A DNA stretch of 64,000 nucleotides from Brugia malayi (taxonomy: Eukaryota > Nematoda > Chromadorea > Rhabditida > Onchocercidae), in contig NW_025062475.1 in the NCBI RefSeq assembly GCF_000002995.4, positions 4,750,528 through 4,814,527 of the forward strand. The letters run 5' to 3'. Made by a program: the position numbers and the translations under genes. Positions 1-64,000 of this stretch are shown here, piece by piece; the stretch's first letter is position 1, and the number at the start of each line of letters is the position of its first letter. Below the pieces are notes generated by a model. That model was not told the DNA's origin. It saw only the letters and a list, made by a program, of their open reading frames with translations, and ran no database searches.

Positions 1-582
1 GAGGGCGTTTCCTCTTAAGCAAGAAACCAAGTAATTTAATTTTTGGATATCTGGTATGTTTTGAGAGTGTACGAAGGCTTCGAAACTACTCCAGAATTCT
101 CTCCATGTTTTAGGGTCTCCACTAAACGGTGGTAACGACAATTGTGATAAATTTACTACTGGACGACATTCAGTTAAGCTAGGTTCTTTAATTTGTGCTA
201 GACGTTTAAGGGCTAACTCTGTATCATTCTTGTACATAGATAAGGTTATAATGGTATCCGTACCTATGTTAATTAATTTTAAAATACCTCTATCGTCGTT
301 TGTCATTTGTTCGTATTTTTCTTCTTTTTTCTTTTGCGACATTGGGGCTAGTTGAATGTGTTTCAACCATTTGTCGTTGATCTTCTCAAGAGTGCCAACG
401 TATTTTTCGAGGCGCATCAACTTTTCTTTGATAATCCTTGCCCTTGCTTCGTATTGCTGGTACAATACTTCTACTGTCGCTTTTTGGTCTAACGGAGTTA
501 GATCCAATTGTTGTATTTCATCGAGGAGTCCCTCGAGATTCGCTTTTACTGGTGTAGCTTGAACAATTATACTGGCCGACAT
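1..582 (-). CDS. BEL/Pao retrotransposon gag, N-terminal part (runs off window)
   Basis: Open reading frame of 194 codons on the minus strand from the ATG at 582 to the window edge, with no stop. Residues 1-130 are helical and charged (coiled-coil-like). Around residues 150-194 the pattern LPPFSGDPKTWREFWSSFEA, then IQKLNYLVSCLRG, is the hallmark of the DUF1759 gag domain of BEL/Pao LTR retrotransposons, which forms the particle that packages element RNA. The start lies only 34 nt inside the LTR (617-1017), as expected for the first gene of such an element. The frame is intact here, so the copy may be young; protease, RT and integrase would lie outside the window. Family assignment is secure; activity is unknown. 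Confidence 0.88.
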   Translation of the reverse strand, partial: MSASIIVQATPVKANLEGLLDEIQQLDLTPLDQKATVEVLYQQYEARARIIKEKLMRLEKYVGTLEKINDKWLKHIQLAPMSQKKKEEKYEQMTNDDRGILKLINIGTDTIITLSMYKNDTELALKRLAQIKEPSLTECRPVVNLSQLSLPPFSGDPKTWREFWSSFEAFVHSQNIPDIQKLNYLVSCLRGNAL

Positions 583-587
583 ACCTC

Positions 588-605
588 ACCTCACCTCGGG
601 CACCA
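588..605 (-). other. candidate tRNA primer-binding site
   Basis: On the minus strand the sequence TGGTGCCCGAGGTGAGG follows the LTR end after about 11 nt. It begins with TGG, the complement of a tRNA CCA tail, as reverse-transcription primer sites do. I could not match the rest to a particular tRNA, and the 11-nt offset is larger than usual, so this is tentative. Confidence 0.45.
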
Positions 606-616
606 AAAATTTATTT

Positions 617-1017
617 TGTCGTGAAACCTCAAACTTGGGTAATTAAACCTTTATTTAACATGAAGCAAATAATAGCGCTTTATACATATCGTACGGATGC
701 TACACCGATTAACAAACGCGTAACGAAAGATATAATTATAAAACATTAAAATGATATCAAAACCACCCCAAAATGCAGAATGAACCACCGCATGGAGGAC
801 GATTGTTTATATGCAGAACTGAGCTGACCAGATATCCGGCAGAGGATATTTAACTGATGTGAAACAAAGACTGCTAATAAAGGGTTTTGCTAACAAAGGG
901 TTTGATAAAGAAGGATTTTTACCAACAAAGGGTTTTTGTTGTGTGAGGAAAAGGAATTAGATAAGAGAAATTTGTTAGTTTGGATATAATAATTTAAATA
1001 TTTCGTCTTTCACGACA
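617..1017 (-). mobile_element. 5' LTR of the BEL/Pao element (401 bp)
   Basis: The segment begins TGTCGTGAAA at 617 and ends TTTCACGACA at 1017 in plus orientation, a perfect 10-bp terminal inverted repeat of TG...CA type. It sits directly before the gag start, on the same strand. The right end interrupts the homology between the two zinc-finger units: position 1018 onward matches the reverse complement of about 16,400 downward. The element therefore inserted into the edge of the left zinc-finger unit. The partner LTR is outside the window, so LTR identity (age) cannot be read here. Confidence 0.85.
628..684 (-). promoter_or_regulatory. LTR core promoter: TATA box plus embedded SL1 spliced-leader sequence
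   Basis: Minus strand 649 to 628 is identical, 22 of 22 bases, to the nematode SL1 spliced leader (it starts GGTTTAATTACC and ends AAGTTTGAG). A TATAAA box lies at 684-679, 35 nt upstream of the first G of SL1, which puts the expected transcription start at or next to the SL1 5' end. An AATAAA (655-650) directly precedes it, fitting a U3 poly(A) signal with a very short R region. Element RNA would thus begin with SL1 without trans-splicing. The sequence identity is observed; the start site is inferred. Confidence 0.85.
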
Positions 1018-1315
1018 CATACAGCTTCTCACTCTTGCGCACCCTATCGTATTTCTTCTGAAATATTCGCGAATTGTTAATTGCTTTCTGTTACGACTAG
1101 AATGAATACACCAAAAGGAATAAAAAGTTTGCCGAAATTTGGCCTAATGGAGCAATTAAGTGCTTCTTTACATGGCTTTTTTTTTGCATCGCATTATTTA
1201 CTGAATTTTGTATAGCTATTATACAACGTTTTCATGTGCACATTTTCAGCACATTTTCTCGTGCATTTCGCTTCAAACAGACAAATATGTTTGAAGTCTT
1301 GCTAAATTTGTGAAA

Positions 1316-1587
1316 CTAACGTGGAGCTTTCGTACAATGCTTCCTATGAGCGCTTAGATTATTCCTATAGATGAAAATTTTGCCACAATTTTCGCACTGA
1401 ACATTAATTTTGTGTGTTTCCTGATGAATGGAGAATGATGATGGATGAGTGAATGTTCGCCCACAACCGGGCACTCTGCATTCATAAATAAAAGGTTTGG
1501 GATGCGTTTTTCTGTGAGCTATGTACTCACTGTAATTCTTTGTTTTCATAGTACATCCGACATGGAGGCACTCGTAATTTTCCTCAT
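1316..1587 (-). CDS. zinc-finger cassette exon A4 (alternative last exon)
   Basis: A 272-nt terminal exon: acceptor TTTTTCAG just before 1587, phase 1, stop TAG at 1316. Joined to the constant exon (3810-4368) it gives a Gly/Asp-split codon (Asp) and 89 residues. It holds finger 1 (C-x4-C-x12-H-x3-H), finger 2 of the same form joined by a THPKPF linker that resembles the TGEKPF linker of DNA-binding C2H2 proteins, and finger 3 of C-x2-C-x12-H-x3-C type. The linker before finger 3 differs from its sisters (THKINVQC in place of HGPK). Its protein is identical over the finger region to cassette C2 at 15836-16107, in the opposite orientation. Confidence 0.78.
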
Positions 1588-1965
1588 CTGAAAAATTCTT
1601 TTACAACATTTGTTTTTATAATTCTATCGATATACTTAACAGCTCAGGTCACAGTTCTTTACTAGTTTTCTCATGTATTTAAAATTTTTTTTTTTTGTAA
1701 ATTTTCCGCTGCGATGAAATCATATCCAGTCCTCGATTCTTTGCTGTTAATACCTACAATTTTACACATTCATTCCATTCCTTAAACAGCAGATACAGTT
1801 TATCTTTTTTTATGTTGAATATAAATGAGAAGGATCTATCTCTTTGTTGAGTCTTTGTTAAATATTGATCTAATGAATTTTGTACTGCTATATAATGAAT
1901 CTTTCTCAGCTGTGCATTTCACTCCAGGAAGGCAAACATGTTAGAGTTCTGCTAAATTTGTGAAA

Positions 1966-2237
1966 CTAACGTAGAGCTTTCGTACAATACTTCTTGTGAG
2001 ACCTCAAATTATTTTTTGAGTTGAAAATTTTGCCACAGTTCCCGCACTGAAGTTTAGGCCCATGTGCTTCCTGATGGTTGTAGAATGATGATGAATGATT
2101 GAATGTTAGCCCACAACCGGGCACTCTGCATTCATATATAAAAGGTTCGGGATGTGTTTTTCTGTGAGTTATGTATTCCTTGCGACTGTTCATTTTCATT
2201 GTGCACCCGACGTGGGGGCACTCATATTTTTTCTCAT
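1966..2237 (-). CDS. zinc-finger cassette exon A3 (alternative last exon)
   Basis: A 272-nt exon with acceptor TTTTTCAG before 2237, phase 1, and its own TAG stop. Same three-finger layout: C2H2, C2H2, C2HC, all ligands present. Finger-1 helix reads MNSRKEYITH, finger 2 NHSSSFYNH, finger 3 NSKNNLRSH. The second half, and the sequence after the stop, matches cassette C1 of the third copy almost exactly, although the first half of C1 resembles a different cassette. An ATG upstream at 2259 lies within the intron and is not the start. Confidence 0.75.
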
Positions 2238-2681
2238 CTGAAAAATTCTTTTGTAACATTTGTTTTCATATTTCTATCGTACCAATTTGTAATTAATTAA
2301 CGCATTTTGAAGACTGATCATTAAAATGCTTGTGATAATATACTTCAAATAGCTTCTTTACTTGTTTTTTAATGTATTTAAATGAAAAATGTAAGTGTAG
2401 ATTTCCTGATGCGATGAGATCATCAGTTCTTGATTTTTTACTGTTTAATATCCACAATTTCACGTAAAAGCAAAGGCCTTCTTAAGAAAATAACTTTTAA
2501 ACTTATTCCATTCCTTGAACAGCAGGTACTGCTTATCTTTCTTTTTGTTGAATATAAACGAGAAGGATCTATTTCTTTAGTGAATTTGTACTGCTATACA
2601 ACGGTTTTTTCTCAACACATTTTAATGTGCATTTCACTTCAGATAGACAAACATGTTTAAAGTTCTGCTAAATTTGTGGAA

Positions 2682-2953
2682 CTAACATGCAGCTTTCGCG
2701 CAGCGTTTCTTATGAAAGAACAGATGGCTCTTATACTTGAAAATTTTACCACAGCTTCCACATTGAAGTTTAAGTCCATGTGTTTTCTGATGACCGGAGA
2801 ATGTTGATGGGTGATTGAATGTTAACCCACAACCGGGCATTCTGCATTCATAAATAAAAGGTTTGGGGTGCGTTTTCTTGTGAGCTACGTATTCATTGTA
2901 ATTCTTCGTTTTCATAGTACACCCGACATGGAGACACTCGTAATCTTCGTCAT
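2682..2953 (-). CDS. zinc-finger cassette exon A2 (alternative last exon)
   Basis: A 272-nt exon with acceptor TTTTCCAG before 2953, phase 1, ending in TAG. Three fingers as in the other cassettes; finger-3 helix KYKSHLFFH is distinctive. It ends KRCAKAAC rather than the KAPR found in several sister cassettes. All zinc ligands are intact. It lies 456 nt downstream of cassette A1, with no splice donor between, so it can only be used as an alternative final exon or from a separate transcript. Confidence 0.75.
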
Positions 2954-3408
2954 CTGGAAAATTGTTTTATAACATTCCTTTTTGCAATCCTATCATAGCA
3001 ATTTGCAATTAATTAACGCAATTTAAAAACTGGTCATAAAAATGTCGGTGATAATATATCTCATATAGCTTAGGTCACCTTTTCTTAGTTCTTTTTTCGT
3101 CTGTTTAAACAAAAAACGTAGTGGATTTTCCGCTGTGATAAGATCATGATTCTTTAGTATTTATATCACAATTTCACGTAAAAGCATAAGACTTTTTAAG
3201 AAAATAATTTTTAAGTTTATCGGATTCTGAGAACAGCAAGTACTGCTTATTGTTTTTTATATGGAACATAAACGAGAAGAATCTTTTTATTGAGTTCTTT
3301 GTGTCAAATTAATTCTTCACTGCTATACAACAATATTTCTCAGCTGTGCATTCCACTTCAGGTAGACAGTCAGGTAAAAAATGTTCAAAATTTTCTGAAT
3401 TTGTGGAA

Positions 3409-3680
3409 CTAACATGGAACATTCGCACAGCGTTTCCCGTGAGCGTTTAGTCTATACTTCGAGTTGAAGTTTTTGCCACAATTTTCGCACTTAAGTTTAG
3501 GCCCGTGTGTTTTCTGGTGATTGACGAGTGTTGACTGATGAGTGAATGTTCGTCCACAACCGGACACTTTGCATTCATAAATAAAAGGTTTGGGATGCGT
3601 TCTCCTATGAACCAGGTATTCCTGGTGACTTTTTGTTTTCATAGTACATCCGACATGGGGACACTCATAATTTTTCTTAT
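3409..3680 (-). CDS. zinc-finger cassette exon A1 (first alternative last exon)
   Basis: The cassette nearest the constant exon, separated by a 129-nt intron (GTAACATT ... TTTTTCAG). Splicing gives a continuous frame: constant domain, Asp, then KKNYECPHVGC. Fingers 1 and 2 are C2H2, finger 3 is C2HC (CENCGKNF...HGKRC). Predicted spliced protein 276 residues. An AATAAA lies about 120 nt after the stop on the minus strand (3290-3285), so this exon could be processed as a 3' end on its own. Confidence 0.8.
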
Positions 3681-3809
3681 CTGAAAAATTCTTCTATAAC
3701 ATTTGTTTTTGCAATTAGCATCTTCCATTTATCATTTGGTAAATAATTGTTATAGTTTGGAAAGTGATTATGGTTTAAATTTATATTAGAAGCAAAAGCT
3801 TAATGTTAC

Positions 3810-4368
3810 CTGTAATGGAAGCGCTTTGCAAAACAAATAACTCTGAATTTTTCGCAGTAACGAGATCAGTTATGTTTTCAAATTCCTTAGTATTTGCATC
3901 GTTAATTTCGCGGAAATGACTGAGATCTACGAAGTGCAGAGGGTCGGATGAAATGTTGCTATGCATATTCTCACCATCTGTTCTCGGCAATTCTTGCAAC
4001 TGAGAATTTCCTGTTGTAATTGGAACGGTTTCGATTTTCGAATCCTCATTGCTTCTATGCTCACTTTTCCACAAATCAGTGAAATCGAAGTGCGAAAAAT
4101 CAGATGAAATGCTAATCTCCAAATTCCTAGCAGATGTTCCTGGTAATTCTCTACCAGTATTTTCTGGTTCTCTTTTATGAACATCAATGCTTGAACCTAG
4201 GATCGACTCCAAATTGCTATTATCAAGGATGTTGAAACTAGTTGAGAAGTACCCATTGCTACAGTCATCCCATGTAATGTCATCGATGTCGAGATTTAGT
4301 AGAGAGATAGTTTCATTCTCAGCCAAAACAGTACAAAGCAGAAAGCTCAACCAGATGATTTGTGTCAT
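3810..4368 (-). CDS. constant first exon of zinc-finger gene copy A: signal peptide + acidic domain
   Basis: I chose the ATG at 4368 because it opens MTQIIWLSFLLCTVLA-ENE, a textbook signal peptide with an AxA-like cleavage site, and a trans-splice-like acceptor (AAAAATTCAG) lies 27 nt upstream. An upstream in-frame extension begins only with TTG. The exon encodes 186 residues plus one base and ends ATTACAG/GTAACATT (phase 1). After the signal peptide the chain is acidic and Ser/Asn-rich, with sequons NET, NIS and NIT and an imperfect internal repeat (ELPGTSARNLEISISSDFSH against ELPRTDGENMHSNISSDPLH). No known family is recognised. Four cassette exons in matching phase follow on the same strand. 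Destination is uncertain: the signal peptide suggests secretion, the fingers suggest nucleic-acid binding. Confidence 0.8.
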
Positions 4369-5633
4369 TGAAATGAAGAGCAAGATGAAAAACTGAATTT
4401 TTACAATGACAGAAATACTCGATTGAAAGTCTTTATTTCAGATTGGTTGGAATTAAACGGCCAAAGGTTTAAACAGTTTTTAATCTGTCTTATTTGCATC
4501 ATTCCTCATATTTTTTTCCTTTCACTCTAATTTTTCCATTCTTAAATTAATAGCTGATGAATACGCTTTTGGACTGTATGAATAAAAGATTAAAAATTAA
4601 ATTGTCATGCATGAAAAATTAAATTCATACAGCCATCAATTGTTACCTGTCGTGTAACTCCTGATAATTAATTAATATCACTTCATCATTTTTCATTAAT
4701 TTGAAAATATTTCTAAAAGACTCTACAAGTGCGCAAGAATGAGAAGCTGCACGATATTTCTGATAATATCATCAGAATGATGCAGAAATTCTACAACTTC
4801 ATTATGATAATTCTAATCATTATTTATCAGATGAATCTCACTCTTTTTGTTTCAATATTCTATAACTTTCCAATTCTTTTACTTCTATTTTTCTTCTCAT
4901 TGAGTATTACATTTTCAATTTACACTTAACTGACGTACTGTACAGGAATCTGACTGAAATGTTAACATTTCATGCTTAATCTAGTAGGATTACGTCACAT
5001 GAAACACAATAAATCTTTTGTTATTCTCTAGTAAAAAAATCGGGTGACAAAAATTTTGTTTGAACCAATTGTGAAAAAACATGAATGGATAATGTTATAA
5101 AAATGTACAACAGAAAATGTAAAAGAAATGGAAAGTTATAGAATATTGAAACAAAAAGAGTGAGATTCATCTGATAAATAATGATTAGAATTATCATAAT
5201 GAAGTTGTAGAATTTCTGCATCATTCTGATGATATTATCAGAAATATCGTGCAGCTTCTCATTCTTGCGCACTTGTAGAGTCTTTTTAGAAATATTTTCA
5301 AATTAATGAAAAATGATGAAGTGGTATTAATTAATTATCAGGAGTTACACGACAGGTAACAATTGATGGCCGTATGAATTTAATTTTTCATGCATGACAA
5401 TTTAATTTTTAATCTTTTATTCATACAGTCCAAAAGCGTATTCATCAGCTATTAATTTAAGAATGGAAAAATTAGAGTGAAAGGAAAAAAATATGAGGAA
5501 TGATGCAAATAAGACAGATTAAAAACTGTTTAAACCTTTGGCCGTTTAATTCCAACCAATCTGAAATAAAGACTTTCAATCGAGTATTTCTGTCATTGTA
5601 AAAATTCAGTTTTTCATCTTGCTCTTCATTTCA
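4369..5633. promoter_or_regulatory. shared divergent 5' region of zinc-finger genes A and B
   Basis: The two constant exons point away from each other across 1,265 bp. About 500 bp on each side (4369-4871 and 5130-5633) are near-perfect inverted copies, so both genes carry the same upstream sequence, including the acceptor-like AAAAATTCAG before each ATG. The central stretch 4872-5120 belongs to copy A only; it also appears upstream of copy C (about 13,758-13,990). ORFs here mirror one another and are not conserved proteins; I treat them as non-coding. Confidence 0.6.
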
Positions 5634-6192
5634 ATGACACAAATCATCTGGTTGAGCTTTCTGCTTTGTACTGTTTTGGCTGAGAATGAAACTATCTCTC
5701 TACTAAATCTCGACATCGATAACATTACATGGGATGACTGTAGCAATGGGTACTTCTCAACTAGTTTCAACATCCTTGATAATAGCAATTTGGAGTCGAT
5801 CCTAGGTTCAAGCATTGATGTTCATAAAAGAGAACCAGAAAATACTGGTAGAGAATTACCAGGAACATCTGCTAGGAATTTGGAGATTAGCATTTCATCT
5901 GATTTTTCGCACTTCGATTTCACTGATTTGTGGAAAAGTGAGCATAGAAGCAATGAGGATTCGAAAATCGAAACCGTTCCAATTACAACAGGAAATTCTC
6001 AGTTGCAAGAATTGCCGAGAACAGATGGTGAGAATATGCATAGCAGCATTTCATCCGACCCTCTGCACTTCGTAGATCTCAGTCATTTCCGCGAAATTAA
6101 CGATGCAAATACTAAGGAATTTGAAAACATAACTGATCTCGTTACTGCGAAAAATTCAGAGTTATTTGTTTTGCAAAGCGCTTCCATTACAG
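5634..6192 (+). CDS. constant first exon of zinc-finger gene copy B
   Basis: The same 186-codon exon as copy A, on the opposite strand, from ATG 5634 to the donor after 6192 (ATTACAG/GTAACATT, phase 1). Seen differences from A include Asn for Asp in the DIDDITW stretch and Ser for Asn in the NMHSNISS stretch, which removes one N-glycosylation sequon. Reading on without splicing runs through the intron to a stop at 6314, exactly across the acceptor of cassette B1, so only the spliced form yields fingers. Confidence 0.8.
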
Positions 6193-6310
6193 GTAACATT
6201 AAGCTTTTAAATTTAAACCATAATCACTTTCCAAACTATAACAATTATTTACCAAATGATAAATGGAAGATGCTAATTGCAAAAACAAATGTTATAGAAG
6301 AATTTTTCAG

Positions 6311-6582
6311 ATAAGAAAAATTATGAGTGTCCCCATATCGGATGTACTATGAAAACAAAAAGTCACCAGGAATACATGGCTCATAGGAGAACTCATCCCA
6401 AGCCTTTTATTTATGAATGCAAAGTGTCCGGTTGTGTGTTAACATTCAATCATCCATCATCATTCTATAGTCATCAGAAAACACATGGGCCTAAACTTCA
6501 GTGCGAAACCTGTGGCAAAATTTTCAACTGTGAGAAGAATCTTAGATCTCACAAGAAGCGTTGTACGAAAGCTCCACGTTAG
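6311..6582 (+). CDS. zinc-finger cassette exon B1
   Basis: Acceptor AATTTTTCAG ends at 6310; the phase-1 exon continues to TAG at 6582. It lies 118 nt after the constant exon. Fingers: CPHIGC..., CKVSGC..., and the C2HC finger CETCGKIF...HKKRC. Finger-3 helix is NCEKNLRSH. The second-finger core reads VLTFNHPSSFYSH, where most sisters have GRTF or GLTF, so the Gly after the second Cys is replaced. All metal ligands are present. Confidence 0.78.
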
Positions 6583-6850
6583 TTTCATAATTCGGAAAAT
6601 TCTAAACACCTGACTGTTTATCTGATGGATGCATAACTGAGAAACATCCGTTGTATAGGAAGAAGCTTTTTTCTTTTACTTGAAATTATGGATATAAATA
6701 GTAAAGAATCGAAAACTTGTCTGATCTCATCGCAGCGAAAAATTTATGTTATCACAAATATTTTTATGACCGGTTTTTAAATTGCGTTAATTAATTGCAA
6801 ATTGCTATGATAGAATTGTAAAGACAAATGCTATAAGACAGTTTTTACAG

Positions 6851-7122
6851 TTAAGGAAAATTACGAGTGTCCCCATGTCGGATGTACTATGAAAACGAAG
6901 AATTACAATGAATACATAGCTCACAAGAAAACACACCCCAAACCTTTTATTTATGAATGCAGAATGCCCGGTTGTGGGCGAACATTCAATCATCCATCAA
7001 CATTCTACGGTCATCAGAAAACACATGGACCTAAATTTCAGTGCGGAAGCTGTGGTAAAATTTTCAACTGTAAGAGTAATCTGGTCTTTCACAAGAAGCG
7101 CTGCGCGAAAATTGCATGTTAG
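6851..7122 (+). CDS. zinc-finger cassette exon B2
   Basis: Acceptor GTTTTTACAG ends at 6850. The exon starts TTAAG, so the joint codon becomes Val instead of the Asp seen in the other cassettes; phase is still 1. Finger 2 helix NHPSTFYGH, finger 3 NCKSNLVFH. Closest to cassette A2 overall. Stop TAG at 7122, followed by a tail resembling the others (TTCCACAAATTT). Confidence 0.76.
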
Positions 7123-7417
7123 TTCCACAAATTTATAGCAAAATTTTAAAAACGTTTCCTTATAGAAATATCCGTTGTATAGCAATACAATATTCAATAG
7201 GTACTTCGATATTTATCCAATCTCAGTAGAAAAATTCTTGTCGATTCAACATAAGAAACGAAAAATCAGCAACTATTGCTGTTTAAATAGTCTTTTTAGA
7301 TAGATTTAAAAAGCTTTTCCTCTTAAATTTAAATTACTCTATGATCATTTTTTTAAATTGCATTAATTAAGTACAAGGAAGAATTGCAAATACAAATGTC
7401 ATAAGGGAGCTTTTCAG

Positions 7418-7689
7418 ATAAGGATAATTACGTGTGTCCCCATGTTGGATGTACTATGAAAACGAAGAGTCGCAATGAATATATAGATCACAGAAAAACA
7501 CACCCCAAACCTTTTATTTATGAATGCAAAGTGTCCGGTTGTGGGTTAACATTTAATTATCCATCATCATTCTCCTTTCATCAGAAAGCACATGGGCCTA
7601 AAGTTCAGTGCGAAAAATGTGGCAAAATTTTCATCTATAAGGGAAATCTGAGATCTCACAGGCAGCGATGCATGAAAACTCCACGTTAG
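7418..7689 (+). CDS. zinc-finger cassette exon B3
   Basis: Acceptor GCTTTTCAG ends at 7417, phase 1, stop TAG 7689. Fingers: CPHVGC with helix KSRNEYIDH, CKVSGC with helix NYPSSFSFH, and CEKCGKIF with helix IYKGNLRSH ending HRQRC. All ligands are intact. It is the last complete cassette of copy B. Confidence 0.76.
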
Positions 7690-7918
7690 TTTTACAAATT
7701 TAGTAGCACTTTAAACATGTTTGTCTACCTGAAGTGAAATGCACATAAAAATGTGATGGAAAACATCCGAAAAATTCAATAGATACTTCTATTTAACCAA
7801 TCCCAACAAAGAGATAGATCCTTCTCGATTCTCCATTATGCTCAGCATAAAAGGCAATAAGGAATACCTGTTGTTCTAAGAATCTGATAAATTTATAAGT
7901 TATTTTCATAAGCAAACT

Positions 7919-8010
7919 TCAATGCGATTTTCAGTTCTGAAATTTCTTTCAACACTCACAAGAAGCTTTGCATCGGAGGTCCTCGTTGGTTTTGTAAATT
8001 TAGCAAAATT
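7919..8010 (+). pseudogene. degenerate fourth cassette of copy B (finger-3 remnant)
   Basis: From AATGCGATTTTCAG to CCTCGTTGG the sequence aligns with the third-finger end and stop region of intact cassettes (TCACAAGAAGC, then TTTGTAAATTTAGCAAAATT after the former stop). The TAG stop has become TTGG, the frame is broken, and fingers 1 and 2 are absent. This marks copy B as having once held at least four cassettes. Confidence 0.65.
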
Positions 8011-8649
8011 CTAAACACTTTTGCCAACTGCAAGTGAAATGTACGCAAAAATGCGTTGCGAAACATTCGTATCCGTGGTATAGCAAAATAAAATTCTTAA
8101 TATACTGCGATGTACAGAAGGTATATTGAAATGCATTTCACTGGTTATTCCTACAGCAAACTCTTCAATTCTTTTACATCTCAAAATATTCATTGTAGGA
8201 GTGAAAGAAGAGATACATAATTCTAGCATACATTGGGAGTGACACAGAAGAATACGTAGGAGTCAGAAGATGCGCGTCATCAATATGCTACAGACAATTT
8301 TTTGATGAAATTATGTTATTTAACTATCTGATATGTTTCACATTTATCTTTTTTCTAACTATATTTCATGGAAATGACATAAACATTCTGATTAATGGAG
8401 ATATGTAAAGTTCAAAGATCAAAACATTTGGATATCTAAAATAACAACCTGTTAGTTCCAACTCTAAAATTGATTTGATCAGTGGGTTCTGTGCATGACT
8501 TTTGCGCCGGTTACTTTATTTCACTCTTGTATTGGTTTTTCAATAACAGGAGTGAAATTTTGAAAATGAAAGCTTTTGTATTGCCAAGTGACATGAGCGA
8601 CACTAAAATCAGTGATGGTGGGGGGGGATAAATTAAAATTTTTTATAAG
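8011..8649. other. intergenic, no gene seen
   Basis: The first 150 bases still resemble the sequence that follows intact cassettes (CTAAACAC, GTGAAATG, TATAGCA motifs). After about 8200 I see no homology to other parts of the window and no coding pattern; a G9 run occurs near 8620. Confidence 0.5.
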
Positions 8650-9555
8650 TGGAAATAATTTCTCGTTTGAAGCTTAATTTGATAAGCCAAAATGCCCACA
8701 CTGTTGCTCTTAACATGCGAGTCTAAAACGCTTCTCATCTGTAAATTGAAATTTTATTGATTTCAAAGTTTTCTTTACCTTTCTAATAGTTGTCATAATT
8801 GCTCTATTAAATTCACCGTCTTCTTGGTATTTGAATTCCTATTGTGGCTATTTACTTTTCCCCACTTCTAGTCACTGCAATCCCTTTCATCATGGTTGAT
8901 AGTTTTTGAGTTTACTTGGTGGAATTCCTCTAGTAACAACGTTCATTTGATTATGCGCACTTGGAAGATATCAGGAAGTGAAATCTGCCTTTCATATCTC
9001 TTCTACTCAATTTTGTATAAACCGGGAAATAATCTTGAATAATTTTTGATCCAAAATAGAGCACATTTAGAATTAGACCAAAGTGTTACAGGCACATCTT
9101 TTTGCTTCAATACAAACTGTATAATTTTTACCCCAATTAGTACTGAAAGTAATTCCAAACGAGGTATGGTAATTTAAGTGGGGCAATACGTGATTTAGCA
9201 TAAATGAGAAATGTTGAGTTCTTACCATATTTTTTGATAATGAGAACATGCATTGCTGCTGTGTATGTTTTATTTGAAACATCCGAAAATACATGTATTT
9301 CTAGTTGATCTAATGGGTTTATTACAGGTCGAGCTATTGTATTCTTTTTTTTTTGCCAACTTCATATCATATCATTGATTCCCACTGTTTTTTCTTTTTT
9401 TTTTTTGTTTTTTTTTTGATAGGTTCAAGGCTGCTCTCACAACTTGTTTTGTTTCCATAAAAGTTGAAGGAATAATTTTAATGTAATCATTGAAGGAACT
9501 AAAAACCCTAGAGGGTCATACTATGAAGCAACAAATTGCAAGATAGTTCTCTCAG
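8650..9555 (-). pseudogene. BEL/Pao pol relic: RT tail, RNase H and downstream region
   Basis: Minus-strand translation in shifting frames gives the order of motifs typical of BEL/Pao pol: YDPLGFLVP with LKLFLQLLW (about 9540-9430), then AKSRIAPLK, IPRLELLSVLIG and VTLWSNSKCALFWI (about 9220-9070), then VVTRGIPPSKLKNYQPW (about 8960-8900), and ATVWAFWLIK near 8690. At least one frameshift separates SRIAPLK from IPRLELL, and several in-frame stops are present. It is a dead fragment, in the same orientation as the relic at 19,615-20,780, which holds the preceding domains. Confidence 0.75.
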
Positions 9556-12500
9556 TTACTTTCTTTTAATTCCATGGTTTAAGTATTATATTATACGAAT
9601 TATATTTAAATCATAAATCCAATTGATACCAAGAAAACTATTTTAGTTAGAATTATCCTTGTCGTAGTGGATTCATTGTTTTGATAAAAGATTCATTGTT
9701 TCAAAAATGGAAAAAACAAAGGTACACAATTTCACAAGAAACTGCGTGGGGTATTTTATGGTCTTTTTCATGTGGAAACAAAGCCTAGTCAATTATTACT
9801 TTGCAGTTTGTAGCGTTACGCTTTTTGATTGTAAATAAAAGTTAGCAAAATTTCATAGTGATTTTCAGTTTTTCGAGTGATATAAAATTGAAACTTATTG
9901 CATTGCGACAAAAATGATTTAATTCGAGAATGAACAAATGCTAATTTAAACAACAAACATAATCAAATTCTACGGAATCGGTTTCCATTCATAAACCAAG
10001 AAAACTATCTTTGTTGGGATAAACTGACAAAATATGGTTGCACAATCCTATTAAGTGGAACTACAAGTGGTCTGCCAGTGCTGAAACAAAAGGACTGTTA
10101 AATGATGCAAAGAAAACAACGCTAGTAGTGTACTTATGAGAAGATATTAGAAGGTAAACTTACTTCCAAGGTAGCATTGCATCAGTTATTCGTCCAATCT
10201 ACAATAATTGATTGAGGAGACTCGTGGCGTATGGAGTAACGGTATTCTGCGATGTGCTTAGAAAGGTAAAGGTGACATGGGTATAGTTCTCGTTAACGAT
10301 AACATCAGTGGGAAAAAAATCGTTCACCCTGAGAACCCGCACTTTTGATTTTTTAGTTTTTTTTTTTTCAGTGTCACATCATATCTATATAAATTCTCAA
10401 AAATTACCGGAGCGGATCGCTTTGACGCTACTAATAATATGTCTGTGCCGAAAATGCAAAAAAATAATATGAAAAGTGCAAATCGTGGGTTTTTCATCGT
10501 TTGCAAAGCGTTTCCAGAATTAGTGCCTTAATGAAGGGAAGCAATGTGAATTTAATACAAACACATATTACAGTGAGTTAAATTTTAATTTGATGAGCCT
10601 TGAGGTTGCGACTTTTCATTCTAACGGAAAAGGACAGCCAATTTAGATTTTCAAGCAACTTACCAATCGTTTTTTGAAAGTAAAAATGAAGACCGAATGA
10701 ATTCGAGGGATACGATGCAAATATACAATGAATTCCATGTCAATTTCGTTTCTCTTTTAAGCTGAATAATCTTTGCTCATTGCATGAATTTAACAACAAG
10801 TTTATTATAAATTTTGATCAATTAATCTCGTATTTTTTGCATAATAAAATGGAAAATGACTTTTGTCCTACGTAAATCCGCATACTATCGAAAAAGGTTG
10901 AAAGCATTCATTTCAAAAGAAATAGATTCGATGTTAACACTCAATAAACTCTAGCAGTAGTTAAAAATAACAGTAATTAAAAGTAATAGTAACCAGACAG
11001 TGTATTTTTCATTGATGGAATCTTCCAGAAATATAATTTGTATGTGATAACGAGGATCAGTTTTAATAGTAGAGTTTTTTTTTTTTTTTTTTTTTTTCAT
11101 TACAAAATGTGAAAGAAATGAAGAAATAATTCCTTATGAATAATATTTAATAAAATTCCGCATATCTGTATTTGTGGTTACATGTTATCATAAATGAGCA
11201 AAATTTCTGTCTTTGGCATGAAATGTAATCTTTATTAAATTATATTTTAAACAAACAAGCGAAATTAATTATCCACAAAATTACTTCTTTCGTCTTTTTT
11301 CTTTTCGTTTTTAACGCAGTTTCTGTTGATAGTATAAATATTAATATATTATCTTTTTCGATATTTTTGCTTGCTGCAATTGAAGACAAACGTTTATGAC
11401 AAATTATATTAAGCGTAGCAGAACAGTAATCACTGTAATATTTGCCAAATTTTTTTAAGACAATCAAAAAGTCGTAAGTTACTTACAATCTAATCAATAT
11501 TTATAGATTATTTGAAACAAAAAAATTGAAATATGTATTTGTGTGCATGTGTCTGTGTGTGTATGTGTGTGTGTGTGTGTGTGTGTGAAAATTATCCCTC
11601 AAATTTTTATTAGCTAATTGCCATACTCTTATATTATTTATTGGTAATTTCAGCCACCAAAAAACACTCACAAATAAAGTATCCCAATTCATTTCAATCC
11701 GCTGATCCTTCTTTGCTATCGTTTCATATCGCGCTTTGATTTCTTCAATTTTAGAGCAAAATCCTTATCGGATATGCCTTTCATCGTCTACAACGATAAT
11801 AAAGCAATTTGTTTCTTTTTGATAAAATATTCGAGATTTTAGAAAGTTTCAATATCTTTAAAACATATTTATTATGATAATCCATGGAAATAGCTACAAA
11901 TGAATCATTTTATTCTGTCAAATTTATGTTAATGAATAGCTTATAATTTTTTATTAGTTTCTTTATGTAAAATAAAATTTTAAACTAGACTAGGTCACAT
12001 ACACTATTTTCAGGTTGTCCTGATTTTTGTTTGTCAAGGCCAAAAATGCCAAAATTTTTGCCCATAAAAATGTAGAGTGTCTAAAAGTACAATCAATAAT
12101 AATTTAATAAAAATTGCAGAGGAGTTTTACGCTATTATGTTTTATTGTGATAGATGTGATTTATTTTATTTTCTTTAACCTTATATTTCGGATTGTCGTC
12201 ATCAGCAATTTCCATTATATTCTCTCATTTCAGGCAATGATTCTTCTTGTGTTATGACTTTTCAATTGTTTCAATTGTGTTGAAGCATAAAATATATAAA
12301 GCAATCTTGACGTTGCTGTAGTGTGGCCAAAGTCAAAAAAGAAATTATATACCAAATCAATATGATTTATATCGGTAGTCCGATATAAATCTCTGATACA
12401 GTTTGTTTCCCAAGTTTTTGCTAAACCGCTAATCCATTTTCACTTCCAAACTACTAAAATCTCATCAAAGTCTTAAAAAGGAAAGAATATTACAAAGCCT

Positions 12501-12913
12501 TAACTAAGCAATCTATACAAATTCTAAAAAACAGTATTTGCTTTAGCTTTCCTGTAGTAATGAAAAACATTAACTGTTGTTAGAACTCACATCACTTCAC
12601 AGTTAGTAATTATTTTGTAATATGATATAATGGAGAAAATGACAGTATTAATTTGTCATCGAACTTACAATTGCAATCACAAAGAATGACAAATGTATTT
12701 CCACCTTAACAAAATGCACATTTTTTCATGATGATTTTGAAAATGGATTACAGTAATAAATCATCTCGAAAAGCAAAAAAAATTGCCCAATAATCCATCG
12801 ACTAGTGCACGTCAGTGGCCAGACATCTCATTGACAATTTAACACTTTACATGAAGTGATTTTCAAGAGATTCGAGAGATTTTTAGAGAGAGAGAAAGAG
12901 AGCTTCGAGAGAT
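9556..12913. other. long AT-rich region without recognised genes
   Basis: About 3.4 kb with homopolymer runs (T21 near 11,080), a TG microsatellite (11,540-11,587) and no conserved coding pattern. One minus-strand ORF (about 10,330-10,500) has a hydrophobic N-terminus but no other support. Residual retroelement sequence upstream of the relic at 8650-9555 is possible but I could not recognise RT motifs. Confidence 0.5.
11540..11587 (+). repeat. TG/CA dinucleotide microsatellite
   Basis: Imperfect GTGTG run of about 48 bp with interruptions (CATG, CTG, ATG). Confidence 0.9.
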
Positions 12914-13081
12914 CACGAAGTAAAACTTAGATTCAATAGGGGAAATTTAAATTTATCGAACACAAATATTATTGGATTTTATAAATTTATAATGTCTATT
13001 TGTACGCATAAATAGCTTAAGTTTCTCATATGATATTAACGTTGACAAAATTGTTAGGATTGTAAGTTTAGCACTTTAGTA
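12914..13081 (+). repeat. direct repeat, copy 1 (about 165 bp)
   Basis: Sequence from CACGAAGTAAAACTTAG to TAAGTTTAGCACTTTAG recurs in the same orientation at 16,631-16,799 with few differences. The pair brackets zinc-finger unit C, about 3.7 kb apart. Confidence 0.85.
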
Positions 13082-13406
13082 CTGACATGTTAGTTCAAAA
13101 TCGGGTTTAGCTTATAAATAAACTGTTCATCGTGTGTTTTCATATGTTTAATACATTCTAGTTTTTAGTGTTCACTGTAAGCCTCAAAATAAAGACTTTT
13201 CGACTGCTTCCTTGTTAAATGAATCTTCCCAATTCAGAGAAGTAATAGCATCTGGCCAGTTGGCATGTAGATTGGAATTTCATTAAAGTAATAAGTCATG
13301 GTTGAAAAACAAAAAATCATTAAAGAACTTAAAGTTTGAATCATTGTATCTTCCTAATTCAGAGAAGTAATTCAACCAGAATTTATACAAAATTTCCAAT
13401 TGATGG

Positions 13407-13603
13407 CATATTCTCGCTAAAATTTCTTCAAGAATTGTCTTGATGAGAATGGTAGGCACAGTTATTTTTTGGTAATGACTTAAATTTACATTATTTTTAA
13501 TGAAAATTAACTTATTCCTACTAAAAATGCATTTGATATAAAAATAATATAATTAAACAATTTGGTAATGTCAAATTCCAACTGATCAAATTAAACGTTC
13601 AAG
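13407..13603 (+). repeat. dispersed inverted repeat, copy 1 (about 200 bp)
   Basis: The reverse complement of this segment matches 20,875-21,050 with moderate divergence; the best block is the stretch TTTGGTAATGACTTAAATTT and its flanks. No coding capacity is seen. It may be part of a decayed element or mark the edge of a rearranged block. Confidence 0.75.
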
Positions 13604-14070
13604 ACATAAAAGCTGGTCGAATAGTGAACTTGAAAGAGGTCAATTAATGGAATATAATACTTTCCATGCAATTTCAGCAGATGAAAGATTGTTGGAATAG
13701 AACAAAAGCGAAATATGTAAATTTAGCTCACAACAATTGTCAAAATGTTGTACATTTTCTGTTGTACATTTTTATAACATTATCCATTCATGTTTTTTCA
13801 CAATTGGTTCAAACAAAATTTTTGTCACCCGATTTTTTTACTAGAGAATAACAAAAGATTTGTTGTGTTTCATGTGACGTAATCCTACTAGATTAAGCAT
13901 GAAATGTTAGCATTTCAGTCAGATTCCTGTACAGTACGTCAGTTAAGTGTAAATTGAAAATGTAATACTCAATGAGAAGAAAAATAGAAGTAAAAGAATT
14001 GGAAAGTTATAGAATATTGAAACAAAAAGAGTGAGATTCATCTGATAAATAATGATTAGAATTATCATAA

Positions 14071-14146
14071 TGAAGTTGTAGAATTTCTGCATCATTCTGA
14101 TGATATTATCAGAAATATCGTGCAGCTTCTCATTCTTGCGCACTTG
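14071..14146 (+). repeat. inner inverted repeat bounding unit C, left copy
   Basis: The reverse complement of this 75-bp segment recurs at 16,381-16,455 (shared AAGAATGAGAAGCT and TCATCAGAATGATGCAGAAA). Equivalent left copies occur at 4728-4803 (unit A) and 5200-5275 (unit B). Confidence 0.75.
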
Positions 14147-14503
14147 TAGAGTCTTTTAGAAATATTTTCAAATTAATGAAAAATGATGAAGTGATATTAA
14201 TTAATTATCAGGAGTTACACGACAGGTAACAATTGATGGCCGTATGAATTTAATTTTTCATGCATGACAATTTAATTTTTAATCTTTTATTCATACAGTC
14301 CAAAAGCGTATTCATCAGCTATTAATTTAAGAATGGAAAAATTAGAGTGAAAGGAAAAAAATATGAGGAATGATGCAAATAAGACAGATTAAAAACTGTT
14401 TAAACCTTTGGCCGTTTAATTCCAACCAATCTGAAATAAAGACTTTCAATCGAGTATTTCTGTCATTGTAAAAATTCAGTTTTTCATCTTGCTCTTCATT
14501 TCA

Positions 14504-15062
14504 ATGACACAAATCATCTGGTTGAGCTTTCTGCTTTGTACTGTTTTGGCTGAGAATGAAACTATCTCTCTACTAAATCTCGACATCGATGACATTACAT
14601 GGGATGACTGTAGCAATGGGTACTTCTCAACTAGTTTCAACATCCTTGATAATAGCAATTTGGAGTCGATCCTAGGTTCAAGCATTGATGTTCATAAAAG
14701 AGATCCAGAAAATACTGGTAGAGAATTACCAGGATCATCTGCTAGGAATTTGGAGATTAGCATTTCATCTGATTTTTCGCACTTCGATTTCACTGATTTG
14801 TGGAAAAGTGAGCATAGAAGCAATGAGGATTCGAAAATCGAAACCGTCCCAATTACAACAGGAAACTCTCAGTTGCAAGAATTGCCGAGAACAGATGGTG
14901 AGAATATGCATAGCAGCATTTCATCCGACCCTCTACACTTCGTAGATCTCAGTCATTTCCGCGAAATTAACGATGCAAGTACTAAGGAATTTGAAAACAT
15001 AACTGATCTCGTTACTGCGAAAAATTCAGAGTTATTTGTTTTGCAAAGCGCTTCCATTACAG
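14504..15062 (+). CDS. constant first exon of zinc-finger gene copy C
   Basis: Same exon as copies A and B: ATG 14504, signal peptide MTQIIWLSFLLCTVLA, donor after 15062 in phase 1. Substitutions relative to A include Asp for Glu in HKREPE, Ser for Thr in ELPGTS and Ser for Asn in INDANT, plus loss of the NIS sequon as in B. A trans-splice-like acceptor AAAAATTCAG precedes the ATG by 27 nt. Two cassettes follow. The open frame and near identity suggest recent duplication or gene conversion. Confidence 0.8.
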
Positions 15063-15191
15063 GTAACATTAAGCTTTTGCTTCTAATATAAATTAAAACC
15101 ATAATCACTTTCCAAAATATAACAATTATTTACCAAATGATAAATGGAAGATGCTAATTGCAAAAACAAATGTTATAGAAGAATTTTTCAG

Positions 15192-15457
15192 ATAAGAAAA
15201 ATTATGAGTGTCCCCATGTCGGATGTACTATGAAAACAAAGAATTACAATGAATACATAGCTCACAAGAAAACACACCCCAAACCTTTTATTTATGAATG
15301 CAGAATGCCCGGTTGTGGGCGAACATTCAATCATCCATCATCATTCTACAACCATCAGGAAGCACATGGGCCTAAACTTCAGTGCGGGAACTGTGGCAAA
15401 ATTTTCAACTCAAAAAATAATTTGAGGTCTCACAAGAAGCATTGTACGAAAGCATAG
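15192..15457 (+). CDS. zinc-finger cassette exon C1 (chimaeric)
   Basis: Acceptor AATTTTTCAG ends at 15191, phase 1. The first half (finger 1 KNYNEYIAHKK, start of finger 2 CRMPGCGRTFNHP) is like cassettes B2/A2; the second half (SSFYNHQEAHGPKLQCGNC to the end) is like A3, and so is the sequence after the stop. An 8-bp deletion near the end removes CTCCACGT, so the protein stops at KHCTKA. All three fingers stay complete. Predicted spliced protein 274 residues. Confidence 0.76.
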
Positions 15458-15835
15458 TTTCACAAATTTAGCAGAACTCTAACATGTTTGCCTTCCTGGA
15501 GTGAAATGCACAGCTGAGAAAGATTCATTATATAGCAGTACAAAATTCAATAGATCAATATTTAACAAAGACTCAACAAAGAGATAGATCCTTCTCATTT
15601 ATATTCAACATATAAAAAGATAAACTGTATCTGCTGTTTAAGGAATGGAATGAATGTGTAAAATTGTAGGTATTAACAGCAAAGAATCGAGGACTGGATA
15701 TGATTTCATCGCAGCGGAAAATTTACAAAAAAAAAAAATTTTAAATACATGAGAAAACTAGTAAAGAACTGTGACCTGAGCTGTTAAGTATATCGATAGA
15801 ATTATAAAAACAAATGTTGTAAAAGAATTTTTCAG

Positions 15836-16107
15836 ATGAGGAAAATTACGAGTGCCTCCATGTCGGATGTACTATGAAAACAAAGAATTACAGTGAGTAC
15901 ATAGCTCACAGAAAAACGCATCCCAAACCTTTTATTTATGAATGCAGAGTGCCCGGTTGTGGGCGAACATTCACTCATCCATCATCATTCTCCATTCATC
16001 AGGAAACACACAAAATTAATGTTCAGTGCGAAAATTGTGGCAAAATTTTCATCTATAGGAATAATCTAAGCGCTCATAGGAAGCATTGTACGAAAGCTCC
16101 ACGTTAG
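15836..16107 (+). CDS. zinc-finger cassette exon C2
   Basis: Acceptor ATTTTTCAG ends at 15835, phase 1, stop TAG 16107. The finger-region protein is identical to cassette A4, with the THKINVQC linker and finger-3 helix IYRNNLSAH. Flanking introns are near identical to A4's as well. This anchors the 3' ends of units A and C as true equivalents. Confidence 0.78.
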
Positions 16108-16380
16108 TTTCACAAATTTAGCAAGACTTCAAACATATTTGTCTGTTTGAAGCGAAATGCACGAGAAAATGTGCTGAAAATGTGCACATGAAAACGTTGT
16201 ATAATAGCTATACAAAATTCAGTAAATAATGCGATGCAAAAAAAAAGCCATGTAAAGAAGCACGTAATTGCTCCATTAGGCCAAATTTCGGCAAACTTTT
16301 TATACCTTTTGGTATATTCATTCTAGCCGTAACAGAAAGCAATTAACATTTCGCGAATATTTCGGAAGAAATACGATAAG

Positions 16381-16455
16381 GTGCTCAAGAATGAGAAGCT
16401 ACACGGCATTTCTGGTGCTATCATCAGAATGATGCAGAAATTTTACAATTTTGTT
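16381..16455 (-). repeat. inner inverted repeat bounding unit C, right copy
   Basis: Inverse of 14,071-14,146. In unit A the matching right-hand copy is cut by the LTR: only about 30 bp (1018-1047, ACAGCTTCTCACTCTTGCGC) remain. Confidence 0.75.
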
Positions 16456-16630
16456 GATATTCATAAATCTATCTTATTTTATGGAGTAAATACACATTTG
16501 CAATTTTTCTCCTTATGAAAATTTCAGCCAATAAAAATTAATCATTACATAAATGAATTGACATTATTCAAATAAAGTAGCTAATTAATCAAGTAAGAAA
16601 TATTCCTTTTATTTGATTTTTTTGAATTGT

Positions 16631-16799
16631 CACGAAATGAAGCTTAGAATCAATAGGGGAAATTTAAATTTTTCGAACACAAATATTATTGGATTTTATA
16701 AATTTATAATGTCTATTTGTACGCATAAATAGCTTAAGTTTCTCACATGATGTTAACATTGACAAAATTGTTATTATTCTAAGTTTAGCACTTTTAGTA
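16631..16799 (+). repeat. direct repeat, copy 2
   Basis: Second copy of the 12,914-13,081 sequence, starting CACGAAATGAAGCTTAG. Homology stops after GTTTAGCACTTTTAGTA. Confidence 0.85.
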
Positions 16800-17699
16800 G
16801 TTCTTTACCACTTCCAATAGTAAAAGGAGGTTAAACAGTGCAAAGAAAATAGCGCTAACGGCAAAATTATCAAAAAGCATAGTGAGCAAACTTATTTTTA
16901 TGATAAAATTGTAACACTGATCTACCCAACTTTCAAGTGTGGGAAATTCGTTCATTTCGTCAATAATATTCCGATGACTTTGTGAAGAAAATAACTTCAA
17001 ATTCAAAATATTCAATTTCTTCATGCATTTGAACAGTGACAGCAATAATAATAATAGTAATAGGTCATGATAATAATAACGATTCACCTACATGTTATGT
17101 AAACGTTTTACATGCATATACTATAATAGTAATTACGTATCAGAGATATGAACAACTAATAAGATTTCACATGCGCTGTCCTTACTTCGATAGCATTTAC
17201 GGATTTCTTATCATATCTTTCTTTTTAAAGTTTTCTTTTTTTTAACTAGTATTCATTGCTTGATATTTTAATTTATCCGTTTAGTAAGTAAAAAAAAAAG
17301 AAGAAAAACGATCCTTCTTTTGTTTTTTATATAAATTCTATAGTTTATTGTATTGTAGAACAAACATAGTAATGATGACGAAAGGACACATTAGCTTTGT
17401 GATTTATTTGGTTTATTGAATGAATATGAATCATACTGATTATCAATAGATAATACTAAGGAAAAAAAAAACTGATGTTATTGGAAATAGCAAAGTTATT
17501 AATACGGATATTTCATTACTACGCAGTTATTTCATTTAGAGAGTTCAAGTTTTCTTCAAATTAAAGTTGAAATGAATTTATGTAATGTCAGGAATCAATT
17601 AAAGCTAATGCTTGCTTTCTATTTAATTCATATAAAGTTATTGATTACAGAAATAGAAATTAAATGTTAAATTTCAAATTTTATTTTGTAGATATTGTT
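16800..17699. other. AT-rich spacer, no gene seen
   Basis: Low-complexity AATAAT-rich sequence near 17,040-17,080 and several A runs. ORFs on both strands are compositional only. Confidence 0.5.
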
Positions 17700-18345
17700 T
17701 GTTGCTAATAGTTAGTCGTTTGTGTGGATTACCATACGATAAACTAGAAAGGATATTCAGTCAGTTTGGTAAAAACTATGATTTTATGGTATTTCAATCT
17801 CAACTTTCTTACTCATTCGTCATTTTTTAAGTTATAGCTAGAGCTCATTTAGCTTATCAGAAGCTTCATGGACAAGTACCATCAGAATTGAATTCGAATG
17901 CTTGGTTCCGAAATATTTAAGGAAAACCTGGTCAGGTAACATTTATATTTGTGAACCTGGAAATGGTATAGTGTCGCATGTTGATACTCATTCTCCATTC
18001 AGCGATATTATAGCTTGGCTTAGTTTGCTTTCAGGTTTATTTTGCATTTTTTTTTTGGAAAATCATCTGAAAAAATTTCATGAAGATATATTAATGAATT
18101 TTGTTTATTCATTCGACGTAATCGTGGAAGTTTTCACCTACTTCTATAGCCTTATAATTTTTTTGAGATTGTCATTTCGATTTAAAACGGAGCTACTCAA
18201 GTTATTATTCCCTTAGATCTCGTATGGAATTTTGTCACTTTGCAAATACTTCAACAATTTATGATGTTCTTTTGCCAAGCTTTAGTTTTGTAGTAAAGCG
18301 GGAGAGTCACGATATCGATATATGAAAACATGGATATTTTACTTT
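17700..18345 (+). pseudogene. alkb-8 / ALKBH8-like pseudogene (RRM + AlkB dioxygenase remnants)
   Basis: Translation in changing frames recovers ALKBH8 landmarks in the right order: RRM-like SRLCGLPYDKLERIFSQFG (about 17,720), HLAYQKLHGQVPSEL (about 17,850), then YICEPGNGIVSHVDTHSPF (17,950-18,010), where the family has YEPGQGI-xHIDTHSxF with the Fe(II)-binding HxD, and GESRYRYMK (about 18,305), the family's GESRYxW. ALKBH8 enzymes modify wobble uridine in tRNA. Frame changes are needed after the RRM start, between the HVDTHS block and an MEF-like strand, and before GESRY, and no methyltransferase domain follows. I infer a decayed fragment, not a working gene. Confidence 0.62.
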
Positions 18346-19489
18346 TTTGTTGTTTTTCTTATTATTACTTCTAGTATGCATTATTGTTTTAATTTAGGTA
18401 CTATCATTTATTCCGTGATTTTAAACTCGAAGATTTAATTAACAATGTTGGTGCTTGTATTGTTGAGAAATTTTTTTATGACAAGGGAATTGAATTACTT
18501 ACATAAGGAAAGCATGGAAATTTTTATAATTATTTTTAGTAATTTGATCTATAAATGCATTGCAGACTATAGATATGACTGATATTTTTCTTTCTCTTTT
18601 TAAGCTATCATTAAGTAATTTGAAAATTCTTGAGCATATTGGTTACATTTATTTGATCTGCGTTATAGTAGAAAATTTCTCTATTTCACTAGCTGGATGA
18701 ACTTTACAACTAGATTTTTTATTTAATTCAGATGATTAACAATAATTAACTTCCTGAAATCTTTCTTCAGAACTCCAATGATGCTGTTTAAATCAGCAAA
18801 AATAACACATTTTAGTGGAAGTAAGCTGAAACAGGTGTTTTTCTGGGATTTTTATGAAGAAAGGGTCAGGTTACTGTCGTGAATTTGAAATATCGTTTTG
18901 GCCAAAAGAGTTAGATGATTTGGATTAGTTAAGTTCGTTGGACTTATTTAAGTTTGTGGAAGTTGAATTGAACTCTTTGCTTCTTGTCTGCGAGCAAGAC
19001 CGACCCAGTTATCGTATTTTCTTTCAAATAATGAATCGGCACAACATACAGTTGAATAATAGAAACAGCAGATGAATGAATGGCAGTATTGAATAGCTTT
19101 GTGAGAAAAAGAATAAGGAATTGATACAGAGTGATAAATCGTTAGAAATATAATAAATTTTTTTTTTCGGTTTTCCGACACTCTATGTGTACACTCTGGG
19201 AATTTATTGAGGTCCCGCATAACAATTTGTAAGTGTTGGAAATTTAAATTTCCAATTTAATTCATTTGCAACTTTGAATCTTATTAATCTTTTGGCTTGA
19301 CCGAATAAAATATTTGTTTACATTTTAAATCAATAATTTTCTTTCATTGAAGTATCAATACTGGAAACGTTCCACAGGGACAAAATACAACATTGTCAGC
19401 AGAGGCACAAAAAAAGTTTCAGATAATTTTCAGTCGCATTGACATTCCTTATTTACTTGTAATTTGCCTTACAAGAACAGTTTCAATTT
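18346..19489. other. no recognised gene
   Basis: AT-rich sequence between two pseudogene blocks. A minus-strand ORF at 18,948-19,220 has no recognisable domain. Further alkb-8 exons were looked for and not found. Confidence 0.45.
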
Positions 19490-19640
19490 CATTTAAATAA
19501 TAAGATTAAACACTGAATTTTTAAAATGACAGAATTTTTCGAATGGAAGCTTTTTATATTAAACGACCAAAGGTTCAAACATTTCTTAATCTCCCTTCTG
19601 ATTCGTATTATTTCTCATACTTTTTCATTCGGTTTTTGAT
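19490..19640 (-). pseudogene. remnant of zinc-finger unit 5' flank (fourth copy)
   Basis: Resembles 4390-4530 of unit A in the same orientation: CACTGAATTTTTAAAATGAC against AACTGAATTTTTACAATGAC, then the AACGACCAAAGGTT block and TTTCTCATACTTTTT. The constant exon that should follow is absent. It abuts the RT relic directly. Confidence 0.6.
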
Positions 19641-20780
19641 TTTTTTCTAAGTGGTATTGAGAGTGGCTGTCAGTAAGAAGAGAGATGATATTATCCCGAA
19701 TGAAAATCTTTGGAAACGATAACATTATATTATCTTCGGTGACTATTCCATCTATGTTCTTCAACCAAAGAAATCGTGTGCAGTTGCATTCTGATGGATT
19801 CTCCATCACTCTAAGTTGAAGCATTATGCCTGCTAAATGTGGGAGTGCAATCAGACCGCGATATAGAACATTGTTCACAATTTTCATGCCTTTGGTGTGA
19901 GCGGAAACATCCTGAACGATTCTTAATTTTATTGTTAATTTGTTTGGTGTTGATCTTCCATAATGCGGCAAATGCTATATAACAATTTGATTCATTTCTG
20001 GAAATACTTCTTCAATATATTAATTTCCATTTGTTCTTGAATTATTTCGTTGTATTGATTGAGAAGTAATTTGTCAGTATGAAGTCGCCTAATTAATATC
20101 TTTAATCTTCCGAGAGAAAGACCATAATTATCATTTATGTAAACCTTTGAATCTTCCATATCTTCCACCAAAATGCCTTCCATTTCATTTAGCGATTGTT
20201 TCTTTGAAATGTCTTAATACTTTTTCGTCATCATGAGTATTATTAAGTTGTTCGTGAATGACTATCAGTTCTAATTTCTAGAATTTTTCTATTTTTGGGG
20301 TCGTGATGACACTGCTTTCCCTCATTGATTTGGTTTCAACAGCAGCTGTCCCAACTTCTTTTTATTTACGTCATAATTGTGAGATCTGCTAATATATCCC
20401 TTTCAGTTATTAGAATCTTGATGTCATTTGATGGGCATCATTTGGAGTCATAAAATTGAAATAGTAGTCTGCTCCAATGAGTATATCAAGCCTTTTCCAA
20501 TATCCTCCTTTTTCTTCAAGCTTTTGTTGAACTATTATTTGTGGCAAATCTTGGCGGTTTGAGTTAATTACCTGTTGTTGTAGAAGATTTGAAAATTTAA
20601 TTATTTTGGGAAAACCGTGACAAAAAAGTTGAATCAAAGAGCTGAGAGTTTTCCGCTGAGTCTGAACAAGTTGTTCTGAAAATCCTTCACTTTTCTGGTT
20701 GAAAGCGGGAATTACAAGTTTCCGAACAAAGGCTCGACCAGATGTCAGACGGATGTAGAAATGCCTATATATGGATGTGA
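19615..20780 (-). pseudogene. BEL/Pao pol relic: aspartic-protease region and start of RT
   Basis: Minus strand, three broken open pieces in BEL/Pao order. 20,750-20,410 holds LDILIGADYYFNF, the end of the DUF1758 protease-like region. 20,183-19,992 holds LLNQYNEIIQEQMEINI, the segment preceding RT. 19,971-19,615 holds KLRIVQDVSAHTK, NNVLYRGLIALPHLAGIM and CTRFLWLK, the RT core entry. Stops and frameshifts separate the pieces, and the FRFTRVPFG-like stretch after FLWLK is scrambled. It is a dead copy on the same strand as the 8650-9555 relic, which supplies the later domains. Confidence 0.8.
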
Positions 20781-20874
20781 GACAAGAGAGCCAAAAGAAT
20801 GAAACAGTTTATTTTTGTTGGAAGCTGATAACTGGAGAACTAACATGCTATCAATTTAGCTCAGGATGTTTTAG

Positions 20875-21050
20875 ATGTTTAATCTAATCAGTTGGAATTT
20901 GACGTCACCAAAATATTTGGTTGTAATATCTTTATATCAGATGCAATTCATTGAAAATAATGTAAATTTAAGTCATTACCAAAAAATAATTGTACCTACC
21001 ATTCCTATTAGGAGAATTCCCGAAGAAATTTGGTAGCATATTCTGAAAGA
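20875..21050 (-). repeat. dispersed inverted repeat, copy 2
   Basis: Reverse-complement partner of 13,407-13,603, including ATCAGTTGGAATTTGAC and AATTTAAGTCATTACCAAAA. Lies just beyond the pol relic. Confidence 0.75.
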
Positions 21051-22340
21051 AAAGCCGAATATATTCTTTCAAATTAAATTACAAATGTTAACAATAAAAG
21101 TAAGAGCTATTAATCGTTCTAACGCAGAGAAAGCTCTCAAACATAAATTGATTGATTCGATTTGTTATAAATTGAAAAGGCAGATTTAGTAATTTAACAA
21201 TTTCAGAAAGTGAATTTTGCAATTAAATATTTTGAAGAGATAAATTTGGTAATTTGGCAATTTCAAAGGTTTTCTCTAATGGAAAATCATAGATTGCGAA
21301 CATATATAAATATCACACTATGAGAAAATAATGGTAAGTGAATTTATCCCGCGGTTATTCATTATAACAATGCACGCTTCTTATAATTTAAGCAAAATTT
21401 GAAGTTTTCTATTCGGTAACAAGTATTATAGCAGTGTAATAATTATACTTTCATTAGTTACTAGAATTTCGATAATTGCCTGAGCATTCGCCTTGAAATT
21501 AAAAGATTATTATAAAATGCAGTGGGATGGCTTTTGCATAAAATAACGAACATTCTTTGTTGGCATAGTAAAATTAGTAATGGTATTAAGAGTGGCGATG
21601 ACGGTACAGGCAGTAACGAAGGTTACTGTCAGCGATTCTACCTTTTTACAATTATGTTAAGAATAATCTTACGCATCATCATCGTTACATTTATTATTAT
21701 CATTATTCTATTATTATTACCATTGTTACTTTCATAATCATTATTATTTCCATCATCACCATTATTATTTATTATTATTGTTATTGCTATTATTATTATT
21801 ATCATTATTTTTATTATTGTTATTATTATTATTAGTGTTATTATTACTATTAAATAATAATAATGATAATAATTGTTGCCATTATTGATATCATCGTTAC
21901 CATCATTATCATTATTATCGTCATCATCATCACCCATCATTATCACCAGATCCTTCTTCATAATTATCAACTATTACTGTATTCACCAATAGTCTTTTTA
22001 GCTAGTAATTACCCATTATTATTTTTTTATAACCTTGATATTCATTACTCTCTCCTACCTTACTTAGCTTCATCGAAAGAGGCAATAATTGGGCGATAAT
22101 GATAGATTTAAAGTGATAATCATTTGCAAATAACGATTTGTTAATTTATTAATAGAATTAACAGATTAGATAATTAAGCGGATCATTTTATAATTTAATT
22201 ATAAAATTTGAAGGATTCGACTCGACTAAATTCAACAAAAAATTGGAAAAATTTAATTAGAAAATCTTCACCATTCAATTAATTTAACAATTTCTTAATT
22301 AATTAATGGTGTAAGTGATTTAAACAACGGATTATCTTAA
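21051..22340. other. spacer with TTA/ATC trinucleotide-rich tract
   Basis: About 300 bp (21,640-21,970) of imperfect ATT/ATC repeats give long but meaningless Ile-rich ORFs on both strands. The 250 bp before the ZP gene start is probably its promoter; no specific site is recognised. Confidence 0.6.
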
Positions 22341-24908
22341 ATGATCGTCAAAGCAAATTATTTTCTACTTTTGATAATTTTGCATTGCTTACAAAGTAAA
22401 AGGTTACTTAAAGGTAGGACTTTGTTTATTCCATCAGTGTAGCTTTATAATAATCACAAATAAAAAAGTACCTCGAGAGAAAGAACTCAGACGAAAATTA
22501 TATTATCATTATCATCCGTTAAATTTACAAGATATGAATCACGATAGTAATATGTATAAATTACATACTGATTAGAAATTAAAAAAAAAAAAAAGAAAAT
22601 TCGTTTAAAAAAGAAAGGCAATTTCTAGATTTTATTTTTTGAATTTCATGCTTTAAATTTATGCTATTAATTCTTTTATAGTATGTAGGGTTGTTCAAAT
22701 ATATTCAGGTCATGGAATAACATGTCATAACAATCGAATGGATATTTATTTAGAATTTGATGAGTCATTTGATGGTATCATTTTTGCTGATCATGCTTAT
22801 AATGATAGCGGTTGCCGTTGGGAAGGTCAACACAGTACCCAAATAAATTTTAGTATTCCTATTTTTGAATCAAATGGAAGTTATGCTTGTGGAATTAGAA
22901 TGCTACAGGTATTAATAGAAAATTTTATAAAGAATTTAAATAATTTAAAAACTCTGCAATTTTTTCATAATTAATTAATTTTATATTTGCAATTTAAATC
23001 TACTTAACTTGGCGCAAATTGTATTAAAGTGTAGATTTGATATCCCATTTATAGTTTTGTCAGCTAAAGTCAGAAATTGAAATTTTAGCAAAAAATTTTC
23101 TTTTTGTAAAGCATCAGACTTTAGGTTTTAAATCAATAGAATTGAAATAATAAAAATCAACCATTCAAACAATAATATAAAATCAATATTCCATTTAAAT
23201 GTCACTTGAATATACACATTGCTATTGTTAAATTATAGGCAACAGGTGAAGTAACCTCAATGCTAATTCTTAGCCCAATGAAGCATATTCTAGTAGATGG
23301 TGTGACAAGTTTACAAATTCGTTGCATGTATGTGACAAATGATATTACCGTCACTATGGCTGGTTTACAAATTGTGTTGGTTTCTATTTCATTTATTCTA
23401 AATTTGTGCTATTTTTTATTTAACAAATTTTCTCCCTGAAATATTTGTATAGTTTAATTTAATTTAAGTTGGGTGTCACATTTTTGTTGAAAGAGAAGTT
23501 ATCTATGGATGAAAAATAATTTTCGAAAAAAGAGGGTTGGAAAAGTCTTCTAAAAACGATGTATAAAAAGAAGCTAATTAGGAATGCTTGACCAAAATAG
23601 TTTTTTAAAATTTTTAATTTGTATTATTAACATTGTTAACAAATGCATAATAGATCAACGAGTATAATTCCTCATCCTTTTCCTTTGTATCTTAAAATCA
23701 TTATTTTATTTTTTGACTTTCAAATTTATTAATTTCCAAATATAAAAACATTCCTCTTTCTTTGGATTCCATTTATTTTCATCATTTGTCATTCATCAGT
23801 AATCATTGCTCATCTTAAGGTGATCATTTCAAGTTAAAGTGGAACAGATACTCTATCTCTATTTCATTAATTATTCGAAATATTATTTGTTATTTATTGC
23901 CTCAAGAAGTTTTGGATAATCAGTTACCTAAATTGTGATTTTTAAAATCAGCGACTTGAAATGATTACCTTTACATGACCAATAATTACTGATGAATGGC
24001 AAATGATGAAAATAAATGGTTAATTTCATTCCATCTTCAATTTTATCCATTTTCCTATAAAAAAAGAAGAAAAAAAAATTATCCCTAAAATTTTCGTAAT
24101 AACATTTCTTATAAAATTTTATGAGAAAACTTGATCCTATTATTTTCCTTAAAAATTTTTTTAAATTGCTGTTTAATTCCCTCACCTTTAATCGGTCAAG
24201 TTTGACGAATACCAAAATAATTGTCATTTTTGTCACATTGGAAAAACCGGTCTCTCGACATACATTTATTTGAAAAATGTTAGAAAGTTGGTTGAAATTT
24301 TACTGAACTGAGTTTTTAGACTGTGAAAGAATTGTCGCTTTAAAATATCTTGGTAAAGTATTTTAAGTTTATTATCATTACCATTATTATTAATTGGTGA
24401 ATTAATTAATTTACTTACTATTATTATTATTAATTAATTGATGAATTAGTTTACTTATTACTATTATTAATTATTATCATTGATTTCATAATGAGATACT
24501 TGGATCGGATTTTATGAAAAGATATTTTCACAAAGTCATTAAGTTCTCATCACATTAGTTTTTTCTGCTAATAAATGATGAATTTGAAGGTGTTACCACA
24601 AAAACATGAAAATTAAAATGGTTGCTAGTGAAAAAAGCTACCTGATGAACTGTAAATATTCAGATAATTTTATCATTTTATGATATTTACACAAGAAACA
24701 AATTGGAGAAACATATTTATGAATTCATGGAAGAAAGAAAAAATTAGAGAAACGAATTTTGCTTCGTTTTATTTGTTATTGTTGAAAATTAAGCAAAGTT
24801 GAAATAAATCCATGCCAATTAATGCATTTTAATAAATAAGCAAATTGTAGTTTAGACGAAAAGATTTTTAAGCTTTGAAATTTGATTTTTGTTTTGTATC
24901 ATTTAACA

Positions 24909-24970
<62 letters not shown>

Positions 24971-27716
24971 TAAGCAAATTAATTCATTAATTAATAAATA
25001 ATAATGATGATAATAAATAATAAATAATATTAATAATAGTAAAAAAAATAATAATAATGATAATAATATATCATCGAAATCATTTTTATGAATTTTTTTT
25101 GCATCCCGAATGTGAGGGGCAGAAGGTTAAATTTAATAAAATATTAGTGGAATGGAAGAACAAACCGGTATTGTAACCGGAACCGGAAGCGTGCCAGCAT
25201 TACAAATTCAAATTCTTGATGGGCACGGAATTATTGGTGATGCTGTTAGGCATGCTAGAGTTGGACAACCGTTAACACTTGATATTGTTCTTGAAAACAC
25301 AGGTTTGTCTACTACAAATTACAATTATCTGAAATATGGAAATTAAATTTTTTAAAATTCTTACTTGATATAGATTTTCGATTTTCATAATTTATCAATT
25401 AAAATTAAAAGCCAGAATTCAATTGGGAAGTCTAAACTCTATTTTAATCTATTGTAAATATAAATTTTAAACATGTTTAAAATTAAAAATATTATGAAAT
25501 AATAGAAATGTTATTAGTTTTTAACTTCAGTTCTTAACCATGCTTTAATATGAGATCCAATGAAAAAAATGTGAAATTTGATTATATTTTAGTCTTTACA
25601 TATTTAAATATTTTAGTTTAAAATTTCAAAATTAATTATTAGTTTGCAAATGAAGCCCATTATTTGTTTCAAAATTTGCATTCGTTTCTCATTTTTAGGA
25701 GATTAAAAAACAGAAATTGCACTTTTTATCAGGAGTTGGGCTAATTATTTCTTAATTAATTTTAACTTAATTAATTTTTTAACTTAGAATATGCACTAAA
25801 AAATTAGTTAATGAAATCTTCAAATTATTTATAGCAGACAAAGTAAAACACTTTACAACAATTTTCTGTGTTTTCTTTTTTCTTCACAAAAATACAAAAA
25901 TACTTCGAAGTAATTTATGAATAAGAATGTGAAAACAATTACTACAAAGTGTATTGATAAAAGTTAACGAAAAATTTTTTTCACAAATAGTTTACAAATT
26001 TAGAAATTTCTTTCTAACAAACAAATTTGGAAAAGAAATTTCCAAGTTTGTTTCTACTATTTTTGAAATTGAAAAATTTATAATATTCAAATTTTAGAAA
26101 TTTATGATTTTTACGCGCATTCGTGTATAGCTCACGATGGTAGTAATAATGCAGATGCACTGGTGCAAATTATTGATGCAAATGGGTTAAGTTGCATATC
26201 GATCTATCAGTTTCTTTTTGTTTTGTAATTTATTATAAGAAAGTTAAAAGTTTATCTAGTCAGTTTGTGTAATCTTTGGTATTTCTTCAATAGATAACAG
26301 TTATTTTTCTTATAGTCAACTGATTTTTATTTTAATCTTAATTTTTAAATCTATGGATTTATTGAATTTATTTAGTACTTTTATTCAATTCAAATAAATA
26401 TTGCTTGCAACGTTTTCAATTTCTTGCAATATTTTTTGTTTTTATTATTGTTGTTGTTATTTTTCTATTATTTTTATTATTTATATGCATTAACACAAAG
26501 CATTTTTTTCAAAAATTTCTTCAAAATAATCAGTTTTGTAATTTCTATTTGTAAATTTATAGATGTGGAATAGGATTATCACGAGCAATCGAATTACCAG
26601 TTTATATGACATCTTCTAGTAATGGTAGTCCGAAACATGTTTACATTTACATGTATGGTTTTCAGTTTACATCAACACAATTTGTTTATTTCGAATGTCA
26701 AATAAGGCCATGTATACATTCATGTAAACGACAGGTTATTTTTATCATTTTAAATATAATGTAATTAATTAAAATGAAATAAATAAAATAACTATTTTAT
26801 ATTTATTTAAATTTGTTATAATGAGAAAAAAAAATTAAATTAAAAGCTAAAAGCCAACAATTAACAGTTAGAAGATTGACATTGTAACTTTGATATCTTA
26901 ATCTTTTCTTCCGTATAATTTAAAATGTCATATTATAATTTCATTAATAGAAATATAAATATTTATTACTTGAATTAATTGAACAAATAATTAAATATTC
27001 GTTTCATTGCAGTAGTATATATTTAATAAAAATAGTTGAAAAATTAACCAATGTTTTTTGTTATTTCTTGCTTTTTTATTTTGCAGCAATGTGAAGTAAA
27101 TAAAACAGCGTTAATCGAAACAACAGCAACACCAATAACAATAACACGAACAACAACAGCAATGGCAATAACAGCAACAACAACAACAACAACAAATATA
27201 ATAAAAACAACAAAATCAGCAGCACGATTTCGTCGTGAAACACAAGTGAAAGTAGTAAAATTACTTACAATTTTAGAAATGATGCCATCAGGACAAATAT
27301 ACGCTGCTAAATTCCGTAAGTTATGATAATTTAATGAATGGAAGAAATGATTAAAAACTTGATAATATAAAATTAAAATAATTGGAAAATAAGTAATTCA
27401 AAGGAGTTTAATATATTTCTGCAGCATAATGCGTAATTGCAATTATTGGAATTTGAAAAATAAGACAAATTAAATGAGTAATATTAGTCAAAAAATCAAA
27501 AAATAATCAAAAAAAAAAACCGAAAAATTTGAAATGGCTAAAATTTCAGATTCAAATCCGAAAAAAAAGTTACCAGCAAATTTAGGAACAACTTCTTCAC
27601 AATTATCTCTTCTCATTGCACTATTCATTACGTTAGGTTCAGTGCCAACCATAGCGATAATGGTATGTTATGGAATTATTATACATCGACGACAGCAAAC
27701 TCTCAACGTTCAATGA
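22341..27716 (+). CDS. ZP-domain cuticlin-like membrane protein
   Basis: Eight exons with matching phases: 22341-22413, 22682-22908, 23239-23375, 25148-25302, 26098-26185, 26563-26734, 27087-27315, 27550-27716; 415 residues. Residues 1-20 are a signal peptide (MIVKANYFLLLIILHCLQS). A zona pellucida domain follows: ZP-N from about 25 (GITCHNNRMDIYLEFDESFD) and ZP-C from about 150 (CIAHDG, ALQIQILDGHG, NGCGIG, FECQIRPC). A Thr-rich linker (CAA/ACA repeats), a furin site RFRR (about 330-333) and a transmembrane helix (about 380-402) complete the layout of nematode cuticlin precursors, which are cleaved and polymerise in cuticle or other apical matrix. The exon 3 donor (GT/GTTGGT) is weak and was chosen by phase. 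I cannot say which cuticlin-like gene it corresponds to. Confidence 0.85.
23769..24019. repeat. inverted-repeat hairpin in ZP gene intron 3 (MITE-like)
   Basis: Arms 23,769-23,835 and 23,953-24,019 are inverted copies (shared CCATTTATTTTCATCATTTG and ATTCATCAGTAAT) separated by about 117 bp. There is no coding content. Confidence 0.75.
24910..24969 (+). repeat. TAA trinucleotide microsatellite (about 20 units)
   Basis: Uninterrupted TAATAA run in ZP gene intron 3, followed by degenerate TAA/TGA sequence to about 25,070. Confidence 0.95.
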
Positions 27717-28683
27717 ACGATCTGATTTGCTGGAACTCATATCGAACCAGTCTCCAACTTTCCCAACTGATAATTCACCATTTCCAATTAATAATTCTTC
27801 TCTTTTACATCCCTTACATTCTAGAAACTTGTTTCAGTTGGTTTGATAATCTTTATCCTTTCACTAAATGGATTCTTAATTTAGAATTATTTTGGATAAA
27901 CCTAATTAATTTAGAGTATTCCCACAAATCTACATAGTGTATTCATATTCTCAATTAGGACTACTGCGTTGGAAATTTTAAAAGCTATTTGAGGTATAAT
28001 TTGAGCTGACAGCATCAACTTTTCAAACTTTTCTCAAACTTAATATAATTCTAATAAGCAATTAAACTTTTCGGTTAACTAAACTTAGCATTAGTATGAA
28101 AAAAAGTCCTTTCATCAGACAGATACCGCAAGACATTTTATCAAGTTAACACTGCGACTTTTAACCACGATGTTAGATTCATGCATGAAGTTATAATTAT
28201 TATCTGATATCCTTATTTAGCAGAATTTTTTGGTTTCAGAATTAATGAAAGTAATATGCCAAAAGAAGCTTCAGTTCATTTAAAGCAATATTACGGCATA
28301 TTTCAGCAATGACTATAGGACATACAGCTAAAAACTGACCATCGTTGACCTATAAAGTTTTACTAAATGCGTACATTGAAATAACTAGTGGAATTAGTCG
28401 AAAACGTTAAAAACATTGTCTCATTTTTCGGAATTTATATTGAGGCAGCCTAACTTTCTCAGTGATAACTGATTGTGCCTAAGTGTTGATTACTGTCGTA
28501 TTATTTTTTCGAATTTTTTTTAAACCCAAAGCGATGAAATAAAACAACATAAAAGAAAAAAAAAAAAAACAAGAACAGAAAGTTAAATCACAGGTTTCAA
28601 GATAATTCAAGCAATTAACTTTGCCTCTGATCCCTATTATCTCTTATATACTACCAAAAACAATTCACAAACAAGTTTGGCCA
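27717..28683. other. convergent 3' flanks of the ZP and gars genes
   Basis: No gene se­en between the two stop codons. A run of A (28,557-28,570) lies in the middle. The ORF at 27,665-27,937 overlaps the ZP end in another frame and is a shadow. Confidence 0.5.
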
Positions 28684-31600
28684 TTAAGCATCAGATTTTT
28701 GCTCAAATTTAGGATAAATCTGTTGTGCTTCGCTCCAAGACATCCTCTCGGATGATAAATCAGCAACGATTTTTCCAACATCATTCACCTGAATATATGC
28801 CAGTTTTTGCATTATTCCAAAATACTTCTCAAATATAAATTAATTGGGAATATGCACAGCAAAAAATATGAAAGTCAAACCAATTTATTATTAACTCTGA
28901 AAATTATGGTAAAGCATTAACAAACCTTTAGTCGAATTTGCTCCATTGTGATTGAGTAGCGCAAAGTTACAGTCCATGGTTCTGATTCCGATTCAAAATC
29001 AATCGTTATACCAAACGGTATGCCTATGGCATCTGTCCTAGCATAACGTCGACCAAGTGATCCACTGCTGTCATCCTTAATAACATCACTCTTAAAACAA
29101 TTAAGAAAAAATTTAGTGGCCTATTAAGAGATCGACTTCAAATCTACTTCCAAATCATCACACCGTTAAAAATACTTACTTGTTTATAGCTCACAGAAAA
29201 TTTAACTAATTCTGAGCGTACAGCATCCATAATTGGCTCAAAACGTGGATTCGATGAGATTGGAAGCACAGAACATTTGATTGGAGCAACAATTGGTGGC
29301 AGTGCAAAATACTACAAGAGGAAAATTAATAAATTTTTAAATAAGTGAAAGAAATATGCATCATACTGATATATAAGGAAATTTTATTTTCAAAAAATAA
29401 AAAATCATACCACTCTTTGTTCGTCATTTTCCCTTTGACGGAAAGAATGTTCCAAAACGCTATACATGATCCTTCCAATACCGAATGAGGGTTCAATAAC
29501 TGATGGGAAGAATTCCTCAGTATACACCTACGATGTTAAACAATATTACGATAATTGTCAAGTTGAAATTGCTTTAGCCCCACTCCTTTGTTATGCTTCT
29601 CCTTTTATTTACATAGAAATGTACTATAAAGCAAAGGAAGTAACGAATAACTCAAGATTCCTTAAGAGACGACGAAAACTTAAGAGATATCTTTGAAAAA
29701 ATATCTGATTCCTATTCCTAAAAAATGCAAAAGTCAGTAGATACTAAAATGGAAATATAACCTTCTTTTCGTATCTTTTAATGGTAATGTAATCTTTTTG
29801 CAATTCAACTTCTTTATCTCCACATCGAAGTTTCGCATTGCTGTAATTAGGTAGAACAGATGCAGAATTATAAATGGAATTATCACCGCAATTAGCTCTG
29901 GTATCACAATCTAATGTAAAGTGTTAAATAAACTGGACATATTTTAGAATCTACTGATTACTAGATACTAAGTCAGCTAATAGAAAAAATAAATTACCCC
30001 GCAGAAACGATCTCCTTTTCCAGCATCTCAACTTCTTCTAAAGTGAGCTGTTCAAGCCTAGTAAAGATCTGAAAGCTTAATAAATGTAAATCATTTGTTA
30101 AACATAAAGCATACCTTGTGTTTAACCATCATACTTTTTCTCAAATTTTTAGTCTTCCGTAAAAGATAAGGAAAGTTTCGAAACGACTTTAACGCATATG
30201 CAACAGTGTATTGAAAAAGCACGCAGGCTCTATTATTTTCAAACATACAGTAATCTAAAACATCAATGATTCCAGAAAAGAAAAATGAAAATTTTCCCCT
30301 ACATAAGGAACGTCCCAAGAAATCAATAACCACCTGCTTCGCTTCTGTTTTGTAAATTTTTCCAATAACTGCCTTATTGGGTACTGCTTCAATAATCTGC
30401 ACAACTTTTGGTTCACTGAGCACTTTCTCAGCTACTAGTTTCTCCCCCGTAGCTTTCGAATGTTGCGACAAATCATAGCATGCACGATCAGCTACTCCAA
30501 CACATTCAATCCATCCATACGATGTCAAGATTTCAGCATCCCAGCAATCCTGCAGATTTATTAATAAATTTTGTTCCTTACTAATCAGCCATATAATAAC
30601 TTCAGCTTCCAATCTTAGTGAGATTTCAAAATTGGAATTTACATCTTTATTTCATAACTAAAATGGATCACATATCACTGTAATAACTTATTCTATGCAT
30701 GTCTAAATCATCGTGAACATCAAAGCATAATAATTGAACCACGACTAAAACTATCAATATGGACTTCTATCCTACAGCAGATATAAATAAATGAACTAAC
30801 ACAAGCATAATGAGCCATTTCATTAGCCAAATGCTGCCTAAATCGCAGTCTCTTTGGGTCTACTCCAACGCGCATCAAATATTTGTGAACTCGAACCATA
30901 TAGTAACCAAGAGTTTCATTTGCAACCAACTTCTACAAACTTATTATTCCGAAAACAGCAGCAAAATTAATTTCCCCTGAACTACTTCATCTTATATTGG
31001 TAATAAAAAGAATTCAACAGAGCATGCTTTTAATACTACCTGTGAATGAGAATATAACTTCTTGCTCAAAGTAATACAGAAACTGTAACTAAAATCAAAC
31101 CATACCTTAGCAACAGCGTTCCCAATTGGCAATATTTCTGCTGGTGCACCATCCATTTGATTACAACCCGAGAACAATATCAGGTTGTAATCCTTCACCC
31201 GTTCAAATTTTGGATGACTTTTATTATTCGGATCAACGAAATGCTCAATTTCACACATTGTAAATTCACGAAGTCGTATTAAACCTTGCCTTGGAGAAAT
31301 CTCGTTTCGAAAACCAGAACCAATTTGGGCAGCAGCAAACGGTAGCTTACCCTTTAAAATCAAATTGGTAATATTATTAGTAGTTTTTTAAAACAATGAC
31401 GATGCACATGAAAGGAAACTGTAGAACAAGGCAATAAGATTGTTTTACAAGGATAAAGACCAATAGAGCCAATTATGAAGTCAAGTGCAAACATCTAAGT
31501 CTAAAAAATCACAAACCTGATTAAATTCTAACAACCGCTTGAAATTAACAAAGATGCCTTGTGCCGTTTCTGGTCGCAAGTAAGCCTTCAGATCGCCTGT

Positions 31601-33098
31601 TGGGCCAATCATTGTTGGAAACATCAAGTTGAAAGCAATAGGCTCGGATAATTCATTCCCTGTTACTGGAGATTTGATGTTGTGCTAAAAAACTTGCTCA
31701 TTTAATTTGAATAATGAGGAAATATCAATTATAATTTAGAAAAGATAACAAGCTTATACCTTTACGATGACATTGTGCATGTCTGCATCGTTAAAACCCT
31801 CCAGTTTCGCCAGGATTTCCTTTAGTTCCTCTTTAACACTAGCCGATGTCTTTGTATCCTGAATGAATTTTAAAATAGTTTAAAAATCCAGTGAAATGAG
31901 ACTAATTTCAATTTCAGAGAACTGATTTCTTTAATCAACAAAAGCATGCAATCAAAATATCATTTTTACCCACCTCACATATTTTCTCAACGAAATTTTT
32001 GATCAGATGGTCAGCTCGAAAACATTCACCGGTTTTCAGATCTTTCACCATCCAGTCAGAAAATCGATCAACATGCCCTGATGCTCTATAATGAAATACA
32101 TATTACTGTTGATGAGTAAAAACTTCGGAAAATAAGTCATGAATAGCAGTTCAAACTAAATATTAAAATTACAATTATAGTACAAAAGCATGAATAAATT
32201 AAAAAAAAAAGAAAAAAAAAAAACCAAAATAACTAAATACAGCAATTCATTCACTATTAATCAAAATGCAAGCAAAACAAATCTTACTTGAGAACATTTT
32301 CAGGAGTAAGTACTGAACAATCCAGCTCAAGCATATTTTCCTGAAGAACAAAATGATTTCGCCAAAGATTAATCATGTTCGCTTTCATAGCACATCCCAT
32401 CGGACCAAAATCATACAATCCGGTCACACCTAAGTGTAGAGTGTTGTTGAAAAAGAATGAAAATGTAAACGCAAAATGGCAGCTTAAAAAAAGAAGAAAC
32501 CCATCTTAAAACTGATCTATCCAAGTTGACTAATGACTATCAATGATGAATTGAACCCTAACATACCTCCATAGATTGCAAATGATTGATCATAAAAGAA
32601 ACGCTGCTTCAATAAATCCTCAAATTTCAGCCGGTCAAAAAATGAAATATTTTTAGGTGCTAAAGCAAGTTCACGTTCTTCCAGTTTTTTCTTGCGAGCT
32701 TTCAGCTCATTAACCGCTCTATCGATATCCGTTTTCGGAGCACCTTTTTCTTTGAGAGAACGTATCAAATCACCAAACTCCTTAACAGCTGCACGAAGTG
32801 GTATAAGCTGCTGAAACGGGATAAAGAAAAATAAAAACGAGACAACTTCTATCCCATAACTTAACAGTATTACAAATAAGTATCACAAATTTATGCGATA
32901 CTACCCTCTTTCATCTGATAAAGCCAATCATTGATATTTTTACATTACTAACTAATATTACCTCTTCAATTTCAGGTGCAGCCATATTATACAAATATGT
33001 TGATAAGCGCTCGCGATTCTTCTTCCCGAAATGATTTTTACGTTTCAACCGATAATCTGACTTTTTATCGCGATCACTCTCTACCTATCAAAAAGTTT

Positions 33099-33143
<45 letters not shown>

Positions 33144-33655
33144 AACCATCAGCAATAACGCACATAATAACGAAACTTGATTGACAATTCTCATTTTAAT
33201 GTTCCAATTAAAACTGATCCCTTGCTAATTCAATTCATACCTTTCTTCCTCAATGAATAAACCAACCGGATTACTATTAACTTTTTAAGTGCATTAAATA
33301 AATTTTGCTTAATATTCTTCTATTGTTACTAAACTAACATTAAGGTATAATCCGTACTTTGTAATATCTGTTTAGATGATAACAGATCTCTCATCATTTT
33401 GCTTTTACCTTAATGTTAATTCAACAATAGCACAAGATAAATATTTAATGAATTTTAATACATATCAAACTATTAGTTTAGTTAGAAATTCTTAGTTCCA
33501 TTCCCATCTCCACATGCATCATTAAGATAATATCACACTGAAATCACCTGACTGTATCGTTGGGAAGTATAAAATAAGCGTGCCAACGATATTATATCCC
33601 GACCAAACAACGTTTCACGACAACGAAGAAGACCAAACCAAAAAAAACTATTCAT
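28684..33655 (-). CDS. gars-1: glycyl-tRNA synthetase, cytosolic and mitochondrial forms
   Basis: Class II synthetase charging tRNA-Gly. Cytosolic form, 703 residues, starts at ATG 32985; exons 32985-32962, 32810-32567, 32429-32288, 32085-31974, 31858-31760, 31684-31517, 31351-31106, 30932-30801, 30549-30331, 30068-29998, 29897-29762, 29527-29411, 29311-29180, 29090-28926, 28788-28684. A WHEP-like helix pair (residues about 10-60) precedes [12 protein letters not shown]. Motif 2 is [13 protein letters not shown], motif 3 [10 protein letters not shown]. An upstream exon (33655-33548) spliced to 33084 in phase 0 adds 69 residues beginning [13 protein letters not shown], arginine-rich like a mitochondrial presequence. 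Boundaries of exons 9-11 (insert before CGDNS) are the least certain. [11 protein letters not shown] replaces the family's LRDRDSMRQIR. Divergent from rpn-3. Confidence 0.93.
33103..33138 (+). repeat. AT dinucleotide run
   Basis: 36 bp of (AT)n, just upstream of the exon-2 acceptor of the mitochondrial gars transcript on the minus strand. Confidence 0.95.
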
Positions 33656-34509
33656 CGAATTAACCAATGCATCACATACACGTAACATGTACGTCTACAC
33701 ACTTTCCACGTCGCTTATGCTTGCACGTAATTCTAAGTAAAGGAATTTCACAGGTGTTTCAATCGAAATATTTTGATAAATTCAAATATGCATGAGTGAT
33801 CGATCTTGAAATATCAGTGGAAACATAATAGTTTGAACGTTTCGAAGTAATTCAAAAACCTATAACTTAAACTAAAATTCAGACTCAAAACTTCAGTTCG
33901 AGTTTATGTTTCGTTTTCGTTATGCATCCAGTGAAACTTCACATCTTTTGACATTCTCTGGCATCTCCGTTCAAGTTGCTCCACGTTATATTTCGTCTTT
34001 CACCTCTCCGTCTGTCTCTAGGCAATGTAGCGAGTTGTTTGGATATGAAAACTGAAACAGTTCGATTATTCTTGACCAATGAATAATCGTTCGTATTGGT
34101 GGTGATTGGTATATTTTATTTCTTAGATGATATAATTGTATAATTCTTCTCATCCTACATTTTTAATCAGTTTTTAGCATTTCTCACATAGTCACTCATT
34201 GTAATGTAATGTATTCAACATTGACAATGCAGATTTTACTCGTATAGCATGCTGAAAAGTATTCGGTAATTTTTATAATTTAAATTTACGATTTTTTATA
34301 TTATTAAACCTCCCACATAATTCTTTTCTTTATTTCATCGATTTATTGATATTTCCTCTGCTTTATATGATTCCTTGATTTACATACTCACTATTGTATA
34401 GTGCTGGTTAAACCTACGTCACTTTATTTTGTTCTGTGTTTTACATTATGCTATCACTTAAATGTTTTCTCTCCTTTTTTTTTTTTTAATAGGAAATATT
34501 TAGGGAAAA
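33656..34509. promoter_or_regulatory. divergent promoter region of gars and rpn-3
   Basis: 854 bp between the two most upstream ATGs. A pyrimidine-rich acceptor, T(13)AATAG, ends at 34,492, 18 nt before the rpn-3 ATG; this is likely the SL trans-splice site of rpn-3. No TATA box or other specific site is evident. Confidence 0.55.
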
Positions 34510-37500
34510 ATGGTATCGAAGATGGAAATAGATGAACCAAAAGAGAATACCAATGACGAAAAAGAAGAAAGTGGCGATGCGAAAAGTGAAGAAAAAGACG
34601 ACATGTCAAAAGTAGATGATCCTGATGCTGCAATCCTAGAAAGTTAGTATTGTATTATATATCATATCAGAAGTTTGAAGGCATGTCAGAAAGAAAGGAG
34701 GAAGAGTGACTGTACTGAATAAGTGAAAGTGGAGATCCGGGAGGTAGGAAAGCTGATGAAAGCACTGGGCAGATTGTATTTGAAAGTCTAGGTTTTTACG
34801 ATAATTACTGTGTAACGTGAACGTGTGAAGTAGTCTGAGTCAGGAAGATTGTATTTTTTTCTCAGTCGTTAGATGCATAAATAATAAACTGATGGTACGG
34901 ATGTCACAACAAAAAGTTACGCAAAAAAAGGTAAGACGAATGTGTGAGGATGTTCAAATGTGTTCTGCTGGACATAATTACTTAGGGACATTCTGAATAT
35001 TGATACAAAAGGATGAATCCGATGGAATACTTTTGTGATTGAATCTCTAATTTTTTTTTTTTTTTTTTCAAAAAGCGGTAAGTTGTGTACATTGTAGAAG
35101 GAAATTTTATGCGTTATCAAAAAGTATTCTGAAATTTTAAAAGTCACTGCAGTATATACATCAATGCATTATTAGGAAATGAATTTCAGATCTGCGAACA
35201 TGGTGTTCACAATTGGAAAAGGGCGAACTGCATGTACTCGCACGAATGATACAACTTTTGCACAAGACTCGAAAACAGTTAAGTGGGAATGTGCTTAAAA
35301 AGCTGATCACTTCACAATTGATGGCGTTACCGCTAATCCGAGATCAACTCATATCGTGGCTTCCGATTACTCCAAGTGTTTTTGGCCTTGTTCAACCGGT
35401 ATATGCATTGATTTGATTCACTTCGTATCGCAAATTGGTAAAAGCAAGAAAAAAAAAAATCATACCTTATGTTCCAGATGGAAGTGGATGTAAGTAAAGG
35501 TGGACGTTCACCACGACCTACTAGACGTTCGGGTGTTCAGCCATGTATTGCTCCGCCGCCGGAAGTGGAGCTTTATATTCACTTGCTTGTCTTGCTTCAT
35601 CTTGTTGATCAAAAGAAACTAGAAGAAGCAGAAAAGGTTTCACCTCATTTTTTTTAAATGTTGCTTGATGTTTTATGCTGTAATTTTTTCTCTCTTGAAG
35701 AGGATAAAATCAGCTTTGTTTTCTAGTGTGTGGAAACGTTAATTGAAAGAATTGACTTTCACGAGAAACGTTCTTTGGATTCCATTGCAGCGAAAGCATT
35801 CTTCTACTTGTGTCTCATTTACGAAACAAAGAATAAACTCGACCAGTTAAGAGCGTAAGTTTACTAAGCAAATTGAAGTATATGAGTGACTAAAAATAAG
35901 TTTCAGTAGAAATGAGTATTATTTAGGTGTTGAAGATGCAGGATTCTTCAATATGAAGAGGAAGGGATCAATTTGGAAGTGAGTTAAATATGTCGAGAAT
36001 TTTATCCTTTAGTATTTCTCATCAAGCATAATAAATAACTAGCTTTTAGTTATCTGAATGGTCGTCTTCGGACAGCAACACTTCGTCGACAATATGATTC
36101 ACAGGCGGTGTTGATTGTCTGTCTTTTGCGTGCCTATTTGCTTGGAAAACATTACGAGGCTGCGGCTATGCTTGTTTCAAAAGTTAGTTTCTTTCGTCAC
36201 GAAGCAATAAAAGAAATAAAAGGATAAAGATCGTCGAGATGAGTAAACGATACAAAATAAAGTTATGGAAAGTTATTTTTTAAAAAACAAAAAAAAATCT
36301 TAAAACTTTCATTTTCATAAACGTAATAAACGTAAAAAATGCTGTTTTTTAAGGTGACATTTCCGGAGGGTGCGTCGAATAATGATTTGGCACGTTTTCT
36401 TTATTATCAAGGTCGAATCAAAGCGATGCAGTTGGATTATACTGCTGCCGCCGGTTACTTCATGCAAGCAATTCGTAAAGCTCCTCAGGATGCTGCTATA
36501 GGTTTTAAGCAAAATGTATGAACACATTTTTTTTCAGAAAAAATGAGTATTAGAAGAACAAAAAGCATGAGTCATAAATTCCCTAAGTTTCTAAATTTCA
36601 GTTTTCCATTAAATTTTTTATTCGAGCAACGATTGTTTGAACTGAGCATTTAGGTACAAAAATGGATTGTTGTGATCAGTTTACTACAAGGTGAAATCCC
36701 AGAGCGATCCGTGTTTCGCGTGCCAATATATCGAAAAACACTAGCGCCGTATCTCGAACTTACTCAAGGTGGTTTTTCCATGCAAGTTTAGGCAAGAAGT
36801 AATTGTGGATCCCAAACATGTTTTATGTTTTATGCTTCTGGACGTTTGTAGTAAAAGCTGTAAACCTTAATTTTTTCAGTTCAAAAATTAATATGCATTT
36901 TTGGCAAAATTATTCCACAAAATTTGATTCAACCAAGATTGTAGCTGTGGCGGTTAAATCTTCTTAGCTTGAAGGAAACGGATTGCTTTCTTTTAGCTGT
37001 TCGTTTGGGTGATTTATTGTTATTCAACAAAGTGTTGAACAAACATGCAGTGCATGTTTTTGGACCTGATGAAACTTTGACGTTGATTGTCCGTCTTCGG
37101 CAGAATGTTATCAAAACAGCACTACGTCAGATTAGTACTGCTTATTCTTGTATATCAATCAAAGACATTTGCAAAAAACTACTCTTAAATAGTGATCAAG
37201 AAGCGGAATACTTGGTAGCTAAAGTAAGTTTGAATTATTTTCATATTTCTAAAATTTTTCCTGCAAATCTTGAATTGTTGTGGACTTCAGTCCGTGGTGG
37301 TTATTGCCATTATTAAATAATTACAGGCAATCAAAGATGGCGGTATTGAAGCAGCGATTACATTTGATTCACAGAATTCATCCGAAAGATATATGCAGTC
37401 GAGGGAGACAGAAGATATTTACCGTACGACGGAACCACAAACGCATTTTGATACCCGTATTCGGTAATGAATTTTAGGAGTTGAAAAGTTTTCGAAGACC

Positions 37501-37843
37501 GATGTGTGACCATTTCTTAGCATACGGTTATTAAAAAGTGTTCTATATGCGCATTTGGATTTTGTTTTGATGAGATTTTTCATTACTATGTTTTTTTAGT
37601 TATTGTTTGGAACTGCACAATCAAGCAGTAAAAGCATTACGTTACCCGCCAACAGCTGGTAAAGGTGTGGTGGAATCCATTGAGGAGCAAAGAGAGCGTG
37701 AACAGCAGGTGAAATATGTGTTATTAACCGTGCCGTGTGAATATTGAAGAAGTTATAAAATAATGAATAAATGAAATTTGTTGTACTTTCAGGAATTGGA
37801 GTTTGCGAAAGAAATGGCTGAAGAAGATGATGATGACTTTTGA
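34510..37843 (+). CDS. rpn-3: 26S proteasome regulatory subunit Rpn3 (PSMD3)
   Basis: Lid subunit of the 19S regulatory particle. Twelve exons: 34510-34642, 35190-35398, 35478-35636, 35727-35854, 35942-35982, 36043-36182, 36354-36515, 36654-36768, 36997-37223, 37327-37463, 37600-37708, 37793-37843; 536 residues, against 534 in human. Matching landmarks: an acidic N-terminus, NGRLRTATLRRQYDSQA, RFLYYQGRIKAMQLDY, AIRKAPQDAAIGFKQ, LIVRLRQNVIKTALRQI (PCI domain, about 300-480), and the terminal EFAKEMAEEDDDDF. Exon 5 is a 41-nt microexon whose boundaries I fixed by phase. The first exon is unusually acidic (Glu/Asp/Lys) and may vary freely. AATAAA follows the stop by 56 nt. mrpl-32 starts 508 bp downstream on the same strand, so the pair could share an operon. 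Confidence 0.95.
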
Positions 37844-37898
37844 GCAAACGCTTGATATCTCTTCTATATTTCATTCGTATTAAAAAGAAATTTTTTCG

Positions 37899-37904
37899 AA
37901 TAAA
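37899..37904 (+). terminator. rpn-3 poly(A) signal
   Basis: AATAAA 56 nt after the rpn-3 stop codon. Confidence 0.6.
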
Positions 37905-38351
37905 TTAATGTGAATTTCACGTATATCAATGTTACTGTTTCCATCACCTTGTTATATCTGAACAAATGAGGTACTTTCTTTGATTTCATTACACTATGTG
38001 CAGTGACATCAAGGAACCAGTGTCTGTGAAGCTGCAGAAGGAAAAATTTAGAAAAAAATGGGTTAATTCGAATGACCATATTCTCCGTCTTTGTTTATCT
38101 TGAAGTGTAAAGGAAAAAATTGAACTCTCAAATCGCAAAAGCTTTGTTTGTGGGTTGGCTGGGTTCTCAAGTTTCATGAGATGTGGTGCGTTTTGCAGAA
38201 TTAAAGGTTTTGTCTGGAAATTTTCCTTCCCTGTACTTTCTACTCATGGTTAAGCTACATGCATTTTTTTCTTTTCATTTACACCTCTGTACTGTAGAAT
38301 TCAATATTTCGATGATCCCATTGATGTTTTATTTCCTAATTTAGCTGATTC

Positions 38352-39567
38352 ATGCAACATTTCAAACAATATCTTACGAGATATTATACATGGTTTCGTC
38401 ATAGCAACGAATTAGAACCAACGTTTGCTTTCTGTAATGATATTTTGGTGCAAAATGTTGATGGCGCTGAGCGCTTATGGGATATTCAGGATATCGTCAA
38501 GAAGTTCCGGTTCGCGTGGGGTGTGCCGAAAATTAGAACTTGTCAAGGTTTGTATTGTTCAGTTCCGATTTATATTCATCGACTGTTTTCCGTCCAGAAA
38601 GTTTCAGAATTAAGATAAAGATGTCTAGAGTTTTTATTTTTAAATGAAAAATATACATTATTTGTTTGGTCTTTTAGAAGACCGTATTTCATAGATTAAA
38701 GATCATCGATCTGTATTTTATCACTTTGGCTTTTTTCAGCGAAGAAAGTGACACGTAAATTTGATAAGCATAGAACGTTAGAACTCAAAACGAAACTAGT
38801 GACCTGTCATATTTGTGGCAGTTATCATGATTACGACAAAATATGCGGTAATCGTGTTTTATTCAATTTTTCTTATAGTTTTTTTTAGCTACGGTAAAGT
38901 TTAGTGAATTCTTAAAGTAGGACATCTTTAGATGCATCCTTGAAGCTGTTCTTTTGGTTTGAAAGCATTCTGAGAATTAATTTATTTTTAATTAAAAAAT
39001 GAAATTCAATAACAGATGCTTTTAATGGAATCCATTATATTTATAGATCTGTGATGTCTCATTTTATATGTTATGGTCTGAACATGAATGCTGGGACATA
39101 ATAAAAAGTGGGACAAAGTAGTGTAATATATAAAGTAGTATAATTCTGCAGGGAAATTAAGAACTCTAATCGACTACAGTATTTTAGTACAATTAATTCA
39201 AGTTTGGGATGATGCAAAACTGTTCAAATCGTGTATTTTATGAAATGGATATAGTTATTTAGAATTCAAATTGCAATTTCATTTTGATTGAATTACAGCA
39301 ACTTGCTACAAGAAAATACAAGAATTGACCAACTTGATGAAATCCAAAATTATGGCCTACAATCCTTATATTGGAGAAAAACAATCAACAAATGTGAAAT
39401 TTGAAGATGATCCACGTCCTGACTCCAGTGAGACAGACCAAAATAATGAAGACGCTAAAGTTTCGACCGACCGAACAGAGAGAAAACGAATTGTTGAGTT
39501 AGGAATTCCACGACCAACATGGTTTAAGCCCAAATTTATAGACAATTCTGTTACGAGTAAACAGTAA
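38352..39567 (+). CDS. mrpl-32: mitochondrial large-subunit ribosomal protein bL32m
   Basis: Three exons: 38352-38547, 38740-38847, 39299-39567; 190 residues, against 188 in human MRPL32. Core RTLELKTKLVTCHICGSY followed by HDYDKICATCYKKI carries the two CxxC pairs of the bL32 zinc ribbon. The second pair (CATC) is formed only after the exon 2/3 splice. The N-terminus (MQHFKQYLTRYYTWFRHS) is basic and lacks acidic residues over its first 18 positions, as expected for mitochondrial import. The C-terminal tail (RPTWFKPKF) is a mitochondrial extension. An acceptor TAATTTAG ends 8 nt before the ATG, fitting trans-splicing and possibly operon processing behind rpn-3. Confidence 0.9.
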
Positions 39568-40706
39568 AGGCAATGTAAGAAAAAAAAAATAGTTGATTTA
39601 ACACCACATTCCCAAACATTTAGAGAAAGTCGTCGTATAGATCGCTCACTTACGACTTAAACATGCATGAAAATATTTGAATATTTCGTTTTGCATTCAA
39701 CAGTTCTGCATCCGGAACAAAACTTTGCAAGAAAGCTCTCCGATGCTTCAAATGCAAGATTTACTTCCGCATTTTTATTTTAACATAATTCATAGTCGGC
39801 TATCGTTATTGGGACCGTTTGATCTCTATGCGCCGCATTTGTGGAGTCAGTTAAGCTGCATGCTGAACCAGAACTATTTACCCCAAGCATTTAATATTTT
39901 GCACAGGTCTACAAGCGTGATCATAAGGATTGCATTGCTAGCATTATTATAACGCTACTTCTCGTAAGAACTTCAAAAAGTGTCCAATTAGCTGTTTTTG
40001 TGGACTAATTCGTCTCAATTTCTAAAAATTTTTGTACCGCTTACAATGAACATCAAAACAAATATCACTGCGTTTTACTTAAAATAAAGTTCGTCAAGAT
40101 TCAAATAATATGCAAAATAAACAATGCAGCAGCCAGTGCATATATCAATAACAGCAATAAATATGAAACAATACTATATATGAAAAGATAGAGCAAATCT
40201 GCTTTAAGTACAACCCATAACTGATAAATAATGAAGATAATACTGATATTGTGGAATCATATCACATTGATGAAACACACTCCAGTGACAACACTGCTCA
40301 CTGTTATACTAGAAGAATATCACATGTTGCTAGAAGCACTGATAGAAACAGTCATTAAGCTACGATTAACTAATGGTTATTTATCAGTTAGCTCTTCAAC
40401 AATGGATTAAATTTACTGATAAATCAAACGAAAGTAACAGTGTTCTTTTTGATATACTCCATTTTCGATACTAGGTGCTAATTCGATGGATATAGCTTTT
40501 AAATTTAAAATTTGATACTAATGGGTACGAACTCACGCAACAATAGCAGGATGTTAAGAGAGGTCCCTAAAGTGAAAGCATAATTCAAACTACAATCAGT
40601 ATAATAACACCGACAAAACCAATAGAGAAGAAAGAAAGAGGAGAGCAAAGAGAGGTATGGAAAATGTACAGAAGGAATCACCTCAGTACAACAGACGGAC
40701 GATGAT
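39568..40706. other. convergent 3' flanks of mrpl-32 and ksr
   Basis: No gene seen. AATAAA occurs at about 40,083 and 40,118 in plus orientation. The ORF at 39,677-39,952 has no support. Confidence 0.5.
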
Positions 40707-56526
<15,820 letters not shown>

Positions 56527-57517
56527 TGGTTTTCGTTTCATTTGTTTGAAATTGTTTTGTTATTTGTTTTATGGGCTGGACAGTTTCGTGAATCGTTTTG
56601 CTACTTTTAATATTTCAGTGTTATTATAAATATGCAAATCGAATCAGAATGGAAATAGCTTAGTCTCAAATTTTAACTTCAACTCAGTAATTTGACAGGT
56701 TTGAGAGTAGTTCTTCCCGTCTCACTTTCCTGTTTTTTAAATTCATCTCCAATTTTTCACTTTCTGTTTGCATTGACTGTTGCAAAGTCATAACAATAAT
56801 TTCTTTGTGTTTCTTTTTTGCTCTACTCGTATATGTTTTCATTATTTTAACTAGCTTTTTCTAGTGCTTTTTTCCGAGATATTCCTGAAAATTTATCACA
56901 AAATTTTAATTGGTCAGAATTTCTGCTTTCATTTTTTAATCTTTTTGTAATCTTTAAGAGCTATTCCCTTGAAATAAAGGTGATTTACATGATGTCGCAG
57001 TGCAGTACAAATATGTCGCAACAGCTTAGCATGTACTTGACAGTGTAATATTAAGTTCCTTTAGTCGGCAGTCTGGATTGCAGCTTCTCGGGATTCTTTC
57101 ACTTCCCTCACCTTCAGATAGTTCAGACAATTTTGTTCTATTTAATTTGGTAATATGTTCATTTAAATTACTTTCATCAATTCCTCGATGAAGTTCTGCA
57201 GCTAAGAGCTATCACATGTACACTTTAAATATTTATCGGAGAAACGATCGATATATATATGCATTTTTACATTTAAGTTTAATGCTTAAAGAAATTTTAA
57301 GAGAATGGATGAATTGTTATAAAAGTAAGGTATAAAGAAAGGATGAAGTTCGTAATGTGATTTAGGATTTGAGAAATCTAAAAATTCTACATTCCAAGAA
57401 GTTTGTGTTTCGTTTTCGTTTTGATTTTTCTTTTTCCATTTAATTTGATTAAAGTACATGTATTGTTACTGCTATTTGTAAAAGCATATTTCGTTAGGAT
57501 CAAAAGGGATTATAATG
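56527..57517. other. convergent 3' flanks of hsp-110 and dat-1
   Basis: No gene seen. An AATAAA at 56,973-56,978 is a candidate hsp-110 poly(A) signal, about 450 nt after the stop. Confidence 0.5.
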
Positions 57518-60500
57518 TTACAAATTTATTTCATCATTTAATGTAGATACGATAATTTCATTAGTAAGGTCCCGTCGTTGAGGCGTTAAAACTGCTTTCA
57601 ATTTCTAAAACAAAATATGTGCATTGAACTTTCAGTTTTAATTGCAACAGATGGAACAAACGTATATCACTCAATTGTTCTAAGTTTAAAGGAAACTCTA
57701 AGTAATTTTTGCAACCAAATTGTTTGTTGTATTTTGAAACTACAGAAACTAAAAGTTACATCATAATATGCTATTTCAAAGATTTCAATAGTTGCTTCGT
57801 TATTTAATTAAATGAATAATTGAATTTAAATGGATTTAGTAAGGACATACCATAGTGAGTGTGTCACCTTTCTCGATGTAAAGTTTATAGAAGCCAACGA
57901 TAAAAATTACTGATATAGTTGAGAGAGAGAATAGTATGCCAAGAATATTAGCTATTTGAGGATAAACAAAATCTTGATACTTTAATGGTTCGTAATTAGC
58001 GAAACAACTGATTATTGTACACTAAAATCAAGATGGTAGTATAAATTAATAATTAAAAATTGTTAATTTTTAAATAATTTTACAGAGGAAAACAATTTAA
58101 CATATATTAAGATTTATTTACATTATTCACAATGCAAATTATGAAATTTTTTACCAGTAAAAAAAGTGGCGCACCAATAGTCCAACATAAACGCCAATAA
58201 TATCCAGGCTCAACGCCCAGCATTTCTTTTAAATTTTGCACAAAATTATTTATTCCTGAAAATAGTAGACAAAAATGTTTCTTTTTTTTCTTGCCTTGTC
58301 ATGAAGATAATCACGATGAATTTTATCATATCATTAGAATGACCAGAATGAGACTTTTGTCTTATCACCATGATACTGGATATGATTATACTATATCACC
58401 ATTCGGGACCATACAAACTTTTTTAATATGTTCATTAAGTTAAATAAGAATTATAACCATGATAAATTGTAATAAAAAAATAAAGTAATTACAATTTTTT
58501 CTTTAGCCTAAAAAATACTATAATATTGATTAATTCCTTTTTCGAACTAAAGTATTTTTCCCCTTTGATTTAAAATCAATGATTAAAAATTAACAAAAAA
58601 TGACCATCCATGGTCAAATCAAAATAATTATTAGCAAGTTATTTATGCTGATAGGAGTTTGAAATATTAAATGCAATGACCATAAATGAATGAGATGACA
58701 ATTGTTTCACAAAAAACTGCAATTAATAAGCCCCATGAAGTACCGTACACAATTAACCATTCCATAATCAGGATACCACCCTAAATAAAATTATCAATTA
58801 ATTTCAATTAAATTTGTTATTTGCTAAAAAAATATTATTCAAAAAAAAAAATTTTTAAAAAATAATTGTATTTTGTCAAGATTTATTTCATAAAACATAA
58901 ACATATGTACTAATATATGCTAATATATGATATATGATAAGATTAATTATGATAACTAGATAGATTAATCATCAACAATTATTGATACATGGCAAGAATA
59001 ATTAGTCTGAAACTAAATTCTTAACAGTAATATAAATTGTAGGTAATAAAAATGAAACAGTAATACAAAAAAAAAAAAAAAGAATAATAATTCCATTTTT
59101 TTTCTCATTTTTTAGTTCAAATAATAATTTCATTTCTGAATTTAGCTTTTTTCATCAAAGAAGAAAGAGACTAAAATTTTCAATTATTACTTATAATATA
59201 TTAAATATTAAAAGGAACAACCTTAGTACATATAGCAATTCCAATAAACATATAAAATGTAAATAGTATGCCAACAAAATATTCGCGATGACGTTTTAGC
59301 AACGGAAATTCATCACTTAATGCAGTAATTATTGCTTCCGAACCACCAAACTAAATTTTCCAATTAATAAATTTATTGATTTATTTTTTTTTTGAGTCAC
59401 TAAATTTCATCAAGTAAATCTTTTTTTTTTCTTTTTTTTTCCAATATCAATTTTTATTTTTTGAACATACACTTTTATCAATAAAAGTATTAAATTGTTT
59501 ACTTCATAAGATTATCAAAGTTAATTATCATTACTAGAAAGCATTTTAAAAAATGCAAAAGTGAAAGTGCAGTGAAATTACAAATGTGAATAAACACTAA
59601 ACATGTGATAAAATTTAATCAATCTGTTTTGCATTCTTTCAAAAATTTGTGCAAAATTATGTGGAGTAAGAAAAAATAATAATAGAAATTAAATGAAAAA
59701 AATAAATAAATAAAATAATGAAACTTACTGAACTATCTAATCCAAGTGTAAGTAGCATAAGAAAAAAAATGACGGAAAATATTGATGAACCCGGCATTGC
59801 TGCTAATGCTTCCGGATAGACAACAAAAACAAGTCCTGGGCCTTCCTGTAAATCATTTATCTTATCATGAAGGAAGAAGAAGTAAAATCAGTTATCTCCA
59901 AATGAAATAAATCAGTAAAATTAATTGCAAAATAATTAAATGGGTAGAATTAAATAAATATTATTATTACAAATTAATAACAAAGCCAAATAAAAATATT
60001 CATGAAATAACTTAGAAATAAGTATGATAACTCAAAAAAGATAAGCGAAAATTAATCAATGGTATATGATTAACTGGATAATATGGAAAAGTAATTTGTA
60101 GTATAAAAATTAGCTTACTTGGGCAACATCTTGTATTGGTTTACCACTTTTACAGGACATATAGCCAAGTACATGAAAATTTAAAAAGTATGTTATTAAA
60201 GTTTATTGAACTGCTTGAAATAATTTGAAAATAATTGAAACACTTTAAAATTGATTTGCTTAAAGCGATAAGAAATGTGGAAAAAATAAAAATGAAAAAA
60301 TTTACCGAAAAGATGACAAAACCAGAGAGAAAACTTGTTGCGCAATTAATTGCACTTGTTATTAATGCATCACTGTAATTTTTTTTTTTAATTGAATTAT
60401 ATTAATTTAATATCAATTGCGATATATTCCACTGTTTTAATTTCAATGTTTTGCAGCAAAAAAAAGTTGTGAATAAATAATTTAAAGCTTCATTTTAGCA

Positions 60501-63500
60501 TTCAATGGAAATTATATAAAAATGCGAGAGCGAAATAATTAGTTAATTAACTGAAAAGGATTTGATTTTGTTTTCTAGCAACAACTTAATGAAAAAAAAA
60601 GTGAGTTGAAGACAAAGGTAACATAATTAGTGAGTACGAGTTAACTACAGTTTAATTAATTAATTCAATTGAAATATTTGAATATCGCATGAATTGCTGT
60701 AAGATTATACATAGCTGTAGTTTGAGTCAAACATTTATTACAAATTATCTAAGCAGATTTCTTTTTTTTAAAAAATTGTATAGTAATTTTGATAAATGAT
60801 AAACATCCTATAGTTTTGTAATTAATTATTACAATCGTATAATTAGTTGCAGAAGTAAAATTATTTCTCATAGATTGAAACTTACCGATAAACATTGTTG
60901 TGAAATTCATTATATGATGAATAAGCCATTAAAACACCAAATCCTGGTCCCAATGAAAAGAAAACCTGAATTTATTCATTATTTCAAAGAGTTTTTCTTT
61001 TAATTTCATTTAAAATTAATTACGATAATTTTACTATTATAATAATATTTATATATTTGGCTGCAGTAATAATTATAGTAATGATACATTTATTTATGCA
61101 TATTTAGGATTAATTCAAAAATGAAAATATAATAAACTATAATGATGATTAAATGTGCTTCACAAAGAGCTCTATTGTTTGCTGCAAATGAATATTTTGT
61201 CGTCGAATTCAATTTCAAATAAAATTTACAGTCTATTAAATGTGATTTAAATTTTGGCGATTCAAATTCAAAAGTTTGAATTAATTTGATGATGAAATTA
61301 GTTTGTGATACTTAATTACTGTTTTACTTAAGACTAATTTGCAATGATTGGTAGGTGAATGAATACCTGAGTTGCAGCATCTTGCCAAACACTTGGCACA
61401 GTTAGCATTTCAAGATTTGGCTCAATGTAATATTTGATGCCTTTTTCAGCTCCCGGTAGAGTGATACCGCGAATGAACAGTATTAGTAGGACAGCGTATG
61501 GAAATATTGCCGTAAACCATACTATCTGTTGCAATCAATATTGCTATTACTGTTATTAGCACAATAAATAAATAAATAAGAAAACAAACATAAATAGTAA
61601 ATAAACAAATATATTCATTTCACATTATATATAGTATATAAATTCTCAATTTTTTCTAGAAAGTTTATTGAAATTTAAAACAAACCTTTCCACTTGTTCT
61701 GATACCTTTCCAAAGAGAAAAATAGCAAATGATATAAACAATTAGAAGGCAAAATACCATTTCCCAATTAAGTGAACCAAGATTGTTCAATGAATGCGCT
61801 ACAGATGAATTTGGCGCACCGGGCATATGCAACCCAAGAAATTCCTTACTGTAAATAATGTCAGGTATGATTCCTTAGATTTCGTTTTCTCTGTTCACTA
61901 ATACTGAATGATAATAATATATATCAGTGAAATAATGATAAGAAAGAAATGATTAATAATACTGAAATGAATAGTAATCATGCCAGTAGCCAATGAAGTA
62001 TGCTAGTAATAAAAATAATAATTATAATGATAATATTAAGAGATGTTATAAAGGTAGTAATAGTGAAGGTATAAAAGTGGTGTAAATGATAATCATAATA
62101 ATAATAATGATAATTTGGGTTTTTTTATTTTTTGCATTTGAAGAAAATTATTGTTCATAAATCCGGAAACAATTTACTAGAAATATTCCTCAGCAGCAGA
62201 TATAACACCCATATCAGATATATTTAATGGCTGGGCACATTTGCTGTCCTTGTCATTATTCCAGCTGAAAGATCAAAGAAGCCCGCAATAAAATGTTAGA
62301 GTTGCTGGTGAGCTAAGCAATAAAACATTGAAATTGCTAATGAATTACGTACTTAATGAACAATAAAACTATTAATGAGTTGCCTAATAATAGCAATTAT
62401 AATTTAAATTGTCGACTGGTTATGTAGTGAAGGTTTAGGTTCTGATTAATAAAAATTTCGATTTTAATTAATAAAAACAAGGAAAAAAGGTAATTTCTTC
62501 TATGGTTATGAATAAAGTAAAATTTTCAATTTTCGAGAATGTTTATAATAATTTATAACAAAAAAATTTTTTTTTAAATTATTATTGCGATAATTTTTGT
62601 GATGTTTGCAATTGATTGTGATAAGCTAATGAATGATAACCTTGGTTCATAACATATAGCACTATTATATTCATGTTCACATGATGCCCATGGCAAATGA
62701 GTGGTAAATGATTTCAGGAAAAAATGCAGAGACCAGGCAATAATTACATTATAGAAGAAATCCGTATAAAATGCTATCATTATTACACAATATCCTATTC
62801 CTGAAATTTATAAAAATCAATTTCATCTTTTATCATAATCATTTCGCTTATCATTAATTATTTCATTTGTAAATTCTGTCTTACCACACAAAATATTTCA
62901 TCCTAATCAGCATATCATATTTTTTTATCCATTATCACTGATTCCATCATTTATCACAGGCTTTTTTCAGTTCAATTCGTTATCTTCTCTTATCATTGAA
63001 AATTGGATGATTCTCGTCTTATCGTTTATGATTATTTTATTTTTTATTTTTTTCTCTTTATCACTATACTTTATTCAATAATTTATGATTCTCTTATATC
63101 ACTGAATATATTTTATCATTTACCATTGTCCCTTACATCTTTCTACCGCTTTCCTCATTTAGCCATTCATCAACTTTCTTCACTAAATATTTTAATTAAT
63201 TAACAATAGCTATTAAATTGAAAAAGTGCCAAAAATTTTTTTCAAAATTTCAGTTCAACAATTAAATTGCCATTCTTTAATTGTTCTATCATCCTCAAAC
63301 ATTGGAGCTTTGAAGGAGAAAAAAAAGAAAAAGTTTTTAAAAAAAAAACTTAAAATATTTGAACCTTTAAAAAGTGGACAGATCCAACCCCAAGTCGTAA
63401 CTGCTCCTTTTCTGTAATATTGGCCAAGCGATAATTCCATATAAAACAATGGTACACCAGCAAAAAATACCATTAATGTATATGGTATTAAAAAAGCTCC

Positions 63501-63918
63501 TAAAATAAACCAAATTTAGCTAACTTTTGTAATTAATGATTATTTAAAAAAGATGCATTTCATCAAATTTATTACAAATATTCTTTTTCCTTTTTTTTTT
63601 TTTCTCAACAATTCATTTTCTAAATAATTTAAAAATAAATGCTTAAATTTGTGTTAACTTAAAAATAAATGATCGCTTATGATGATAATTAATTAATTTG
63701 CATAATTAATTAACAATTTTGTTTTTGTTGAAATAAGCAAACAAACCTCCGCCATTTTTGAAGCACAAATATGGAAAACGCCAAACATTGGCTAAATCAA
63801 CGGCAAAGCCAATTACAGATAGCAAAAAATCAGCTTTTCGAGTCCAAATTTCTCTACTCTCATCATTTGTATTCCAATCATTTCGTATTAATTGCTTATC
63901 GTTTTTTATTGCTATCAT
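57518..63918 (-). CDS. dat-1: sodium-dependent dopamine transporter (SLC6 family)
   Basis: Plasma-membrane Na+/Cl- coupled re-uptake carrier. Fifteen exons: 63918-63747, 63499-63365, 62800-62641, 62264-62178, 61848-61686, 61525-61367, 60965-60886, 60372-60306, 60172-60119, 59845-59729, 59350-59222, 58780-58681, 58255-58155, 58021-57851, 57604-57518; 593 residues from ATG 63918. TM1 [15 protein letters not shown] keeps the monoamine-binding Asp. [16 protein letters not shown] (TM3) is dopamine-transporter-like, where serotonin transporters have AFYIASYYNT. The extracellular loop has [10 protein letters not shown] and sequons NIS and NSS. GLDSSFGGSEA is the TM8 Na+ site; [10 protein letters not shown] matches my memory of C. 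elegans DAT-1. The frame stays open upstream to the window edge without an ATG, so the true start may be outside. The acceptor of exon 9 (before 60172) reads TTTTCAT, not AG. Confidence 0.9.
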
Positions 63919-64000
63919 TTCTTCCAATTTTGTATCATTGCCGTTGTTATCACTATCATCCTTATCATCATCATTTTTATCATTGAATATTAAACGTTGT

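Follow-up and report, generated by a model that had tools for sequence, protein, structure and literature searches.

A 64-kb window of the Brugia malayi genome (the whole stretch of 64,000 nucleotides analysed here) contains three copies of a gene, A, B, and C, each consisting of one leader exon followed by 4, 3, and 2 zinc-finger exons (cassettes), respectively. We consider it probable (about 0.74) that these genes encode secreted-looking poly-zinc-finger proteins whose cassettes are spliced serially, and that a TAG located within the cassette splice donor serves as a fallback stop. Specifically, i) exon 1 contributes an acidic region preceded by a signal-peptide-like start; ii) it is followed by symmetric exons (phase 1-1) with three fingers each; iii) cassettes would be joined in series into a main product of 6, 9, or 12 fingers; and iv) each use of the donor [C/T]|GTTAGT would add three fingers, whereas a donor left unused would stop translation at the TAG within it. 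Isoforms cut short at any cassette, or products of exon skipping, may also be made. Because any cassette would fit either as an internal or as a last exon, unequal crossing-over could lengthen or shorten arrays and exchange their cassettes with a proper end intact. We judge serial splicing to be more likely than the use of interchangeable last exons, as the donor is conserved, the acceptors are in phase 1, 23 junctions are found in deposited models, and polyadenylation signals are not enriched.

The leader exon

The leader (constant) exon is located at 3810..4368 on the reverse strand in copy A, and on the forward strand at 5634..6192 in copy B and 14504..15062 in copy C. The initial annotation had described a 186-codon constant exon ending in phase 1, and this is what we find at all three loci: 186 codons plus one base, with the same ACAG|GTAACA boundary at the end of each. 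The annotation was also right that a single signal-peptide-like constant exon serves several zinc-finger exons, and this order on one strand, with a shared 5′ exon upstream of the fingers, is the arrangement that characterizes genes of the lola and mod(mdg4) type. Read by eye, the leader starts with a hydrophobic stretch and a V-L-A cleavage-like site, and all three copies in the window have an N-glycosylation sequon at residue 18. No family was found by a Pfam search with the constant region (best E 0.17), nor did AlphaFold return a confident fold for this region including its acidic part (mean pLDDT 36). A deposited B. malayi protein, P0001, is 99% identical to the constant exon.

The zinc-finger cassettes

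Nine cassettes follow the leaders in the window. The four in copy A are on the reverse strand: cassette 1 (3414..3680; three fingers, symmetric phase 1-1, 267 nt) ends in T|GTTAGT with an in-frame TAG at 3409-3411; cassette 2 (2687..2953) also ends in T|GTTAGT, with TAG at 2682-2684; cassette 3 (1971..2237) ends in C|GTTAGT, with TAG at 1966-1968; and cassette 4 (1316..1587), the last that we found, retains C|GTTAGT, with TAG at 1316-1318. Copy B, on the forward strand, has cassette 1 at 6311..6577 (C|GTTAGT), cassette 2 at 6851..7117 (T|GTTAGT), and cassette 3 at 7418..7684 (C|GTTAGT, TAG at 7687-7689). Copy C, also on the forward strand, has a mosaic cassette 1 at 15192..15457 in which the donor is lost and the TAG retained, and a cassette 2 at 15836..16107 which retains C|GTTAGT and whose coding DNA shows no difference from copy A cassette 4. 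Eight of the nine exons are 267 nt long and in phase 1 at both ends, and are thus symmetric exons in the usual sense.

Two further features of the cassettes had been noted previously and are borne out here: the acceptors are in phase 1 (CAG|AT or CAG|TT), and all nine cassettes encode three fingers with every zinc ligand present. The third finger is C2HC rather than C2H2, and the first has C-x4-C spacing. PF00096 scores over its Pfam cut-off in 9/9 window cassettes; for one cassette, AlphaFold predicts three beta-beta-alpha fingers (mean pLDDT 81), and the fingers of the one cassette compared resemble the DNA-binding fingers of ZNF568, PRDM9, GLI, and KLF. A strict finger-spacing pattern is missed by 11 of 69 full-length cassettes in the genome stretches examined, none of them among the nine in the window.

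A stop codon inside the splice donor

According to the initial annotation, each cassette has its own stop and none is followed by a donor. The second part of this claim fails for eight of the nine window cassettes, which end in [C/T]|GTTAGT, a phase-1 donor; and the stop itself is part of that donor, the in-frame TAG being bases +3 to +5 (xGT TAG T in the cassette frame). The sole window cassette without the GT is copy C cassette 1 (15192-15457), which still has the stop and, having lost the donor, would be usable as a last exon only.

To place these ends in a wider context, 77 matches in the genome stretches examined were reduced to 69 full-length cassettes with sequence after them, 8 partial or cut matches being omitted. 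GTTAGT ends 61 of the 69, and the next base is T in all 61; since these cassettes include relatives only about 50-55% identical in protein, the donor is not a chance occurrence. On a tree of 51 unique cassettes with the strict layout, 45 of which have their end at the standard place and were scored there, positions +1 to +7 (GTTAGTT) underwent 2, 0, 0, 0, 1, 1, and 0 changes; these four are confined to cassettes 4272238 and 4499170, both of which stand last among the intact cassettes of their arrays. On the same tree, core third codon positions (51 cassettes) changed a mean of 5.25 times, and intron positions +18 to +32 changed 7-16 times. Because a stop codon requires only +3 to +5, positions +1, +2, +6, and +7 were tested separately, and sampling from third positions gave a joint probability of 0.00025 for conservation this strong. 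Kinship among copies and gene conversion act on all sites equally, so this local contrast stands.

Position +3 tells us something more. A is the usual +3 base of nematode donors, so the T found in 45/45 cassettes on the tree is not explained by splicing alone; of the 14 strong leader exon matches in the genome, the 11 whose donor lies at the match end all have A at +3, and the first nine codons or more from there contain no in-phase stop. The in-frame TAG thus seems to be maintained as well, and we infer selection on the stop. The simplest reason would be that the last cassette requires a stop and that cassettes change place; a bolder one is that unspliced transcripts yield shorter proteins. 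The latter leads to a reading which overlaps with serial splicing, and which we regard as possible but somewhat doubtful, namely that serial splicing is combined with regulated stopping or skipping to give a nested set of 3-, 6-, 9-, and 12-finger proteins. The T fixed at +3, which preserves the TAG, would fit such mixed use, as would the copy C cassette that lacks a donor and keeps its stop; however, no isoforms are needed to explain the fixed TAG if a last cassette must have a stop and cassettes are exchanged between positions, and polyadenylation signals are not enriched between cassettes.

Cassette junctions and deposited models

Serial splicing requires acceptors as well as donors, and both can be read directly from the DNA. 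The standard donor is present in 42 of 45 adjacent pairs of near-complete cassettes, and a clear phase-1 AG lies just before the next finger in 41 of these 42, in a scan that considered in-phase AGs only. For 23 of the 42 pairs, the peptide expected across the joined junction (the end of one cassette, one residue of any kind, and the start of the next) is present among deposited proteins, in a database clustered at 90% identity; for the other 19 it is absent. Model P0013 corresponds to copy B and contains the leader, three cassettes in series (cassette 1 joined to 2, and 2 to 3), and a short last exon ending VKEEIHNSSIHWE, which we placed by eye at 8199..8242 on the forward strand and which follows cassette 3 in this deposited model only. 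Cassettes are likewise chained in models of B. malayi, B. pahangi (P0015, P0018, and others), and Wuchereria bancrofti (P0007, P0019, and P0025). According to the portion of the report available (PMC13261522), both Illumina and direct-RNA reads went into the annotation of B. pahangi. Such models are indirect support for serial splicing, as gene predictors would join exons of this kind anyway. Some models are clearly imperfect: P0012, for one, has odd joins inside two cassettes.

Whether the donor distinguishes internal from last cassettes depends on how the cassettes are scored. In the first scoring, GTTAGT was present in 42/46 internal and 13/17 last cassettes (p 0.195), with six more cassettes unplaced; the four internal exceptions comprise two with a phase-1 GTATGT, one located before a broken cassette only, and the copy C cassette, which is internal in position yet has lost its donor. 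The GTATGT donor of the two cassette pairs is in phase 1 and is used in model P0028. A recount, made post hoc with the data already seen, gave 44/45 internal and 13/18 last cassettes with a donor (p 0.006). Most last cassettes therefore retain the donor too, as duplication would explain and splicing does not require. Among cassettes with the GTTAGT donor, the last codon is TGT (Cys) in 12/42 internal but in 0/13 last ones (a one-sided chance of about 0.025, computed by hand and ignoring kinship), as if this codon were not normally read as Cys.

AATAAA is found within 200 nt after 11 of 41 unique internal cassettes, compared with 15.7 expected in shuffles, and after 2 of 17 last cassettes, compared with 5.6 expected; neither set is enriched, but the hexamer is a weak test of serial splicing versus alternative ends because it is common in AT-rich DNA.

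These results bear on the interpretation offered in the initial annotation, that the cassettes are alternative last exons as in lola and mod(mdg4), with exon 1 joined to one cassette at a time and each cassette bringing its own stop and 3′ end. Every window cassette does have an in-frame stop directly after the third finger, copy C cassette 1 can only terminate a transcript, and purifying selection acts on the cassettes (omega 0.46), all of which such a gene would display; but alternative last exons leave the conservation of +1, +2, +6, and +7 outside the stop codon unexplained, AATAAA is not enriched after internal cassettes, and the cassettes are chained in deposited models. We therefore do not think this is the best reading of the locus, and consider it improbable; we infer instead that the cassettes are joined serially in RNA.

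The family thereby gains a clear gene plan of leader plus cassettes and a rule for predicting its proteins and their exact junctions. If serial splicing holds, models in which a cassette has been split off, or which end at the TAG, would be wrong, and this would matter for proteomics and for the choice of antigens in lymphatic filariasis.

Evolution of leaders and cassettes

The leaders of copies A and B sit in inverted arms, 925 nt long and 100% complementary by a rounded figure, and differ by 0 synonymous and 2 nonsynonymous changes, whereas dS between the cassettes of A and B ranges from 0.18 to 0.51. The mosaic nature of copy C cassette 1 shows in its closest matches: A1 and B2 for the 5′ part, A3 for the 3′ part and the following intron (338 of 340 intron bases). 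Taken together, the near-identity of the A and B leaders, the cassette dS values, and the copy C mosaic make the leaders look homogenised or recently copied, and the cassettes shuffled.

Omega for the cassettes is 0.46 (bootstrap 0.37-0.57, 21 disjoint pairs), which argues against the idea that the distal cassettes are mostly decaying duplicates and that the first one alone is used. Broken cassettes do exist, at C135:4500241-4500500 and in an inverted pair at 5567-5571 kb, and the end is altered in 4 of the 17 last cassettes; but most donors are intact, the strict arrangement of three fingers survives in 58 of the 69 full-length cassettes, and we think it very improbable that decay accounts for the arrays.

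We also considered, and rejected, hypervariability of base contacts as in PRDM9. Among cassettes with the strict layout (58/69, 51 unique, with conservation of the zinc ligands built in by this filter), contact positions are more variable than others by entropy (1.74 vs 1.24, permutation P 0.023); however, non-contact helix positions evolve equally fast (dN 0.161, vs 0.147 for helix contacts and 0.092 for the rest), and contact dN does not exceed overall dS (0.197).

Possible secretion and relation to known systems

The C2H2 gene class of Brugia, its stage, and its secretion are already known. As given in the available portions of the reports, of 148 genes raised in microfilariae, 44 are of the C2H2 class (PMC3236722); B. 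malayi microfilariae show enrichment of C2H2 terms (PMC13261522); SignalP-positive C2H2 proteins are tabulated among transcripts preferred in microfilariae (PMC2874553); six C2H2 proteins occur in microfilarial secretions (PMC2569413); and two C2H2 expansions are almost restricted to the microfilarial secretory cell (PMC10319439). The initial annotation had raised an effector exported to the host as a speculation; to the extent that these partial sources go, export is better founded in print than that annotation could know, for the protein class and not for the window copies. We found no paper under the gene identifiers; of six accessions looked for, two turned up, both in a single paper, and neither could be tied to the window copies.

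For these copies, secretion to the host would thus be an extrapolation from the class and from the leader, and we must ask whether they are exported at all. The proteins might instead be ordinary nuclear regulators of the secretory cell, with a leader that is hydrophobic at its start by chance, a possibility we take seriously without favoring it. Their fingers, in the one cassette tested, resemble those of the DNA-binding proteins ZNF568, PRDM9, GLI, and KLF; the class is termed transcription factors in the part of PMC10319439 available; and the C2H2 row in the secretion table of PMC2569413, as excerpted, has N where Y stands elsewhere, in what is presumably the signal-peptide column. On the other hand, the same excerpted sources list SignalP-positive C2H2 proteins among microfilaria-preferred transcripts (PMC2874553) and detect C2H2 proteins in microfilarial secretions (PMC2569413), and all three window copies carry the sequon at residue 18. 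The fingers may accordingly have a role outside the worm, where they might bind host nucleic acid, glycans, or zinc, or may act as nuclear regulators in the secretory cell.

The most far-reaching version of our proposal would be that the cassette boundary is a selected switch to extend or stop; that it yields nested secreted proteins of 3, 6, 9, and 12 fingers; that the outward helices diversify while the leader is homogenised between copies; and that the result is a variable host-facing repertoire specific to lymphatic filariae. We regard this combination as unlikely.

Three known systems invite comparison. In Drosophila, lola, mod(mdg4), and fruitless join a common N-terminal part containing a BTB domain to several zinc-finger 3′ exons as alternative ends. 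The Brugia genes similarly have one common N-terminal part and several 3′ exons coding for zinc fingers, but their cassettes are symmetric, donor-bearing, and apparently serial, and a signal-peptide-like leader takes the place of the BTB domain. PRDM9 and the KRAB zinc-finger genes have rapidly changing, tandem fingers inside one exon; finger number and helix residues vary in Brugia as well, but the fingers are distributed three per exon, and change is spread over the helices rather than confined to base-contact residues. Repeat proteins encoded by symmetric exons arise by tandem exon duplication, phase 1-1 exons being gained or lost without a change of frame. Brugia cassettes are likewise phase 1-1 and can be added or lost in frame, but their donor contains an in-frame stop, the first base of which is invariant (45/45).

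The published Brugia microfilarial C2H2 expansions (PMC10319439, PMC3236722, PMC2874553, PMC2569413) concern the same organism and domain class, and many members have predicted signal peptides; none of the available portions of these papers mentions the array of exons, the stop within the donor, or the conservation of this boundary. Nor did a search of largely open-access literature, judged by titles, opening lines of abstracts, and excerpts, turn up a description of the array or the boundary among the papers listed.

Family size and range

At the thresholds used, all family members found in protein database searches belong to Brugia or Wuchereria, and the one other match is a generic beetle zinc-finger protein. 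The search requires shared five-residue words, so distant filarial relatives could escape it. The 86.8 Mb of genome searched contains at least 150 cassette matches (150 scored of 259 candidates), a few of them with internal stops. For the leader exon there are 22 matches, of which 14 are strong; a stop interrupts one of these 14, and two are without the first eight residues. A search with a divergent leader gave 66 matches, among them 45 with E < 1e-38; several have internal stops, and some of the weaker ones belong to the leader type described here.

Cassette ends and intron starts

Most cassettes end in a donor that carries an in-frame TAG at +3 to +5. Past this donor, a CAAATTT-like stretch in the cassette introns (+8 to +17, counted from the donor GT) is conserved above the level of the remaining intron, with 1 to 6 changes per intron site on the cassette tree at +12 to +17 as against 7 to 16 at +18 to +32. 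When TGT and CGT endings are compared among donor-bearing cassettes, a final Cys codon (TGT) is found in 12 of 42 internal cassettes but in none of the 13 that stand last in their arrays. Copy C cassette 1 (window 15192-15457), a mosaic drawn from two or more parental cassettes, is a natural stop-only cassette in which the TAG is retained and the donor is gone.

Array structure, growth, and decay

Copies A and B are oriented head to head, and their arms (window 3794-4718 and 5284-6208), each 925 nt long, 100% complementary (a rounded figure), and separated by 565 nt, span the leader exon together with its 5′ flanking sequence; the palindrome so formed may drive gene conversion. Elsewhere on the contig, the adjacent cassettes at G000:C135:3420012 and 3420661 in one array appear identical, with equal score, acceptor, and end, and this likeness between neighbors suggests recent tandem growth of that array. 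Broken cassettes also occur, both as an inverted pair with internal stops (G000:C135:5566722-5571219) and as a split cassette at an array end (G000:C135:4500241-4500500). At the edge of the array in the window lies an open frame on the minus strand (window 1-582) that matches DUF1759 (E 2.8e-13), a domain that forms part of BEL/Pao retrotransposon proteins.
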